A DNA stretch of 64,000 nt from Emticicia agri. Lineage in GTDB: Bacteria > Bacteroidota > Bacteroidia > Cytophagales > Spirosomataceae. The stretch spans positions 124,001 to 188,000 of the forward strand of contig NZ_SEWF01000001.1 in NCBI RefSeq assembly GCF_004168285.1. The letters run 5' to 3'. This document shows positions 1 to 64,000 of the stretch, piece after piece. The first letter of the stretch is position 1, and the number at the start of each line of letters is the position of its first letter. The notes beneath the pieces were generated by a model, which worked only from the letters and a program-made list of their open reading frames with translations, did not search any database and was not told where the DNA came from. The translations under genes were made by a program, and so were the position numbers.

Positions 1-51
1 TTGCAAAAAATAATTCATTTTGATTCATAAAATTTAACTCAAACAGTTTCT
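1..51. repeat. Right end of a TTTAA-ended palindromic element (copy F)
   Basis: These bases match the right end of the complete element at 55409-55571, including the shared run TTGCAAAAAATA and the terminal part ending in GTTTCT. The left part lies outside the window. The element abuts the stop codon of the gene at 51-2396. Confidence 0.7.
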
Positions 52-2396
52 TAAACCCTCATAATGGCTTCTTCCATGTTATACAATAACTGAATTGTTT
101 GCATCAAGGCTGCTGCTGACGCTTTATCTTTTATAGGCTCGTGCTTGTATTCGCCTATATTCAAAAGTTTTTCGGCTCTTTTAGGGTCTTTTTTCAGCAA
201 GCCTGATTCATGGGCAAAATACTGCCTGATAACCTCCATTTCTTTTTCTTTAGGCTTACGGCAAAGCACCATTCTGAATGCCTTTTCCAGTTTCTCATCA
301 ATCGAGCCTTTTTCAAGAGTCAGGTTCTCGGCCAATACCCTTGAGCCCTCAATCATCTGCGGGTCGTTCATCATCACTAATGCCTGTAAAGGGGTATTGG
401 TTCGTACCCGTTGTACCTCGCACTGGTCACGGTTACTGGCATCAAAAATAAGCATGGTCGGAGGTGGAACCGTACGCTTGATAAATACATACATTCCCCT
501 ACGATACAGGTCAGACTCATGGTCTTGCACATATCTCGACAAACTACCTCTACCCGAAGTAGCTACCTCCCACAAGCCTTTAGGCTGATAAGGTTTAATG
601 CTTGGGCCACCTATTTCATCGTTCATAATACCACTACTCGATAAAACATAATCACGTACGTTTTCGGCAAGTAAGCGAATGCGTGAAGCACGGGCAAGAA
701 AGATATTATCAGGGTCAGTTTTCAGGTGTTTATCAGTAATGGTTGATGATTGTCTGTAAGTAGCAGACATTACTATCTGTTTTACCAGGCGTCTTATATT
801 CCAGCCTTTTTCTCTGAAATCTACTGCTAACCAATCTAATAACTGAGGATGTGAAGGGAGTTCGCCCTGCATGCCAAAATCGCCCAATGTTTTTACAATA
901 CCTCTCCCAAAGAACTGTGCCCATATCCGATTCACATACACTCTTGAGGTTAGTGGATTTTTAGCATCCAGAAGCCACTTAACTAATCCTAAACGACCTC
1001 TGCCATATCTGGTAGTATCATAACTCAGAATACTCTTTGGTAATCCAAAAGTTACCGAATCTCCATGTGCATCATAGTTCCCTCTGTTCAGTACATATGT
1101 CGTACGTACCTTTGTGGTATCTTTCATCACCATTACCATTACTTTAGCCGTATCTTTCTTATTGATAAACTTCAGTAAAGACTTCACATCGGCATCTGTA
1201 ATAGCCATATTCGGCGGGTCAGCATAAGAAGCATCAATCGTTCCGAATAAGCCCTTTTCAGGCACCTGATTAAAGAACGCAAAAGTACTGTAATAATCTT
1301 TCTGAGAAATAGGGTCATACTTATGGTCGTGGCACTTGGCACATTCAAAGGTCAGCGACAGAAAAGATTTACCAAAGGTATTGGTACGGTCGGTTACATA
1401 TTCAACCCTGTATTCCTCATCTATTACCCCACCCTCTTGTGTAATTTTATGATTACGGTTAAAACCTGTTGCCAGTAACATTTCTTTAGAGGGCTTTCCA
1501 CTACCGTCAGGATTGGGCAGTAAGTCTCCGGCCAATTGCCAGCTTAGAAATTTACTATAGGGATAGTTTTCGTTATAGGCATGAATTACCCAGTCTCTCC
1601 AGGGCCACATGGTACGCAAGCCATCGTCCTGATACCCATGTGAGTCAGCATAACGGGCTACATCTAACCAGTAGGTAGCCATTTTTTCTCCGTAGTGCTT
1701 ATTTTTCAACAATTCATCTACAATTTTTTCATACGCATCAGGCGAAGTATCTTTCAGGAATCTTTCCTGCATTTCAACAGTAGGTGGTAATCCTGTCAGG
1801 TCAAGACTTACTCTCTTTAACAATTGTTCTTTCTCTGCTTCTTCATTGGGTTTAAGACCTTTTTCACGCATTTTGTCATACACAAAATTGTCAATTTCGT
1901 TTACCACCCAATCTTCGTCTGCCTTCGGTACATTTGTTTTTTTAGGCTCAATAAATGCCCAGTGTGCCTTGTATTTAGCACCCTGTTTTATCCACTTTTC
2001 AATCAGGTCTATTTCGTGTTGCGTCAGTTTCAGGTTAGACTCAACCGGAGGCATGAGTTGAGTAGAGTCTTTAGATGTAATTCTTAAAAACACCGCTGAC
2101 ATATCAGGATTACCCGCTACAATGGCATGTGCCTTCGGATTATCTTTCAAAGCGGCAAAAGCTCCTTCAGGGGTATCCAGACGTAAATTGGCTTCTCTTG
2201 TATTAGCATCAGGGCCGTGACATTTGAAACAACGGTCAGATAGAATAGGGCGGATATGAAAATTATAATCTATCTCGTCAGGGATGGCTGCCGTTTCAGC
2301 AGAAGCGCTCGTACAGTTCCAGACAACAGAAGCGATGCCTACCGTAACGAGGCAAAGGAGAAAAAAATATTTAATTTTTACGGTTAAAGTTTTCAT
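51..2396 (-). CDS. PSCyt1/DUF1549/DUF1553 (PSD1-type) cytochrome-like protein
   Basis: A 781-residue protein with an N-terminal signal segment (about 1-34). A CxxCH heme-attachment motif (CFKCH) at 56-60 lies in a planctomycete-type cytochrome C region. A DUF1549 region at about 165-375 contains a second CxxCH (CAKCH, 352-356), and a DUF1553 region runs from about 455 to the end. Proteins of this build are found in the periplasm of Bacteroidota and Planctomycetota. They usually sit upstream of a DUF1501 (sulfatase-like) gene, which would lie beyond the left edge here. The family's reaction is not established; a role in oxidative breakdown of polysaccharide or of an organic substrate is inference from genome context in the literature. 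The family assignment is firm and the function unknown. The ATG start is followed directly by a typical signal peptide. Confidence 0.9.
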   Translation of the reverse strand: MKTLTVKIKYFFLLCLVTVGIASVVWNCTSASAETAAIPDEIDYNFHIRPILSDRCFKCHGPDANTREANLRLDTPEGAFAALKDNPKAHAIVAGNPDMSAVFLRITSKDSTQLMPPVESNLKLTQHEIDLIEKWIKQGAKYKAHWAFIEPKKTNVPKADEDWVVNEIDNFVYDKMREKGLKPNEEAEKEQLLKRVSLDLTGLPPTVEMQERFLKDTSPDAYEKIVDELLKNKHYGEKMATYWLDVARYADSHGYQDDGLRTMWPWRDWVIHAYNENYPYSKFLSWQLAGDLLPNPDGSGKPSKEMLLATGFNRNHKITQEGGVIDEEYRVEYVTDRTNTFGKSFLSLTFECAKCHDHKYDPISQKDYYSTFAFFNQVPEKGLFGTIDASYADPPNMAITDADVKSLLKFINKKDTAKVMVMVMKDTTKVRTTYVLNRGNYDAHGDSVTFGLPKSILSYDTTRYGRGRLGLVKWLLDAKNPLTSRVYVNRIWAQFFGRGIVKTLGDFGMQGELPSHPQLLDWLAVDFREKGWNIRRLVKQIVMSATYRQSSTITDKHLKTDPDNIFLARASRIRLLAENVRDYVLSSSGIMNDEIGGPSIKPYQPKGLWEVATSGRGSLSRYVQDHESDLYRRGMYVFIKRTVPPPTMLIFDASNRDQCEVQRVRTNTPLQALVMMNDPQMIEGSRVLAENLTLEKGSIDEKLEKAFRMVLCRKPKEKEMEVIRQYFAHESGLLKKDPKRAEKLLNIGEYKHEPIKDKASAAALMQTIQLLYNMEEAIMRV

Positions 2397-2564
2397 TCAG
2401 GGTAATTGAATAGAGATTTCCTACGAGACAAAACTAGCACTTTTTTTAGAAAAAATAAAACATTTTTAAACATTATTAAAATTTTTTAAAAACTCATATT
2501 ATAAGTACTTGTATAGACGAGTTTCTAACAAATCTATGTAAAAAAATGGAGATTTTTTATAGGG

Positions 2565-2595
2565 GTTTATATGAAACGTTAAAGTAGCTGAAATA
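2565..2595 (+). repeat. 31 bp direct repeat, copy 1
   Basis: Identical over 31 bp to 2629-2659 (starts GTTTATATGAAACGTTAAAG). The repeat period is 64 bp, about six helical turns, and both copies have the same orientation. Confidence 0.9.
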
Positions 2596-2628
2596 CTCTA
2601 CTGTCTAAAAACTTATAACGTTCTGAGA

Positions 2629-2659
2629 GTTTATATGAAACGTTAAAGTAGCTGAAATA
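2629..2659 (+). repeat. 31 bp direct repeat, copy 2
   Basis: Second exact copy of the 31 bp repeat at 2565-2595. It lies about 140 bp upstream of the start of the PLP-enzyme gene at 2801. Confidence 0.9.
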
Positions 2660-2800
2660 TTAGGGTTTTCTTAAATACGCCAGTATCCCCATTAAGACTA
2701 TCTGATTTTCAGAATAATTAATAACAAAAAATGCGTACGGTTTCTAATCCTTAATATTTCTCATTAATTTTAATCATTCCTCATTAACAAGCACAAACCC

Positions 2801-3955
2801 ATGAATCACCTTCAACGCAGGAAATTCCTGAAATTATCTTCTGCGCTTTCGTTAGCACCTGCCTTATCTGCTCAGGCATTTGAACCTGCAAATGCAACTA
2901 AAGATACGCCTGTTACTCCTGTCAATTTTGTATCTGATGGATTGATTCTCTCGCCAATGGCTTATAGCCAGTTATTAAGTAGCCTCACCAGAAAAGACGA
3001 TTTAGTAGCTGATTATTATTCATTGAATGGCTGTGTAGAAGAGTTGGAGAAAAAAATGGCTAATATGCTGGGCAAAGAAGCGGCTGTATTTATGCCTACG
3101 GGTACGCTGGCCAATCATTTAGCCATCAGAACCTTAGCAGGCAAAAACAATCGGGTGATTCTGCAACACGAAAGTCATGTGTATAATGATACGGGTGATT
3201 GCGCACAGACATTAAGTAACCTGAACCTGATTCCTTTAGGGTTCGATAAAGCCACCTTTACGGTCGATGAAGTGAATGAAGTACTGAAACGCACTGCTGG
3301 AGGCCGGGTAGCCGCTAAAGTAGGCGTTATCTCTATTGAATCGCCCGTGCGGAGAAAAACCGGGGAAATGTTTGAGTATGAGCAAATGAAACAGATTTCA
3401 GCTCTGGCAAAAACCAACGATATTAAGATGCACTTAGATGGCGCAAGGCTTTTTTTAGCTTCGGGTTATACAGGTATTAGTCCAGCTACTTATGCTGCTT
3501 TGTTTGATACGGTGTATATTTCTCTTTATAAATATTTCAATGCTGCTTCGGGTGCTATTCTGGCAGGACCAAAAGAATTGATTGCACCGATGTATCATGC
3601 CCGACGGATGTTTGGCGGAGGCCTACATCAGGTATGGACATACGCTGCAGTAGCTCTGCACTATTTAGACGGTTTTACGGACAGATACAGCAAAGCAGTA
3701 ACTATGGGAGAAGAGTTGATGAAAAAATTAGATAGCCACGATAGTTTTGAAATACAACGTATCCCGAACGGAACGAATATTTTTAAGATGAAGGTAAAAG
3801 GCATAGAACCAAAAATATTTGCTAAAAACCTGAAGAAAAACGGCATTATTGCCCGCCCGAATGAAACCAATGGATTTAATTTATTGGTGAATGAATCGTT
3901 ACTAAAAAGTAATGTTCCTGCATTGGTGAATGGTTTTACAAATAGCCTGAAATAG
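2801..3955 (+). CDS. Threonine-aldolase-family PLP enzyme with a Tat signal
   Basis: A 384-residue protein of the beta-eliminating lyase/threonine aldolase family (fold type I PLP enzymes). The N-terminus carries a twin-arginine pattern (QRRKFLKL, residues 5-12), a hydrophobic stretch and an AQA-like cleavage site. This suggests export of the folded, cofactor-loaded enzyme. The PLP-contacting HLDGAR motif is at 211-216, and the likely Schiff-base lysine is K244 in SLYKYFNAASGA, where cytoplasmic threonine aldolases have SxxKG. Known family members cleave L-threonine to glycine and acetaldehyde or act on related beta-hydroxy amino acids; the substrate here is unknown. The next gene, a secreted creatininase-like protein, lies 120 bp downstream on the same strand. 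Confidence 0.85.
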   Translation: MNHLQRRKFLKLSSALSLAPALSAQAFEPANATKDTPVTPVNFVSDGLILSPMAYSQLLSSLTRKDDLVADYYSLNGCVEELEKKMANMLGKEAAVFMPTGTLANHLAIRTLAGKNNRVILQHESHVYNDTGDCAQTLSNLNLIPLGFDKATFTVDEVNEVLKRTAGGRVAAKVGVISIESPVRRKTGEMFEYEQMKQISALAKTNDIKMHLDGARLFLASGYTGISPATYAALFDTVYISLYKYFNAASGAILAGPKELIAPMYHARRMFGGGLHQVWTYAAVALHYLDGFTDRYSKAVTMGEELMKKLDSHDSFEIQRIPNGTNIFKMKVKGIEPKIFAKNLKKNGIIARPNETNGFNLLVNESLLKSNVPALVNGFTNSLK

Positions 3956-4022
3956 ATTTTTACTAATAAGTAGGACAACAAGGTTTAAAATTCTGAACCC
4001 CTACAAACATAAAAACAGGTAG

Positions 4023-4043
4023 AGACAGAGCATTGCTCTGTCT
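4023..4043. repeat. Short perfect hairpin between two genes
   Basis: AGACAGAG and CTCTGTCT arms of 8 bp flank a 5-nt loop (CATTG). It sits between the genes at 2801-3955 and 4076-5164. There is no T-run, so it resembles a dispersed palindrome of the kind common in Bacteroidota rather than a terminator. Confidence 0.6.
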
Positions 4044-4075
4044 GAATTTACAAGTACTGATTAAACACATCAATC

Positions 4076-5164
4076 ATGAAAAAAATCTTCCTACTTCTTA
4101 TAACAGGTATTTCCTTTTCCTGCGTAGCCCAACAAAGAAACCCAGCTAACAAAGCCATTTATTTAGAAGACATCAGTTGGACAGAAGCGCAAAAAATATT
4201 GAATAGTGAAACAGTTGTTGTGATTCCATTGGGAGCAGCCGCTAAAGAACATGGCCCACACCTACCCCTTGCGACAGATTTTCTTCAAGCCGAAGGATTA
4301 GCCAAAAGAGTAGCTTTAGAGAAAAAAGTAGTCATTACCCCAGTAGTCAGTTATGGGTTTTATCCTGCTTTTTTGAAATATTCCGGTTCAACCAGTACTA
4401 CCTTTGCTACAGCTACCAATATGGTGGTTGAGATTGTGAGAAGCCTGGCAGGCTATGGCCCCAGAAGATTTTATATCATTAATGTAGGTGTCAGCACTAC
4501 GCCTACCCTCGAAACAGCCGCAAAAACATTAGCAGAAGAGGGTATTCTGCTGTATTACAGCCAGTATAGCCGCCCAGCATTTGATAAAGCCGAGGCACGT
4601 TTCAGAACCAAAACCTATAGCGGCCATGCAGATGAAATAGAGACCTCGAATGTGCTAAGTATCAGACCTGACTTGGTAAATATGAGCAAGGCAGTGAACG
4701 ATTCGAGCATGAAAGGTAAAAGTGGTAATATGACCCCTGTGATGATTGAAACAGGAAACCTGAATACCAGTGGTATTAATGGCTATGCGGCATTGGGTAC
4801 TAAAGAAAAAGGGCATAAAAACATGGCTTCTTTTGCCAGTGAACTAATGAAAGAAATAGACAGCGTATCTACCTGTGCTTTACCAACAATGAAAGACCGG
4901 AGTGCAGAATATGCCGCCTATGAGGGCATTTATGAGGACGCAACGGGCAAGAAATTAGAAATAAGCCAGAAAGATAATATTCTGTATTTTATCTGGAATG
5001 GCCGGGATACCCGAAATTTCTTTCATCTCTATAAAGATGCCCCTGATTATTTTTCATCAATGAATATGAATATTCTATTTGTAAAAAATGAGTCGGGGGC
5101 AGTAAATAAAGCCTGGTGTCAGTTCAGAGGAGAACGTTTCTGGGTTACTAAAGTCCAGAATTAA
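4076..5164 (+). CDS. Secreted creatininase-family protein, variant metal site
   Basis: A 362-residue protein. Residues about 1-19 form a signal peptide ending near CVAQQ. Residues about 28-265 match the creatininase family (metal-dependent amidohydrolases) through EHGPHLPLATD at 58-68 and a GHADEIETSN motif further on. Two canonical positions differ. The usual E-Q-H triplet reads K-E-H, and the NGHGGN-type motif that carries metal ligands in studied enzymes is replaced by NVGVSTTPT. The last 90 residues form an extra small domain I do not recognise. Activity on creatinine is therefore doubtful; it may be a non-canonical amidase subgroup. It ends 6 bp before the convergent membrane-protein cluster. 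Confidence 0.8.
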   Translation: MKKIFLLLITGISFSCVAQQRNPANKAIYLEDISWTEAQKILNSETVVVIPLGAAAKEHGPHLPLATDFLQAEGLAKRVALEKKVVITPVVSYGFYPAFLKYSGSTSTTFATATNMVVEIVRSLAGYGPRRFYIINVGVSTTPTLETAAKTLAEEGILLYYSQYSRPAFDKAEARFRTKTYSGHADEIETSNVLSIRPDLVNMSKAVNDSSMKGKSGNMTPVMIETGNLNTSGINGYAALGTKEKGHKNMASFASELMKEIDSVSTCALPTMKDRSAEYAAYEGIYEDATGKKLEISQKDNILYFIWNGRDTRNFFHLYKDAPDYFSSMNMNILFVKNESGAVNKAWCQFRGERFWVTKVQN

Positions 5165-5170
5165 CTAAAA

Positions 5171-5818
5171 CTACTTTCCAAACGCTTGCATCATTTTTGA
5201 CAGAAGATTTATTTTCCTGATAGTACGGGTAGTAGCTGATTGTTTGTCGTCAAAAAGCACTTTTCCGTTTTCATCAGTCAGGTATTCATATACGGTACCT
5301 TCGTGTGCATGTATTTTAAATCTTCCTAAAAATACCAGACAACCCATCCCTATTAAAAAGAAAAGTGCAGGCATAATAAGAATCCAGTTATAGTCTTTTA
5401 CTGACCTATTGAATGTAGTTTGTAGTTGTGTATTTTTTACATTGTTAGTATATATTATCTGCACTTTTTGCCCAACCGATACTTCGTCATATTCTTCTTT
5501 AGAAGTCATTTCACGGGCTTCTGCTGTGATTGCTTTACCTTCTTTTGTAACATAGCCTACAGTTACTACATTATCCGGCACATTGCTATCGGGTTTTCCT
5601 TCAATACTTTTTTTAATAACCGTTGCTTCGGTATGAATACCATTCTTTTTTAAATCTTCCAACTCCTTATAACCACTATACCACCAATACACAAAGCATA
5701 AGGTAATAAATGTAAAAAGAGAAAACATTCTGAAACCTAAAGAATTATATTTCCTTAAAACGAAATAGTAATAGGCTAAAGAACCAAAAAAAATAAGGAA
5801 AAAAGCAGTAATACTCAT
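5171..5818 (-). CDS. DUF3592-like membrane protein, last gene of six-gene cluster
   Basis: A 215-residue protein with two N-terminal membrane segments (about 3-20 and 28-47). An extracytoplasmic beta-rich section (about 55-135) contains a VxVGQKVQIIYTNN-type pattern typical of DUF3592 proteins. A third membrane segment (about 145-165) is followed by a charged cytoplasmic tail. DUF3592 proteins have no established biochemical role. The gene is 20 bp downstream of the small membrane protein at 5839-6252 and probably ends the operon that starts at 9822. Confidence 0.75.
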   Translation of the reverse strand: MSITAFFLIFFGSLAYYYFVLRKYNSLGFRMFSLFTFITLCFVYWWYSGYKELEDLKKNGIHTEATVIKKSIEGKPDSNVPDNVVTVGYVTKEGKAITAEAREMTSKEEYDEVSVGQKVQIIYTNNVKNTQLQTTFNRSVKDYNWILIMPALFFLIGMGCLVFLGRFKIHAHEGTVYEYLTDENGKVLFDDKQSATTRTIRKINLLSKMMQAFGK

Positions 5819-5838
5819 GGCTTTATGAATTAAATAGT

Positions 5839-6252
5839 TTATCGTACATAAGGTTGAATATTACTCAGAAATTTCTTACTCAGCCATATATGCGTATCGT
5901 CGGCCTGTATGTGTAAAAAAAAGCCGTCGTTTGAAACGATTTTAATGGCACTCCAAGGGATAAGCATAGGTGGGTGACCAATTCTGAAAAACGGGTTATT
6001 GGCAAAGAAAATCCCTGCTTTTGAAAAGCCAACAGTAAGCGTAAACTTATATCTTGATACGCCGAACTTTCCGTATTCATTGGTAAATTTCTGGTCTATT
6101 ACAGTATCTTTCGCTGTTTCATATTTTTTGGCTAAGGTTTGCCAGCCACCCATTGCACCAATAAGGTAACATACTCCACTCCATATACCTCCAAAAAAGA
6201 TGGGAAAAACTACAATAATAGCGATGGTTAATAAAATTTGTGAACGGTTCAT
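5839..6252 (-). CDS. Small membrane protein with possible PH-like domain
   Basis: A 137-residue protein. One or two hydrophobic segments at about 7-35 are followed by a beta-rich domain with an FFRIGHPPMLIPWSAIK pattern and alternating hydrophobic strands. That spacing is reminiscent of bacterial PH-like domains, but the match is weak and is inference. The gene lies between the lipoprotein gene at 6268-7389 (15 bp gap) and the DUF3592-like gene (20 bp gap), so it is very likely co-transcribed. Function unknown. Confidence 0.7.
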   Translation of the reverse strand: MNRSQILLTIAIIVVFPIFFGGIWSGVCYLIGAMGGWQTLAKKYETAKDTVIDQKFTNEYGKFGVSRYKFTLTVGFSKAGIFFANNPFFRIGHPPMLIPWSAIKIVSNDGFFLHIQADDTHIWLSKKFLSNIQPYVR

Positions 6253-6267
6253 AAAAGCAATGTTAAT

Positions 6268-7389
6268 TTATTGAAGACTAAAGCGATATAATTTACTATT
6301 AGCTACTATATACGTATTTCCGTTAGCCGAACGCAGATAAAAGTCGTTGGAAACCATCACCGGAAACTCCCATTTAAATGCTGTTTTTTCATCTCCTACC
6401 TGCATTTCATAATAAAACAGTTTTTTATCAGGCCCTTTCAATTTATACTGATTATACTCAGTTGTAATCTGTTCTGTTATTCTCAGACTGCAATCTTTAT
6501 CTTTAATTCCTCTGGTAGGGTATGAATACATACTGCTAAAATTCCTATTAACTTCCGAATCAGGGTTAAGGTTTAAACGGGCAAAATCATATCCATTCCG
6601 ACTGATACCTTTGTCTAACTGAAAAGCTACTACTTTTCCACTGGCAACTTTGGTAAATAAATATTCTGTGTCGCTTTCAGGTAGTTTATAACCCAAAAAC
6701 CATGTTCCGGTTTTTATCTCATTATTCGCATATTCCTCATAGTACTTCTGTCTGAGCGTATATATCATACTGTCCGATTCCTTTTTAGCTGCTCTGAATT
6801 CTGTCCAATAGGCCTCTGCATTCTTTTTATTACCCTCAACAATTTCAAGACTCACTGAATCTATTTTCTGAATATCGTATTTTTCAGCTATTTTCACACG
6901 CCTGGCTTCAAATTCTTGCCCCACTTTCTCATTTATCAGTTTTTCATTTTCTTTTGATTTTGGATAATCGTACTGATAATAGGTAAATACTTCATCTATT
7001 ACCTTGAAACTCGGAAGGTTAACAATGTAAAATACATTTGAGTAATCCCAGATAAGTGTATTGCTATCCAGTAAAGATAAGGTGGTTGGTACTCTGCCCA
7101 TGTCGCCCAAATAGAGTTCACGAAGTTTTTTTCCGTTCTCATCTAATTCAATTAAATAATGATTATATGTCCCTCCTCCGGCTGTTTGCGCAACAAGGGC
7201 ATAGATTTTCTTTCTATCGGCAGAAAAAATAAACCTGTCGATACCAGCATATTCTGCAGAATCTATTTTTATCCGGCTATTGGTGGCTCCCGGTAAAAAA
7301 GGCATTTCAGGATGACGGTCTTTTTCTGCCCAACAAGCCGCTAAAAATGAAAACAAACCCATTAATAAAAGAAAGTTTAGTAAACGCAT
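6268..7389 (-). CDS. Lipoprotein of unknown function, cluster gene 4
   Basis: A 373-residue protein beginning with a lipoprotein signal peptide; the lipobox LAAC is at about 16-19. The mature part is soluble and beta-rich, with repeated hydrophobic strands (for example DRFIFSADRKKIYALVAQ and NGKKLRELYLGDMGR) that suggest a propeller-like fold. This is followed by a long charged helix at about 140-225. No catalytic motif is recognised. The 5 bp gap to the upstream gene and 15 bp gap to the downstream gene indicate an operon. A membrane-anchored sensor or assembly factor is possible but unproven. Confidence 0.7.
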   Translation of the reverse strand: MRLLNFLLLMGLFSFLAACWAEKDRHPEMPFLPGATNSRIKIDSAEYAGIDRFIFSADRKKIYALVAQTAGGGTYNHYLIELDENGKKLRELYLGDMGRVPTTLSLLDSNTLIWDYSNVFYIVNLPSFKVIDEVFTYYQYDYPKSKENEKLINEKVGQEFEARRVKIAEKYDIQKIDSVSLEIVEGNKKNAEAYWTEFRAAKKESDSMIYTLRQKYYEEYANNEIKTGTWFLGYKLPESDTEYLFTKVASGKVVAFQLDKGISRNGYDFARLNLNPDSEVNRNFSSMYSYPTRGIKDKDCSLRITEQITTEYNQYKLKGPDKKLFYYEMQVGDEKTAFKWEFPVMVSNDFYLRSANGNTYIVANSKLYRFSLQ

Positions 7390-7394
7390 GGCTA

Positions 7395-8327
7395 TTAATA
7401 TCTATTTCTGTCAGACTTCTGCGCAGAAATTTGTCTGTACTTATAATCATCTATTTCATAAACCGAATAGCTATCGGCAGCATATTCTTCAATTTTATGA
7501 AATAGGTAAAATGTTTTTAACAAGCTGGTTCTGGAACCTGTGCTGTAATAATTTTCAGGTCTTACAATAATCAATGGAGGAAAAGGAGACTGAGGATTTT
7601 TAGGCATAAAAGTAAATAAAAAACTCTTCTCTAACCCTCCATAATCAGGCGAAAACCATACTCTGAATATAATCCTGTCGGGAAAATCATCACTATACTT
7701 CAGAATCTGACGGGCTATTTCTTTCGAAATCCAACGCCCGCTTTCATCTGTAACACCCGTATTACTTGTTCTGACAATACCATGTCTGACTGATACAGCC
7801 AGTTTAGTAGGCAACACCCCTAAATCAACAGTTTTAGAAATATAGTCACCATTTTTCTCAATGCTTATGTGTGGATTATCATAGCGTTTCTGTATCAGGT
7901 TTTCTAATCTTTCTAAACCTGCAGGCTCATTCATTTTAGTTCTGTATTTATAAATGACCCGTGTGGCTATTTCTTCTACTCCTCCGGTATTCTCTGGCAA
8001 TTTGCCGTCATTTTCTTCAGCAATTACTGCATCTATAATCGGATTTACAAAATCACTGTCTTTTACCATATATTCTACCTGATTGGCAAACCAGAGGTAC
8101 TTATAGGCAAAGAGTTTTTCTTTAATAGCTTCTATAGGGTCTTTTACACTGGTACCCTCATCTCTTACCATTATTGGAGAAATCACTACCTTAGTAGTAT
8201 CTCTTTTAAGGCCATACATAGGGCTGTCAGAGTCGTCTTTTACATCAGTTACAGGTAAATTACGAAACACCTGAATAATGAATAAGACAACCAAACCAAT
8301 GACTACATATAGCATGCCCTTTTTCAT
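7395..8327 (-). CDS. Single-pass membrane protein of unknown function, cluster gene 3
   Basis: A 310-residue protein with one N-terminal membrane anchor (about 4-21) and a large extracytoplasmic domain. It contains no motif I recognise. The N-terminal half is helical and rich in Glu/Lys; the C-terminal half looks beta-rich (PDRIIFRVWFSPDYGG, FLFTFMPKN). It starts 2 bp after the leucine-rich-repeat gene ends, and the gap to the next gene is 5 bp, consistent with translational coupling in one operon. Confidence 0.7.
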   Translation of the reverse strand: MKKGMLYVVIGLVVLFIIQVFRNLPVTDVKDDSDSPMYGLKRDTTKVVISPIMVRDEGTSVKDPIEAIKEKLFAYKYLWFANQVEYMVKDSDFVNPIIDAVIAEENDGKLPENTGGVEEIATRVIYKYRTKMNEPAGLERLENLIQKRYDNPHISIEKNGDYISKTVDLGVLPTKLAVSVRHGIVRTSNTGVTDESGRWISKEIARQILKYSDDFPDRIIFRVWFSPDYGGLEKSFLFTFMPKNPQSPFPPLIIVRPENYYSTGSRTSLLKTFYLFHKIEEYAADSYSVYEIDDYKYRQISAQKSDRNRY

Positions 8328-8329
8328 GT

Positions 8330-9088
8330 TTAATTTTCCTTTAAGTCAGGATTACCGCTAAAATTCTTTTCTTTTAACTTAGGCATCTGCTCAATACCTG
8401 TCAGGGTTTTCAGTTGGTTGCCCTCCATCAAAAGCCACTCAACATTAGGTATGCCCGAAAAACTTGTCAAATCGGTAAATTCGTTGTTCTGCAATTCTAA
8501 CCGATATAATTTAGGTGATTGTAAATCGCTTAAATCTTTCAGGTGTGTTCCTCTCAGATATAGTCCGCTTAATTCAGGCAAAACAGATAGTACGGATATA
8601 TCAGTAATGGTTTTATCGGTTACGCCAACTCCCAACACATGCCCTTTCTGAAGACAAACCGCCATCGGGAAGTCCCTCAGTTTCCAGTACTCAGTCAGAT
8701 GTATTTCTTTCTCCGGTGTGCCTGTCTGTTTGGCAAGCGAGCGGATTGCTGCCTGTTCCTGCGCCGGAATTTTAGCCAAATCATAATCAAATTGTCCGGG
8801 AGAAGGTTTGCCTCTGTTCATTTCCATCGAAATAACCAGCGCATAGCAAGCAATACCAAAACCACTCATACCCAATGATAACAGGCTTAAAAATTTATGT
8901 TGCGGAAAACCCTTTACTCCCCACCAGAATGCCAACAGATAGAGTATCCCTCCCGCTATCATCATTATAAAACCACCCCAATCAGGTATTTTATGAAGAA
9001 ACGAGTCTTTGGTAGTAAGACCTACCGTAAAAGTGTATCCAAAAAAAATAGTCAGTAATAGACTTAAGAAGAAGCTCTTGATTGCCAT
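8330..9088 (-). CDS. Membrane protein with leucine-rich repeats, cluster gene 2
   Basis: A 252-residue protein. Three or so membrane segments occupy about 5-100. A soluble C-terminal domain has four to five leucine-rich repeats of about 21 residues (ISVLSVLPELSGLYLRGTHL, LQSPKLYRLELQNNEF, IPNVEWLLMEGNQL, EQMPKLKEKNFSGN), of the type with an LxxLxLxxN core. Such repeats usually bind proteins. Its start overlaps the end of the upstream gene by 25 bp, which indicates translational coupling. The function is unknown. A protein-interaction module inside a membrane complex fits the context but is inference. Confidence 0.75.
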   Translation of the reverse strand: MAIKSFFLSLLLTIFFGYTFTVGLTTKDSFLHKIPDWGGFIMMIAGGILYLLAFWWGVKGFPQHKFLSLLSLGMSGFGIACYALVISMEMNRGKPSPGQFDYDLAKIPAQEQAAIRSLAKQTGTPEKEIHLTEYWKLRDFPMAVCLQKGHVLGVGVTDKTITDISVLSVLPELSGLYLRGTHLKDLSDLQSPKLYRLELQNNEFTDLTSFSGIPNVEWLLMEGNQLKTLTGIEQMPKLKEKNFSGNPDLKEN

Positions 9089-9822
9089 GACGATTGATAG
9101 GTAGCGGTTCGTTGATTAGTTTTAGGAGCCAACTCAATATTAGCCTTTATCCATGCCAGATTTCTGGCGTATATTTTTGCATCTACAAAAGTGTCAAAAG
9201 CTATCACAAAGCCCCCATCTTCGGTAGTAGTTACCAGATAAGGTTTATCTGTATTAATGGTAAAGAAGTATTTCCATTTTTCTTTGAATGTATAATGCGA
9301 TTTGTCCATCAGTACCTCTGCCTTTTTCTTGAAATTCTCGCTTACAGTATTAGGCTCAAAAATAAAAGCTACATAATATCTCCGGTTAGTTACATAGTTT
9401 TTTCCGTTGTAGTAGCTAAAAGAAGTGTTGCCTTGCCAAAACAAATAGTTAACCCATTCGTTAGAACGAGTAAATAGCTTACCCTCAGCTAATGACCATT
9501 TTCTGTCGCCCAATACATCCATAATAGCCTTGGGCTTTTTTTCTGATTTATAGATTTTGTTTTCGCTATAGAATAGCTGCATACTATTATCGGGAGGAGG
9601 TTTAAGCGTAAACAACAGAATAAGTACGGTAAGAAGCGCAAAACAACTCATGGCGGCTCCGCCTACATAATAGGTAGAAACCGTAAAAAACAACCATAAA
9701 CCTGCACACAAAACAGGAGCTAATACAGGAGACCCTTTTCTGCCATAGAAATACATACCAACAAAACAAAGGGCATAAAATGCAGAGAAGAAACTCATCC
9801 GGTATATCGTATTTTCGCTCAT
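9064..9822 (-). CDS. Membrane protein of unknown function, first gene of six-gene cluster
   Basis: A 252-residue protein with about three N-terminal membrane segments (residues 5-75), then a soluble domain of about 170 residues. That domain looks like a mixed alpha/beta fold with many aromatic residues (YYNGKNYVTNRRYYVAFIF, EKWKYFFTINTDKPYLVTT). No family is recognised. It is the first gene of a minus-strand run of six genes spaced by overlaps or by gaps of at most 20 bp. The 228 bp upstream region up to ftsK should contain the operon promoter. Confidence 0.7.
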   Translation of the reverse strand: MSENTIYRMSFFSAFYALCFVGMYFYGRKGSPVLAPVLCAGLWLFFTVSTYYVGGAAMSCFALLTVLILLFTLKPPPDNSMQLFYSENKIYKSEKKPKAIMDVLGDRKWSLAEGKLFTRSNEWVNYLFWQGNTSFSYYNGKNYVTNRRYYVAFIFEPNTVSENFKKKAEVLMDKSHYTFKEKWKYFFTINTDKPYLVTTTEDGGFVIAFDTFVDAKIYARNLAWIKANIELAPKTNQRTATYQSSWQSRASS

Positions 9823-10050
9823 GGCTATCTTGGTTTAATTGGTAAAACAAATATCGGATACCAATGCTTTTGATAGAAGCGACAATTTGTAAGCGGACAG
9901 GGAAAGTTTGTAATTGGTAGTTTTTTGTATTTTATTGGATATAAACCGATTGTGTATCCATACGATACTAATTTATCAGATTTTACGTGTTTTTGTTGTA
10001 ATATTTATATATTTGTTTTAAAATTCATTGCTTTCCTATAAAATTATAAG

Positions 10051-12627
10051 ATGTCCAGTAATACATTTCGCAAAAAACAGCCGCCGAAGAATACCCCGCG
10101 TACCCCTTCGAAAGGCCCAAGTAGCAGCGGAACTCAGGTACCTATTGAGTTCAATGTGAGTACAGACAGCTACCTGTTAGCGTTTGGTATCTTCTTACTG
10201 ATTCTGTCAGTAATTCTTCTCGTTTCGTTCATATCGCACCTAATAGTAGGAGATGCCGATCAGGATATTGTTCAACGTAATTTTAGTGCGGCTCTTGAAC
10301 AAATAGACCGCAAGCCACGCAACATGATGGGGTTAATGGGCGCCTATCTTTCGCATTATTTTATCTTTCAATGGTTTGGCATAGCTGCCTTCGGATGGTT
10401 GCCTGTTATTTTCTGGGCTGGCTACCGTTTAGTATTCAAAAGAGATTTACTCCCTCAAAGCCTTAATCGTTTTACGCTTGCCAGTATTTTCTATATATTC
10501 TGGACAAGCATATGTATAGGTTATTTTGCTGGGTTACTCGAACTCAATGCGGGTACTTTCTGCGGTGGCATCGGGTATTCGGTTAATAAGTTTTTATCTC
10601 ATACCCTCGGTTCGGGAGGTATCTTAATTATCTTGTTAGCTTTAGCTGCATGGGTTATTTTCTTTCATGGCTATACTGATATTGACGACTGGTTTCTGGC
10701 TAAATACTTCAACCGTCCGCCCAAAGAAGATATATCTACCGAGCGTATCCGCAAAGCTGTACAATATGATATAGAAGATAACGAGACGGCTTTCAGAGAA
10801 CAACCTGTAAAAAGACAGGAGCCTGTGCCAGTGCCTGTAACGGTAAATGACCTCTACAAAGCCCCACGCTACGAAGAAGAAATTGAAGTACCGAAACCTT
10901 TTGAAGAAAAGCCTTTTGTTGAGAAAATTGTGCCAACTTCGGTTGCCAATAACGGGGTTAAATTAGAAGTTGACAGACCTGCTCCGGTCAGGAATGAGCC
11001 GGTTAAAAGCGACCCGACCTTTATTATAGAAGATACGACAAGCAACGATACATCAGACGATGAGGATTATGATGGAGACCTTGACGATGATGATGTAAAC
11101 GAAAAAGTACTGAAAGACTTTGGTTTATATGACCCAACGCTTGAATTAGACAACTACCAGTATCCACCAGTTACACTATTAAGCGAATACAATAATGCCG
11201 GAGGTAAGGTAACTGAAGAGGAATTGGAGGCCAATAAAAACAAGATTGTAGAAACCATGCGCAATTTCCAGATTGGGATTGCAAGCATTAAAGCTACCAT
11301 TGGGCCTACTGTAACACTCTATGAAATTGTGCCTGACGCAGGTATCAGAATCTCAAAAATCAAGAATCTGGAAGATGATATTGCCTTAAATCTGGCTGCT
11401 TTGGGTATTCGTATCATTGCACCAATGCCGGGTAAAGGTACAGTGGGTATTGAAGTACCCAACAAAAACCGTGAGATGGTAACGATGAAGTCGGTGATTT
11501 CAAACGAGAAATTTCAGAAAAGTAATTTTGAACTGCCTATTATTTTAGGAAAAACCATCTCTAACGAAGCATTTATTACTGACCTTGCCAAAATGCCACA
11601 CTTACTTATGGCAGGGGCTACGGGACAAGGTAAATCAGTAGGTTTGAACGTGATTCTGACCTCTTTGCTCTATAAGAAACATCCTTCTCAGATAAAGTTT
11701 GTATTGGTTGACCCCAAGAAAGTGGAGCTAACGCTCTATAATAAAATTGAGCGACACTTTCTGGCCATGTTACCTAATTCGGAAGAAGCCATTATTACCG
11801 ATACCAAGAAAGTAATTTATACGCTTAACTCTCTTTGTATCGAAATGGATAGCCGATATAACTTGCTGAAAGATGCAGGGGTAAGGAACATTAAAGAGTA
11901 TAATGCCAAGTTTATTCAGCGTCGTCTGAATCCTGAAAAAGGGCATAAATATCTGCCTTATATTGTGTTGGTAATAGATGAGTTGGCCGACCTGATGATG
12001 ACGGCCGGAAAAGAGGTTGAACAACCCATTGCCCGTCTGGCACAGTTGGCCCGTGCCATTGGTATCCACCTGATTGTAGCTACCCAGCGTCCATCGGTAA
12101 ACGTTATTACGGGTCTTATCAAAGCCAACTTCCCGGCTCGTCTGTCATTTAAAGTTACGTCTAAAATTGACTCAAGAACCATTTTAGATACAGGAGGTTC
12201 AGAGCAATTGGTAGGTAATGGTGATATGCTGCTTTCGATGGGTTCAGATATGATACGTCTCCAATGTCCGTTTGTAGATACACCTGAAGTAGAAGAAATC
12301 TGCGAATTTATCGGCAGCCAGAGAGCCTACGATTCTGCTTATATGCTACCTGAGTTCTACGGTGAAGAAGAAGGTGAAACATTAGATTTTGACCCGTCAG
12401 AGTTAGATCCCATGTTTGAAGAAGCCGCCCGACTGTTGGTTACTCACCAGCAAGGAAGTACTTCTTTGATACAGAGAAAAATGAAGTTAGGCTATAACCG
12501 GGCAGGGAGAATCATTGACCAATTAGAGGGGGCAGGCATTGTAGGGCCATTTGAAGGAAGCAAAGCCCGTGAGGTTTTAGTGAAAGATATTACCCATTTA
12601 GAAGAAATTTTACGAAATTTGCGATAG
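10051..12627 (+). CDS. ftsK: DNA translocase FtsK
   Basis: An 858-residue FtsK/SpoIIIE-type motor that pumps DNA through the division septum and helps dimer resolution. Four membrane segments lie between about 42 and 210. They are followed by an acidic, proline-rich linker (about 230-380), the alpha-beta translocase domain, and a C-terminal winged-helix gamma domain (about 790-855) that reads KOPS-type sites. The Walker A motif GATGQGKS is at 522-529 and the Walker B motif ends in IDELAD at about 642-647. A TATATTTG -7-like element lies at 10008-10015, but a well-spaced -33 partner is not clear. A LolA gene follows, a gene order common in Bacteroidota. Confidence 0.97.
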   Translation: MSSNTFRKKQPPKNTPRTPSKGPSSSGTQVPIEFNVSTDSYLLAFGIFLLILSVILLVSFISHLIVGDADQDIVQRNFSAALEQIDRKPRNMMGLMGAYLSHYFIFQWFGIAAFGWLPVIFWAGYRLVFKRDLLPQSLNRFTLASIFYIFWTSICIGYFAGLLELNAGTFCGGIGYSVNKFLSHTLGSGGILIILLALAAWVIFFHGYTDIDDWFLAKYFNRPPKEDISTERIRKAVQYDIEDNETAFREQPVKRQEPVPVPVTVNDLYKAPRYEEEIEVPKPFEEKPFVEKIVPTSVANNGVKLEVDRPAPVRNEPVKSDPTFIIEDTTSNDTSDDEDYDGDLDDDDVNEKVLKDFGLYDPTLELDNYQYPPVTLLSEYNNAGGKVTEEELEANKNKIVETMRNFQIGIASIKATIGPTVTLYEIVPDAGIRISKIKNLEDDIALNLAALGIRIIAPMPGKGTVGIEVPNKNREMVTMKSVISNEKFQKSNFELPIILGKTISNEAFITDLAKMPHLLMAGATGQGKSVGLNVILTSLLYKKHPSQIKFVLVDPKKVELTLYNKIERHFLAMLPNSEEAIITDTKKVIYTLNSLCIEMDSRYNLLKDAGVRNIKEYNAKFIQRRLNPEKGHKYLPYIVLVIDELADLMMTAGKEVEQPIARLAQLARAIGIHLIVATQRPSVNVITGLIKANFPARLSFKVTSKIDSRTILDTGGSEQLVGNGDMLLSMGSDMIRLQCPFVDTPEVEEICEFIGSQRAYDSAYMLPEFYGEEEGETLDFDPSELDPMFEEAARLLVTHQQGSTSLIQRKMKLGYNRAGRIIDQLEGAGIVGPFEGSKAREVLVKDITHLEEILRNLR

Positions 12628-12657
12628 TATTAATCTTTGGTCTGTTTTTTTAGTCTA

Positions 12658-12836
12658 AGAGTATGTTTAAATTTTGTTTTTCTGACCGAAAGAATAAGAT
12701 TTTTTAGATAGACAAGGCGCATTTTGCAGATGTAGCCATCGGACCGCCGAAGCGGCAGCTACATCGAAAAAATGTAACGTAGTATAGCTAAAAAAGATAT
12801 TCTTGTAGGTCGAACAATAATTTTTAAACATACTCT
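12658..12836. repeat. Long imperfect palindrome, TTTAA-ended family (copy A)
   Basis: A 179 bp element with terminal inverted repeats AGAGTATGTTTAAA at both ends. The two halves remain complementary along most of the length. The apex contains GATGTAGC/GCTACATC arms around a GC-rich loop, so the element could fold into one long hairpin. It is nearly identical to the reverse complement of 41802-41994. It fills the gap between ftsK and lolA. Confidence 0.92.
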
Positions 12837-12877
12837 AAATGATTATAGTGTTTCAGTATCCCAAATTAACTAATCTC

Positions 12878-13528
12878 ATGATGAAGAAAGTATTTTTAAT
12901 AATTACTAATCTGGTGTTAGTCAGCAGTTTAGTATTTGCCCAGAAAGACCAGAAAGCCACTGCGATTCTGGACGAGATGAGTAAAAAATATCAGAATATG
13001 AAGTCGTTCAGTGCCTCATTTACTTATGGTACAGAGGGTAATAACGCCAAAATGACCGAAAGCTACAAAGGTGATGTAACCGTAAAAGGTGCTAAATTTC
13101 ATTTAAAAATGGCAGGTCAGGAAGTTTTTGCCAATGGCAAAGACCTTTATACTTATGTAAAAGAAACCAATGAAGTAAATATTACGGAGTTTGACCCGGC
13201 CATGCAGGAAGAACTCTCTCCTACCAAGATTTATACTATCTATAAAAAGGGCTATAAATATGTGTTTCTGGAAGAAGTAAAAGAAGGCAGCCAGTTTTAT
13301 GAGGTAGTAGAACTTTCGCCGGAAGACAAATCAAGCAAAATTGCCAAGGTTCAAATCAAAGTGAATAAGAGCGACAAGTCGGTGAAGTCATGGAAAGTGT
13401 GGGACAAAAGTGGCAAACGCACGGTTTTCCGTGTTGACAGATTTATGCCTAATGCCCCTGCTGACGATAAAATCTTTACATTCGACAAAAAATTGTACCC
13501 GGGTGTAGAAGTAGTTGACTTACGATAA
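12878..13528 (+). CDS. lolA: LolA-type outer-membrane lipoprotein carrier
   Basis: A protein of about 216 residues with a signal peptide cleaved near FAQKD, followed by a LolA/LolB-like beta-sheet domain that carries lipoproteins across the periplasm. Typical features are the N-terminal pattern ATAILDEMSKKYQNMKSFSA and the late region RTVFRVDRFMPNAPADDKIF. I chose the ATG at 12878 (MMKKVFLI) because it opens directly into a signal peptide. An earlier in-frame ATG at 12839 sits only two bases after repeat copy A and would add 13 residues with no signal-peptide character. A terminator hairpin follows at 13551. Its position after ftsK is conserved in Bacteroidota. Confidence 0.92.
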   Translation: MMKKVFLIITNLVLVSSLVFAQKDQKATAILDEMSKKYQNMKSFSASFTYGTEGNNAKMTESYKGDVTVKGAKFHLKMAGQEVFANGKDLYTYVKETNEVNITEFDPAMQEELSPTKIYTIYKKGYKYVFLEEVKEGSQFYEVVELSPEDKSSKIAKVQIKVNKSDKSVKSWKVWDKSGKRTVFRVDRFMPNAPADDKIFTFDKKLYPGVEVVDLR

Positions 13529-13550
13529 CCCTGTTTTAAAGAATATACCG

Positions 13551-13590
13551 AAAATCCCTGATACTTACAGTATTGGGGATTTTTGTTTTT
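13551..13590 (+). terminator. Rho-independent terminator after lolA
   Basis: Arms AAAATCCCTGATACT (13551-13565) and AGTATTGGGGATTTT (13569-13583) pair with two non-identical positions, around a 3-nt loop and before a T-rich tail. Confidence 0.85.
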
Positions 13591-13672
13591 ATAATCTGTC
13601 ATTTCTTAACTTTTGTCAATGCACGGCAATATCAGGTAAGGTACTTTTGTCTCATTAACCAAGACAAATCCA

Positions 13673-14380
13673 ATGAATACCCATTCCGATATTTCTATTC
13701 GTAAGGCAGCAGTAATAGCAGGCGTTTCTTCTGTGGTTATGTTTTTTGCGGCTATGCTCGCTGAGTTTTATGGTCGCCAGCGTTTAATTGTTTCTGCTCA
13801 TGCTAATCTTACTGCCAGTAATATTATCCAGTACCCACTCTCATTTCGTATGGGTATGCTGGGGTTTATAATCGTGCTTATTTGTGATGTATTGGTAAGT
13901 TGGGCCTTATATATTTTCCTGAGTCCTGTCAACAAAAGCCTATCATTACTTGCAGCCTTGTTCCGACTGGTTTACACTGCTATTTTTGGTGTATCTTTAT
14001 TGAATTTAATGACAGGTTTCCGGTTATTGACAGACATACACTATACGAGTGCTGTTAACAAACAGACGCTTACGTTGTTTAATGCCTTTGATGATGGCTG
14101 GGCTATCGGATTATTATTCTTTAGTATTCATTTATGGCTATTAGCCTATCTTATTTTCAATGCAAGGTTTGCGCCTAAAGTAATAGGTATATTTTTGTTC
14201 CTGGCATCAATAGCGTATCTGACAGATAATCTGGCAAAATTACTTTTAGCCGATTATTCTTCTTATAAAACTTTACTGACTATACTTGTGGCTATACCAT
14301 CTATTATCGGAGAAGTGGGTTTTGCTATATGGCTCTTAATAAAGGGCAGAAAATTAGCAGATATGGAGCCTACTTTTTAA
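13673..14380 (+). CDS. DUF4386 integral membrane protein
   Basis: A 235-residue protein with about six membrane helices. The pattern matches DUF4386, for example NIIQYPLSFRMGMLGFIIVL near 55 and a central FRLVYTAIFGVSLLNL segment. Family members are found in Bacteroidota and Actinobacteria and have no established function. A TACTTTTG -7-like element lies at 13642-13649 just upstream. The 3' end overlaps by 11 bp the convergent Crp/Fnr gene, so the two transcripts probably run into each other. Confidence 0.85.
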   Translation: MNTHSDISIRKAAVIAGVSSVVMFFAAMLAEFYGRQRLIVSAHANLTASNIIQYPLSFRMGMLGFIIVLICDVLVSWALYIFLSPVNKSLSLLAALFRLVYTAIFGVSLLNLMTGFRLLTDIHYTSAVNKQTLTLFNAFDDGWAIGLLFFSIHLWLLAYLIFNARFAPKVIGIFLFLASIAYLTDNLAKLLLADYSSYKTLLTILVAIPSIIGEVGFAIWLLIKGRKLADMEPTF

Positions 14381-14948
14381 GGCTCATTCTTTTTCTGATG
14401 CGGCTCAATGATTCGGGTTTGATACCCAGATAACTCGCTATCTGATGTTGAGGGACACGTTGTAGTAAATCCGGGCGATTTTTCAGCAGTAATAGATAAC
14501 GTTCTTCAGCAGATGAAGCGATAAAAGTAGCAAATGCTTCCTGGGTTTTGCCATAATCCTGCTCCATAATTTCTCTTGTAATGGCAGTAAGTTTCGGAAA
14601 TTTCTGATACATTTCCTGTTCTTTGTCAAGATGTCCTACCAGTGCGGTAGTATCTTCTTCACACACCCAATAGTGATTAGCTGGTATTTGTTGGCTATAA
14701 CTGCTGAAAGTTACTACTGCCTGTTCTTCGGTAAAAAAGGCAGTAGTTTTCTCTTCGCCATCAGTCAGATAATATTGTCTGACACAGCCTTGCAGAATAA
14801 AATAACACTTATTGGCAATTTCGCCTTCATGCAGTAAAATGGTATGCTTTTTAAAAGTCTGAACTAACAAATTATCAGTAATATCTTGCTTCTCCTGCTT
14901 ACTCAAAGAGTCGAATTTATCCATGTATTTGAGTAATGCTTCATTCAT
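14370..14948 (-). CDS. Crp/Fnr-family transcriptional regulator
   Basis: A 192-residue protein with an N-terminal cyclic-nucleotide-binding-like beta-barrel (about 20-120) and a short C-terminal helix-turn-helix (HQIASYLGIKPESLSRIRKR, about 170-189). The barrel has the sequence HEGEIANKCYFILQGCVRQY. It lacks the cysteine cluster of Fnr and the full cAMP-contact signature, so the ligand is unknown. The gene starts 5 bp after the thiolase gene ends, on the same strand, so the two are probably co-transcribed. Whether it regulates the thiolase is not shown by the sequence. Confidence 0.9.
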   Translation of the reverse strand: MNEALLKYMDKFDSLSKQEKQDITDNLLVQTFKKHTILLHEGEIANKCYFILQGCVRQYYLTDGEEKTTAFFTEEQAVVTFSSYSQQIPANHYWVCEEDTTALVGHLDKEQEMYQKFPKLTAITREIMEQDYGKTQEAFATFIASSAEERYLLLLKNRPDLLQRVPQHQIASYLGIKPESLSRIRKRMSLKK

Positions 14949-14953
14949 ATTGG

Positions 14954-16153
14954 TTACATTCTTTCAAAAATCGTAGCAATTCCCATGCCTCCGCCAATAC
15001 AAAGACTTACCAGACCAACACCTTTATCAGCGCGTTCCATTTCATCAATCAATGCTGTAGAAAGAATAGCTCCGGTTGCGCCAAGCGGATGCCCTAAAGC
15101 AATAGCTCCCCCATTCACATTTACTTTGCTATGGTCTGCACCTAATTTATCCATAAACAGCATCGGTATGGCGGCAAAGGCTTCATTTATTTCAAAAATA
15201 TCAATATCACTCAAGCTCATTCCGGCTTTTTTCAATACCTTTTGTGTAGCAGGAATCGGGCCTGTCAGCATAATAGTAGGCTCTGACCCTACTATAGCAA
15301 AAGCCTTGATTCTGGCTCGTGGTTTTAAGCCTAATTTTTGCCCCATCTCTTTATTACCTATCAACAAAGCCCCTGCTCCGTCGCTAATTTGTGAGGAATT
15401 TCCGGCATGATGAACGTGGTTGATACTTACCAGATGATTATATTTCATCAAAGCCAGAGCATCGAGTCCCATACTGCCCAACATTTCAAACGCAGGTTTG
15501 AGTTTGCTTAGAGATTCAACCGTAGTTTCTGGTCTGATACCCTCATCTCTATCCAGCACTGTTAGTCCTATTTCGTCTTTTACTGCTACCATTGATTTAT
15601 AAAAGCCATTCTTTTGCGCTTCTACTGCCCGGCGAACAGATTCGGCGGCATAAGTATCTACATTATTTCTTGAATAGCCATATTTGGTGGCAATCAGATC
15701 GGCGGAAATACCCTGTGGTACAAGTTTATGCTGTGCTATCAGTTGCGGATTCATCATCAAAGCGCCTCCGTCTGAACCCATAGGTACTCGTGACATAGAT
15801 TCTACTCCGCCCGCTACCAATAAATCTACCTGCCCAGACATTACATAGGCTGCTGCCATATTAATAGCCTCTAAACCTGATGAACAGAAACGATTGACCT
15901 GAACCCCTGCCACAGTCTGGGCATAGCCCGAATCTAATACTGCGGCACGGGCAATATCGCCCCCTTGCTCACCTATTGGTGATACACAACCCACAATTAC
16001 ATCGTCGATAAGACTGGTATCTAAATTGTTACGTTCTTTTAAAGATTTTAAAACGGTTGAGAGTAATTGCACAGGCTGTACATCGTGTAAGGCACCATCT
16101 GATTTGCCACGCCCCCGGGGAGTCCGCATGGCATCGTATATATATGCTTCCAT
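14954..16153 (-). CDS. Acetyl-CoA C-acyltransferase (thiolase)
   Basis: A 399-residue thiolase that cleaves 3-ketoacyl-CoA or condenses acetyl-CoA. The nucleophilic cysteine is C90 in VNRFCSSGLEAINMA. The catalytic histidine lies in GGAIALGHPLGATGA and the second cysteine in SLCIGGGMG. This is full family length. The promoter upstream on the minus strand has a well-placed TTG and TAGTTTTG. A perfect TATGCTTGCATA palindrome lies at the expected transcription start, the same site found at the beta-oxidation promoter at 30.9 kb. That suggests a catabolic (beta-oxidation) role rather than biosynthesis. Confidence 0.95.
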   Translation of the reverse strand: MEAYIYDAMRTPRGRGKSDGALHDVQPVQLLSTVLKSLKERNNLDTSLIDDVIVGCVSPIGEQGGDIARAAVLDSGYAQTVAGVQVNRFCSSGLEAINMAAAYVMSGQVDLLVAGGVESMSRVPMGSDGGALMMNPQLIAQHKLVPQGISADLIATKYGYSRNNVDTYAAESVRRAVEAQKNGFYKSMVAVKDEIGLTVLDRDEGIRPETTVESLSKLKPAFEMLGSMGLDALALMKYNHLVSINHVHHAGNSSQISDGAGALLIGNKEMGQKLGLKPRARIKAFAIVGSEPTIMLTGPIPATQKVLKKAGMSLSDIDIFEINEAFAAIPMLFMDKLGADHSKVNVNGGAIALGHPLGATGAILSTALIDEMERADKGVGLVSLCIGGGMGIATIFERM

Positions 16154-16184
16154 TAGTTGAATAGTATGTTTTTAGACCCTAATT

Positions 16185-16200
16185 GGTATGCTTGCATACC
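16185..16200. promoter_or_regulatory. Palindromic operator at the thiolase promoter
   Basis: GGTATGCTTGCATACC is a perfect 7+2+7 palindrome. It lies just downstream of the predicted transcription start (about 16202) of the minus-strand thiolase gene. Its 12 bp core TATGCTTGCATA recurs twice at 30903-30914 and 30946-30957. Confidence 0.75.
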
Positions 16201-16208
16201 TCCTCTGA

Positions 16209-16239
16209 CAAAACTACGCAATAGTTTAATTTGATGCAA
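16209..16239 (-). promoter_or_regulatory. Thiolase promoter (TTG-N20-TAGTTTTG)
   Basis: On the minus strand, TTG (complement of 16237-16239) is followed after 20 bp by TAGTTTTG (complement of 16209-16216). This fits the Bacteroidota consensus of TTG and TAnnTTTG. The -33 TTG lies inside TGCTTGCAT (complement of 16234-16242), which repeats the core of the operator at 16185-16200. Confidence 0.7.
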
Positions 16240-16264
16240 GCACAGAAAATATTACCTTTGCTAT

Positions 16265-16337
16265 AGCCTGTTTAAACATTATAATTCGACCTGCAAAGGC
16301 AGTTTTTTCGGTCAGAAAGACAATATTTAAACAGGCT
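16265..16337. repeat. Short TTTAA-ended palindrome (copy D)
   Basis: A 73 bp element with ends AGCCTGTTTAAA. It shares ATTCGACCTnCAAAG and TTTTCGGTCAGAAA with the left and right parts of the 193 bp copy B, so it looks like an internally deleted relative. It lies between the divergent thiolase and MFS genes. Confidence 0.85.
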
Positions 16338-16367
16338 CTGACAGCTATTATCTTCTTTTATCCTCAC

Positions 16368-17555
16368 ATGGTTTCCTTATTTCGTAATGCTTTCGGTGGA
16401 CTCTCCCGGCAAGTGTGGTTATTGGCAATTGTGATGTTCATCAACCGGAGCGGGACGATGGTCATTGCCTTTCTGACGGTTTACCTGACACAAAATCTTC
16501 ATTTCAGTGTACAAGAAGCCGGGATAGTAATGACACTATTTGGTGTAGGTTCTATCTTTGGTACCTGGATGGGTGGAAAACTGACAGACAAGATAGGCTA
16601 CTACCCGGTGCAATTCTGGAGCCTGTTTTTAGGTGGAATCATGTTTATTGTAATGGTTCATACGCACAATTTTTATTTCTTGTGTATTTATGCTTTTCTG
16701 CTGAGTGCCTTCGGCGAAGCGTATCGTCCGGCCAACTCTGCTTCCATAGCCGATTTCAGTACGCCCGAAACTTTCACCCGCTCGGTTTCATTGATACGTT
16801 TAGCTATTAATGTAGGGTGGTCTATCGGCCCTGCTATCGGCGGTTTTTTAGCGGCACGAGACTATGATTTACTTTTCTGGGCAGATGGACTAACCAATGT
16901 GGGTGCAGGAATATTTGTATGGATTTTTCTGAGAAGCACAAAAAAGGTAAAAGAAGTGGTAACCACAGAAGTAGTAATCGACAAAAAAGACTCGGCTTTA
17001 AGAGACCGTACTTATATGATATTTATCGTATTAGCCTCCTTATATGCCATTGCTTTTTCGCAGCTATTTACCATCGGTCCTTTGTTTTATAAACAAGCCT
17101 GTCAACTGACCGAAGTTCAGATTGGGTATCTGTTGGGTTTAAATGGGCTGGTAGTAGCCTTATTTGAGATGATTTTTATTTATAAAATCGAGGGAAGATT
17201 CAAGCGGTTATGGCTTATCAGTTTTGGTGCTTTTTTAGTGATTCCCAACTATATTATTTTCCTGTTTACGCATAACTACCTCTGGTTAATTGTAGGGATT
17301 CTCTTTGCTACTTTCTCCGAAATGTTTGCTATGCCTTTTATGAATGCCTTTAGTATTGAGCGGGCAAAGCCGCATAACAGAGGTCAGTATTCGGCCCTAT
17401 ATGCCATGAGTTGGTCAATTGCGCAGATTTCTGCTCCACTCATAGGTACCCAGACCATTGCCATGTTTGGCTTCGATGCACTCTGGTATATATTAGGGGC
17501 TTTGGGTTTAGTAGCGACTTTAGGATTTGGAGCTTTAGGCAAAAAATTAGCCTGA
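16368..17555 (+). CDS. MFS transporter
   Basis: A 395-residue major facilitator superfamily carrier with about 12 membrane helices. The loop between helices 2 and 3 has the family motif (FGTWMGGKLTDKIGYYP), and a charged central loop at about 190-215 separates the two halves. The substrate cannot be read from the sequence; it resembles MdtH/YdeE-like drug or metabolite exporters only in a general way. The gene is divergent from the thiolase and convergent, with an 18 bp gap, with the phytanoyl-CoA-dioxygenase-like gene. Confidence 0.9.
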   Translation: MVSLFRNAFGGLSRQVWLLAIVMFINRSGTMVIAFLTVYLTQNLHFSVQEAGIVMTLFGVGSIFGTWMGGKLTDKIGYYPVQFWSLFLGGIMFIVMVHTHNFYFLCIYAFLLSAFGEAYRPANSASIADFSTPETFTRSVSLIRLAINVGWSIGPAIGGFLAARDYDLLFWADGLTNVGAGIFVWIFLRSTKKVKEVVTTEVVIDKKDSALRDRTYMIFIVLASLYAIAFSQLFTIGPLFYKQACQLTEVQIGYLLGLNGLVVALFEMIFIYKIEGRFKRLWLISFGAFLVIPNYIIFLFTHNYLWLIVGILFATFSEMFAMPFMNAFSIERAKPHNRGQYSALYAMSWSIAQISAPLIGTQTIAMFGFDALWYILGALGLVATLGFGALGKKLA

Positions 17556-17573
17556 AGCTCCGCCTCTTGAAAG

Positions 17574-18395
17574 TTAGTATAGTATAGGGTTCAGTTTTCC
17601 GTCTGCGGTGCTTCCTACCGGCTTGCTGTCAAGCCATGTCTGCCAGTCTGCTACACGATATTCGTTAGTAGGTTCAATCACTTTAATATCCTTATCCATG
17701 TAAATCATGGTCATTACTTTCCGGGCTTTGCCCGATTTGTTTGCTCCTGCTCTATGATAAGTCCACCCGGCATGATAGCTTACTTCACCCAATTCAAAAG
17801 GCGTATCATTCATGCTGAACTGTTTCAGGGTCTCTGCCAGTAATGCTTCCGACTCGTCAGATATTTCCACATCACGACCAATCTCTACGGTCTGGCTTTT
17901 TTCAGCAAATGCCAGTGGTCCCATTTCCATCGGTGTATCCTGTAAAGGTATCCACACTGTAATCGTATTCGGGTTCGACAAGGGCCAGTAAAACTGGTCG
18001 GCATGCCAGGGAGTAATGCCCCCGGTTGGTTCTTTGTAAAGGGCTTGGTCATGATAGAGTCTCACACCGGAGACTCCCATCAATTCCGTAGCAATTCGGG
18101 CCAGACGTTTAGAAAAAACAAACTCTTTTACCTCCTCATTTTCCCGCCACATATTCATGATTTGCAGAAAAGCCCTTTCATAAGTCGTACGTTCTTCCAT
18201 CGGTTTCGTGAGTTTATTCAGTTTGAAAACCCAATCTGTGATGATTTCGCCGTAATAACTCAATACTTCAGCAGAAAGTACATTTTTAAGTTTTACATAA
18301 CCATTTTCCCGATAAAAAGCGATGGCTTCGTCTGACAAATAAAAAGGTTCGTTGAGTTGGTGCAAAAGCGACGTTTTCTCTGAATGAGCAGTCAT
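17574..18395 (-). CDS. Phytanoyl-CoA dioxygenase (PhyH)-family oxygenase
   Basis: A 273-residue member of the PhyH family of Fe(II)/2-oxoglutarate oxygenases. The iron-binding HxD is in TPWHADQFYWPL (about 130-142). The distal histidine and 2-oxoglutarate-binding arginine are likely in VSYHAGWTYHRAGANKSG (about 205-222). Such enzymes hydroxylate fatty acyl, amino acid or secondary-metabolite substrates; which one applies here is unknown. The gene is divergent from an AraC-type regulator with a 175 bp shared promoter region, so it is the most likely target of that regulator. Confidence 0.88.
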   Translation of the reverse strand: MTAHSEKTSLLHQLNEPFYLSDEAIAFYRENGYVKLKNVLSAEVLSYYGEIITDWVFKLNKLTKPMEERTTYERAFLQIMNMWRENEEVKEFVFSKRLARIATELMGVSGVRLYHDQALYKEPTGGITPWHADQFYWPLSNPNTITVWIPLQDTPMEMGPLAFAEKSQTVEIGRDVEISDESEALLAETLKQFSMNDTPFELGEVSYHAGWTYHRAGANKSGKARKVMTMIYMDKDIKVIEPTNEYRVADWQTWLDSKPVGSTADGKLNPILY

Positions 18396-18570
18396 TGCTT
18401 AATCATATTAAGGTTGAATAGAGTGCCACAAAGTACGATAGAATTTTTCTAAGAAAAATCTTTATTATTTTCATTTTTATATAGTATTTTAACATAAATT
18501 TGTTCGATAATACAGAAAGAATGTTAATTCTTATATTATATTCAACTGAAGTAAGCCTATTTACCCTTAC

Positions 18571-19416
18571 ATGAAAGCTCTTTTTGAAAAAATATCTGCT
18601 GATGAAGGTTCGTCATTTCTGACACGATATGTTGCGCTGCCACAATTTGATGCCCCTTTGCACTATCATCCTGAGTTTGAACTGACATTGATTGTATGCG
18701 GACAAGGCAAAAGATTTGTAGGAGACCATGTAGCCAATTTTGAAGCAGGTGATTTAGTGCTCTTAGGCTCGAATCTCCCCCATTTCTGGCGGAGTGATAT
18801 AAATTCAAAAAATACCGGAGAATTACATGAAGCTATCGTTCTTCAGTTCTCTACAGATTTTGTAAACCATATTTTAGCCAATCTACCCGAATGTGCAACT
18901 ATCATTACACTTTTGAATAATGCCCGGTCTGGTATCAGATTTTCTGAAAAACTTGCGCCATTTATATGGAAAGTATTTGAAACAACAGGCGTACACCGTT
19001 TAGTAGCTCTCATAAGCGCCTTACAACAATTGGCTGAAAGTGAAGAGTTCGAACTTTTAGCCAGTAAAGGATTCAATATCAAACCTGATGAAACTGAAAA
19101 TGAGCGGATGAGAAAGATAATAGAATTTACCTTGGAAAACTTTAAAGAAGACATTCCATTAGATACGATTGCCGAGGTAGCCAATCTTACCGTTCCGTCG
19201 TTTTGTCGGTACTTTAAATCACGTACCCGCAAAACCTATGTATATTTTCTGAACGAAATACGGTTGAGTAATGCCCGTAAAATGTTAATGGATAACCAGT
19301 TAGATATAAGCCAGATATGTATTGAATGTGGTTTTCAGAATCTTTCGCACTTCCACCGGATTTTCAAGGCTCAGACAGGTGTTACACCGATGGTATATCG
19401 TAGAAGATTTGGATGA
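18571..19416 (+). CDS. AraC-family regulator with cupin sensor
   Basis: A 281-residue regulator. Residues about 15-75 form a cupin-type sensor (LHYHPEFELTLIVCGQGKRF, then FEAGDLVLLGSNLPHFWRS). The C-terminal about 185-281 hold two helix-turn-helix motifs of the AraC/XylS type (FCRYFKSRTRKTYVYFLNEI and the ending FHRIFKAQTGVTPMVYRRRF). Regulators of this build usually bind a small sugar or metabolite. A TAAATTTG -7-like element is at 18495-18502. It is divergent from the PhyH gene, and the two genes probably form a regulatory pair. Confidence 0.92.
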   Translation: MKALFEKISADEGSSFLTRYVALPQFDAPLHYHPEFELTLIVCGQGKRFVGDHVANFEAGDLVLLGSNLPHFWRSDINSKNTGELHEAIVLQFSTDFVNHILANLPECATIITLLNNARSGIRFSEKLAPFIWKVFETTGVHRLVALISALQQLAESEEFELLASKGFNIKPDETENERMRKIIEFTLENFKEDIPLDTIAEVANLTVPSFCRYFKSRTRKTYVYFLNEIRLSNARKMLMDNQLDISQICIECGFQNLSHFHRIFKAQTGVTPMVYRRRFG

Positions 19417-19428
19417 ATAAATCATTTT

Positions 19429-19589
19429 TGGGGTGAACTTCCAGTTCGCCGCTGGTATAAATTCTTTTAATGCACCATTTACTACAGGTAATACAGCGCT
19501 ATCAGACCAATAATTATCACTAATAGTTAAAACACCTCAAAATAGTCTTCTCCTTTTCTATAATTACGGCGAACTGGAAGTTCGCCCCA
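19429..19589. repeat. Element bounded by GCGAACT hairpins
   Basis: The 161 bp between the convergent genes is flanked by inverted copies of a 23 bp end. Left 19429-19451 starts TGGGGTGAACTTCCAGTTCG; right 19567-19589 is its near-perfect complement. Each end is itself a small hairpin (GAACT-TCC-AGTTC). Confidence 0.88.
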
Positions 19590-19601
19590 CAAATCCTCCG
19601 C

Positions 19602-20438
19602 TCATTGTGCTTTCTTAAAAACCCCCTTAGGGTCTTCTTTCTTTTCTAACAAGGCTTGCAGAATTTCAGCATTGGCATTCTGTGGGTCAATCGCATAACC
19701 TTTATGGAAGTTTTCCCACGCTTCATCAAGCTGATTGTTGGTAAGTTTTGCCAACGAGAGTTGCATATACGCATTGGCACATTCAGGGGATTTTCTGAGT
19801 GCACTGGTCAGAAGCTCAAATGTTTTATCTATATGCTCGCTCTTTTTATCAACCATAAACCATTTCAGATATACGGTAGATAAATCAACCATCAGCGTTA
19901 CATTGTCTTCATCGTCTAATACCAGCCCATGCTCCATCAGATTAACAGCATCTTCATACTTTTCATTCTGATAGTTAATGACACCCAAACCCCAGTAAAC
20001 ATCTACATTTTCATCATCAAGCAGATAAGCTAAATTGAAACGGTAAGTAGCAGTATCTTTTTGTCCTTCACTTAAATACTCCCATGCCCTTATAGCGAAG
20101 AATTCACTTGCTTCTTTGCGGTTTTTGAAGTTCACATCGCACACTTTCAGAAATTCGGCATCAATAGCTTTCTGACTGTCGGTTTTATCATATCCGCCAA
20201 AGAGAGGCATTAAATGGATATTGATTCCGGCAGGAGCGAAATGTTTTTTTGTGTTCTTTTTTTCAGTTTCCGAAATAAAAGAATTAGGCTTGGTAGTGTG
20301 CGTAGTGTTTGACGAAAAAACACTCACAGTTGTACTCTGAGACCGAAACACAGGTTGTTGCGCCAGTAGCTCGACTGAAATAAGTACAGATACACACGAA
20401 AACAAATACAATCTCATCACTTTTCTTGACATGAACAT
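19602..20438 (-). CDS. TPR-repeat protein, exported
   Basis: A 278-residue protein with an N-terminal signal segment ending near LLAQQ, a low-complexity Ser/Thr section (30-65), then four tetratricopeptide repeats (about 110-265; for example NVDVYWGLGVINYQNEKYED and DEAWENFHKGYAIDPQNANA). TPR domains bind partner proteins; the partner is unknown. In-frame starts at 20432 and 20417 are also possible and would shorten the pre-signal part. It faces the AraC gene with a repeat element between them. Confidence 0.85.
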   Translation of the reverse strand: MFMSRKVMRLYLFSCVSVLISVELLAQQPVFRSQSTTVSVFSSNTTHTTKPNSFISETEKKNTKKHFAPAGINIHLMPLFGGYDKTDSQKAIDAEFLKVCDVNFKNRKEASEFFAIRAWEYLSEGQKDTATYRFNLAYLLDDENVDVYWGLGVINYQNEKYEDAVNLMEHGLVLDDEDNVTLMVDLSTVYLKWFMVDKKSEHIDKTFELLTSALRKSPECANAYMQLSLAKLTNNQLDEAWENFHKGYAIDPQNANAEILQALLEKKEDPKGVFKKAQ

Positions 20439-20742
20439 CGAATAAATAACGTCAGGTCTGCCTGTATTATTAGAATTTTCAAAAATTTTAATAAACCTCT
20501 AAAACCTGATGTTTTAATGAATTAGTGAAAGGCTTATATCTGGCTCATGTAAAGGGAAAGCTATATAATAAATTATTGAGTAATTTAGTGATTGTGTGAA
20601 TGAGTGATTAAGAACCATTAGTGGTTTAATAACCAATGTCAGCTACTCCTACCGTATTGCTTAATTAATAGTGCAAAATTAATCGAAATTATTTGTCATA
20701 AACTCAGCATTTTAATCACTCATTCACGAAATCACTCATTCA
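20439..20742. other. 304 bp intergenic region dominated by a repeat element
   Basis: Between two minus-strand genes, rimO upstream and the TPR gene downstream. It is mostly occupied by the inverted-repeat element at 20579-20752. The remaining 140 bp upstream of the TPR gene is AT-rich and should contain its promoter, but none is clear. Confidence 0.6.
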
Positions 20743-20752
20743 CTAAATTACT
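20579..20752. repeat. AGTAATTTAGTGA-ended inverted-repeat element overlapping rimO stop
   Basis: A 174 bp element whose left end starts AGTAATTTAGTGATTGTGTG and whose right end is the inverted counterpart with one extra AATGAGTGATT unit. The right end supplies the last base of the GAA codon and the final GTA, ATT and TAG codons of rimO. Confidence 0.85.
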
Positions 20753-22050
20753 TCACCATATAAATCAAATTCGGTGGCATCAGTAATTCTGATATTAGCA
20801 AAATCGCCCATGCGAACATACTGAGAAGCAGGCACTAAAACTTCGTTATCTACTTCAGGAGAGTCAAACTCTGTACGGCCTATGAAGTGTCCGCCTTCTT
20901 TTCTATCAAATAATACCTTAAACGTTTTACCTATTTTCTCCTGATTCAATTCTTGTGATATGCCCTGTTGTAACTCCATAATCAAATCGTTACGCTCCTG
21001 TTTTACTTCTGCAGGCACATCATCGGGCATTGAATAGGCGTGTGTATTTTCTTCGTGCGAATACTGAAAAACCCCTAAACGTTCAAATCTGGTTTCTTCT
21101 ACAAACCGATACATTTCTTCAAAATGCTCTTCGGTCTCGCCCGGATGTCCGGTAATCAGCGTAGTACGCAGAGCAATATCAGGTACAGTATCACGAATGG
21201 TTTTGATAAGGTCTTCTGTTTTTTCTCTGGTAATACCTCGGCGCATGATTTTCAGCATTTCTGTAGAACCATGTTGCAAGGGCATATCGAGGTATTTACA
21301 GATATTCGAACGGTTTTTCATCACCTCTAAAACCTCTAACGGAAAGCCTGACGGGTAGGCATATTGCAGTCGAATCCAGTCAAGCCCTTCTACATCTGAT
21401 AATTGGTCGAGTAAATTAGCTAATTCCCGTTTCTTGTACAAGTCTAAACCATAATAAGTTAAATCCTGTGCTAATAGGATTAACTCTTTTGTACCTTTCT
21501 TTACCAGGTTTTTAGCTTCCAACACCAATTGTTCAATCGGTTTTGAAAAGTGTTTACCGCGCATCAATGGAATAGCACAGAAACTACAAGGGCGGTCGCA
21601 ACCCTCCGATATTTTCATATAAGCATAATGTGCCGGGGTAGTCAGTAAGCGCTCTCCTACCAGTTCCTGTTTATAGTCAGCTTTTAAAGTCTTTAATAAA
21701 CGAGGTAATTCGTTGGTACCAAACCAGGCATCAACAGTTGGGATTTCTACCTCTAATTCATCTTTGTAGCGATGTGACAAGCAGCCCGTTACATATACTT
21801 TATCTACTACGCCTGCATCTTTGGCGTCAGCATAACGAAGAATGGTATCAATTGACTCCTGTTTGGCATTGTCAATAAACCCACAGGTATTAATGATGAC
21901 AATATTGGCATCGTCTTTTTTTGACTCATGTGTTACGTTCAGTCCGTTGCCCTTCAACTGCGTATAAATCACTTCAGAATCGACCAGATTCTTCGAACAA
22001 CCAAGCGTAACTATATTTACTTTATTTTTAACAGACCCTTTTGTTTTCAA
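20743..22050 (-). CDS. rimO: Ribosomal protein S12 methylthiotransferase RimO
   Basis: A 435-residue radical-SAM methylthiotransferase that modifies an aspartate of ribosomal protein S12. The auxiliary cluster cysteines are C18, C56 and C90 in the N-terminal UPF0004 domain. The radical-SAM CxxxCxxC is at 151-158 (CDRPCSFC). The C-terminal TRAM domain spans about 370-435. RimO rather than MiaB is indicated by the KVNIVTLGCSKNLVDSE start. The initiator is TTG at 22048-22050. No ATG lies in frame upstream in the region I read, and the N-terminus KTKGSVKNK agrees with the family. The stop codon lies inside an inverted-repeat element. Confidence 0.95.
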   Translation of the reverse strand: MKTKGSVKNKVNIVTLGCSKNLVDSEVIYTQLKGNGLNVTHESKKDDANIVIINTCGFIDNAKQESIDTILRYADAKDAGVVDKVYVTGCLSHRYKDELEVEIPTVDAWFGTNELPRLLKTLKADYKQELVGERLLTTPAHYAYMKISEGCDRPCSFCAIPLMRGKHFSKPIEQLVLEAKNLVKKGTKELILLAQDLTYYGLDLYKKRELANLLDQLSDVEGLDWIRLQYAYPSGFPLEVLEVMKNRSNICKYLDMPLQHGSTEMLKIMRRGITREKTEDLIKTIRDTVPDIALRTTLITGHPGETEEHFEEMYRFVEETRFERLGVFQYSHEENTHAYSMPDDVPAEVKQERNDLIMELQQGISQELNQEKIGKTFKVLFDRKEGGHFIGRTEFDSPEVDNEVLVPASQYVRMGDFANIRITDATEFDLYGEVI

Positions 22051-22388
22051 CTTTGTATTAATTGGAATTTGACAAACATAGAATAGACTAACGGCTATTC
22101 ATCCTGCAAAGTTCGGAAAAGAACAGGAGAATAAAAAACTTCGGAAGATTAACAGGCTTAATTACAAGTATTTATCAATAAAGCCACATTTATAAAATAT
22201 GATTCTTTGCTTCAATTAGGTTGCCACAATGTACACTAAAACATGGGGACGCCCAGTCGGGGACGCCCAGTCGGGGACGCCAAGTCAATGTTTCACAATA
22301 GTGTAAATCGTAATTGCCGCAACAGAATTGTGTAACATTGTGATTCCATTGTGTACATTGTGGCAAATCTATACAGTAGTATAAAAAA
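22051..22388. other. 338 bp intergenic region with a 146 bp inverted-repeat element
   Basis: Between two minus-strand genes, rimO downstream and the DeoR-type regulator upstream. Bases 22221-22366 are an inverted-repeat element. The remaining 170 bp next to rimO contains nothing I recognise; it should hold the rimO promoter. Confidence 0.6.
22221..22366. repeat. 146 bp element with perfect 16 bp inverted ends and a 14 bp triplication
   Basis: Ends TTGCCACAATGTACAC (22221-22236) and GTGTACATTGTGGCAA (22351-22366) are exact inverted copies. Inside is a tandem triplet of GGGGACGCCCAGTC (22245-22286, the third unit with one change), plus subterminal inverted ATTGTG/CACAAT words. Confidence 0.93.
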
Positions 22389-23159
22389 TTACAACAGTTT
22401 TATCCCTGCCTGATGATAGCTTTCCAATTCCTTTGCATGCTCATCTAATTCAGTAATCAGGTAATCTATTTCGTTAGGCTTGCATATACCTCCTCTGCAA
22501 ACTGTATTCAGTTTTTCAGAAATTGAGAGTACCACTAATTTCTTTGAGGCCCTGAGCATCGCTTTTTTTACCTGTACTACTTCCAGGTCAGAGTCGGTTA
22601 CGCCAAATCTGGCATCAATACCGTTTGTACCAATCATACATAAATCGAACGACATCTCACCCAATTTCAGAATAGAGTCTCCGCCTACACATATCTTGGC
22701 ATCTTTTGAGAGTTTCCCTCCAATAAAAATTACCTCAATGTTCGGGTGTTTCAATAGTTCTTCGGCTGTCATTAAACTTACCGTGCAAAAAGTGGCATTC
22801 AGGTCTTTGGGTAGCAATTTAATTACCTCTCTTAAAGTAGTACCCCCACTGGTCAGAATAAGCATACCATCCTGAATCAGGCTGACTGCTTTTCTGGCAA
22901 TGGTGAGTTTTTGTTCACGGGCATAAATGACATCTTCACTACTATTACCCGAATAAGAAACCGATAACGCTCCGCCGTGAACTTTTACTAATTTACCGTT
23001 TTCTGCCAGCTCGTTCAGGTCTCTTCTGATGGTATCTTCTGATACATTGAGCTGACTGCAAAGGTCTGACGACAGTACTTTATTATGTAAATTCAGTTCT
23101 TTGATAATGAAATCCTGTCGTTCTTTTTTCAATAGCAGAGGCGTTGCGACTTTGTGCAT
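22389..23159 (-). CDS. DeoR/GlpR-family transcriptional regulator
   Basis: A 256-residue regulator. A DeoR-type helix-turn-helix lies at about 10-62 (LCSQLNVSEDTIRRDLNELA). The C-terminal sugar-phosphate-binding DeoRC domain (about 78-235) contains TLREVIKLLP, FIGGKLS and MIGTNGIDARFGVTDSDLE. Such proteins repress sugar or nucleoside catabolic genes and release on binding a phosphorylated sugar. It is divergent from the SusC/SusD pair with a 205 bp shared region. It is the best candidate regulator of that pair. A TACCTTTG -7-like element on the minus strand is at 23214-23221. Confidence 0.93.
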   Translation of the reverse strand: MHKVATPLLLKKERQDFIIKELNLHNKVLSSDLCSQLNVSEDTIRRDLNELAENGKLVKVHGGALSVSYSGNSSEDVIYAREQKLTIARKAVSLIQDGMLILTSGGTTLREVIKLLPKDLNATFCTVSLMTAEELLKHPNIEVIFIGGKLSKDAKICVGGDSILKLGEMSFDLCMIGTNGIDARFGVTDSDLEVVQVKKAMLRASKKLVVLSISEKLNTVCRGGICKPNEIDYLITELDEHAKELESYHQAGIKLL

Positions 23160-23167
23160 TATTATTT

Positions 23168-23180
23168 TGCGGTTTTATGC
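23168..23180. promoter_or_regulatory. Possible DeoR-type operator half, copy 1
   Basis: TGCGGTTTTATGC lies 9 bp upstream of the DeoR-type gene start. It recurs with one change as TGCGGCTTTATGC at 23307-23319 near the SusC gene. Confidence 0.4.
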
Positions 23181-23306
23181 AATTTTATATAAACTAAGTT
23201 ATATATTATTTTTCAAAGGTAAAAAAAAACAAATAAATATTTTAAATAAGTGTTTTACAATCAATTTTTTAGTAGTAAATATGCAAATCATTCTGCTATT
23301 CAGAAA

Positions 23307-23319
23307 TGCGGCTTTATGC
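23307..23319. promoter_or_regulatory. Possible DeoR-type operator half, copy 2
   Basis: TGCGGCTTTATGC lies 46 bp before the SusC start and is a direct copy (12 of 13 bases) of 23168-23180. Both copies lie in the divergent promoter region. Confidence 0.4.
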
Positions 23320-23364
23320 GTTTTTTAACAGCTATTTACTTAATCATATTAAACTCTTATTCTT

Positions 23365-26300
23365 ATGATGAAAAATTACCAGTTAAAATTAAGGTCTTTT
23401 AGTTACTTAGCTGTAATGCTGCTCTGCTCGCTGAGCGTATGGGCGCAACGGACAGCCTATGTAATTAAGGGCAAAGTTTCAGATGCTTCAGGAAGTGTAC
23501 CCGGGGCAACTGTTAAAATTGACGGAACAGCCTTTGGAACAATGACCGATATAGAAGGGTCATACACATTGAATGCCAGTCTTAACTCCGGAAAATACAA
23601 AATTTCGGTGAGTTCGGTTGGCTATGCCACTAAAGTACAGGATGTAAATTTAGATAACCAGACGGTAATCACATTAGATGTAACCCTTGCAGACGATGTA
23701 ATGAATCTTGACGAGGTAGTGGTAACAGGTTCTACTATCCGCACCTCTCGTCGTGAGTTAGGGAATGCCATCAGTGCCGTAAATGCCGACCAGTTAAAAG
23801 AAACCGGTTCATCAAACCTGGTAAGCGCCTTACAAGGTAAAGTACCCGGTGCACAGATTACCCAGAACTCAGGAGACCCTGCCGGTGGAATCACGGTTCG
23901 TTTACGTGGGGTAAAATCAATTCAGGGTAGTTCTGACCCTCTATATGTAATTGATGGGGTTATTGTGAGCAACTCTTCTGCTAACGTTTCGCAAACAGCT
24001 TTAGGAAATCAGGTAGGTGCGGCTACTATCGGCACTAACCGTCTGGCAGATATTAATCCTGCTGATATTGAGAGCATTAACGTAATTAATGGTGCAGCGG
24101 CCGCTGCACAATATGGTTCACGTGCGGCCAATGGTGTGGTTTTAATTACTACCAAACGTGGTAAAACAGGTACGCCTCGTGTTACGTTTACTACCAGTGT
24201 AAATGCTAATGAGCTACGCAAAAAAGTATTTATCTCAACTTATGGTAAGCAATTTGGTTTTGCAGGTCTTCGCTTACATACCATCGGTGTTATCTCACCG
24301 GCACAGATAGCAGCCAATCCGGGAACTACTGTTGTCAATATTCAGCGTGACGGAACCAACAATAATCTGGCTAATAACCTGGTTGACGTAAAACGTTACG
24401 ACTATCAGGACCAGATATTTCAGACAGGTATGGGTACAGACAACAATGTGTCTATCAGTGGCGGTAACGACAGAACACAATATTTTGCTTCGTTGTCGTA
24501 CATGAAAAACGAAGGGATTGTTAAAGGTACAGATTTCAACCGTTATGGTGTAAGGGCAAGAGTTGACCAACGTCTGGCTAACTGGGCAAAAATGTCGGTA
24601 GGTTTAAGCTATACCAATAGCTTCTCTAACGAAAAAGCTAATGGTAATGTGTTCTATAGCCCTATCAACTCAATTAATATCACTAATAATATTTATGATA
24701 TTACTGTGCGTGATGCTGCCGGAAACTTACAAGCCGTAGAGCCAACCCGTGTAAACCCATTGACTACTATTGAAGCCATGAAATTTACACAGGCTGTTAA
24801 CCGTACCGTAAACGATTTTCAGTTGAATTTAACCCCATTCAAAGGCTTTGCCATTGACTGGATTGTGGGTGTCGATGCGTATGCCGCCTTAGGTAAAAAC
24901 TATATTCCTGCCTATCCGTATCAGGCAGCGGCGGGTCTTCCGGCAGAACGTTATCCGAATGGTTATGCAGCTAATGCCAACAATAACTCTTTGCTTTTCA
25001 ATACTGATTTAAACATCTCCTATCAACGTGAATTAAGCAAAGATTTCACCATGAATCTGATTGCGGGCGGCAACTATCAGTCGAGCAAAGTAGAATTTGC
25101 CAGAGCAAGTGGCGAAAACCTTGCTCCGTTTATTGAAACAGTAAGTGGTGCGGCCAGCACAACTGTAACCGCAGGTTTTGGTGTAGACCAATACAATCTG
25201 AGCGGTTTTTTCGGACAGGCTACTTTCGGCTATAAAAATCTTGCCTTTATTACAGGTGCTATCCGTCAGGACCGCTCGTCTAAATTCTCTCCAAGCGAAA
25301 CCAAACAGTTATACCCTAAGTTAAGCGGCAGTTTCGTACCATCTGATTTAGATTTCTGGAAGAATAGTAAAATAAATGATATTGTAAGTGGTTTAAAACT
25401 TCGTGCGTCGTGGGGCGAGGCCGGAAACCTGACAGGGATTGGTTCTTACGACCGTTTCTGGCAATTCCTGCCTGTACCGTTGTTAGGGCGTAATACCATT
25501 GTTCCGAGTTCTACGCTGGCAAACCCAAGTGTGCGTCCTGAACGTATGACAGAGACAGAGGGTGGCGCAGACCTTTCGTTCTGGAAAAATAAAATCAATT
25601 TAGGCGTAACTGTTTACAAACAAAAAATCTCCGACCTCGTGGTAAACCGTGTTTTAGCAGCTACTACAGGTGGTACAAGTATCGTGAACAACGTGGGTAC
25701 TATGGAGAACAAAGGACTTGAAATAGCTTTGAATGTAACGCCTGTTAAAACAAAAGATTTCAACTGGGACTTCACCATTATTTATAACCGTAACCGGAAT
25801 AAAGTTATCAGCTTGGGTAGCCCTACAGTAGCTATTGCCAATGCCGCAGGTGCACCTGTATTCTTGATTCAAGGCCAGCCTGCTTCTGTATTCTATGAGT
25901 TCCCTTATGCAAGAAACCCTGATGGAAGTTTATTATTGACCTCACAAGGTTTACCACAGCGTGAAAGAGGTACACAAGTTCCTAACTCCATCGTATATGA
26001 GCCAAAACGTGATGCCGCTGGGCAACCATCTTACGAGGCAGGAACTACTTTTGTAAGAACCATTATTGGAAACCCTAATCCGGATTGGACAGGTTCATTC
26101 GTCAACTCGCTTGGCTGGAAAAACTTCAGTTTCAGATTCTTATTAGATGCCGTGCAAGGGGTAAGCGTATTTAATGCTGATAAACGTACAAGAAACAATG
26201 TAGGGATAGGTGATATAGCCGAAAAAGAAATGACCGGAGAATTACCTCGTGGGTATGTATTCTCATTGGCTAATATCAGTGAATACCGTGTGGATAATGG

Positions 26301-26535
26301 CTCATTCGTGAAACTACGCGAACTTTCGTTTGGCTACCAATTGCCTAATCTTATTAAGGGTATCAGCAATATCAACTTGACATTGGTAGGTCGTAACCTG
26401 GTATCGTGGGATAAATACAATGGCTATGACCCTGAAACTAATGCCGGTGGAAACAACGATTTATTACGCAATGTTGATTTCGGTAACGTACCGATTCCGA
26501 AAACTTATCAGATTCAGCTAACAGCTACTTTCTGA
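23365..26535 (+). CDS. SusC/RagA-type TonB-linked outer-membrane transporter
   Basis: A 1056-residue outer-membrane transporter. After a signal peptide ending near VWAQR comes a carboxypeptidase-regulatory-like domain (about 32-112). A TonB-dependent plug follows, starting at LDEVVVTGS (about 124) and containing the SusC signature PLYVIDGV near 200. The rest is a 22-strand barrel ending in an aromatic C-terminal residue (LTATF). SusC partners with a SusD lipoprotein to import glycans, glycan-derived oligomers or peptides. The substrate is unknown because no hydrolase, sulfatase or peptidase gene is adjacent. The first ATG and a second one three bases later are both possible starts. Confidence 0.95.
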   Translation: MMKNYQLKLRSFSYLAVMLLCSLSVWAQRTAYVIKGKVSDASGSVPGATVKIDGTAFGTMTDIEGSYTLNASLNSGKYKISVSSVGYATKVQDVNLDNQTVITLDVTLADDVMNLDEVVVTGSTIRTSRRELGNAISAVNADQLKETGSSNLVSALQGKVPGAQITQNSGDPAGGITVRLRGVKSIQGSSDPLYVIDGVIVSNSSANVSQTALGNQVGAATIGTNRLADINPADIESINVINGAAAAAQYGSRAANGVVLITTKRGKTGTPRVTFTTSVNANELRKKVFISTYGKQFGFAGLRLHTIGVISPAQIAANPGTTVVNIQRDGTNNNLANNLVDVKRYDYQDQIFQTGMGTDNNVSISGGNDRTQYFASLSYMKNEGIVKGTDFNRYGVRARVDQRLANWAKMSVGLSYTNSFSNEKANGNVFYSPINSINITNNIYDITVRDAAGNLQAVEPTRVNPLTTIEAMKFTQAVNRTVNDFQLNLTPFKGFAIDWIVGVDAYAALGKNYIPAYPYQAAAGLPAERYPNGYAANANNNSLLFNTDLNISYQRELSKDFTMNLIAGGNYQSSKVEFARASGENLAPFIETVSGAASTTVTAGFGVDQYNLSGFFGQATFGYKNLAFITGAIRQDRSSKFSPSETKQLYPKLSGSFVPSDLDFWKNSKINDIVSGLKLRASWGEAGNLTGIGSYDRFWQFLPVPLLGRNTIVPSSTLANPSVRPERMTETEGGADLSFWKNKINLGVTVYKQKISDLVVNRVLAATTGGTSIVNNVGTMENKGLEIALNVTPVKTKDFNWDFTIIYNRNRNKVISLGSPTVAIANAAGAPVFLIQGQPASVFYEFPYARNPDGSLLLTSQGLPQRERGTQVPNSIVYEPKRDAAGQPSYEAGTTFVRTIIGNPNPDWTGSFVNSLGWKNFSFRFLLDAVQGVSVFNADKRTRNNVGIGDIAEKEMTGELPRGYVFSLANISEYRVDNGSFVKLRELSFGYQLPNLIKGISNINLTLVGRNLVSWDKYNGYDPETNAGGNNDLLRNVDFGNVPIPKTYQIQLTATF

Positions 26536-26629
26536 TAGAGCTTACAATTGGTTCATTTCAAAAAAACAGATTTCATGCTTAAAATTTACCCCGAAGCATG
26601 AGAAACATTTGACAGGGGATTTAAAAAAG

Positions 26630-27922
26630 ATGAAAAAAACATTCATATATTCAGTTCTGACGGCTACTACTCTGTTGGCAACTTCTTGTAATCAGGAGTT
26701 CCTAAACCCGAGTGCTGCCAGCGAACAACAGGTAGTCAACGACGTGAACGGTCTGATTGCCTTAGCTAACGGTTTGCAATATCGCTTAACCATCGGACGT
26801 GCAAGCCCGGGCTACGCACTTCCAACAGCAATTGGTCTGACCACCAAAGAATTGAAAGTACTCAACGCAGGTAATGGCGATGAGGCGTTTCTGGAAACCG
26901 GAGCGACGAGTGTACAAAACCCTAACTCGGTTATCTCGAATCTATGGAATCAAAGCCATTTAGTTAAAGCCAATGCTGAAACCATATTAGCTAATGTAAA
27001 TAATGTACAGGATGCAGGCACCAAAAGCGGCCTGATAGCTTATGCTTCTATTTTCAAGGCATTAGCCTTAGGCAATTTGGCTACAGGTTGGGAACAGGCA
27101 CCATTAGCGGTAGGTACCAATGCTGCATTTGTTCCTCGTGCAGATGTGCTGAAATCTGCTATAACCACGCTTGAAAGTGCAGCTACAGCCTTAGCTACTC
27201 CTGTTTCAGCTAATTTTACCAGTCGTATTGTGCCGGGCATTGATTTAGCGAATACTATTCAGGCGCTTATTGCTCGCTATAGTATTATGTTGGGTGATTA
27301 TGATAAAGCTTTGGCTGCTGCTGCAAAGGTAGATTTAACCAAAAAATCGGCCTTTAACTTTGATGATACTTCTCGTAACCCGATGTTTGATGTAGTATTC
27401 AGCAACCGTAACGTTACTGAGCCTACTAATACTGATTTCGGCCTTCCTGCTACCCTAAAACCAGATGCCGCTGACAAAAGAATTGCTTTCTTTTTCCAGA
27501 CCTCAAGCGCCACCAACAACTTAGGCAGAGCGAGCTTCTATACAGCTAATAATTCTGCTATTCCTGTGTATTTACCTGGAGAAATTATGCTGATTAAAGC
27601 AGAAGCCCATGCACGCAAAGGCAACTTAGATGCCGCAATAACAGAGTTAAACAATGTTTTAACCAAAACTACGGATGCCTGGGGTATTGGCGCAGGCTTA
27701 CCTGCTTATGCCGGAGATAAATCGGCAGCCGCTATTCTGACAGAAATTTATAAACAACGTAGTATTGAGTTGTTTCTGCAAGGCTTCCGCCTGGAAGATA
27801 GTCGTCGCTTTGGCCGCCCGGGGCCGGGTACTGCCGATGCAGAACGCACCCGTAACTGGTATCCTTACCCAACGACAGAGAAAGACAACAATACTAATAC
27901 GCCGAACGACCCGGCAATCTGA
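26630..27922 (+). CDS. SusD/RagB-type outer-membrane binding lipoprotein
   Basis: About 430 residues with a lipoprotein signal peptide and lipobox LATSC (C20). It is followed by helical TPR-like repeats and a typical SusD C-terminal region (LTEIYKQRSIELFLQGFRLEDSRRFGRP). It is shorter than most SusD proteins (about 500 residues). It would sit as a lid on the SusC barrel encoded 95 bp upstream. I chose the ATG at 26630 because it opens straight into the signal peptide; a TTG 21 bases earlier would add a non-signal stretch. The two genes form one transcription unit. Confidence 0.93.
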   Translation: MKKTFIYSVLTATTLLATSCNQEFLNPSAASEQQVVNDVNGLIALANGLQYRLTIGRASPGYALPTAIGLTTKELKVLNAGNGDEAFLETGATSVQNPNSVISNLWNQSHLVKANAETILANVNNVQDAGTKSGLIAYASIFKALALGNLATGWEQAPLAVGTNAAFVPRADVLKSAITTLESAATALATPVSANFTSRIVPGIDLANTIQALIARYSIMLGDYDKALAAAAKVDLTKKSAFNFDDTSRNPMFDVVFSNRNVTEPTNTDFGLPATLKPDAADKRIAFFFQTSSATNNLGRASFYTANNSAIPVYLPGEIMLIKAEAHARKGNLDAAITELNNVLTKTTDAWGIGAGLPAYAGDKSAAAILTEIYKQRSIELFLQGFRLEDSRRFGRPGPGTADAERTRNWYPYPTTEKDNNTNTPNDPAI

Positions 27923-27931
27923 TAATTAGAG

Positions 27932-28026
27932 TTTTAACCCCACACCCCAACCCCTCTCCCCAACAGTAGGGAGAGGGGCTTTGCTCCCTTCCCCATTGTT
28001 GGGGAAGGGTTGGGAATGGGGTTAAA
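27932..28026. repeat. GC-rich inverted-repeat element
   Basis: A 95 bp element with ends TTTAACCCCA and TGGGGTTAAA and internal complementary CCCCTCTCCCC/GGGGAAGGG words. It follows the SusD gene and resembles CCCCAACCCC-type dispersed repeats seen in many bacteria. Confidence 0.85.
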
Positions 28027-28069
28027 TATCGCTAAATGAGTCGCAAACACTTCATCTTCAAACAAACAA

Positions 28070-28104
28070 GAAAGGGTATCCTTGAGGATACCCTTTCGCT
28101 TTTC
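28070..28104. terminator. Bidirectional terminator between SusD and asd
   Basis: A perfect 12 bp stem (GAAAGGGTATCC / GGATACCCTTTC) has a TTGA loop and is flanked by T-rich tracts on the plus side. It lies between convergent genes. Confidence 0.9.
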
Positions 28105-28119
28105 TTATTGTGGATATTA

Positions 28120-29115
28120 TTAAGCTAATAAACCTTTGCCCAGTAAATATTCTGCAATTTGTACTGCATTGGTAGCAGCACCTTTGCGAAGATTATCCGC
28201 CACAATCCACAAATTCAATGTTTTTGCCTGAGACTCATCACGACGGATACGGCCCACAAAAACTTCATCTTTACCATGGGCATTGATTGGCATCGGGTAT
28301 ACAAAATTCTTAGGGTCATCTTGTACAATTACTCCCTCGGTTTCGCTCAATAGTTGAGTTACTTCTGCCAAATCAAACTCATTTTCAAACTCTATATTGA
28401 CTGCCTCAGAGTGTCCACCGATAGTCGGGATACGAACAGTAGTAGCCGTAACTGCAATACTTTCATCGCCCATAATTTTCTTGGTTTCGTTGGTCATTTT
28501 CATTTCCTCTTTGGTATAACCATTGTCAAGAAAAACATCAATATGAGGCAATACATTCAAATCTATTTTGTGCGGATATACTTTCTTTGCATCATCGTCT
28601 CCGCTTCTTTCTGCAAAAAGCTGGTCAACTGCTGCTTTACCAGTACCTGTAACCGACTGATAGGTAGAAACAACCACACGTTTAATCTTGTACTTATCGT
28701 GCAATGGTTTCATCACAACTACCATCTGGATAGTTGAGCAATTCGGATTTGCAATAATTTTGTCTTCTGCTGTTAGTGTATCAGCATTTACTTCCGGCAC
28801 TACCAGTTTCTTGGTAGGGTCCATTCTCCAGGCTGATGAATTGTCAATAACCGGGATGCCTGCTTCTGCAAATTTCGGAGCCAACGCCAACGAAGTACTT
28901 CCACCAGCCGAAAATATTGCCACCGCAGGCTTCATCTTGATTGCGTCTTCGTAGCCTACTACCGTAAACTGCTTACCTTTAAATTCAACCTGCTTACCAA
29001 TTGATTTTTCAGAAGCAACAGGAATGATTTCGGTAACGGGGAAATTGCGTTCCGCCAAGACTTTCAAGATTTCAGTGCCTACCAGTCCGGTAGCACCTAC
29101 AACTGCGATTTTCAT
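28120..29115 (-). CDS. asd: Aspartate-semialdehyde dehydrogenase
   Basis: A 331-residue NADPH enzyme that reduces aspartyl phosphate to the semialdehyde, the branch point to lysine, methionine and threonine. It has the NAD(P)-binding GATGLVGTE at 8-16, the catalytic cysteine C126 in NPNCSTIQ, and the catalytic histidine in TIGGHSEAV. This is full family length. The upstream leader contains two hairpins, one followed by a T-rich run next to the start codon, possibly an attenuator. Confidence 0.96.
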   Translation of the reverse strand: MKIAVVGATGLVGTEILKVLAERNFPVTEIIPVASEKSIGKQVEFKGKQFTVVGYEDAIKMKPAVAIFSAGGSTSLALAPKFAEAGIPVIDNSSAWRMDPTKKLVVPEVNADTLTAEDKIIANPNCSTIQMVVVMKPLHDKYKIKRVVVSTYQSVTGTGKAAVDQLFAERSGDDDAKKVYPHKIDLNVLPHIDVFLDNGYTKEEMKMTNETKKIMGDESIAVTATTVRIPTIGGHSEAVNIEFENEFDLAEVTQLLSETEGVIVQDDPKNFVYPMPINAHGKDEVFVGRIRRDESQAKTLNLWIVADNLRKGAATNAVQIAEYLLGKGLLA

Positions 29116-29123
29116 GATTAAAA

Positions 29124-29195
29124 CCCCATGCTTTACATGGGCAAATTTTAGTTAGACATATATTTACAAGAAAGCCCCAATTTTCAAAGGGGCTT
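29124..29195 (-). promoter_or_regulatory. Two hairpins in the asd leader, possible attenuator
   Basis: On the minus strand, an AAGCCCC/GGGGCTT stem (complement of 29172-29195) is followed by CCCATG/CATGGG (complement of 29125-29141) and then GTTTT just before the asd start at 29115. The CCCC of the first stem could pair with GGGG of the second, which would give exclusive structures. The first stem could alternatively be the terminator of the upstream gene. Confidence 0.4.
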
Positions 29196-29276
29196 GGGAG
29201 TGCAAAAATAATAGAAATTTTTGTTTGTTTTTCTTGGAATAATACAAAATATTTTATGAGCCTGTTTAATTAGGTA

Positions 29277-29849
29277 CTAAAAGCTCCAGATTCCGTTGGG
29301 TGTAACGCAATAATTGAGCTTTACATCTTCATTGTTTATATCTTCAATGGCATCCACAGGTTCAAAAAAAGAAACACCAATCTTTACTACATCTGGTCTG
29401 CATTGGGCTAAAAAACGATCGTAATATCCCTTACCATACCCTACCCGATACCCTTGTTTATCAAAAGCCAATAAAGGCAGTATCACTAAATCAACCTCTT
29501 TAGGGTCTACCTTTAGTGGTGAGCCATTCAATGGTTCAGGTACGCCGAATTTATTTTCTAATAAAATAGTATCATCTTTCAGCGGATAATGGGTCATGCT
29601 CCCATCATCATGGCTTTTAGGTATGACAATATCAGCCTTGAAGTCTTTTTTCAAAGTATCAATTACCAGATGCGTATCTACTTCGTTCTTTCGTCTGATG
29701 GGCAAAAATGTATGAATCACAGCATAGGTATGAATCGGGAAACTCTTGAAAATCCAGTCGTGAATTTTCTTTGAATATCCCCGGATATCTGAATTCGGCA
29801 AGTCATTCCTTTTTTGAAGATACTCCTTCCTTAATGCTGCTTTCCTCAT
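29277..29849 (-). CDS. 5-formyltetrahydrofolate cyclo-ligase
   Basis: A 190-residue enzyme that converts 5-formyl-THF to 5,10-methenyl-THF with ATP. The family motif GYGKGYYDRFL lies near 137-147, and the N-terminal RKAALRKEYLQKR is typical. It ends with the usual PNGIWSF-like tail. The gene lies 3 bp after the cupin gene at 29853-30704, and both are on the minus strand, so they are likely one operon. Confidence 0.93.
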   Translation of the reverse strand: MRKAALRKEYLQKRNDLPNSDIRGYSKKIHDWIFKSFPIHTYAVIHTFLPIRRKNEVDTHLVIDTLKKDFKADIVIPKSHDDGSMTHYPLKDDTILLENKFGVPEPLNGSPLKVDPKEVDLVILPLLAFDKQGYRVGYGKGYYDRFLAQCRPDVVKIGVSFFEPVDAIEDINNEDVKLNYCVTPNGIWSF

Positions 29850-29852
29850 AAA

Positions 29853-30704
29853 TTAAGCTTCCTGTAACGATTGATTTGCTTTTTCCTGGGCTTTATTTTC
29901 TTTCCATTCTTTCCACTGAGGCCCCCACATCTTAGCCATTCCTTTATCTACAAAAGTATGACGTACCAGATTCCAGCCGCCTCTTACGGTAGTAAATATA
30001 GAGTCATTGGCTCTTAAAGCCAGACTGAAACCGCCATCTACATACTTGATATAGTGCCACCATAATGATGGAATAAAGGCTGTTTCACCATGCCCGAATG
30101 TGGCTTCGTAGCCTACTGCTTTTTCAAAAGCAGGAAACCTCTTGAAATCAGGTTTTAGTGGGTGAACATGGCTTTGTACCGTGAACGGATGATGATATAA
30201 GTTCACGCTTTCTTCCTGCGGAAAAAGAACGATTTGCTTACGGGTCTGAAACTGTGTCAGAAATACGTGTGAGCAATCCATGTCATAATGCAGGTTTACC
30301 TCTGAATTCTGACCTCCAAAAAACATAAATTTGTAGCTTTTTAGAAATCCGTCCATAATAGTCGGAAAACGAATATCATTAGCCAGTTCAGGCACCTTCT
30401 TAAAAATATCGAATAAGAAAATACGTAAGTCGGTGGGGCCCTGTTCTATCAGACTCAGATAATCGCCAAAAGGCATAGTTTTAGCTGCCTTGTAATAATT
30501 TTTTGCATCGTGTACATGGTTATCATAAAGAGGCACTTCAATGTGTCCATGATTCTCACGAAGCCAGTCAAATGTCCATTTATCCAAAGCAGGCCAATCT
30601 TTCACAAGGTCGGTAAAAATAACCGGTTTTTTAGGCTTTAGATAATTTTCTATGAACTCTTCTCGACTCAAGTTGCTGCGTCTTTCAATGGGTATCAGTT
30701 TCAT
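29853..30704 (-). CDS. JmjC-like cupin (Cupin_8) protein
   Basis: A 283-residue member of the Cupin_8/JmjC-like family of Fe(II)/2-oxoglutarate oxygenases. Metal-binding HxD is in NLHYDMDCSHVF (about 140-150) and the distal histidine in FIPSLWWHYIKY (about 230). The N-terminal IPIERRSNLSREEF and PVIFTDLVKDWPALDKW are typical of the family. Members include protein and tRNA hydroxylases; the target here is unknown. Cotranscription with the folate enzyme is implied by the 3 bp gap. The 320 bp upstream region also carries the operators for the divergent beta-oxidation block. Confidence 0.88.
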   Translation of the reverse strand: MKLIPIERRSNLSREEFIENYLKPKKPVIFTDLVKDWPALDKWTFDWLRENHGHIEVPLYDNHVHDAKNYYKAAKTMPFGDYLSLIEQGPTDLRIFLFDIFKKVPELANDIRFPTIMDGFLKSYKFMFFGGQNSEVNLHYDMDCSHVFLTQFQTRKQIVLFPQEESVNLYHHPFTVQSHVHPLKPDFKRFPAFEKAVGYEATFGHGETAFIPSLWWHYIKYVDGGFSLALRANDSIFTTVRGGWNLVRHTFVDKGMAKMWGPQWKEWKENKAQEKANQSLQEA

Positions 30705-30900
30705 ACAAACAAAATAGTGATTTTAATTTTTATCGAATAATATCAAATCAATAAAAAATAATAATAATGGTAGAGTGTTATATCTGAGTGTTACTAATAA
30801 AAACCAATGCCACAAAAAAATGGTTTCATAAAAACCCCCTACCAACTAAAATTTTTATTGCCGGATTTACCAGTAATTGATTACAAATAAATTTTATATT

Positions 30901-30914
30901 AGTATGCTTGCATA
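30901..30914. promoter_or_regulatory. Operator site 1 over the -33 element
   Basis: AGTATGCTTGCATA contains the palindrome TATGCTTGCATA (30903-30914). The -33 TTG of the promoter (30908-30910) lies inside it. Confidence 0.75.
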
Positions 30915-30937
30915 ATATTTTCTTTACTGTATCTTTG
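30908..30937 (+). promoter_or_regulatory. Beta-oxidation block promoter (TTG-N19-TATCTTTG)
   Basis: TTG at 30908-30910 and TATCTTTG at 30930-30937 are separated by 19 bp, matching the Bacteroidota consensus. The start site would be near 30944, 80 bp before the DUF4442 gene. Confidence 0.75.
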
Positions 30938-30944
30938 TCCGATA

Positions 30945-30960
30945 ATATGCTTGCATACTA
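30945..30960. promoter_or_regulatory. Operator site 2 at the transcription start
   Basis: Second copy of the palindrome TATGCTTGCATA (30946-30957). It lies 43 bp from site 1 and directly after the expected start of transcription, typical of a repressor site. Confidence 0.75.
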
Positions 30961-31024
30961 TTATTCAGGCATGAAATGATTGTTAAAAATCATTTAAAGA
31001 TACTAAATCTTTCTCTCAATCCTA

Positions 31025-31513
31025 ATGGAATATAACAACACCCTTAACCGAAACCTTGCAAAGGTGCAGAAAATGCCAGCTTTTCTGCAAAATTGGTTGC
31101 GTGATTACTCCATTGGGAAATTCGTTAAATTTGTTGGTACTGCTGGTATTCATTTTGAAAAAATGACCTGCCACGAGGTCGTAATTACACTTCCAAACAA
31201 AACTAAAGTTCAGAACCACATCGGGCAGATACATGCTGCTGCTACCACGCTGTTAGCTGAAACGGCTACGGGTATGGTAGTGGGTATGAATATCCCCGAC
31301 AACAAATTACCTTTGATGAAAAATCTCTCCGTAAAATTCATCAAGCGGAGCCAGGGACAACAAAAAGCAGTAGCCACTTTAACTGAGCAGCAAATTAGTC
31401 AGATTCGTGAAACAGATAAAGGCGATGTAAGCGTAGCCGTAAAAATTACAGACGAAACGGAAGAAGAAGTTATTGTGGCGGAGATGAATTGGGCGTGGGT
31501 ATTGAAGAAGTAG
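31025..31513 (+). CDS. DUF4442 hotdog-fold protein (possible acyl-CoA thioesterase)
   Basis: A 162-residue protein with a single hotdog fold of the DUF4442/PaaI-like type (NHIGQIHAAATTLLAETATG is the central helix region). Such proteins bind acyl-CoA or acyl thioesters and some hydrolyse them; the substrate here is unknown. It is the first gene behind the operator-controlled promoter. It lies 245 bp ahead of the FadN-like gene, with a repeat element in between, so co-transcription is possible but not certain. Confidence 0.8.
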   Translation: MEYNNTLNRNLAKVQKMPAFLQNWLRDYSIGKFVKFVGTAGIHFEKMTCHEVVITLPNKTKVQNHIGQIHAAATTLLAETATGMVVGMNIPDNKLPLMKNLSVKFIKRSQGQQKAVATLTEQQISQIRETDKGDVSVAVKITDETEEEVIVAEMNWAWVLKK

Positions 31514-31518
31514 ATTTT

Positions 31519-31543
31519 TTTGTGGCGCGAACTTCCAGTTTGT
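31519..31543 (+). repeat. Single GCGAACT hairpin-type repeat end
   Basis: TGTGGCGCGAACTTCCAGTT matches one end of the element at 19429-19589, with an imperfect arm. No inverted partner is seen nearby, so it may be a degraded or solo copy. Confidence 0.6.
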
Positions 31544-31618
31544 AGCAAGAATAATAAGTAACTCAACTTATTTGAAGTCCTGAATAAAGTTTATAAGTCT
31601 ATAAATTAAAAAATTTAA

Positions 31619-31715
31619 ACCACGGAGTGACACAGAGTTGAAATCACGGAGTTTCACGAAGTTGAGCTTGAATCCTCTGTGAAACTCCGTACCTAACACA
31701 GTGATACTCCGTGGT
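31619..31715. repeat. ACCACGGAGT-ended inverted-repeat element
   Basis: A 97 bp element with ends ACCACGGAGT and ACTCCGTGGT. It has internal complementary words such as AATCACGGAGTTTCAC and GTGAAACTCCGT. The same ends occur at 51020-51114. Confidence 0.9.
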
Positions 31716-31758
31716 AAAATAATTTATCTATTTGCTATAAAAATCATATTCAATCAGC

Positions 31759-34167
31759 ATGAATCGTAGTATAAAAAAAGTAACTGTTTTAGGTGCGGGT
31801 ATTATGGGTAGTCGTATTGCCTTGCACTTTGCTAATATTGGAGTAGAAGTACTGCTACTCGACATGGTACCCAAAGAACCGAATGATGCCGAAAAAGCCA
31901 AAGGCCTTGATACTACGCATCCGGCAGTACGCAATAGAATCGTTAATGAATTGTTTCAGGCGGCTGTAAAAGCCAGCCCATCACCTGTTTTTAGTCCGCA
32001 GTCGGTTACCCGTGTAAAATTGGGCAATTTCGATGATGATATGACTAAAATCAAAGATTGCGACTGGATTATAGAAGTAGTAGTTGAGCGTCTGGACATC
32101 AAAAAACTGATTTACGAGAAAGTAGAGCAATTCCGCAAACCGGGTACACTCATTACCTCCAACACTTCGGGTATTCCTATCCACCTGATGGCAGAAGGAC
32201 GTTCAGAAGATTTTCAGAAGCATTTCTGCGGTACTCACTTCTTTAACCCGCCGCGTTATCTGCGCTTATTAGAGATTATTCCAACACCTCAGACAGACCC
32301 TGCTATTGTTGACTTCCTGATGCACTATGGCGATTTATATTTAGGCAAAACAACCGTATTGTGTAAAGACACTCCTGCTTTTATTGCCAATCGCTTGGGA
32401 ATATATGCGATGGTGCAAACTATCAGAGTAGCCGAAGAAATGGGTTTAACGGTAGAAGAAGTAGATAAACTCACAGGCCCGGTAGCGGGTCGTCCTAAAT
32501 CGGGTACCTTCCGTTTGTCTGATGTAGTAGGGTTGGATACAACTGTAAATGTATGCAATAACTTATCAAAAGTATTGGTTAACGACGAGTCGAAAGATGC
32601 TTTCCAACTGCCGCCAGTGATGGCTAAACTAATGGAAAACCAATGGCTCGGAGATAAAACCGGACAGGGATTCTACAAAAAAACCAAAGACGAAAAAGGT
32701 CAGACAGTTATTCTGGCTTTAGACCTGAAAACGTTTGAGTATAAACCTTCACAAAAAGTAAAATTTGCTACGCTTGAAGGTACCAAGAGTATTGATAATT
32801 TGAAGAAACGCTTTCCGGTGCTTTTAGCAGGCAAAGACAATGCAGGTGAATTTTATAGACGCACGTTTGCTGATTTCTTCCGCTATGCTACCAATCGTAT
32901 TCCTGAAATTTCTGACGAACTATATAGAATAGATTCAGCTATCTGTGCAGGCTTTGGTTGGGAATTAGGTCTTTTTGAAACATGGGATGCCATTGGTGTA
33001 AAACCAATGCTGAAAATCATGGAAGACCTGAATCTGAAACCTGCCGCATGGGTGTATGAAATGGTGGAAGCAGGCAATGAAACTTTCTACAAAGTAGAAG
33101 GTGGCAAGAAAAAATACTATGATATTCCAACGAAGTCTTATAAAGTAATCCCGGGCACTGAGTCGTTTATTATTTTAGATAATCTTCGTCAGACCAATGT
33201 TATCTGGAAAAATGCAGGTTCTACTATATTCGACTTAGGCGATGGTATTGCAGGAGTTGAGTTTCACTCAAAAATGAACACCTTTGGTGCAGAAGTAGTA
33301 GAAGGCTTGAATAAGGCTTATGCCATTGCAGAGAAGGATTTCAGAGGCCTGGTAGTAGGAAACGACTCAAACGAAGCGTTTTCAGCAGGGGCAAACTTAG
33401 CCATGCTATTCATGTTTGCCATTGAGCAGGAATATGACGAAATCAACATGATGATTGCCCAGTTTCAGCAAACTATGATGCGTGCCAGATACTCATCTGT
33501 ACCTGTGGTAACGGCTGTTCATAGTCTGGCTTTAGGTGGTGGTTGTGAGTTGAATCTTCATGCAGATAGAGTTTTAGCTCATGCAGAAACTTATATGGGT
33601 CTGGTAGAATTAGGCGTAGGTCTGATTCCTGCCGGAGGGGGCACTAAAGAAATGGCGGTTCGTTGCTCGGATATGTATCATACAGGCGATACTGAATTGA
33701 ACATTCTTCAATCTGCTTTCATGAACATTGCTCAGGCTAAAGTTTCAACTTCAGCACAAGAGGCTTTTGATATGAATTACCTCAAAACAGATAAGGACAG
33801 AATCGTGTTGAATCGCAGTCGTCTCATTGCAGAGGCCAAAGAAGAAGCTATCAAACTGGCAGAAGATGGGTACACGCAACCGAAACAACGTACCGATATA
33901 AAAGTACAGGGTAAAACCGGAATCGCACTTTTTAAAGCCGGAATTACAGGTATGCTGATGGGCAGATACATTACTGAGCATGATGCTAAAATTGCCGATA
34001 AATTAGCTTATGTGATCTGTGGGGGCGATTTAAGTTATCCGCAGCTTGTTTCAGAGCAATATCTTTTAGACCTTGAAAGAGAAGCATTCCTTTCGTTGAC
34101 AGGTGAAAAGAAAACAATGGAGCGTATGCAAGGACTATTGAGTGGCGGGAAACCTCCAAGAAACTAA
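31759..34167 (+). CDS. fadN: FadN-like 3-hydroxyacyl-CoA dehydrogenase/enoyl-CoA hydratase
   Basis: An 802-residue bifunctional beta-oxidation enzyme. The N-terminal NAD-binding domain starts VTVLGAGIMGSRIALHFA at 8-25, with the 3-hydroxyacyl-CoA dehydrogenase region to about 410. A crotonase (enoyl-CoA hydratase) domain occupies about 490-690 with GGGCELNLHADRVL and LVELGVGLIPAGGG; each contains one of the two catalytic glutamates. The domain order is the reverse of E. coli FadB and matches Bacillus FadN (YusL). It makes 3-ketoacyl-CoA for the thiolase encoded next, 79 bp downstream. No acyl-CoA dehydrogenase lies beside it. Confidence 0.93.
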   Translation: MNRSIKKVTVLGAGIMGSRIALHFANIGVEVLLLDMVPKEPNDAEKAKGLDTTHPAVRNRIVNELFQAAVKASPSPVFSPQSVTRVKLGNFDDDMTKIKDCDWIIEVVVERLDIKKLIYEKVEQFRKPGTLITSNTSGIPIHLMAEGRSEDFQKHFCGTHFFNPPRYLRLLEIIPTPQTDPAIVDFLMHYGDLYLGKTTVLCKDTPAFIANRLGIYAMVQTIRVAEEMGLTVEEVDKLTGPVAGRPKSGTFRLSDVVGLDTTVNVCNNLSKVLVNDESKDAFQLPPVMAKLMENQWLGDKTGQGFYKKTKDEKGQTVILALDLKTFEYKPSQKVKFATLEGTKSIDNLKKRFPVLLAGKDNAGEFYRRTFADFFRYATNRIPEISDELYRIDSAICAGFGWELGLFETWDAIGVKPMLKIMEDLNLKPAAWVYEMVEAGNETFYKVEGGKKKYYDIPTKSYKVIPGTESFIILDNLRQTNVIWKNAGSTIFDLGDGIAGVEFHSKMNTFGAEVVEGLNKAYAIAEKDFRGLVVGNDSNEAFSAGANLAMLFMFAIEQEYDEINMMIAQFQQTMMRARYSSVPVVTAVHSLALGGGCELNLHADRVLAHAETYMGLVELGVGLIPAGGGTKEMAVRCSDMYHTGDTELNILQSAFMNIAQAKVSTSAQEAFDMNYLKTDKDRIVLNRSRLIAEAKEEAIKLAEDGYTQPKQRTDIKVQGKTGIALFKAGITGMLMGRYITEHDAKIADKLAYVICGGDLSYPQLVSEQYLLDLEREAFLSLTGEKKTMERMQGLLSGGKPPRN

Positions 34168-34246
34168 GATTGTTATAGTATTAAAACTCATTTACTCTTA
34201 GCTATAGGCAAAATGGGCTGAGAGCATAGATAAAAAGACAAACAAC

Positions 34247-35425
34247 ATGAATGCATATATAGTCGCCGGCTACCGTAGTGCAGTCGGCAAAGCACCCAAA
34301 GGAGTATTCCGCTTTACCCGCCCCGACGATTTAGCGGCAGAGGTTATCAAACATCTGATGGCAAGTGTACCTAATTTAGACCCTGCCCGTGTGGAAGATG
34401 TGATTGTAGGCAATGCCGTGCCGGAAGCCGAGCAAGGTATGCAAATGGCACGCTATATTTCATTACTGGCATTGGGCAAAAGTGTGCCGGGCGTAACCGT
34501 GAACCGTTATTGTGGCTCGGGCGTAGAAACTATTGCAATGGCAGCCGCTAAAATACATGCCGGAATGGCCGATTGTATTGTGGCCGGTGGCACAGAATCG
34601 ATGTCATTAGTGCCAACAATGGGTTGGAAAACAGCTTTGAATTATAACCTCGCTTCTACTCATCCTGATTATTATATTGGCATGGGTTTAACTGCCGAAC
34701 AGGTAGCCCAGCAATTCGGTATCAGCCGTGAAGAGCAGGATTTATTTTCTTATAACTCTCATAAAAAAGCCTTAGCCGCACAGGCAGAAGGAAAATTTGA
34801 TGGCGAAATTGTGCCAATAAAAGTACAGGAAACATTCTTTGACCCAGCTTCTGGTAAAAAGAAAACCAAAGAATATACAGTAACCAAAGACGAAGGCCCA
34901 CGGGCAGATACAAGTATAGAGGCTTTGGCTAAGTTAAAACCAGTATTTACAATGGGTGGAAGCGTAACCGCCGGAAACTCTTCGCAAACGTCTGATGGTG
35001 CCGCTTTTGTGATTGTAATGTCTGAGAAAATGGTAAATGAATTAGGTTTGAAACCTATTGCCCGTATGATGGCCTATGCTTCGGCAGGGGTTGAACCACG
35101 TATTATGGGTATTGGCCCCGTTGCGGCTATTCCGGTAGCACTGAAACAGGCAGGTTTGAAGCAGGACGATATTGATGTCATTGAATTGAACGAAGCCTTT
35201 GCGGCGCAGGCATTAGCCGTTATCAAGGAATTAGGTTTAGATGCCAATAAAATCAATCCTAATGGTGGTGCCATAGCATTAGGTCATGCTTTAGGCTCAA
35301 CCGGAGGCAGATTATCTGTTCAGGTATTGAACGAACTTCGTCGCCAGAATAAAAAATACGGCATGGTAACTGCCTGTGTAGGTGGCGGACAAGGTGTGGC
35401 AGGTATCTATGAGTTTCTAAACTAA
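34247..35425 (+). CDS. fadA: FadA-like acetyl-CoA C-acyltransferase (thiolase)
   Basis: A 392-residue thiolase that completes beta-oxidation by splitting 3-ketoacyl-CoA. The nucleophilic cysteine is C89 in TVNRYCGSG. The catalytic histidine is in GGAIALGHALGSTGG and the second cysteine in TACVGGGQG. It follows the FadN-like gene by 79 bp and is followed by a terminator at 35464, so it likely ends that operon. It is a second thiolase besides the one at 14954-16153, and both are linked by the same operator motif. Confidence 0.95.
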   Translation: MNAYIVAGYRSAVGKAPKGVFRFTRPDDLAAEVIKHLMASVPNLDPARVEDVIVGNAVPEAEQGMQMARYISLLALGKSVPGVTVNRYCGSGVETIAMAAAKIHAGMADCIVAGGTESMSLVPTMGWKTALNYNLASTHPDYYIGMGLTAEQVAQQFGISREEQDLFSYNSHKKALAAQAEGKFDGEIVPIKVQETFFDPASGKKKTKEYTVTKDEGPRADTSIEALAKLKPVFTMGGSVTAGNSSQTSDGAAFVIVMSEKMVNELGLKPIARMMAYASAGVEPRIMGIGPVAAIPVALKQAGLKQDDIDVIELNEAFAAQALAVIKELGLDANKINPNGGAIALGHALGSTGGRLSVQVLNELRRQNKKYGMVTACVGGGQGVAGIYEFLN

Positions 35426-35463
35426 TCAAATACTTAGGATTTAGATAGATATAATTTTTTCAG

Positions 35464-35508
35464 GGGAGATTAAAATTATCAGAAGATAGTTTTTAATCTC
35501 CCTTTTTT
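35464..35508 (+). terminator. Rho-independent terminator after fadA
   Basis: Arms GGGAGATTAAAATTATC and GATAGTTTTTAATCTCCC flank an AGAA loop and precede TTTTTT. Confidence 0.9.
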
Positions 35509-35509
35509 A

Positions 35510-35540
35510 TTGATTACTATCGAGCAAAATAATACATTTG
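35510..35540 (+). promoter_or_regulatory. ThuA promoter (TTG-N20-TACATTTG)
   Basis: TTG at 35510-35512 and TACATTTG at 35533-35540 are 20 bp apart, directly after the terminator of the previous operon. The start would be near 35547. Confidence 0.7.
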
Positions 35541-35598
35541 TTAAATTAATAAGTGTTTATTTGACACGAAATATTTATTCTACCTTAATTATAAAACA

Positions 35599-36369
35599 AT
35601 GAAACTACTACTCACTCCTAAAGCATTATTCATGCTGGTTTTAACCCTTTGTTTCTCCGCCAGTTCGTTTGCCCAAAGAAAACAGTTCAGGGTACTTTTA
35701 TTCAGTAAGACTGATGGTTTCCACCATGAATCAATCAACGAAGGGGTAACAGCCATTAAGGCTATGGCTGAAAGACAATTCTTTTCAGTAAACTGGCAGG
35801 AAAATGCTTCGGTTTTCAATGAAAAAGAATTAGCCAATTATGAAGCAGTCATTTTTCTGAATACAACAGGTAATATTTTAACCCCTGAACAGCAAACAGC
35901 CTTTGAGAAATTTATTCAATCGGGCAAAGGCTTTGTAGGCATTCATAGTGCCAGCGATACCGAGTATGACTGGGAATGGTACACCAAAATGGTGGGTATG
36001 ATGTTTAAAATTCACCCGACTATTCAGACAGCCTATCTGAAAGTAGAAGACAAAAATTTTCCGGGTATGGAGCGTTTCCCTGCTAAATTCTTATGGACTG
36101 ATGAATGGTATGAATTCAGCCCTGCCGTATCGAAAGACTTACATTTCCTGTTATCAATTGATGAAAAAACCTATAATCCGAATGTAAAGTGGGGACCTAA
36201 TGAGGGCAAAGGTATGGGCTTCCACCCTATATCCTGGTATCATACGTATGATGGCGGCAGAGCTTTCTATACAGCTATGGGACACGTGCCACAAAATTTC
36301 AGTGACCCACTTTTCCTTGACCATTTGTATGGGGCTATTTATTGGGCAGCTACCGGGAAAGGTTTGTAA
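35599..36369 (+). CDS. ThuA-domain protein, exported
   Basis: A 256-residue protein with a signal peptide ending near SFAQRK and a ThuA domain (class I glutamine amidotransferase-like fold). It contains RVLLFSKTDGFHHESINEG at the start and the core FVGIHSASDTEYDW. ThuA proteins have been tied to trehalose or sugar metabolism, but no catalytic triad typical of amidotransferases is evident and the substrate is unknown. It has its own promoter and is not clearly part of the neighbouring operon. Confidence 0.88.
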   Translation: MKLLLTPKALFMLVLTLCFSASSFAQRKQFRVLLFSKTDGFHHESINEGVTAIKAMAERQFFSVNWQENASVFNEKELANYEAVIFLNTTGNILTPEQQTAFEKFIQSGKGFVGIHSASDTEYDWEWYTKMVGMMFKIHPTIQTAYLKVEDKNFPGMERFPAKFLWTDEWYEFSPAVSKDLHFLLSIDEKTYNPNVKWGPNEGKGMGFHPISWYHTYDGGRAFYTAMGHVPQNFSDPLFLDHLYGAIYWAATGKGL

Positions 36370-36387
36370 GATTTGGAGATGTGCTAT

Positions 36388-36465
36388 TGTGGGGCGAACG
36401 TCTCGTTCGCTGTGGCAATAAAAGTTTTTTTAGAATCCATGGCGAACGAGACGTTCGCCCCACAA
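36388..36465. repeat. Element bounded by GCGAACG hairpins
   Basis: A 78 bp element with inverted ends: TTGTGGGGCGAACGTCTCGT at 36388 and the complement ending GTTCGCCCCACAA at 36465. Each end is a hairpin GCGAACG-aga-CGTTCGC, the same design as at 19429-19589 but with a changed base pair. Confidence 0.9.
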
Positions 36466-36517
36466 TTTTTTATTCCTCAAATTTTATTACTTTTGGCTTT
36501 CAATATTCTATTCAACC

Positions 36518-37315
36518 ATGCGATTAAAAAATAAAATTGCTCTTATTACTGGAGCCGGACGTGGGATTGGGGAAGCCATTGCTTTAGGATTTGCCCGTGA
36601 GGGAGCCGATGTCATTATCAACGAAGTAGCAGGCGCAGATTATGCCGAAGAAGTAGCCGCCAAAATCAGAGCAATGGGCAGGCAGTCGGAGGTGATATAT
36701 GCCGATATTTCAAAGGTTTCAGCAATCAGAGAGATGTTTGCAAAAATTACAGAAAAATATCATAAACTGGATGTATTGGTTAATAATGCAGGTATCACAG
36801 GCTGGAGTGATTTCTTTGAAACCGATGAAACTGTTTTTGATACGGTGATGGGTGTAAACCTGAAAGGCACTTTGTTTTGTTCCATTGAGGCCGCTAAAAT
36901 TATGCGAGTTAATGGCGGTGGAAGCATCATTAATATCTCAACCATCTGCGCAGCACTGAGCGTAAAAAACCTGATTACTTATTCTACCAGCAAAGGGGGT
37001 ATCCACGCAATGGCCGAACAGATGGCAGTAGAATTAGCACCTTACAATATCCGTGTCAATACATTTGGCCCGGGGCCTATCAATGTAGAACGTAACCTGA
37101 GAGAAGACCCTAACTACCGGACTAACTGGGGCGGTGTTGTACCTCTCGGACGAACAGGCGAACCCGAAGAAATGGTGGGTCCGGCAGTATTTCTTGCATC
37201 TGATGATTCAAGCTACGTATCAGGACAACTATTTTTTGTGGATGGTGCCTGGAGTGTGCAAGGCAAAATTCCGGTGAATAGCATGGATAGCCAATTGGCA
37301 AACAGTAATAAATAA
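36518..37315 (+). CDS. Short-chain dehydrogenase/reductase
   Basis: A 265-residue classical SDR. The NAD(P)-binding TGAGRGIGEAIALG is at about 11-24. The catalytic serine lies in IINISTICA and the Tyr-Lys pair in YSTSK (about 155). It ends with the usual FFVDGAWSV tail region. Reaction and substrate are not determinable; it resembles sugar- or 3-oxoacyl-type dehydrogenases in general. A TACTTTTG -7-like element is at 36488-36495. The MFS carrier follows 55 bp downstream and may be co-transcribed. Confidence 0.9.
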   Translation: MRLKNKIALITGAGRGIGEAIALGFAREGADVIINEVAGADYAEEVAAKIRAMGRQSEVIYADISKVSAIREMFAKITEKYHKLDVLVNNAGITGWSDFFETDETVFDTVMGVNLKGTLFCSIEAAKIMRVNGGGSIINISTICAALSVKNLITYSTSKGGIHAMAEQMAVELAPYNIRVNTFGPGPINVERNLREDPNYRTNWGGVVPLGRTGEPEEMVGPAVFLASDDSSYVSGQLFFVDGAWSVQGKIPVNSMDSQLANSNK

Positions 37316-37370
37316 TGAACTACACCAGAAATATTTTCGTTGGGAATATATACCCCGAAGATATTGCGTG

Positions 37371-38600
37371 ATGAGTTCAAAAGAAAAACTACTCCTTTTT
37401 ATACTTGCCTGTATCAACTTTACACATATTGTTGATTTTATGATTATGATGCCCCTCGGGCCTCAACTCATGCAGATTTTTAATATTTCTCCCCGACATT
37501 TTGGCTTTATTGTTTCAGCCTATGGTTTGAGCGCCGGAATTTCGGGTTTTTTAGCTGCTTTTTTTGTAGATAATTACGACCGCAAGAAAGTAGTCTTATT
37601 TGCTTATATAGGTTTTGTAGCAGGTACATTTGCGTGTGCTTTTGCGCCTACGCACCAGTTTCTGATTGTGGCACGTGTAATAGCGGGTACATTTGGCGGC
37701 CTGATTGGTGCACAGGTAATGTCGATAGTAGCCGATACATTTGATTACCAACGCAGAGCTACTGCTATGGGTTTTATTACTACAGCCTTTTCTATAGCTT
37801 CGGTAGTGGGTATTCCGGCAGGTTTATTTTTAGCAGATAAATCAGGTTGGCACACACCGTTCCTGGTGATAGGTAGCTTAGGAATTATTGTAACTTTTCT
37901 GATTATCAAATACATTCCACCGATAGATAAGCACCTGAAAAACCGTCAGGAAAAATCAAGCCCTTTGGCTGTTATTACCAATATTCTGAAAAACAACAAT
38001 CAGTTACGGGCTTTGTGGCTATCTACTACTATTATGTTAGGGCATTTCAGCATTATTCCTTACATCTCTCCTACGTTGGTTGCCAATGTAGGTTTTAGTC
38101 AGAATAACATTTTTCTTATTTATCTGGTAGGTGGATTACTAACCATTTTTTCTGCCCCTATTGTTGGCAGACTGGCAGACAAAAAGGGAAAATATCCTGT
38201 TTTTGTCATATTTGCACTCTTATCACTCATTCCTATTTATCTGATTACCAATATGTTTTCGGGGGCTGTATGGGCGGTTTTATTTGTGTCAGGTATATTC
38301 TTTATTTTTTCAAATGGCCGTATGATTCCTACGCAGGCCATGATTTCTAATGTAGTAAGCCCGCAACAAAGAGGCAGTTTTATGGCCATCAACTCATCTT
38401 TACAGCTTTTTGCACAAGCTATTGCTGCTAATATCGGTGGTTTTGTTATTCATAAAACAGCATCAGGTTATATTGAAAACTATAACTGGGTAGGTTATTT
38501 TGCTATTATTATGATACTGGCAAGCATTTTTATAGCCCGTACAGTAAAATCAATTCCTCAGTCAATCGTTACTAATGAAAGCCCTGTGAATGTTCCGTAA
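37371..38600 (+). CDS. MFS transporter
   Basis: A 409-residue major facilitator superfamily carrier with about 12 membrane helices. It has the FLAAFFVDNYDRKKVVLFAY motif between helices 2 and 3 and a charged central loop (about 185-210). The N-terminal TM segment reads FTHIVDFMIMMPLGPQLMQI, as in AraJ-type proteins. The substrate is unknown. I use the ATG at 37371; an in-frame GTG three bases earlier is also possible. The DUF1684 gene follows 16 bp after the stop, so the two are likely co-transcribed. Confidence 0.9.
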   Translation: MSSKEKLLLFILACINFTHIVDFMIMMPLGPQLMQIFNISPRHFGFIVSAYGLSAGISGFLAAFFVDNYDRKKVVLFAYIGFVAGTFACAFAPTHQFLIVARVIAGTFGGLIGAQVMSIVADTFDYQRRATAMGFITTAFSIASVVGIPAGLFLADKSGWHTPFLVIGSLGIIVTFLIIKYIPPIDKHLKNRQEKSSPLAVITNILKNNNQLRALWLSTTIMLGHFSIIPYISPTLVANVGFSQNNIFLIYLVGGLLTIFSAPIVGRLADKKGKYPVFVIFALLSLIPIYLITNMFSGAVWAVLFVSGIFFIFSNGRMIPTQAMISNVVSPQQRGSFMAINSSLQLFAQAIAANIGGFVIHKTASGYIENYNWVGYFAIIMILASIFIARTVKSIPQSIVTNESPVNVP

Positions 38601-38616
38601 ATAAATCTTTTATACT

Positions 38617-39225
38617 ATGCTTCAGATAAAACCCTTACTCACGTATGTATTTATACTATGCTCAATAAATACTTTTGCCCAAGATTTTAAAACAGAGATA
38701 GAGAAATTCAGAGAAGAATATAAAGCCGAATTTCTTAAATCAAAGTTTTCTCCGCTCAAAGAAGAAGATTTTCAGTACCTGCGCTTTTATGCGCCTAACG
38801 AGAAATTCAAAGTAGAATGTCAGTTTACAGCCACTACAGGAGGCAAGCCTTTTCAGATTCCTACTACCACAGGCGAGACCAGAACTTACACCAAATTCGG
38901 AGTACTGACTTTCCAGATAGACGGGCAAACCTATCAATTAGCCGTATATAGGTCGCCTGATTTGCAACGCATACCTCAATACCGTGATTATCTTTTTGTT
39001 CCGTTTAAAGACCTAACTAACGGTAAAGAAACCTACGGTGGTGGCCGTTACATTGATGTACGTATGAAACAAATAGAAAATGATAAAATAGTTCTGGACT
39101 TTAATAAGGCCTATAACCCTTATTGCGCCTTTGGTGCGGGTTACAGTTGTCCAATCCCTCCACGAGAAAATCATTTACAGGTAGCTATTGAAGCCGGAGA
39201 GCAGAACTATGCTAAAGAACACTAA
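38617..39225 (+). CDS. DUF1684 protein, exported
   Basis: A 202-residue protein with a signal peptide ending at TFAQ and a single DUF1684 domain. Diagnostic stretches are FGVLTFQIDGQTYQLAVYRS and the C-terminal AYNPYCAFGAGYSCPIPPRE, whose cysteines and prolines are strongly conserved in the family. The family has no known reaction; a predicted beta-sandwich fold. It is 16 bp downstream of the MFS gene and convergent with the NeuD-like gene (11 bp gap). Confidence 0.9.
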   Translation: MLQIKPLLTYVFILCSINTFAQDFKTEIEKFREEYKAEFLKSKFSPLKEEDFQYLRFYAPNEKFKVECQFTATTGGKPFQIPTTTGETRTYTKFGVLTFQIDGQTYQLAVYRSPDLQRIPQYRDYLFVPFKDLTNGKETYGGGRYIDVRMKQIENDKIVLDFNKAYNPYCAFGAGYSCPIPPRENHLQVAIEAGEQNYAKEH

Positions 39226-39236
39226 AAAACCTGTGT

Positions 39237-39869
39237 CTAAACTTTCTTTGCCGGATTACCGAAAACGGTAGCGTTATCAGGTACATCTTCAATAACTACC
39301 GAACCTGCGCCTACACGTGCATTTTTTCCGACTTTAATCCCTGTTACCACAATAGCACCCGAACCAATAAATGCGCCTTCGGCTATTTCTGACCCGGTAT
39401 TTATCATAGCACCTGTACCTATATTTACATAGTCGGCTACTTTGGCTTCGGTATCAACTACCGCACCTGAATGTAGAATACAATGGTTGCCGATTTTGGC
39501 AAAAGGATTAATAGTGGCATTAGCCATTACTAAATTCCCATGACCAATAATCGCATTTTCCGAAACAGCTGCCCGGTCGTGTATTGCATTTACCGGCATT
39601 ACATGGCGACGTTCGTTCAGAATCTCTACTACTTTCTTTTTTACCTTCGTATTACCAACTGCCACAAAAGCCTCGGTTTTTTGTCCGACAATTTTCAGAA
39701 AACCATCATCGTCTGTTTCTCCTAATACTACAATCTCTCCTATTTCGGTATTATGCAGTTTTTTATCATCATCTAAAAAACCATATACCAATACATTATT
39801 ACGATTAAAAATATCTAAGGCTATTTTACCAAGTGTACCTGCTCCAAAAATCAATACGGGGTTCTGCAT
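39237..39869 (-). CDS. NeuD/PglD-like acyltransferase with hexapeptide repeats
   Basis: A 210-residue protein. An N-terminal Rossmann-like domain (about 1-90, PVLIFGAGTLGKIALDIFNR) is followed by hexapeptide repeats forming a left-handed beta helix (about 100-205, such as NAIHDRAAVSENAIIGHGNL and ARVGAGSVVIEDVPDNATVF). This domain layout matches the NeuD/PglD sugar O- or N-acyltransferase family used in surface glycan synthesis. No glycan cluster is nearby, so the acceptor is unknown. It begins 55 bp downstream of the stop of the DUF58-linked gene at 39925-40848, on the same strand. Confidence 0.9.
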   Translation of the reverse strand: MQNPVLIFGAGTLGKIALDIFNRNNVLVYGFLDDDKKLHNTEIGEIVVLGETDDDGFLKIVGQKTEAFVAVGNTKVKKKVVEILNERRHVMPVNAIHDRAAVSENAIIGHGNLVMANATINPFAKIGNHCILHSGAVVDTEAKVADYVNIGTGAMINTGSEIAEGAFIGSGAIVVTGIKVGKNARVGAGSVVIEDVPDNATVFGNPAKKV

Positions 39870-39924
39870 CTATGAATTTTCTTTTTAAAAATAATTGTGT
39901 TTACCTATGTGATGAGGTATTTAT

Positions 39925-40848
39925 CTATGAGTTAATGGCTAACTCTTCCCGGCGTTTCCGATATAATTCAACAGCCTTATTTAACAAAACGTTCATTGCA
40001 GCAGGCATATGTGTAGAAAGAATACCTCCGTAAATAGCAGTATCGACATCTCTCAATGACTCTTCCAAAGATTCACTCGGTAGTCGGTTAATGATTTCTT
40101 TACTGGTATATGAAGTATAAGGTCGGTTTTCTAACCATTCTAAGTGTTCTTTCCACATCACGAGAGCCTTGCCTATATTGCCACTATCCAATGTACCACG
40201 AATTACCTTTTTGTAATTGCTCACAAAATCTTTATGCTTACGCGCAAATACAAACAGCCTGTATTGTTTTTCAATCCATTTACCAAAAAAAGCATAGATA
40301 ATTCCTAAAATCCCTAATAGTCCTAATAAATACCCCAATATCTTCGGATAATTCACTTGTTGCTGTAAGGGCATCAATTTTGTATCAGTCTTGAGCATCA
40401 GCGAATCTGTACTTGTCCTTATCAGTTCTCTCAGAAAAACTGAATCCAATGGCGCAAATACAGCTGTACAATCCCGTTTACCTAAGATGTAAACAGGCAA
40501 ATTGAATTTCTGGGTTTTATTAATGTCAAAAGTAACTAAGGTATAAACCACGCTGTCAAGGCTTCGGTTATTGGTAGTATTGGTGGTAAAATAGTTTCTT
40601 CTTATCAGTTCAAAAGGATAAAAATTATAGGCAGTATCCGGAAAAAACACTTCGTCAGAGGGAGAATGATAGTAACTTAATGCGTAATCAAATGGTCGGC
40701 CTAACTCAACACTATCGGTCAGAAATCGCCCGATTGGCTTCTGGGCATAGGCCTTATTGAACGTCAATCCGACAAAAATCAGTATTCCACTACAGACTAT
40801 ACGAATAGCAGCGGTAAAACTGATTTTATAAGATACGCAATAAGGCAT
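39925..40848 (-). CDS. Membrane protein associated with DUF58 (BatD-like)
   Basis: A 307-residue protein with an N-terminal signal or anchor (about 12-35). An extracytoplasmic beta-sandwich region runs to about 165, a membrane segment lies at about 172-190 (YLLGLLGILGIIYAFFG), and a cytoplasmic helical tail follows. The layout matches BatD/DUF4381-like proteins that accompany MoxR ATPases and von Willebrand-domain proteins. It starts 4 bp after the DUF58 gene ends, so it is co-transcribed with it. A MoxR gene is not seen in the window. Its function is unknown. Confidence 0.7.
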   Translation of the reverse strand: MPYCVSYKISFTAAIRIVCSGILIFVGLTFNKAYAQKPIGRFLTDSVELGRPFDYALSYYHSPSDEVFFPDTAYNFYPFELIRRNYFTTNTTNNRSLDSVVYTLVTFDINKTQKFNLPVYILGKRDCTAVFAPLDSVFLRELIRTSTDSLMLKTDTKLMPLQQQVNYPKILGYLLGLLGILGIIYAFFGKWIEKQYRLFVFARKHKDFVSNYKKVIRGTLDSGNIGKALVMWKEHLEWLENRPYTSYTSKEIINRLPSESLEESLRDVDTAIYGGILSTHMPAAMNVLLNKAVELYRKRREELAINS

Positions 40849-40852
40849 TGTT

Positions 40853-41716
40853 TTATTTTCTTACTCTAAACAATTGTATAAGTTTTAACACATAATCTTC
40901 TCTTGAATCAATAGCCAGATAATTAGCATTGTGCTGTTTACATAGCTTTTCCAGTCGTATCTGATTATCTTCAAACATCTCTTTCATCTCTTTTTTAAAA
41001 GTAGGCGAAGAGGTGTTGAGCCAGACTGTCCGCTTACTCTCTTTATCCAGTACCGGAATAATACCCAGGCTCGGGAGTTTTATTTCTCTTTGGTCGTAGA
41101 TATGTATTACTACTAAATCATGCTTACGAGCCAAGGCTTTCAGATTATGTTCGTAGTCTTTATCTAAAAAATCGGAAATTAAAAACACGACACTTCGGCG
41201 TTTCAGAATATTAAGCGCAAAGCCTATGGCAGCAGGAATATTGGTTAGCTGCGATAATGGCTTCATTTTAAACAAGCTCAATATAATTTCATAGCCGTGT
41301 TTTAAGCCATTGGCAGGTTTAAAATACAGTTCTTTCTGGTCGGAGAAGCAATATAAGCCCACATGCCCGGCCTCTTTAATGGCTGAAAGAGACAGTACTC
41401 CACAAATCTCTTTAGCTGTGTCTAACTTTAGTCGGCCATTGTTTCCTACCTCCTGCGAGGCACTTACATCAAGCATAAAAAAGACTGTTTGCTCTTTTTC
41501 TTCCTTAAAAATCTTCACATAAGCTCCATGACCTTTGGCAGTAGTAATCCAGTCGATAGTTCTTACATCATCGCCATACTGATAGGTACGTAAGTCGCTA
41601 AACTCCAGACCGGAGCCTTTGAAAACCGAACGAAAGTTGCCGTGCATCTGTGAATCTACAGCCTTACGGATTTTTATTTCGTACTTGTTGAGTTTAGAAA
41701 TTATATCTTCTACCAC
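40853..41716 (-). CDS. DUF58-domain protein
   Basis: About 287 residues of the DUF58 family (von Willebrand factor A-like fold). It has the family-diagnostic SDLRTYQYGDDVRTIDW at about 41-57, a metal-site-like FMLDVSASQ, and an LISDFLDKDYE region. DUF58 proteins work next to MoxR ATPases in Bacteroidota and may help insert or activate substrates. I take a GTG at 41716 as the start, because the protein then begins directly with the family's KLNKYEIKIRKAV segment. A TTG at 41749 would add 11 residues. Confidence 0.88.
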   Translation of the reverse strand: MVEDIISKLNKYEIKIRKAVDSQMHGNFRSVFKGSGLEFSDLRTYQYGDDVRTIDWITTAKGHGAYVKIFKEEKEQTVFFMLDVSASQEVGNNGRLKLDTAKEICGVLSLSAIKEAGHVGLYCFSDQKELYFKPANGLKHGYEIILSLFKMKPLSQLTNIPAAIGFALNILKRRSVVFLISDFLDKDYEHNLKALARKHDLVVIHIYDQREIKLPSLGIIPVLDKESKRTVWLNTSSPTFKKEMKEMFEDNQIRLEKLCKQHNANYLAIDSREDYVLKLIQLFRVRK

Positions 41717-41801
41717 CTTAATTCGCTGAATTTTTAGGGAGATTAACAAACTTTAACGTATTCAATCTCTTATTTTTTTCCGTAATTTGTTCTTTAATCT
41801 A

Positions 41802-41994
41802 AGAGTATGCTTAAAAATTATGATTCGACCTCCAAAGTCATCTTTTTTAGCTATACTTCGTTGCACTTTTTCGATGTAGCTGCCGCTTCGGCGGTCCGAT
41901 GGCTACATCTGCAAAGTGCGCCCGCGCGGCGTCCGCTTGTCTATCTAAAAAATCTGTACTTTTCGGTCAGAAAAATAAAATTTAAACATACTCT
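41802..41994. repeat. Long imperfect palindrome, TTTAA-ended family (copy B)
   Basis: A 193 bp element, nearly the reverse complement of copy A at 12658-12836, with ends AGAGTATG and CATACTCT. It differs by a 14 bp GC-rich insert at about 41923-41936 that forms part of CCGCGCGGCGTCCGCT, a word also present in copy C. It lies between the DUF58 and DUF4296 genes. Confidence 0.92.
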
Positions 41995-42008
41995 AAAACG
42001 AAGATAAA

Positions 42009-42374
42009 GTGAAAATACTGACAAAAAAAATATTCTTGCATTTAGCCATTATTTCAACACTTATTTCGTGCATAGGAGACCCCACTCCTCCCGATGGTGT
42101 GATTGATGTAAACACAATGGCAAAAATTTTAGCAGATATTCATTTGACAGAGGCTAAAGTCAATCGTTTGAGTTTTCAGGCTTATGATTCTACCCGTGTG
42201 GTTTATTTAGAATTTGAACGTAGAATTATGGCTAAATACAAAGTAGATACTGCTAACTATAAAGCGAGTTACAGATTCTATGTACAGAACCCCGAACTGA
42301 TGGTAAAAGTATATGAAGAGACGCTGAATATTCTGGACGAGAAGAAAAAGAACAAACAAATTAAAACGGATTGA
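42009..42374 (+). CDS. DUF4296 lipoprotein
   Basis: A 121-residue protein with a lipoprotein signal peptide and lipobox LISC (C21), followed by a helical domain of the DUF4296 type (ILADIHLTEAKVNRLS). DUF4296 is nearly restricted to Bacteroidota and has no known activity. The initiator is GTG at 42009. The glycosyltransferase gene follows 23 bp downstream, a gene order often seen in Bacteroidota. Confidence 0.85.
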   Translation: MKILTKKIFLHLAIISTLISCIGDPTPPDGVIDVNTMAKILADIHLTEAKVNRLSFQAYDSTRVVYLEFERRIMAKYKVDTANYKASYRFYVQNPELMVKVYEETLNILDEKKKNKQIKTD

Positions 42375-42397
42375 TAACCGTAAACAACCACAAGTAG

Positions 42398-43132
42398 ATG
42401 CCAAAAGAAAACCTTGTTATTATCCCGACCTACAACGAAATTGAGAATATTGAAGCTATTATCAGAAAAGTGATGCATCTGGACGAAAGGTTTGATGTAC
42501 TGATTATTGATGATGGCTCGCCCGATGGAACTGCCCTTAAAGTAAAAGAAATTCAGGAAGAATATCCGAATGAACTACATCTGATAGAGCGCAGTGGTAA
42601 ATTAGGGTTAGGTACGGCCTATATTCATGGTTTTAAGTGGGCAATAGAGCAAGGTTATGAGTTTATCTATGAAATGGATGCCGATTTTTCGCATAATCCT
42701 GAAGATCTGATACGTTTGTATAAAGCCTGCAAAATAGATGGTTTTGATGTGGCTGTGGGTTCGAGATACATTAAGGGAGTAAATGTAGTAAACTGGCCTA
42801 TGGGACGTGTGCTGATGTCTTATTTTGCCGGAGTTTATGTAAGGTTTATTACAGGCATGAAAATTATGGATCCTACTGCCGGATTTATCTGCTACCGTAG
42901 AGAGGTATTAAAAACTATTCCGCTCGACAAAATTGTTTTTGTGGGCTATGCCTTTCAGATAGAAATGAAATTCAATGCGTTTCTTTATAAATTTACTATA
43001 ACCGAAGTACCTATTATTTTTACTGACCGCACCAAAGGTGTATCCAAAATGTCGACCAAGATTTTCAGAGAAGCCGTTTTTGGTGTAGTGATGATGAAAA
43101 TCTGGAGTTGGTTCAAGAGTTTTAAAAGATAA
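42398..43132 (+). CDS. Polyprenol monophosphomannose synthase-like glycosyltransferase
   Basis: A 244-residue GT-A family 2 enzyme that transfers a sugar, probably mannose, from GDP-mannose to a polyprenyl phosphate for use in protein or lipid glycosylation. It starts IPTYNEIENIEAIIR, has the DxD-like metal site in IYEMDADFSHNP (about 91), and includes FIDDG-like IIDDGSPDG. There is no membrane domain, so it resembles the bacterial single-domain form. Sugar specificity cannot be read from the sequence. It is convergent, with a 4 bp gap, with the MutS-like gene. Confidence 0.9.
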   Translation: MPKENLVIIPTYNEIENIEAIIRKVMHLDERFDVLIIDDGSPDGTALKVKEIQEEYPNELHLIERSGKLGLGTAYIHGFKWAIEQGYEFIYEMDADFSHNPEDLIRLYKACKIDGFDVAVGSRYIKGVNVVNWPMGRVLMSYFAGVYVRFITGMKIMDPTAGFICYRREVLKTIPLDKIVFVGYAFQIEMKFNAFLYKFTITEVPIIFTDRTKGVSKMSTKIFREAVFGVVMMKIWSWFKSFKR

Positions 43133-43136
43133 AACA

Positions 43137-44909
43137 CTACACAATTCCCATTTGCTTCATCAGAAACAGCGCATTCATGTTTTGAGTAACCCCTGGTCGT
43201 AATTTATAATCAAAAGTCATTTTATCGCCTTTAATAATAATTTCAAAGCAGATATTCTTCATCTTTTCAGGATATTTTGCTGCCATATTCGTCAGGTCTA
43301 AGTCATGGGTAGCAATCAGACCAAAAGCTGTTTTATAGTGAATTAGTTTCTCTAAAAACAATTCTGAACCTTGTAGTTTGTCTTTTGAGTTGGTTCCTTT
43401 CAACAGCTCATCTAAAATCACAAATATTTCTTTGCCTGTTTCAAGTAGTTTTACCACATGTTGCAAACGCAATAGTTCGGCATGAAAATATGATTCTCCT
43501 TCATCTATTGAATCGGTAATGCGCATACAGGTATAGACCTGAATCGGTTTAAAGATAAATTGTTCTGCACGCACCCTTGCTCCGAGCATAGCCAATATAA
43601 AGTTTGAACCAACAGCACGCAGAAAAGTACTTTTACCTGCCATATTAGCTCCTGTTACAATAAATAGCTGCTCGCCTTTATTTATCTTAAAATCGTTGTT
43701 GACACTTTTGCCTTTTTTCAGCAATGGATGCCCTAATTGCGTGGTATCTAAAATAACCGTATCTGAAACCTGGGGAACAGTATAAGATTGATTGGCAAAG
43801 TCATAGCAGGCAATACCTACCAATACTTCCCACTCATGTAAGATGGTAAATGCCTGTAATAGTGCTTCGCTGTATTGTCTTTTCCAAACCTCAAAACGGT
43901 GAGCACATTGGTAATCCCATAAGAAAAAAGCATTGAGAACAGGGGCAAAAAAGCTATTTCTGATAGCAAAATAAGCCGAAATAGTAGCTAATTTCTGAAT
44001 GGCAGTAGAAATATACGAAGGATTAGTTAAGGTATCTTTCCGGCTTTTCAATATAGGTGCTTTAAACGCCTCTTTTTCTATCAACTGAAATAGCTGGCTA
44101 TATCTTTGCAGGTTAGGCGTATTCTTACTGATATTCAGGTATAAGGCATTTAATTTCTTGCGGTTAACAAAAGAGAAGACCGATTGTAGAATTAAGGTCA
44201 ATAACCATATTCTGAAGTTAATGACATCGAAAATCCAGAGCCCTAAAATGACGGCATTGATACCGGGTACTAACCACAACAGGAATTTAAGTTTTCCCAT
44301 TAAATCTACGTCTTCACTTTTCAGCCATTTGAGTAGTTCCCGATATTTGGTTTCATCTTTTTCTAACAAATTTCCTGTGGCTAAAAAATCTACCCGCCAG
44401 TCAATTTTATGACTTAATTCTAAGATAGCCTCTTGTCTGGCCTCAATCATCTCTTTAGTCAGAAAAGGGAATTTCAATTGCTGCGCCAAGGTGTCGCTAC
44501 CTGATTGGGTAATGCTTCTGTTTAATAACTGAAAAATGGAATAATTACCGAAAATATCTAAATCATGAGAAAAAAAATGGGTTTTATCTTCATACGCTTT
44601 TCCATTCCCAAATTGGTCGTAAACGCCATCTGCCGCTAAAACTTCTTTCTCACAAACCTGCAACATCGATTCATGGTATTGAATCTTTTCGATAATCCGC
44701 TGGTGGTAATTAACAAAAAAGAAGAAAGTGGCTAAAACTACTAAAGCACTACTGAGAAGCAAGGCAGAAGACCCGTCTCTGATAATAATAAAGAGAATAT
44801 ATGCCTCAACGATAGCTAAAAACAGCCGTAAGTAAGAAATAAGATTAGCAATGGATTTGTTTTTTGTTATAAATGCGGTAGCATCGCCTGCAATACGCTG
44901 ATAGCTCAT
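43137..44909 (-). CDS. Membrane-anchored MutS-family ATPase
   Basis: A 590-residue protein whose C-terminal half is a MutS ATPase domain: Walker A GANMAGKST at 420-428, Walker B IFVILDEL near 497, then LLKGTNSKDK and an ATHDLDLT signature. It lacks the N-terminal mismatch-binding and connector domains of MutS. Instead, it has hydrophobic segments at about 25-65 and 205-245 that look membrane-spanning. This subfamily is common in Bacteroidota and its role is unknown. The absence of the mismatch-recognition domain argues against classic mismatch repair. It has its own 5' region, with an inverted-repeat element at 44944-45064. Confidence 0.9.
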   Translation of the reverse strand: MSYQRIAGDATAFITKNKSIANLISYLRLFLAIVEAYILFIIIRDGSSALLLSSALVVLATFFFFVNYHQRIIEKIQYHESMLQVCEKEVLAADGVYDQFGNGKAYEDKTHFFSHDLDIFGNYSIFQLLNRSITQSGSDTLAQQLKFPFLTKEMIEARQEAILELSHKIDWRVDFLATGNLLEKDETKYRELLKWLKSEDVDLMGKLKFLLWLVPGINAVILGLWIFDVINFRIWLLTLILQSVFSFVNRKKLNALYLNISKNTPNLQRYSQLFQLIEKEAFKAPILKSRKDTLTNPSYISTAIQKLATISAYFAIRNSFFAPVLNAFFLWDYQCAHRFEVWKRQYSEALLQAFTILHEWEVLVGIACYDFANQSYTVPQVSDTVILDTTQLGHPLLKKGKSVNNDFKINKGEQLFIVTGANMAGKSTFLRAVGSNFILAMLGARVRAEQFIFKPIQVYTCMRITDSIDEGESYFHAELLRLQHVVKLLETGKEIFVILDELLKGTNSKDKLQGSELFLEKLIHYKTAFGLIATHDLDLTNMAAKYPEKMKNICFEIIIKGDKMTFDYKLRPGVTQNMNALFLMKQMGIV

Positions 44910-44943
44910 AATTTTGTTTTTGAGGGTTGTCTCTATGAGCTTT

Positions 44944-45064
44944 CACCGAATGAATTCGGTGGCTAAAATAACAAAGGAATAATTTTATAAGTGTAAAGCG
45001 GACTTAAGTCCGCTTATGTAAGAAAAAATACCTTTGTTATCTTAGACGGCGAATTCATTCGCTG
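44944..45064. repeat. Element with three nested palindromes
   Basis: A 121 bp element upstream of the MutS-like gene. It has inverted ends around CCGAATGAATTCGGTG-type hairpins and a central perfect 20 bp palindrome AAGCGGACTTAAGTCCGCTT (44996-45015). The two ends share a further complementary TAACAAAGG word. Confidence 0.85.
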
Positions 45065-45136
45065 ATACTTAAGGAGTCAAATTAAAATACTATACAAGTC
45101 TTATTAAAGTAATACTTCCTACTAACCAAAAAAGTT

Positions 45137-46333
45137 CTACTCATCAAGAATATTTTCTTCTACCGAAGATTGTTTGCCCCCGTGCATAATATCTACTATT
45201 TCTTTGATATTATAAACCGAACGATTATAGCGATTACTCAGAAGGATAATAACGAAATCTTCACGCAAGTCAAAAAACATGATGGTATTATAACCTTTCC
45301 ACCAGCCTGTGTGGTAAATATAGTCGGTCTGCTGTTTGGCATTTACCCATAGCCTGAATCCGTAACCGTAGTTTCGCAAGCCCGGATGTTCAAAGCTACG
45401 CGGCAAAACCATTTCTTTGAACGACTCTTTGGTAATGAGTGTATTATTCTTTAAAGCGGTATAATATTTCAACAAATCTTCAACTGTTGAATATACCCCT
45501 TTATCGCCTGTTATATCATCGTAATAATCTTTCGGCAGGCGTTGTCCGAACTGATAACCATAGGTACGATTGATATTGATAGAATCATTTTTAGTAGTAG
45601 CAATGAACGAATTTTTCATACCGATGGGTAAGAAAATATTTTCACGCATGTATTCATCAAACGATTTACCTGAAACTTTCTCTACCAAAGCGGCCAGAAT
45701 AGCGAAATTGGTATTGTTATAGCTGAAGAAGTGGTCGGGTAAATTAAATATAGGTGGTACAGGTTGTGCTTTGGCAAACCATTGCATCATGTTCTGGTTG
45801 GTCGGGTAGATTTTCTCACCTCTTACCATTTTATCAAAAGTGTATTGGTAAAACGGCAAACCCGAACGGTGGCAAAGCAAACTGCGTATGGTTACACCAT
45901 CGTAAGGAAAATCAGGGAAATAATCTTTTACAGTATTGTCTAAGCCTAATTTGCCTTGTTCGGTCAGTTTCATCACTGCCACTGCCGTAAAGGTTTTAGA
46001 TAATGAAGCTAACTGAAATTTTGACTGCAAACCATTGCGGATGGTGTCTTTAAAATTGGCATAACCAAAGGCTTTTTCATACACAATCACATCTTTCTGT
46101 GCAATCAGCACATTGCCGTTGAATCCTTGCGCTAATTTCTTTTGCATTACCTCGTCAATCAAAGCTGCTTTAATATCAGCCTTAATGTCTTTTCTGATTC
46201 TTTCCTCCTTTCTTTTCAATTCGGCACTATCTACTACCGCAACAGATGACTCGGCTGAGTCAGCAGTTTTGTTTTGGCATGAAAAATTGAGAATAACACA
46301 GAAGAAAGCAAAAATATATAGAGACAAACGCAT
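45137..46333 (-). CDS. Serine-hydrolase lipoprotein (class C beta-lactamase/PBP-like)
   Basis: About 398 residues with a lipoprotein signal peptide (lipobox LNFSC). The beta-lactamase-like fold is shown by the SxxK motif in LASLSKTF, a YNN motif in FFSYNNTNF, and HTG in YHTGWWKGY. Such enzymes include D-amino-acid peptidases, esterases and beta-lactamases; true beta-lactamase activity cannot be inferred. I use the ATG at 46333, because 19 residues before it lack signal character. It lies directly downstream of mreD, at the position where mrdA and rodA usually occur. Confidence 0.9.
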   Translation of the reverse strand: MRLSLYIFAFFCVILNFSCQNKTADSAESSVAVVDSAELKRKEERIRKDIKADIKAALIDEVMQKKLAQGFNGNVLIAQKDVIVYEKAFGYANFKDTIRNGLQSKFQLASLSKTFTAVAVMKLTEQGKLGLDNTVKDYFPDFPYDGVTIRSLLCHRSGLPFYQYTFDKMVRGEKIYPTNQNMMQWFAKAQPVPPIFNLPDHFFSYNNTNFAILAALVEKVSGKSFDEYMRENIFLPIGMKNSFIATTKNDSININRTYGYQFGQRLPKDYYDDITGDKGVYSTVEDLLKYYTALKNNTLITKESFKEMVLPRSFEHPGLRNYGYGFRLWVNAKQQTDYIYHTGWWKGYNTIMFFDLREDFVIILLSNRYNRSVYNIKEIVDIMHGGKQSSVEENILDE

Positions 46334-46392
46334 TTTTAAGAACCCAGTAAATAAGATTAATATACGATTTAAAAAATCGTTCTCTACCAACG

Positions 46393-46899
46393 TTAATTCC
46401 CTCTTACGTACTGCAAGATGATAATCATAAAAGAAGTGAAAACTACACTACAAATGATTTTCAGAATCGTAATAAGGAAAAAAGCAAAACCACCTGCTTC
46501 TACAAAAAACAAAGTTGAGTGATGAATTAAAGTCAGAATTGCTACATAACGAACAAAGCGTTCGGCACCCATATCTTTCAGAGATATAACGATTTCGTTT
46601 TCAATACCTTTTGTCGGAAAAAGGAATTTTATAATGTATCCTCTCAGATAACCCACAAGCACACTTGCTGACGCATGTACTCCCGCAGTATTATAGAAAA
46701 TATCAACTAACAATCCGGTAAGGAAACTTATGAGTATAACCCATACAGGCGGAATCTCGTCAGGCAATAATAAGATACAGGCAATATAAACGAAGCAAAA
46801 AGCCACATCAAAAAATACAAAATTGCGAAGCACCACAATTTGCAACAACAAATAAATAAAAAAGGTAACTACTAACCGTATGACCGTCTGTGAATTCAT
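46393..46899 (-). CDS. mreD: Rod shape-determining protein MreD
   Basis: A 168-residue protein with about five membrane helices (for example VWVILISFLTGLLVDIFYN). MreD works with MreC and MreB to organise the elongation machinery at the inner membrane. It is the third gene of mreB-mreC-mreD on the minus strand, 65 bp after mreC. The family is poorly conserved, so the assignment rests on topology and gene order. Confidence 0.85.
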   Translation of the reverse strand: MNSQTVIRLVVTFFIYLLLQIVVLRNFVFFDVAFCFVYIACILLLPDEIPPVWVILISFLTGLLVDIFYNTAGVHASASVLVGYLRGYIIKFLFPTKGIENEIVISLKDMGAERFVRYVAILTLIHHSTLFFVEAGGFAFFLITILKIICSVVFTSFMIIILQYVRGN

Positions 46900-46964
46900 T
46901 TATAGTCCGGGGTATGATTAACATAGAATATGCAATGTCTGCCTATTCTATGATTGTCTGAATC

Positions 46965-47828
46965 TTATTTTTTAACTTCAACTTTAGTACTTTCTTCCAA
47001 TTTCTCCTGTTCGTTTTTCAACTTATTGTTAACCACATATACATAAGAAATATTCTGAAAATCGGTTGCTAACTCCACTTCAATATCAAAAAAGGCCTGG
47101 TCTTGCTTGGCGCTTAGTTTACGTATTTTTCCAACCATTGTTCCTGACGGAAAAATAACGTTCTGTTCAGAGGTCATTACCGAGTCGCCTTGCTTGATAG
47201 GTTTAAATCTATCAATAGTGGTCAGGTCAATTACTCTTGGGTTTAGTCCACCCCATTTGGCAATTCCTAAAGCCTTATCGCTTTTGTCTCGCAATGCTTT
47301 ATTCTTAACTTCACTTGAAACATTGAAGTCGGCATGAAGAATTGAATACACCCGTGAAAAATGGTCTGAACACTGCATCACTTGTCCTACTACTCCTTGC
47401 GGACAAATAACACCCATACCGGGCTCAATGCCATCTAATTTACCTTTATCAATTGTCAGGTAGTTTTTCGACAGATTAACCGTATTGTTCACTACTTTAG
47501 CAACCTTAAATTCAAATCGCTGAGCAAAAGCCGAATCTACCTTATAGTAATCTCCTTCACGGCCCTTCAGTTGTTGCATAGCTGTTACTGCTTTTTTCAA
47601 TTCAGCATTTTCCTTTACCAACTGTTCGTTTACATTGCCTAAGTTCATGTAACTCTTTACATAATTAGAGGCTTCGAGGGTTTTGGCAGCGTAGTAGTTT
47701 GAAGTATTAAAAAACGACACCTCCCAGTAATAGTCGTTTTTAACTATTAACCAGAAACTAATCAATTCTAAAATCACAAACAATAGGAAATTTCGTATCC
47801 GAAATATTAAACGGAAGAGTTGCGACAT
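46965..47828 (-). CDS. mreC: Rod shape-determining protein MreC
   Basis: A 287-residue protein with one N-terminal membrane helix (about 12-30), a coiled-coil stretch (about 60-95) and a periplasmic beta-rich domain (about 105-275). Its GIEPGMGVICPQGVVGQVMQ and QGDSVMTSEQNVIFPSG motifs are typical. It links MreB to the cell-wall synthases in the periplasm. The C-terminal tail is Glu/Lys-rich. It lies 78 bp downstream of mreB and is followed by mreD. Confidence 0.93.
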   Translation of the reverse strand: MSQLFRLIFRIRNFLLFVILELISFWLIVKNDYYWEVSFFNTSNYYAAKTLEASNYVKSYMNLGNVNEQLVKENAELKKAVTAMQQLKGREGDYYKVDSAFAQRFEFKVAKVVNNTVNLSKNYLTIDKGKLDGIEPGMGVICPQGVVGQVMQCSDHFSRVYSILHADFNVSSEVKNKALRDKSDKALGIAKWGGLNPRVIDLTTIDRFKPIKQGDSVMTSEQNVIFPSGTMVGKIRKLSAKQDQAFFDIEVELATDFQNISYVYVVNNKLKNEQEKLEESTKVEVKK

Positions 47829-47906
47829 AAGTCTTTATGGATTGAAACTACAAGTAACAAGTTATAAGAATACAACTTGTTACTTGTAGTTTGAAGCTTA
47901 TTAAAT

Positions 47907-48938
47907 CTACTGAACAATAACAGCTCTATATTTTTCTATATTTTTCAAAACCTCTCCGGTTCCACGCACCACTGCACGAAGTGGATCATCAGCTACGTGA
48001 ATCGGCAGTTTTGTTTTAATAGCCAAACGCTTGTCTAAGCCATGTAATAAAGCTCCACCACCTGTCAGGTAAATACCATTCTCGTAAATATCGGCTGAAA
48101 GCTCCGGTGGAGACATTTCAAGTGCACGCATGATAGCCTCTTCAATCTTAGAAATAGACTTATCTAATGCGTAGGCAATTTCGCTATAAGTAACTTTAAT
48201 TTCTTTCGGAATACCAGTCATCAAGTCACGGCCACGGATTTCAATATCAGCCGGAGGATTATCTAAATCAGGTAATGCCGCACCTACCTGAATCTTGATA
48301 AACTCTGCCGAACGCTCACCAATCAACAAGTTATGTTCACGACGCATATAGTCCACTATATCTCTTGTAAACAAGTCTCCTGCAATACGAATAGAGGCCT
48401 CACACACAATACCCGAAAGCGCAATAACGGCAATCTCTGTAGTACCACCGCCAATATCAGCAATCATAGACCCATTTGGTTGCTCAATATCAATGCCAAT
48501 TCCGATGGCTGCTGCAATAGGCTCATGCACCATATATACCTCTTTTGCACCTGCGTGCTCACACGAATCTTTTACTGCACGTTTTTCTACCTCGGTAATA
48601 CCAGAAGGAATACAAACTACCATGCGGTGCGATGGTGAGAAAAACCAGTTACGACCGGTTTCAATCATTTTAATCATCCCACGAATCATTAATTCGGCAG
48701 CGGTAAAGTCGGCAATTACACCATCTTTAAGAGGGCGGATAGTTTTTATATTTTCATTCGTTTTTTCATGCATTTGCATTGCTTTGTGTCCTATCGCCAA
48801 CACTTTTCCGGTAATTTTGTCCAAAGCAATAATAGAAGGTTCATCTACCACAATCTGGTCCTTGTAGATAATAAGGGTATTTGCCGTACCCAAGTCAATC
48901 GCGATGTCACTCGTGAGAAAGTTAAACAATCCAGCCAT
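47907..48938 (-). CDS. mreB: Rod shape-determining protein MreB
   Basis: A 343-residue bacterial actin that positions cell-wall synthesis. It has the actin-like nucleotide-binding motifs DLGTANTLIIYK near 16, ADIGGGTTEIAVIALS near 160, and YLTGGGALLHGLDKRL near 285. It is full length with no obvious change to the ATP site. It is the first gene of mreB-mreC-mreD. A TAAATTTG -7-like element on the minus strand is at 48979-48986, but no well-spaced -33 partner is clear. Confidence 0.97.
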   Translation of the reverse strand: MAGLFNFLTSDIAIDLGTANTLIIYKDQIVVDEPSIIALDKITGKVLAIGHKAMQMHEKTNENIKTIRPLKDGVIADFTAAELMIRGMIKMIETGRNWFFSPSHRMVVCIPSGITEVEKRAVKDSCEHAGAKEVYMVHEPIAAAIGIGIDIEQPNGSMIADIGGGTTEIAVIALSGIVCEASIRIAGDLFTRDIVDYMRREHNLLIGERSAEFIKIQVGAALPDLDNPPADIEIRGRDLMTGIPKEIKVTYSEIAYALDKSISKIEEAIMRALEMSPPELSADIYENGIYLTGGGALLHGLDKRLAIKTKLPIHVADDPLRAVVRGTGEVLKNIEKYRAVIVQ

Positions 48939-49514
48939 ATCGAGCTTTATGAGTTAATGAGTTTTTTAAATTTGCCCGCAAATTTACAATTATTATTTGC
49001 AAAGTTTTGTGAAAAATAAATTTTTTACTTTTTAATTGGCCGAATAGTATAAATAAATTCATTGAAATCTTGCCCTATTTTACTTTGGGAGGTTTTTTTT
49101 GAATTTTTATAAGAAATTAAAATTTGCAAATAGTTTTGCCTCTTAAACTATACTTTGGTTATGATTGTAATTTTGCACAAATGTTATAACAAAATACCTT
49201 TTCATTTGTTTAAAGGCATGGCAAATGCGACGGTTTTTATTGGTTATATCGAACCTGTTTAAACTTATTTCTTTAGACTACGAATGGCTATTTTTCACTG
49301 CGTGGCAGCCGATCATATTTCGCTTATTTATTTCGTCCGTAGCGCTGCTACGCCAGTTCCACTGCGGACTCAACAAATAATCTTATCTGATTAAAAAATT
49401 GCCGCGCGGCGTCCGCTCATTCTCGTTACTAAACAAAAAGTTTAAACAGGTTCATCAACAAACTATTCATGCTTTTAAACAAAGTTTGTTGTAAAATCCT
49501 ATATTTGCCTCATT
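48939..49514. other. 576 bp intergenic region with repeat copy C
   Basis: The gap between divergent mreB and the GH3 gene contains a 203 bp palindromic element (49251-49453) and the -7-like sequences for mreB (48979-48986) and GH3 (TATATTTG, 49500-49507). The stretch from about 48990 to 49250 is AT-rich with no clear ORF or RNA. Confidence 0.6.
49251..49453. repeat. Long imperfect palindrome, TTTAA-ended family (copy C)
   Basis: A 203 bp element with perfect ends GAACCTGTTTAAAC and GTTTAAACAGGTTC. The two halves are partly complementary, with apex CGTAGC-GCT-GCTACG. It contains CCGCGCGGCGTCCGCT (49402-49417), which also occurs in copy B. Confidence 0.9.
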
Positions 49515-51011
49515 ATGGGAATTCGTTCAATTTTAAGTAAACCATTGGCTGCTTATATAGTGGCTCAACAAAAAAAATGGATCGCCCGCCCGGCACAAGT
49601 ACAAGCTGAATGGCGACAAAAACTCGTTGAACAGGCAGGCAATACTACCTTTGGCAAAGACCATCATTTTAAAGATATCCGGTCTTATGAAGATTACAAA
49701 CAGGCTATTCCTGTGCGTGATTATGAAGACGTCAAAAACTACATCGAACAGATTTTAGATGGCAAAGAAGATGTGTTATGGCCGGGTAAGCCTTTATATT
49801 TTGCCAAAACTTCAGGCACCACTTCAGGCACAAAATACATTCCTATCTCTAAAGACTCTATTCATAACCATATTGATTCGGCCAGGAATGCCTTGCTCAA
49901 CTATGTGCACGAAACAGGTAAATCAGGTTTTTTAGACCATAAAATGATTTTCCTATCCGGTAGCCCCGAACTCAAGCAAAAACATGGAATCAATATCGGA
50001 CGCCTATCCGGTATTTCTATGCACCATGTACCTGCTTATCTGCAAAGTAACCGACTACCTTCTTATGAGACCAATTGCATAGAAGACTGGGAAGAAAAAC
50101 TGGAAAAAATCATTGACGAAACCATTAATCAACCCATGAGTCTTATTTCGGGAATTCCACCGTGGGTACAGATGTATTTTGATAGAATTCAGGCACGCAC
50201 AGACAAAAAAATAAAAGATGTATTCCCGACATTTGAGTTATTTGTTTATGGCGGTGTGAACTTTGAACCTTATAGGGCTAAATTATTTGAATCAATCGGC
50301 AAATCTGTCAATTCAATAGAATTATATCCTGCGTCAGAAGGTTTCTTTGCCTATCAGAATGAGCAGGACGATTCGGGTATGCTATTGTTATTAAATACAG
50401 GAATCTTCTATGAATTTATTCCTGCAGAAGAGTATTTCAGCGAAAAACCTACCCGATTGAGTATTGAGCAGGTAGAACTGGGGAAAAATTATGCATTGAT
50501 TATTAATAATAATGCAGGCTTGTGGAGCTATTCAATTGGCGATACTGTGAAGTTTGTTTCGCTTGACCCTTACAAGGTTATTGTATCAGGCAGAATTAAA
50601 CATTTTATTTCAGCTTTTGGCGAACATGTGATTGGGGAAGAAGTAGAAAAAGCCATGAAATATGCCTGCGAACGCCATCCGGAAGTAGAGGTAGTAGAAT
50701 TTACGGTAGCGCCTATGGTAACAGCAGCCGAAGGATTACCTTATCATGAATGGCTGGTTGAGTTTGCGACACCTCCAAAAGATATAGAGCAATTTGCCGA
50801 AGATTTAGACAAAAAAATGACTGAACTCAATGTCTATTATGACGACCTCATCACGGGTAGCATTCTCAGACGATTAGTCATTACATCCTTGAAAAGAGAT
50901 GCTTTTATCAACTATATGCGTTCGCAAGGAAAACTTGGTGGGCAAAACAAAGTACCTCGTTTATCAAATGACCGGAAAATTGCAGATGAATTGGGTAAGA
51001 TGTGTTTATAG
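49515..51011 (+). CDS. GH3-family acyl-adenylate-forming protein
   Basis: A 498-residue protein of the GH3 family, known in plants as jasmonate/auxin amino-acid synthetases and in bacteria of unknown role. It has the ATP-binding FAKTSGTTSGTKYIPIS (about 95-111) and the GYxYGGVNFEP-like region (FVYGGVNFEPYRAKL). The C-terminal lobe includes GEHVIGEEVEKAM. It likely activates a carboxylic acid as an adenylate; the substrate is unknown. A TATATTTG -7-like sequence lies at 49500-49507, very close to the ATG, so the leader would be extremely short or the true promoter lies elsewhere. Confidence 0.88.
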   Translation: MGIRSILSKPLAAYIVAQQKKWIARPAQVQAEWRQKLVEQAGNTTFGKDHHFKDIRSYEDYKQAIPVRDYEDVKNYIEQILDGKEDVLWPGKPLYFAKTSGTTSGTKYIPISKDSIHNHIDSARNALLNYVHETGKSGFLDHKMIFLSGSPELKQKHGINIGRLSGISMHHVPAYLQSNRLPSYETNCIEDWEEKLEKIIDETINQPMSLISGIPPWVQMYFDRIQARTDKKIKDVFPTFELFVYGGVNFEPYRAKLFESIGKSVNSIELYPASEGFFAYQNEQDDSGMLLLLNTGIFYEFIPAEEYFSEKPTRLSIEQVELGKNYALIINNNAGLWSYSIGDTVKFVSLDPYKVIVSGRIKHFISAFGEHVIGEEVEKAMKYACERHPEVEVVEFTVAPMVTAAEGLPYHEWLVEFATPPKDIEQFAEDLDKKMTELNVYYDDLITGSILRRLVITSLKRDAFINYMRSQGKLGGQNKVPRLSNDRKIADELGKMCL

Positions 51012-51019
51012 TTTTTTTA

Positions 51020-51114
51020 ACCACGAAGTAACCCGGAGTCCATCAAGGAGGTGCACGGAGTTATAGTTTACTACTCTTTTGAACTCAGTGCCAGACTCCG
51101 TGTTACTCCGTGGT
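51020..51114. repeat. ACCACGGAGT-type inverted-repeat element
   Basis: A 95 bp element with ends ACCACGAAGT and ACTCCGTGGT and internal complementary words (GTGCACGGAGTT, GACTCCGTGTTACTCCGTGG). It is the same family as 31619-31715. It lies 9 bp after the GH3 stop. Confidence 0.88.
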
Positions 51115-51180
51115 AAGAATTTCATGAACATTTTTTCATAATTTCACGTTGGAAAATCAACGAACATTGCATCAACAAAC

Positions 51181-52575
51181 ATGAAAGTCGAACAAATCTA
51201 CACGGGCTGTCTGGCACAAGGCGCCTATTATATTGAATCAGACGGAGAAGCTGCCATTATTGACCCGTTACGAGAAGTAAATACTTATATCAATAAAGCA
51301 AAGAAAAACGGGGCTACTGTCAAATACATTTTTGAGACCCATTTTCATGCAGATTTTGTTTCTGGTCATGTCGAGCTTTCGCAAAAAACCAATGCCCCTA
51401 TCGTATATGGTCCTCATGCTAACCCTGCCTTTGAGAGTATTATTGCAACTGATGAACAGGTGTTTGAAGTAGGCAAAATCAAAATAAAAGTTCTGCATAC
51501 GCCCGGGCATACAATGGAATCTTCCTGCTATTTATTGTTTGATGAGAATGGAAAAGAATACTGTATTTTCACAGGCGATACGTTGTTCATTGGCGATGTA
51601 GGCCGCCCTGACCTTGCACAGAAATCAAATCTGACCGTGCAGGATTTAGCAGGCTATTTGTATGACTCTTTAAGAAGTAAAATTCTGCCTCTACCCAACC
51701 ATATCATTGTCTATCCGGCTCATGGCGCAGGTTCGGCTTGTGGCAAGAATATGAGTAAAGAAACTTTCGATTCGTTAGGGCATCAGAAAGAGGTAAACTA
51801 TGCGTTGCAGGAACAAAGCAAAGAAGATTTTATCAAAGCCGTAACTGATGGGTTAACACCCCCACCCTATTATTTTCCGAAAAACGTACAACTGAACAAA
51901 ACAGGCTCTGCCAGTTTAGAGAGTGTGATGGAGTCTGGTCTTCAGGCACTTTCACCAGAGGCTTTTGAAGTAGCAGCCAATGAAACCGGAGCCATCATTT
52001 TAGATACACGTCCGGCTTCTGACTTTAAAGATGGCTTTATACCTAATAGCATCAATATTGGTATTAAAGGTGATTTTGCTCCCTGGGTCGGTACGCTTAT
52101 TACAGATATTCAGCAACCTATTCTCTTTGTAGCAGATGCAGGTCTGGAAACAGAAGTAATTACCCGTTTATCAAGAGTAGGTTATGATAATATCTTAGGA
52201 TATTTAGCCGGAGGAATAGAAGCATGGAAAGCGGCAGGAAAAGAGACAGATAGTATTGAATCTATCTCTCCGCAAGAATTTCGTAAAATCTACATTGAGG
52301 GAGATGTTACAGTAATAGATGTTCGTAAAAATACAGAATTTGAGGCCGAACATTTAGTAAATGCCGAAAACATACCTTTAGCATACATCAGTGAAAATAT
52401 GGCCGGATTCTCAAAGAAAGCTACTAATTATATTCATTGTGCAGGAGGCTATCGCTCTATGATTGCAGCCTCAATCTTAAAATCAAGAGGTTTCGATAAT
52501 GTAGTGAATGTCGAGGGCGGTATAGGTGCCATCAAGCAGCATTTACCTACGTCCGACCTGGTTTCTTCTTATTAA
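51181..52575 (+). CDS. CstB-like metallo-beta-lactamase fold protein with two rhodanese domains
   Basis: A 464-residue protein. Residues about 1-245 form a metallo-beta-lactamase fold with THFHADFVSGH at 53-63, HTPGHT near 105-110 and FTGDTLFIGDVGRPD. Two rhodanese domains follow. The first (about 265-345) lacks the active cysteine, having FVADAG where it is expected. The second (about 360-455) has C420 in HCAGGYRS. This is the layout of CstB, a persulfide dioxygenase fused to a rhodanese that oxidises sulfide-derived persulfides. Substrate and iron-binding are inferred from the family. A terminator follows. Confidence 0.88.
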   Translation: MKVEQIYTGCLAQGAYYIESDGEAAIIDPLREVNTYINKAKKNGATVKYIFETHFHADFVSGHVELSQKTNAPIVYGPHANPAFESIIATDEQVFEVGKIKIKVLHTPGHTMESSCYLLFDENGKEYCIFTGDTLFIGDVGRPDLAQKSNLTVQDLAGYLYDSLRSKILPLPNHIIVYPAHGAGSACGKNMSKETFDSLGHQKEVNYALQEQSKEDFIKAVTDGLTPPPYYFPKNVQLNKTGSASLESVMESGLQALSPEAFEVAANETGAIILDTRPASDFKDGFIPNSINIGIKGDFAPWVGTLITDIQQPILFVADAGLETEVITRLSRVGYDNILGYLAGGIEAWKAAGKETDSIESISPQEFRKIYIEGDVTVIDVRKNTEFEAEHLVNAENIPLAYISENMAGFSKKATNYIHCAGGYRSMIAASILKSRGFDNVVNVEGGIGAIKQHLPTSDLVSSY

Positions 52576-52579
52576 AAAT

Positions 52580-52620
52580 AAGGCACCTATACTCTTCTTT
52601 TGTATAAGTGCCTTTTTCTT
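52580..52620 (+). terminator. Rho-independent terminator after the CstB-like gene
   Basis: Arms AAGGCACCTATAC (52580-52592) and GTATAAGTGCCTT (52602-52614) with one G-U-type position, followed by a T-rich tail. Confidence 0.85.
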
Positions 52621-52669
52621 ATCCTCTCAAATTTCCTCTTAGCTAAAACTTCTACCGTTTATCGAAATA

Positions 52670-52703
52670 TTGATACATATTACTGCATATACACATACTT
52701 TTG
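52670..52703 (+). promoter_or_regulatory. sppA promoter (TTG-N23-TACTTTTG)
   Basis: TTG at 52670-52672 and TACTTTTG at 52696-52703 are 23 bp apart, at the long end of the accepted range. The leader would be about 115 nt. Confidence 0.5.
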
Positions 52704-52824
52704 TCTATTAGAACAATTTGGGTACTATTATATTTAAACCTAAGCGTCAAACTGCTGTTTATTTTATATCCTGAACCCATTTTATCAGCTTTGAACTCTA
52801 ATTAACTATACCGTTTTATAACTT

Positions 52825-54594
52825 ATGTTACAATTTTTGAAATACGTCTTTGCGACAATCGTTGGGCTATTCTTGTTTTTCGTGGTTTGTTTCTTCATTT
52901 TAGTAGGTATTGGCTCTATCATGTCGAGTGCTGATGAAAAAACTTTTGTGTCAAAAAACTCTGTTCTAAAAATAGACCTTAATCAAGTAATTACAGAAAA
53001 CATTCCTCAGAAAGACCCATTCACTGAACTGCTGTCAGGTGGTCGTGGTCCCGGTCGATTGGGCTTACCTCAAATCAAAGAAGCCATTGCGAATGCCAAG
53101 CTCGACCCGAATATCAAGGGTATTTACCTACACGCCGAGTATCCGGCTGCAGGTTTTGCTACTTTAGAAGAAATCAGAAGTTATCTGATTGATTTCAAGA
53201 AATCTAAAAAGTTTGTGTATTCGTATGCTGAAATCATGTCTGAAGGCTCGGTTTATCTATCTTCAGTAGCGGATAAAAGTTATTTAACCCCAAGTGGCGG
53301 ATTAGATTTTAATGGTTTGAACGCCAAATATACTTTTATGAAAGGCTTGTTTGAAAAAATTGGCGTAAAACCTGAGATTTTCAGAGTAGGTGAATATAAA
53401 AGTGCCGTTGAGCCATTTTTCAGAACCAATATGAGCGATGCCAACCGTGAGCAGACTCAATCGTTTATCAACGACATTGCAGCACGCTTCTATGGTGATA
53501 TTTCACAGGCAAGAAATATCCCGATGACAGACCTGAACAATATACTGAATGGCGCTTTAATTCAAGAACCCGGTGATGCTGTAAAATATAAACTGATTAC
53601 AAACACAGGCTACTGGGATGAGTTTGAGCAGGCACTCCGCCATGAGATAGGTTTAGAGAAAGACAAGAAAATTGACTATGTTACGCTAAATAAATATCTG
53701 AAAGCTGAAAAATATGTAAAAGAAGGCAGTCTTTCTAAAAGAATTGCCGTGATTGTAGGCGAAGGTGATATTGTAACAGGCGAAGGCGAAGAAGGGAGTA
53801 TCGGCTCTGATAAAATCGTAAAAGAATTACAAAAGGCACGTAACGATTCAAAAGTAAAAGCCATTGTATTAAGAATCAACTCGGGTGGTGGTAGCTCACT
53901 GGCATCTGATGTGATGTGGAGAGAAGTTGAACTAACCAAGAAAGTAAAACCTGTGATTGCCTCTATGGGTGATTATGCGGCTTCGGGTGGTTATTATATG
54001 GCCATGTCGTGCGATACGATTGTGGCTCGTCCGACTACTATTACCGGTTCTATCGGTATTTTCGGAATGATTTTCAATGTTGAAACCCTGATGAACCAGA
54101 AATTAGGCATTACTTTCGATGCTGTGGGTTCACATAAATTCTCTGATTTCCCATCGGCTACACGTACCATGAGCGATGCCGAAAAAATGAAGATTCAGAA
54201 CAGTGTCAATCATGGCTACGAAACGTTTACAGCCAAAGCAGCCAAAGGCCGCCGCATGAGTGTAGAGCAATTAAAATCTCTTGCAGGTGGTAGAGTATGG
54301 ACAGGCACGCAGGCCAAAGCCAATGGCTTAGTTGATGTACTGGGTGGTTTAGACGATGCCATTAAGATTGCGGCCAAAAAAGCTAAACTAAAAGATGATG
54401 AGTATCGAGTAAAATATTATCCGATTCAGAAATCAGGTTTTGCAGCAATATTCGATAAGTTTGGTAAAGACCAGGAAGAAGAAAAAGTAAGGGCATATTT
54501 AGGTAGCCTTGCCCCATTTGCCAAGCAAATAAAAACGCTTCAAAGCATGGATAAACTACAGGCCAGAATGCCGTTTGAATTGGAGATAAAATAA
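52825..54594 (+). CDS. sppA: Signal peptide peptidase SppA (protease IV)
   Basis: A 589-residue membrane-anchored protease that degrades cleaved signal peptides. An N-terminal membrane helix spans about 7-30. Two ClpP-like halves are present. The general-base lysine is K192 in GEYKSAVEP and the serine nucleophile is S387 in DYAASGGYY, at positions equivalent to those of E. coli SppA. Length matches the long (67 kDa) form. It is followed by a terminator. Confidence 0.95.
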   Translation: MLQFLKYVFATIVGLFLFFVVCFFILVGIGSIMSSADEKTFVSKNSVLKIDLNQVITENIPQKDPFTELLSGGRGPGRLGLPQIKEAIANAKLDPNIKGIYLHAEYPAAGFATLEEIRSYLIDFKKSKKFVYSYAEIMSEGSVYLSSVADKSYLTPSGGLDFNGLNAKYTFMKGLFEKIGVKPEIFRVGEYKSAVEPFFRTNMSDANREQTQSFINDIAARFYGDISQARNIPMTDLNNILNGALIQEPGDAVKYKLITNTGYWDEFEQALRHEIGLEKDKKIDYVTLNKYLKAEKYVKEGSLSKRIAVIVGEGDIVTGEGEEGSIGSDKIVKELQKARNDSKVKAIVLRINSGGGSSLASDVMWREVELTKKVKPVIASMGDYAASGGYYMAMSCDTIVARPTTITGSIGIFGMIFNVETLMNQKLGITFDAVGSHKFSDFPSATRTMSDAEKMKIQNSVNHGYETFTAKAAKGRRMSVEQLKSLAGGRVWTGTQAKANGLVDVLGGLDDAIKIAAKKAKLKDDEYRVKYYPIQKSGFAAIFDKFGKDQEEEKVRAYLGSLAPFAKQIKTLQSMDKLQARMPFELEIK

Positions 54595-54638
54595 TTATAC
54601 AGAGATGGGCCAAGCATAAGCCCAGACAATAAAACCAC

Positions 54639-54690
54639 AAGAAGAGAGAAAAAAGTGCTACCTTTGCGCTTTATTCTCTCTTCTTTTTTT
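54639..54690 (+). terminator. Terminator after sppA overlapping an engB -7-like element
   Basis: Arms AAGAAGAGAGAAAAAAGTGC (54639-54658) and GCTTTATTCTCTCTTCTT (54667-54684) are followed by TTTTTTT. The loop contains TACCTTTG (54659-54666), a good -7 consensus, which could start the engB transcript. Confidence 0.75.
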
Positions 54691-54754
54691 GTAGCTGTTG
54701 CTTACAAAAGAGAAAAAATACAATCAATTATGATTGTCTGAATTAGAAAACAGT

Positions 54755-55357
54755 ATGAAACTCACCGAAGCAAAATTTGTTCAAAGCGCCTCTGATTACC
54801 GCAAAAGCCCTAAGCCTTTGTTGCCTGAATATGCCTTTATCGGCCGGTCAAATGTGGGCAAATCGTCTTTGATTAATATGCTCACAGCTAATAAAAACTT
54901 AGCCAAAACCTCTCAGACCCCCGGTAAAACACAGTTGATTAACCACTTCATAATCAATAATAACTGGTTCTTGGTAGATTTGCCCGGCTACGGTTTTGCC
55001 AAAGCACCCAAAGCCGAGCGTGAAAAATGGGATAAGATGATATGGGATTATCTCGCAAACAGAGAAAACCTGATGTGCGTATTTGTGCTGATTGATATAC
55101 GCATTGAACCACAGACAGTTGATTTGAACTTTATTGATGCGTTGGGCGAAAAAGGCATTCCTTTCTATCTTATATTTACCAAAGCTGATAAAGTAGGCAA
55201 AGTTACAGCAGAGCAAAACATTGATTTATTTAAAAAAACAATGCTAATGACCTGGAGCAAGGTTCCTCCTTATTTTGTTACTTCTTCTGAAAAAAGAATA
55301 GGCCGTGAAGAATTATTGAAAGCAATAGATGACTTAAATCAGTCTTTTAAAAAATAA
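54755..55357 (+). CDS. engB: Ribosome-biogenesis GTPase EngB (YihA/YsxC)
   Basis: A 200-residue GTPase that helps assemble the 50S ribosomal subunit. G1 is GRSNVGKSS, G3 is DLPGYGFAK, G4 is FTKADK and G5 is TSSEKR. I use the ATG at 54755. A TTG 21 bases earlier would add seven residues that do not match the family start. Size matches the family. Confidence 0.97.
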   Translation: MKLTEAKFVQSASDYRKSPKPLLPEYAFIGRSNVGKSSLINMLTANKNLAKTSQTPGKTQLINHFIINNNWFLVDLPGYGFAKAPKAEREKWDKMIWDYLANRENLMCVFVLIDIRIEPQTVDLNFIDALGEKGIPFYLIFTKADKVGKVTAEQNIDLFKKTMLMTWSKVPPYFVTSSEKRIGREELLKAIDDLNQSFKK

Positions 55358-55408
55358 TTTATAATTTTGCACTTGTATGAATCGTTGATTAGCAAAGCTA
55401 TCAGTGTA

Positions 55409-55571
55409 AGAAACGGTTTAAGTCAATCTTAATTTAGTTCAAAATGTCTATTTTTCACAAATACTGCGTTACTAAAATCCTCATTTAGCTCTGCTAAACT
55501 GCGGTTTTAGTTCCTTGTCTTTGCAAAAAATAGCTCATTTTGATTCTAAAAATTTAACTTAAACCGTTTCT
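55409..55571. repeat. Long imperfect palindrome, TTTAA-ended family (copy E)
   Basis: A 163 bp element with perfect 15 bp ends AGAAACGGTTTAAGT and ACTTAAACCGTTTCT. It has near-complementary halves throughout and an apex TTTAGC-TCT-GCTAAA. Its right end matches the partial element at 1-51. It lies between engB and the DUF5606 gene. Confidence 0.92.
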
Positions 55572-55639
55572 AAATTTATCCAACAATTTACCAAACTGGC
55601 AAGACCATTGCCACTCATAAAGCTTACTTTATTTATCAG

Positions 55640-56098
55640 ATGGAATTATTAAGAGACATTGCCCATATCTCGGGAAAAAGTGGATTGTATAAAATTTTAA
55701 AGCCTGGTCGTGGTGGCGTAATCGTAGAAACGCTTGACGATAAGAAACAACGTGAAATGGTAAGTGCCAATGCACGTGTTTCTGTTTTAAAAGATATTTC
55801 GATTTATACCGAAGACCAGAACAAATCTATCCCGCTTTCAGATATTTTCCTGAAAATCCGTGAATTACACGGCGAAACGGTGGAAGATGGTTATAAAAAC
55901 TTTTCAAACAATCAGTTCTTTGATTTCTTTGCACAGATAATGCCTGATTTTGACCGTCAGAAGGTATATCCATCAGACATTAAGAAAATCATTGGCTGGT
56001 ACAATGTGCTGTCAAAATACATGCCGGAAGTATTCACTGCTCCTGCGGCAGAAGAAGCAACTGAACCAGTAGCGGAAGAAACAAAAGCAGAAGCCTGA
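55640..56098 (+). CDS. DUF5606 protein
   Basis: A 152-residue protein of the Bacteroidota-restricted DUF5606 family. It begins with an SH3-like region (HISGKSGLYKILKPGRGGVI) and continues with helical NNQFFDFFAQIMPDFDRQK. The C-terminal 25 residues are Ala/Glu-rich and probably disordered. No function is known. A strong terminator follows at 56120. Confidence 0.9.
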   Translation: MELLRDIAHISGKSGLYKILKPGRGGVIVETLDDKKQREMVSANARVSVLKDISIYTEDQNKSIPLSDIFLKIRELHGETVEDGYKNFSNNQFFDFFAQIMPDFDRQKVYPSDIKKIIGWYNVLSKYMPEVFTAPAAEEATEPVAEETKAEA

Positions 56099-56119
56099 AA
56101 TACCTGACTCTTTATATAG

Positions 56120-56156
56120 TCCCTGATTGGATAACTCATTCAATCAGGGATTTTTT
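56120..56156 (+). terminator. Rho-independent terminator after the DUF5606 gene
   Basis: A perfect 10 bp stem (TCCCTGATTG at 56120-56129, CAATCAGGGA at 56141-56150) is followed by TTTTTT. Confidence 0.9.
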
Positions 56157-56224
56157 GTTTAGGCTTAGGTGCTTGTATTTACCTGTTATAAAACTTTAGC
56201 ACTTTTTTTTAGTGGTTTTGCTGT

Positions 56225-56232
56225 TACCTTTG
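56225..56232 (+). promoter_or_regulatory. -7 element of the epimerase gene
   Basis: TACCTTTG fits the Bacteroidota -7 consensus. No TTG is found at the usual distance upstream. A hairpin repeat lies between it and the ATG. Confidence 0.5.
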
Positions 56233-56242
56233 TGTAAAAGTA

Positions 56243-56267
56243 TGCGAACGGGACATTCGCACCACAA
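56243..56267 (+). repeat. Single GCGAACG-type hairpin repeat in the epimerase leader
   Basis: GCGAACGGGACATTCGC with the trailing ACCACA matches an end of the element at 36388-36465. It is a solo copy lying between the -7 element and the start codon. Confidence 0.65.
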
Positions 56268-56274
56268 TGAAATT

Positions 56275-57276
56275 ATGAACCGTATTCTTATTACAGGTGC
56301 TAACGGACTGCTGGGAAGCGCCACTGCTAAAAGATTTGTAGAGGCAGGATTTGAAGTACTGGCCTTGTGCCGTGCAGGAAGCGACTTATCTGCACTTAAA
56401 GATATTGCCTCAAAAATAACCATCGTTGAAGGAGACATATTAGACATTGTTTCTTTAGAGCAGGTATTAGATAGGGTTGATTGGGTAGTTCATTCGGCTG
56501 CTGTAGTGTCTTATGCCCCTAAAGACAAAGACCGGATGTACAAGACCAACGTAGAAGGTACAGCCAATGTAGTAAATGTGTGTTTGATGAAAGGAGTAAA
56601 AAAACTTTGTCATATCAGTTCTATTGCTGCTTTGGGCAAACCCAATGTACCGTTGAAATTATCTGCTGTTGATACCGTTATTGACGAAGACCAGAAGTGG
56701 GAAGACTCTCCTGTTAATTCAAACTACGCCAAAACCAAGTATCTTTCTGAATTAGAAGTTTGGCGGGGTAAAGCTGAAGGGCTACCTGTGGTGATTGTTA
56801 ATCCGTCGGTTATTTTAGGAGAAAGTGACTGGACTAAAAGTAGTACCCAGCTTTTTAAATATGCCTATGACGAGCATCGGTTTTATAGCGAAGGCAATAT
56901 GAACTATGTAGATGTAAAAGATGTCATTGAGGCCATTTATCAGCTAATGATTTCAGATATTGAAGGTGAAAGATTTATCTTAAACGGTGGCACTGTAAGC
57001 TATAGGGAGTTCTTTGAAAAAGTTGCTAAACTGTTTAATAAAAAACCTCCCAGACAGAAGGTTTCACCTGTATTAACTGAAATTATCTGGCGCATTGAAG
57101 CCGTCAGGTCTTTTATTACCGGAAAAGCACCACTTATTACCAAAGAAACAGCCAAAAACTCATTGATGAAGTTTATTTATAAAAACGATAAAATTCTTCA
57201 ATCTCTCCAGTTTAAGTTTACCGATTTCGACGAAACCATTCGGCGCGTAAGTATGTTTTTATTAAAGAATCATTGA
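56275..57276 (+). CDS. NAD-dependent epimerase/dehydratase
   Basis: A 333-residue extended SDR. The NAD-binding ITGANGLLGSATAKR is at about 5-19. The catalytic YxxxK is in NSNYAKTKYLSE (about 145-156) and a cofactor-side region reads VIVNPSVILG. Substrate is unknown; it could act on sugar nucleotides or on another alcohol or ketone. I use the ATG at 56275, because an earlier one at 56212 would translate through the leader repeat and add non-family sequence. Confidence 0.9.
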   Translation: MNRILITGANGLLGSATAKRFVEAGFEVLALCRAGSDLSALKDIASKITIVEGDILDIVSLEQVLDRVDWVVHSAAVVSYAPKDKDRMYKTNVEGTANVVNVCLMKGVKKLCHISSIAALGKPNVPLKLSAVDTVIDEDQKWEDSPVNSNYAKTKYLSELEVWRGKAEGLPVVIVNPSVILGESDWTKSSTQLFKYAYDEHRFYSEGNMNYVDVKDVIEAIYQLMISDIEGERFILNGGTVSYREFFEKVAKLFNKKPPRQKVSPVLTEIIWRIEAVRSFITGKAPLITKETAKNSLMKFIYKNDKILQSLQFKFTDFDETIRRVSMFLLKNH

Positions 57277-57456
57277 TTTTTTTTAGTAGAATAACGTATA
57301 ATAGTCGCTCTTATCAGCACTGACAGCCTACAGAAATTTATTGGAAGAAATCCTTGACATTTGCTAAAAAATACTTATATTGAATCATAATTAAGAGAAA
57401 TATTTGTGTGGGATTGCGTGCTTTTAATTGAAAACACTTTAAAATCTTTATTTAAA

Positions 57457-57524
57457 GCGGTTTATAAAAAATTAAGACCGCCCCGAGCAGATAATATAAT
57501 TACCGTCCTATGGTAGGGCCGTAA
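57457..57524 (+). promoter_or_regulatory. Two hairpins in the leader of the TPR gene
   Basis: GCGGT (57457) pairs with ACCGC (57477-57481). A second stem TTACCGTCCTA / TAGGGCCGTAA with a TGG loop spans 57500-57524, and the ATG is 20 bases further. A TTGACA-N16-TATATT pair at 57354-57381 could be the promoter. Confidence 0.4.
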
Positions 57525-57543
57525 AAACTTTGGGTAATCTTAC

Positions 57544-58956
57544 ATGCAACACGAATTCAGCGACCGATTCGAAAACTTCGATGACGCAGATGTAAAAGCT
57601 ACTGTTGAACGTTTTGAAGGAATGCTCAAAAGCCAAGAAACGGTCTTCTTCGATGAAGAAACCTATGAACAACTATCTGAGTACTATCTTCTGACCGGAA
57701 AATGGGAGATGGCTATGCAAGCCTGTCAAATGGGACTTCAACAGTATCCCTACTCACTTGACCTCCTTCTGGACCAAGCACAGATTCATGCCAATTATGA
57801 ACAGTTTGACGAAGCGATGGAAGTACTCGACAAAGCATCTACTTTTAATCCGTCTGACAACGAAATCACTTATATGCGAGGGGTTATCTGTAACCTCATG
57901 GGTAGTTACGAAGAAGCCATTGAGCATTTAAGAGAAGCCTTGCTGATGTCGGAAGAAAAAGAGTCGGTATATTTTCAACTCGCACAAACGTATCAGAACT
58001 GGCAGAAATTTGAAGAGGCGGCCCATTTCTATAAAAAAGCTATCAAGTATCAGTTTAATGAAGAAATAGCTTTTTATGAACTGGTTTTTTGCCTAGAGCA
58101 ACTTAGTAAATTAGACGAAAACGTATCCTACTTTCAGGAGTTAGTCGATAATAACCCTTATTCATACCTTGCCTGGTTTGCTTTGGGTATGGTACACGGC
58201 AGGCTGAATAATCATAAAGATGCGGCTTATGCTTACGATTATTCGGTAACTATCAATGAAAAATTTGCTTCGGGTTGGTTCAATCTGGCATATACTTATA
58301 TTAATCTGGAAAACCATCTGGATGCCAAAGAATGTTACCTGAATGTATTGAAGAATGAAAAACCTACGGCTGAGGTTTATACGCATCTTGGCGTAGCCTG
58401 TGAGAAACTGGAACAATATGAAGAAGCCTATAAATACTACAATGAAGCTGTTAATTTAGACGAAACCTGGGACGAAGCCTGGTTTGGTATGGGTTCGGCT
58501 TTGTATGAGTTGAATCGTTGGTACGAAAGCATACATTTTTCACAAAAAGCCATCAAACTTAACGAAGGCAATTCAGATTACTGGCTTTTATTAGCTGATA
58601 CAGAAGCGAAATTGGGAAATTTCTTATCAAGCAATGAGGCTTACAGCCATGCCATGAGACTTGACCCTAAAAACCCCGACATCTGGCTAAGTTGGTCTTT
58701 ACTTTTCTTCGAGAATGGTGAATATACCAAGGCCTTTGAGATTATGTATGATGCCATTACCGAAATACCGGAAGAAGCAGATTTATATTACCGAGCCGCC
58801 GTATATCTGATTTTAGACGGAAGTTTCAACGAAGCATATCAGTATCTTGAATCGGGTTTAACACTTAATTACGATGCGCATACGCAGGTGTATGACTTCT
58901 TTCCGAACCTGAATACGCAAAAGGCACTCTTCCGGATTATAGAGCAATACAAATAA
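57544..58956 (+). CDS. TPR-repeat protein, cytoplasmic
   Basis: A 470-residue acidic protein made of about 12 tandem tetratricopeptide repeats from about residue 30 to the end (for example MQACQMGLQQYPYSLDLLLD, EQYEEAYKYYNEAVNLDETW, SLLFFENGEYTKAFEIMYDA). There is no signal peptide or membrane segment, so it is probably cytoplasmic. TPR arrays bind partner proteins. The partner and role are unknown. The 267 bp region upstream has two possible hairpins; a bidirectional terminator follows. Confidence 0.9.
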   Translation: MQHEFSDRFENFDDADVKATVERFEGMLKSQETVFFDEETYEQLSEYYLLTGKWEMAMQACQMGLQQYPYSLDLLLDQAQIHANYEQFDEAMEVLDKASTFNPSDNEITYMRGVICNLMGSYEEAIEHLREALLMSEEKESVYFQLAQTYQNWQKFEEAAHFYKKAIKYQFNEEIAFYELVFCLEQLSKLDENVSYFQELVDNNPYSYLAWFALGMVHGRLNNHKDAAYAYDYSVTINEKFASGWFNLAYTYINLENHLDAKECYLNVLKNEKPTAEVYTHLGVACEKLEQYEEAYKYYNEAVNLDETWDEAWFGMGSALYELNRWYESIHFSQKAIKLNEGNSDYWLLLADTEAKLGNFLSSNEAYSHAMRLDPKNPDIWLSWSLLFFENGEYTKAFEIMYDAITEIPEEADLYYRAAVYLILDGSFNEAYQYLESGLTLNYDAHTQVYDFFPNLNTQKALFRIIEQYK

Positions 58957-58960
58957 AAAC

Positions 58961-58986
58961 AGGGCTTTGAGAAATCTCAAAGCCCT
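58961..58986. terminator. Bidirectional terminator
   Basis: A perfect 11 bp stem (AGGGCTTTGAG / CTCAAAGCCCT) with an AAAT loop lies between convergent genes. Confidence 0.88.
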
Positions 58987-59021
58987 ATTTGTTTATAGAA
59001 TCATTTTTGCCACAAAGTATA

Positions 59022-60116
59022 CTATAACATTTTTCCCTTATCCACCGAATTAACGCCCTTCTTCGATAAGGCTTTTACGCCATAAATCAAATCAGCAAAA
59101 CGCTCGTCTGTCGTTAATCCTTTTTTGTATCGGCTATATATCTGCTGAATCACTACCGAGTTTTTAAAAAGCCCGAAAACATAGAAATACAGAATGTTCG
59201 ATACATCTCTCCCACTCTTTTCGGCATAGCGTTCAGCAAATTCCTGACGGGTAAGATTCCCCGGCAGCCATGACAGATTAAATCCTTTTTCAAACATACC
59301 ATCATTAGCCTCTGCCCAGTAAGATAGCGTAGTACCTAAATCCATTAGTGGATCTCCTACGGTTGTCATTTCCCAATCTAACACTGCTAATATATCAGAC
59401 CAATCATTGGCATTCAGCACCATATTATCATACTTATAATCATTATGAATCAGCGTGGGTTTACCCTCAGCAGGCAAATGAGTTTTTAGCCAGTTCGCCA
59501 GATTATCCAAAGCCGGAATCTCATCTGTCTGCGAAGCCAGATAACGTTTATGCCAGCCCTCTACCTGCCTTTGAATATATCCTTCCGGTTTGCCTATGCT
59601 GATTAGCGCAGGCTGTTGCCCGTCTGTTACTTCAATTGCAATGGCATGCAATTCAACCAGATTATCACACAAAGCCTCTGACATTTTTCGCATCATTTCA
59701 GGGCTGACATTATCTATTAACTTCGGTGCATCTTTTGCCCGTAGAATAATGCCCTCTACTCTTTCCATGATATAAAACGGGCAGCCCATCACCGCTTCAT
59801 CTTCAGTAAAAATAACAGGCTTAGGGATTTTTTGATAACCACTCGTTTGTAGCGCACTTAGTATCTTATATTCCCGACCCATATCATGCCCACCTTTAAT
59901 GTCTTTTGCGCCAAAAGGTGGTCTACGCAAAACATAAGCCTTATTGGCTGTCTTTAGTAGATAAGTAAGGTTAGAATATCCACCAGGAAACTGACTAATT
60001 TCAATAACAGACTCAAAATCAGGTAAAGCTGACTTAATAAAATCATTCAGCTTTGCCCTGTCAATTTCTTCACCCTGTCTGATAGTAGTAGGAGAATCTA
60101 TTTTAATAGCAATCAT
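59022..60116 (-). CDS. Aminoglycoside-phosphotransferase-like kinase
   Basis: A 364-residue APH/choline-kinase-fold protein. It has an ATP-binding region (AYVLRRPP), a catalytic loop LIHNDYKYDNMVLN (H-x-D-x4-N type, about 220-233), and a DWE triad member in VLDWEMTTVGDPL. It resembles the kinase part of ACAD10/11-type proteins, often beside acyl-CoA metabolism. The substrate is unknown, and antibiotic resistance should not be assumed. It starts 3 bp after the DUF4301 gene ends, so the two form an operon. Confidence 0.85.
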   Translation of the reverse strand: MIAIKIDSPTTIRQGEEIDRAKLNDFIKSALPDFESVIEISQFPGGYSNLTYLLKTANKAYVLRRPPFGAKDIKGGHDMGREYKILSALQTSGYQKIPKPVIFTEDEAVMGCPFYIMERVEGIILRAKDAPKLIDNVSPEMMRKMSEALCDNLVELHAIAIEVTDGQQPALISIGKPEGYIQRQVEGWHKRYLASQTDEIPALDNLANWLKTHLPAEGKPTLIHNDYKYDNMVLNANDWSDILAVLDWEMTTVGDPLMDLGTTLSYWAEANDGMFEKGFNLSWLPGNLTRQEFAERYAEKSGRDVSNILYFYVFGLFKNSVVIQQIYSRYKKGLTTDERFADLIYGVKALSKKGVNSVDKGKML

Positions 60117-60119
60117 TGC

Positions 60120-61604
60120 TTACGCTGGTTGGTGCTCGTTCCTCAATAAATCATTAACCGTTTTCACAGGGTTAAATGTAATGAGCGGTACCTCTACAAA
60201 AAGCGTATTCCAGTCTGACATTGCACCATTCCATAGCCCTGGTAATTCCTGTGCTTTCAGGTCTTTGCCACTTTGTGATTTTTGCGTAATAAAGCCTGTC
60301 TGTGGGTCACGATAATGCAACAGATTGAATTTATTGCCCTTATAATCTTTTACGGAACATATCAAATCTACCGGATTAAAGTGAGTGGCTTTATCGAAAA
60401 TTTCTTTTTGTTGCGGATTGCCCAAATCAATCTGCGCCGACTCTACCACCTGTAATGACACTGAACTGTCAGGGTCTTTTGCCCAGAAAGGCCCCCCTCC
60501 CGGTTCGCCTACATTTTTTACCATGCCACACAAGCGGATCGGACGATTCAGCTTTCGTTTACAATAATCCATCTTCGCATCAACCGAGTAACTGCCAAAC
60601 CCATCAGGCGGCAATGTACAGAGTTTGGTTTCAAGAAAATTCAGTATCTCTTTCAGTAGTTTTTCATCTACTTCATCATTATACAATTTTCTCAAGTAAG
60701 AAAATATCTTTTCCTGATAGTCTAATAGCAAACCTGCCAATGCCTTTTTGTATAAAATGGTTTTCTTCTTCAATCTGTCAGGCACTACATTATCTACATT
60801 TTTAATAAAGATAATATCTGCTTCCTGCTCATTCAGGTTTTCCAGCAATGCCCCGTGCCCGGCAGGACGGAAAAGTAAATCATCACTACCTGTGCGGAAC
60901 GGGGTATTATCCATATTTACCGCAATAGTATCGGTAGAAGGTTTTTGCTCAGAAAAACTGATGCTATACTTTACCTTATGCTTGGCTTCATAGGTAGGCA
61001 AAACCGAATCAATCAATGCTTTAAATCTTTTTCTATGCTCGGGCGAAACTGTAAAATGTAGTTTCACTTTGCCATTACTATTGGCATATTTAGCTCCTTC
61101 TACCAGATGCTCTTCTACGGGTGTGCGAGCCGCTTTACCATACTGATGAAAATGCAACAAGCCTTTAGGTAAATTGCCATAGTCTAATCCTTTATCAGTA
61201 AGCAGGTACTCTAAAACCGTCTGGTAATCTGCGGATTCTGACCCGATAGATTTGATTAGCTTATCATAAAATGCAAAATCTTTCAGGCGTTCCAGAAATT
61301 CATTGACCGATTTATCCAGTTTTCCCTCATCTTTTGCCGAAAACAGGGATTTGAACATGCGGGTAGCTGCTCCTGAGGCGGGCACAAATTTTAATAATTT
61401 CAGTTTCTTGGCTCTTTCATCAAAGTATTTGGCATACTTACCTGCCTGTGAGTCAGAGAGTGCGATAATGCCATCGCCAATAGTCGCAGCTTTGATTACA
61501 TTCAGATACGGAAAACCTTTTTTAAAGTTTTCTATCTGCTGCTCAATAGTTTCGAGGTTTGCCCCACGAACCTTTATTTTGTCAAGGTCTTTTTCGATGA
61601 ACAT
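60120..61604 (-). CDS. DUF4301 protein
   Basis: A 494-residue protein of the DUF4301 family. It contains FVPASGAATRMFKSLF (about 75-90), a nucleotidyltransferase-like loop, and VRGANLETIEQQIENFKKGF near the start. This pattern suggests a sugar-nucleotidyltransferase-type fold, but no activity has been shown to my knowledge. The downstream kinase gene is 3 bp away. It is divergent from proA with a 92 bp gap. Confidence 0.85.
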   Translation of the reverse strand: MFIEKDLDKIKVRGANLETIEQQIENFKKGFPYLNVIKAATIGDGIIALSDSQAGKYAKYFDERAKKLKLLKFVPASGAATRMFKSLFSAKDEGKLDKSVNEFLERLKDFAFYDKLIKSIGSESADYQTVLEYLLTDKGLDYGNLPKGLLHFHQYGKAARTPVEEHLVEGAKYANSNGKVKLHFTVSPEHRKRFKALIDSVLPTYEAKHKVKYSISFSEQKPSTDTIAVNMDNTPFRTGSDDLLFRPAGHGALLENLNEQEADIIFIKNVDNVVPDRLKKKTILYKKALAGLLLDYQEKIFSYLRKLYNDEVDEKLLKEILNFLETKLCTLPPDGFGSYSVDAKMDYCKRKLNRPIRLCGMVKNVGEPGGGPFWAKDPDSSVSLQVVESAQIDLGNPQQKEIFDKATHFNPVDLICSVKDYKGNKFNLLHYRDPQTGFITQKSQSGKDLKAQELPGLWNGAMSDWNTLFVEVPLITFNPVKTVNDLLRNEHQPA

Positions 61605-61696
61605 AGCACTTGTTGTTTTTATACTTTTGATTGTGATTATTGCGATGTAATTTTACAAAAAATTAGAATCAAGGCAATACTTCGGGGTGATTTATT

Positions 61697-62947
61697 ATGA
61701 ATAGCATTCTTTCTCTTCTTCAGGCTACCCAACAGGCATCGGCAGGTATCAGAAACTTATCGGGCGAACAAAAAAGCCAGTTATTGAATCAGTTAGCAGT
61801 TTTGATTGAAGAATCAAAAGCGTTGATTATGGCTGAAAACAAAAAAGACTTAGACCTGATGGATAAAGCCGACCCCAAATACGACCGTCTGCTATTGAAT
61901 GAAAATCGGATTCAGAGTTTAGCTGATTCGCTGAGAGAAGTAGCTTTACTACCTGACCCTACAGGCCAGCTATTGCTTGAAAAACACCTTGACAATGGGC
62001 TGACTGTTAAAAAAGTAGCCGTTCCAATGGGAGTTGTAGGAGTAATTTACGAATCTCGTCCGAATGTAACCATTGATGTGGCTTCCTTATGCCTACGCTC
62101 AGGCAATGCCTGTGTATTAAAAGGTGGCAAAGAAGCCTATTTCTCTAATCAATGTCTGGTGAGTTTAATCCATCAGGCTTTAGAAGAAGCTGGCATAGCC
62201 AAAGAGGTAGTATTACTCTTACCTACCGACCGGAAGTTTACAGAAGAATTACTGAAAGCCACCCGTTTTGTAGATATTATTATTCCGAGAGGCTCTGATT
62301 CTTTGATACAATATGTCCGTCAGAACTCTCTGATTCCTACCATTGAAACAGGCGCAGGTGTAGTACATACTTATATTGAAAAGACTGCCGATTTAGCCAT
62401 GGCAAAAGATATTATTGTCAATGCCCGTGTATCCCGCCCGTCAGTATGTAATTCGCTTGATTGTGCCATTGTTGATGAAGCCATCATCAATGATTTTTTA
62501 CCGATGCTGATTGAGGACTTTCATAAATGGAATGTAGAAGTGTATGCCGATGCCCCTGCCTACGCTGTTTTGGAAAAGGCCGGATATGAAAAACTACATG
62601 AAGCCCAACCAGAAGACTTTGGCAAAGAATGGTTAGATTATAAAATATCTGTTAAAACCGTGCATGGCATTGACGAAGCCTTAACGCATATTCAACAATA
62701 CTCATCCCGACATTCAGAAGCTATTCTGACCGAGAATGAGGCATTAGCTAATCAGTTTTTATCAGAGGTTGATGCAGCGGCTGTTTATCATAACGCCTCT
62801 ACCCGTTTTACCGATGGTGGTCAGTTTGGTTTGGGTGCTGAAATTGGCATTTCTACGCAGAAACTACATGCCAGAGGGCCTTTTGCCTTAGAAAAATTAG
62901 TAACCGAAAAATGGGTGGTAACAGGTAGCGGGCAGGTAAGATGGTAA
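61697..62947 (+). CDS. proA: Glutamate-5-semialdehyde dehydrogenase (gamma-glutamyl phosphate reductase)
   Basis: A 416-residue NADPH enzyme of proline synthesis that reduces glutamyl-5-phosphate. The catalytic cysteine lies in SRPSVCNSLDC. Cofactor-binding segments include VPMGVVGVIYESRPNVTIDV and the C-terminal TRFTDGGQFGLGAEIGIST. It is full length. The partner kinase gene proB is not within the window. Confidence 0.96.
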   Translation: MNSILSLLQATQQASAGIRNLSGEQKSQLLNQLAVLIEESKALIMAENKKDLDLMDKADPKYDRLLLNENRIQSLADSLREVALLPDPTGQLLLEKHLDNGLTVKKVAVPMGVVGVIYESRPNVTIDVASLCLRSGNACVLKGGKEAYFSNQCLVSLIHQALEEAGIAKEVVLLLPTDRKFTEELLKATRFVDIIIPRGSDSLIQYVRQNSLIPTIETGAGVVHTYIEKTADLAMAKDIIVNARVSRPSVCNSLDCAIVDEAIINDFLPMLIEDFHKWNVEVYADAPAYAVLEKAGYEKLHEAQPEDFGKEWLDYKISVKTVHGIDEALTHIQQYSSRHSEAILTENEALANQFLSEVDAAAVYHNASTRFTDGGQFGLGAEIGISTQKLHARGPFALEKLVTEKWVVTGSGQVRW

Positions 62948-63060
62948 GATTATGAAAGAAATTTCTTCATAAATAAAGACAAAACCAGACTAAGGGTTGT
63001 TATACATAAATAAATCCATAGAAAGTTTTACTTTTGTTCCACACAAACCTATGATCGCTT

Positions 63061-64000
63061 ATGAAGAATTTGCCTGAGCAGTATGCTCATCCTTACCCTT
63101 TCGCTTCAAAATTCAAAAAATCTGTTGTTTACTTCTCTATGGAATTTGCCATAGACCAATCATTAAAAACGTATTCGGGTGGACTTGGTTTTCTGGCTGG
63201 TTCTCATATGAGAAGCGCCTATGAATTAAAACAAAACCTGATAGGCATAGGTATGTTGTGGAAATACGGGTATTATGACCAGACCCGTAATGCCGATAAC
63301 AGTATGGCAGTACAGTTTCGGGAGAAAATGTATAGCTTTATTAAAGACACAGGTATCCGCTTTCAGCTTACTATTCAGAACCGCCCGGTCTGGGTTGCGG
63401 CTTATTTTCTTCCTCCAAAAACCTTCGGCTCAGTACCTATGTTTTTCCTGACAACCGATACCGAGGGCAACGATAGCTGGGCTCGCTCGTTGTCTTATCA
63501 TTTATATGATGTAGATTCGTCAATCAAAGTAGCTCAATGTATGATATTGGGTCTTGGAGGCATGAAACTCTTAGACGAACTTAATTATCAGCCTGATATT
63601 TATCATTTCAACGAAGCACACGCAGTTTCAGGGGTTTTTCATTTATACAAGAAGCTGGGCAAGGTAGCCGACATCAAAAAACAAGTAGTATTTACTACCC
63701 ATACCCCTGAGGAAGCGGGTAACGACAAACACGACATCAACCTGCTGGCGAGTATGAATTTCTTTAATGATATTCCTCTGACTGAAATCCGAAAAATTAC
63801 AGGTATCAAAGACAATATCTTTAATCATTCATTGGTAGCCCTTCGTTTCAGTAAAAAAGCAAATGCGGTTTCAAAATTACACGGCGATGTATCAAGAACC
63901 ATGTGGAGTGGGCATAGCGGTGTAGCTCCGATTACTCATGTAACCAATGCACAGAACAGCCTTTACTGGGTAGATGAAGAATTAGAAAAAGCACGCAAAA
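63061..64000 (+). CDS. glgP: Alpha-glucan (glycogen) phosphorylase, 5' part
   Basis: Open to the right edge with 313 codons readable. The start MKNLPEQYAHPYPFASKFKK and the following YFSMEFAIDQSLKTYSGGLG and LIGIGMLWKYGYYDQ are typical of glycogen/maltodextrin phosphorylases, which release glucose-1-phosphate from alpha-1,4-glucans using PLP. Further on come IYHFNEAHA and VFTTHTPEEAGND, both conserved. The PLP lysine lies beyond the window. A TACTTTTG -7-like element is at 63029-63036. Confidence 0.93.
   Translation, partial: MKNLPEQYAHPYPFASKFKKSVVYFSMEFAIDQSLKTYSGGLGFLAGSHMRSAYELKQNLIGIGMLWKYGYYDQTRNADNSMAVQFREKMYSFIKDTGIRFQLTIQNRPVWVAAYFLPPKTFGSVPMFFLTTDTEGNDSWARSLSYHLYDVDSSIKVAQCMILGLGGMKLLDELNYQPDIYHFNEAHAVSGVFHLYKKLGKVADIKKQVVFTTHTPEEAGNDKHDINLLASMNFFNDIPLTEIRKITGIKDNIFNHSLVALRFSKKANAVSKLHGDVSRTMWSGHSGVAPITHVTNAQNSLYWVDEELEKARK

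Follow-up and report, generated by a model that had tools for sequence, protein, structure and literature searches.

The genome of Emticicia agri carries two identical words around the promoter of a block of fatty-acid degradation genes, which raises the question of what regulator would read these words, how it would act on the promoter and how far the arrangement extends to other genes and other bacteria. The window referred to below is the whole stretch of 64,000 nucleotides that was analysed.

Two paired promoters in the window

The preliminary description of the window had pointed to two identical palindromes around a consensus promoter, one over the -33 TTG and the other just past the expected start, with hotdog, FadN-like and thiolase genes downstream. 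Inspection bore this out: both copies of TATGCTTGCATA were exact and lay 43 bp apart, the promoter TTG-N19-TATCTTTG was present with its TTG inside the first copy, the second copy followed the predicted transcription start, and the identities of the three genes were supported by their Pfam domains (Table 1). The form TAnnTTTG is known as the promoter element of Bacteroidota. The term palindrome held for the arms of the inverted repeat (TATGC/GCATA) and not in the strict sense, because the 2-bp centre reads TT on one strand and AA on the other. When up to two mismatches were allowed, the window contained 13 matches to TATGCTTGCATA relative to a shuffle mean of 9.57, and 19 of 100 shuffles reached 13; this window-wide count was thus not significant and was discarded as evidence of enrichment.

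The promoter of a second thiolase gene in the window repeated the paired plan, with the degenerate operator TGTGCTTGCATC, TTG-N20-TAGTTTTG and an exact operator at a spacing of 46 bp. A divergent MFS transporter gene has its own TTG-N19-TACCTTTG at 16231-16260, over the degenerate operator that it has in common with the thiolase.

Table 1. Positions of operators, promoter elements and genes at the two paired promoters of the window.
Feature	Position	Strand	Details
Acetyl-CoA C-acetyltransferase (thiolase)	14954..16153	-	NF006090, 2.5e-191; probably also in the regulon
Third exact operator	16187..16198	-	Downstream member of the pair at the second thiolase promoter; 34 bp from the gene start
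-7 element TAGTTTTG	16209..16216	-	20 bp after the TTG within the degenerate operator
Degenerate upstream operator TGTGCTTGCATC	16233..16244	-	2 mismatches; 46 bp from the exact operator
Operator 1, TATGCTTGCATA	30903..30914	+	Exact match; holds the -33 TTG (30908-30910)
-7 element TATCTTTG	30930..30937	+	19 bp downstream of the TTG
Operator 2, TATGCTTGCATA	30946..30957	+	Exact match; just 3' of the expected transcription start
Hotdog-fold (DUF4442) protein	31025..31513	+	Pfam PF14539, 6.1e-27; first gene 3' of the pair
FadN-like 3-hydroxyacyl-CoA dehydrogenase/enoyl-CoA hydratase	31759..34167	+	PF02737, PF00725, PF00378
FadA-like thiolase	34247..35425	+	PF00108, PF02803

Sites across the Emticicia genome

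The word had been expected to recur in 5' regions of acyl-CoA genes, and this was the case. In the whole genome (6.65 Mb, 174 contigs), exact TATGCTTGCATA occurred 12 times relative to no occurrence of the reversed pattern used as a control. Markov models of order 1-3, fitted to 341 kb of window and fetched loci in which the sites themselves were present, predicted 0.8-1.9 copies. With any centre allowed (TATGCNNGCATA), there were 21 places cf. 3 in the control and 6.6-9.7 expected from the Markov models. Extension of the pattern to 18 bp, with 3 mismatches allowed, gave a count hardly above the control (120 vs 108).

Random spread over coding regions did not describe these sites, as 11 of the 12 exact copies were at gene 5' ends, six of them at beta-oxidation genes and two at EtfD-like Fe-S genes. 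The remaining copy (C39:4906) lies inside a coding frame of 831 aa, which is contrary evidence, and the copy on C33 touches a frame start that is probably over-extended. Exact sites preceded the second thiolase, hotdog-fadN-fadA (two sites), a CCG-domain Fe-S protein and a 4Fe-4S membrane protein (one each), FadE, SCP2 together with an acyl-CoA dehydrogenase, a separate acyl-CoA dehydrogenase and a protein of the fatty-acid-hydroxylase family. The nine TATGCNNGCATA places with other centres comprised three in coding frames, one on C24 and five that were intergenic, the latter belonging to ETF-beta, an enoyl-CoA hydratase, a second FadE operator, a MarR gene and an uncharacterised 462-aa protein. 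An AMP-binding enzyme (synthetase) was preceded by a one-mismatch site only.

Two other loci carry exact operators. One is located 12 bp before the start of a gene for a 158-aa protein without a Pfam match (L012:1525-2001), nucleotidyltransferase-like by our reading of its sequence, and the other lies between divergent genes for a DUF3089 protein and a TonB-dependent receptor (L037:2214-6602), a pair that perhaps serves lipid release and uptake. Neither locus is obviously concerned with beta-oxidation, which counts against the reading of the sites as a beta-oxidation regulon.

A MarR gene with the site in its own promoter

The regulator had been predicted to be of the TetR, GntR or MarR type and to be encoded outside the window, with a copy of the word near its gene. 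The TetR_N and MarR_2 profiles, the latter being the one model used for MarR, gave 8 and 16 hits, respectively (12 of the MarR_2 hits above cut-off). By comparison of coordinates, the promoter of just one of these 24 genes, G000:C23:70028-70477, coincides with a TATGCNNGCATA place: TATGCCTGCATA is found upstream of the gene and is followed by TACATTTG. The product of this gene contains a MarR domain (PF01047, 5.6e-12, above cut-off). This MarR protein is very probably the regulator of the sites. The AlphaFold model of an orthologue that is 97% identical (L079) had a pLDDT of 89.8, and its top Foldseek matches were MarR structures, including MarR-DNA and CouR-CoA structures, at sequence identities of 16-21%. 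A TetR regulator was rejected as a candidate, since none of the eight TetR_N genes had a site by the same comparison.

We examined 48 marR loci of named genomes, the closest of which were from Emticicia (94-97% identity); one weak Clostridia hit and one locus cut at the gene were left out, giving 46 assessable loci. In 33 of these an exact site lay no more than 162 bp upstream of marR; the 13 loci that lacked it, 9 of them from Runella, are contrary evidence. Downstream of marR and on the same strand, fadN was found in 21 of 47 named loci, close by in 15 and across a gap of 524-729 bp, which could give room for a small gene, in 6; fadE took this place in two named loci. Among the named loci, those of Emticicia and Runella showed no fadN next to marR, and for Emticicia, the genus of the window, this too speaks against the link. 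All nine Runella loci (L088, L089, L091-L094, L096-L098) kept MarR, none had the exact promoter site and seven had a one-mismatch form; thus, the operator may have drifted in this genus.

The linkage extended beyond the family. MarR was hit in 73 of 395 genomes of the phylum, and 30 loci from the 69 non-family genomes with a hit were read (the best-scoring 26 and 4 with paired sites). In all 30, fadN lay 27-206 bp downstream of marR, and the region upstream of marR carried the exact site (26 loci) or a one-mismatch form (4 loci). Paired sites occurred in 9 of the 395 genomes, three of which belong to the family, and all nine had MarR; no control pairs were found, and none of the 322 phylum genomes without a MarR hit had a pair. 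The six non-family pairs all lay directly before marR and were 29-37 bp apart, a layout that differs from that of the family.

Paired promoters in related genomes

Paired sites 28-58 bp apart were sought in 150 family genomes from 36 genera and were found in 102 genomes and 26 genera, with no control pairs; these are counts over related genomes and therefore not of independent events. Among the pairs listed, 74 were read (30 + 44 loci) out of a hand-summed 126. Genes followed 72 of the 74, namely fadE (54), other acyl-CoA dehydrogenases (6) and hotdog or fadN (12), and the other two pairs ran off contigs.

Spacing in the 74 pairs was confined to 42-51 bp, and helical phase was absent in the 72 that could be oriented (R = 0.069). 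The centre was TT in 64 of 72 upstream operators cf. 20 of 72 downstream operators, and of the 66 matches to TAnnTTT(G/A) behind a TT-centred upstream TTG, 54 were at 19-21 bp. The upstream centre and this promoter spacing together place the -33 TTG inside the operator, and the centre of the upstream operator seems to be held by the promoter. Between the paired sites, conservation was limited by eye to the promoter element.

MarR was present in 148 of the 150 family genomes, and its presence or absence inside the family was therefore set aside as a test, being nearly uninformative. Of the two genomes without a hit, G092 had no pair and G129 had one, which is contrary evidence that perhaps reflects an assembly gap. 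Also contrary, sites were not above control in some family genomes with MarR (e.g. G083, 2 vs 8 in the control).

All 37 sites were read in genomes of three other genera (G021, G017 and G030), a picture that is flattered because these genomes were chosen for control counts of 0. In G021, sites were found at a fadE pair, a hotdog-fadN pair, Fer4, CCG, an acyl-CoA dehydrogenase, marR, ETF-beta, a TonB-receptor-like gene and one uncharacterised gene, with five more in coding frames. Those of G017 belonged to a fadE pair, Fer4, thiolase, marR-fadN and ETF-beta, with one in a frame and one that was assigned to no gene, and those of G030 to ETF-beta, fadN, marR-fadE and an acyl-CoA dehydrogenase, with 9 of 13 in predicted frames, a further contrary observation.

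A possible split EtfD among the Fe-S proteins

A profile search found no Fer4_ETF_QO domain in the Emticicia genome. The two Fe-S proteins with exact sites are a CCG protein of 264 aa (L004:1581-2375; C1:199894) and a Fer4 protein of 442 aa with four TM-like stretches (L007:1479-2807; C17). The ligands of clusters D1-D4 have been described for mycobacterial EtfD (PMC13083937), and by eye corresponding residues at matching short spacings could be picked out in the CCG and Fer4 proteins (C30, C65, C102, H104, C105, C157, C192, C193, C231 and C234), including the cysteines of EtfD's unusual linear cluster. By this ligand spacing the two proteins resemble a split EtfD: EtfD is a single chain that joins the membrane domain to the Fe-S and CCG domains, whereas here two separate genes are involved. 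PMC13083937 gives example phyla with the linear-cluster motif, and Bacteroidota is unnamed there ('Bacteroid', 0 occurrences).

Proposed mechanism and alternatives

We hold it highly probable, judging from site positions, enrichment, conservation and linkage, that a MarR-family repressor of beta-oxidation uses the words as operators; it would act by occlusion and would also regulate itself. MarR dimers would bind TATGCNNGCATA. Two of them would sit at the hotdog-fadN-fadA promoter, the first over the -33 TTG, itself part of the operator, and the second over the transcription start, keeping RNA polymerase off. The repressor would limit expression of its own gene and would probably be released by an acyl-CoA or fatty acid; the acyl-CoA is suggested by analogy with Bacillus subtilis FadR, which has an overlapping core regulon. 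The earlier proposal, in which a TetR-, GntR- or MarR-type regulator encoded outside the window occludes the promoter, fits both the sites at acyl-CoA genes and the linkage with marR.

That another regulator (e.g. of the GntR or TetR type) binds the sites, with the MarR gene merely a target, is unlikely. A site before marR marks a likely target rather than a binder, and the regulator search covered TetR_N and, for MarR, the one model MarR_2; however, non-family pairs occur only before marR and in none of the 322 genomes without MarR, and by coordinates no site coincides with any of the 8 TetR_N genes or the 15 other MarR_2 genes. The 12-bp layout is moreover similar to that of the MarR-family consensus of SlyA, TTAGCAAGCTAA (PMC5797941). 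The preliminary description had added 'perhaps with looping', and cooperation of two dimers across the promoter through looping or phase-dependent contact could be imagined from the two exact-arm pairs of the Emticicia genome, both 43 bp apart or about four helical turns. The 42-51 bp range, the phase coherence of 0.069 and the 29-37 bp pairs before marR in other families leave looping unsupported and favour occlusion, making such cooperation quite improbable.

Activation is known for some MarR proteins. An activator is nevertheless very unlikely here, because the two operators lie over the -33 element and over the expected start region, respectively, which are positions for blocking the polymerase. 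Chance or a mobile repeat can hardly be credited: the word is short and its 13 two-mismatch matches in the window are ordinary, but the control gave 0 matches relative to 12 and no pairs in 150 + 395 genomes, and by eye the sequence between sites is unconserved apart from the promoter element. Chance as the origin was ruled out by the reversed-pattern controls.

Relation to known systems

FabT, which responds to acyl-ACP and controls fatty-acid synthesis, and CouR (p-coumaroyl-CoA), which controls the use of aromatic acids, have the MarR fold in common with the candidate. Both were among its Foldseek matches, which were 16-21% identical, and the title of the CouR structure names a bound acyl-CoA. 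Escherichia coli FadR, in contrast, belongs to the GntR family. The FadR regulon of B. subtilis, as given in PMC4525379, contains fadN, fadA, fadE, ETF, acyl-CoA dehydrogenases and a FadF/EtfD-type Fe-S protein, and this core is common to both systems, with sites here preceding fadN/fadA/fadE, ETF and FadF-type genes. B. subtilis FadR is a TetR protein, its regulon includes an acyl-CoA synthetase that here has a one-mismatch site only, and its operator, -33 overlap and paired layout appear to differ from those described above. The SlyA operator is likewise a 12-bp inverted repeat with 5-bp arms, a 2-bp centre and a GC-NN-GC core, and PMC5797941 lists one such site 22 bp ahead of the slyA gene; the outer bases of the SlyA operator differ, and SlyA antagonises H-NS at other genes.

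A repressor regulon for fatty-acid degradation is of a known kind, and the putative variant built on MarR would be new. Among the literature matches listed, with preprints and subscription papers outside the search, titles and abstract starts gave no MarR regulator of fatty-acid degradation in Bacteroidota, and the motif letters appeared in three papers, all under unrelated titles.

Significance for fatty-acid oxidation

The analysis names a likely regulator, its operator and its targets for the control of fatty-acid oxidation, for which no earlier description in these bacteria was found in the literature searched, and it accounts for the bases that promoter and operator have in common. We lean, by a narrow balance, towards the broader view in which a MarR repressor, spread over this family and neighbouring ones of the class, would control every step between acyl-CoA and the quinone pool, with a split EtfD in place of ETF-QO, through an operator merged with the Bacteroidota -33 element. 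The two Fe-S proteins gain a possible role as the missing ETF:quinone link.
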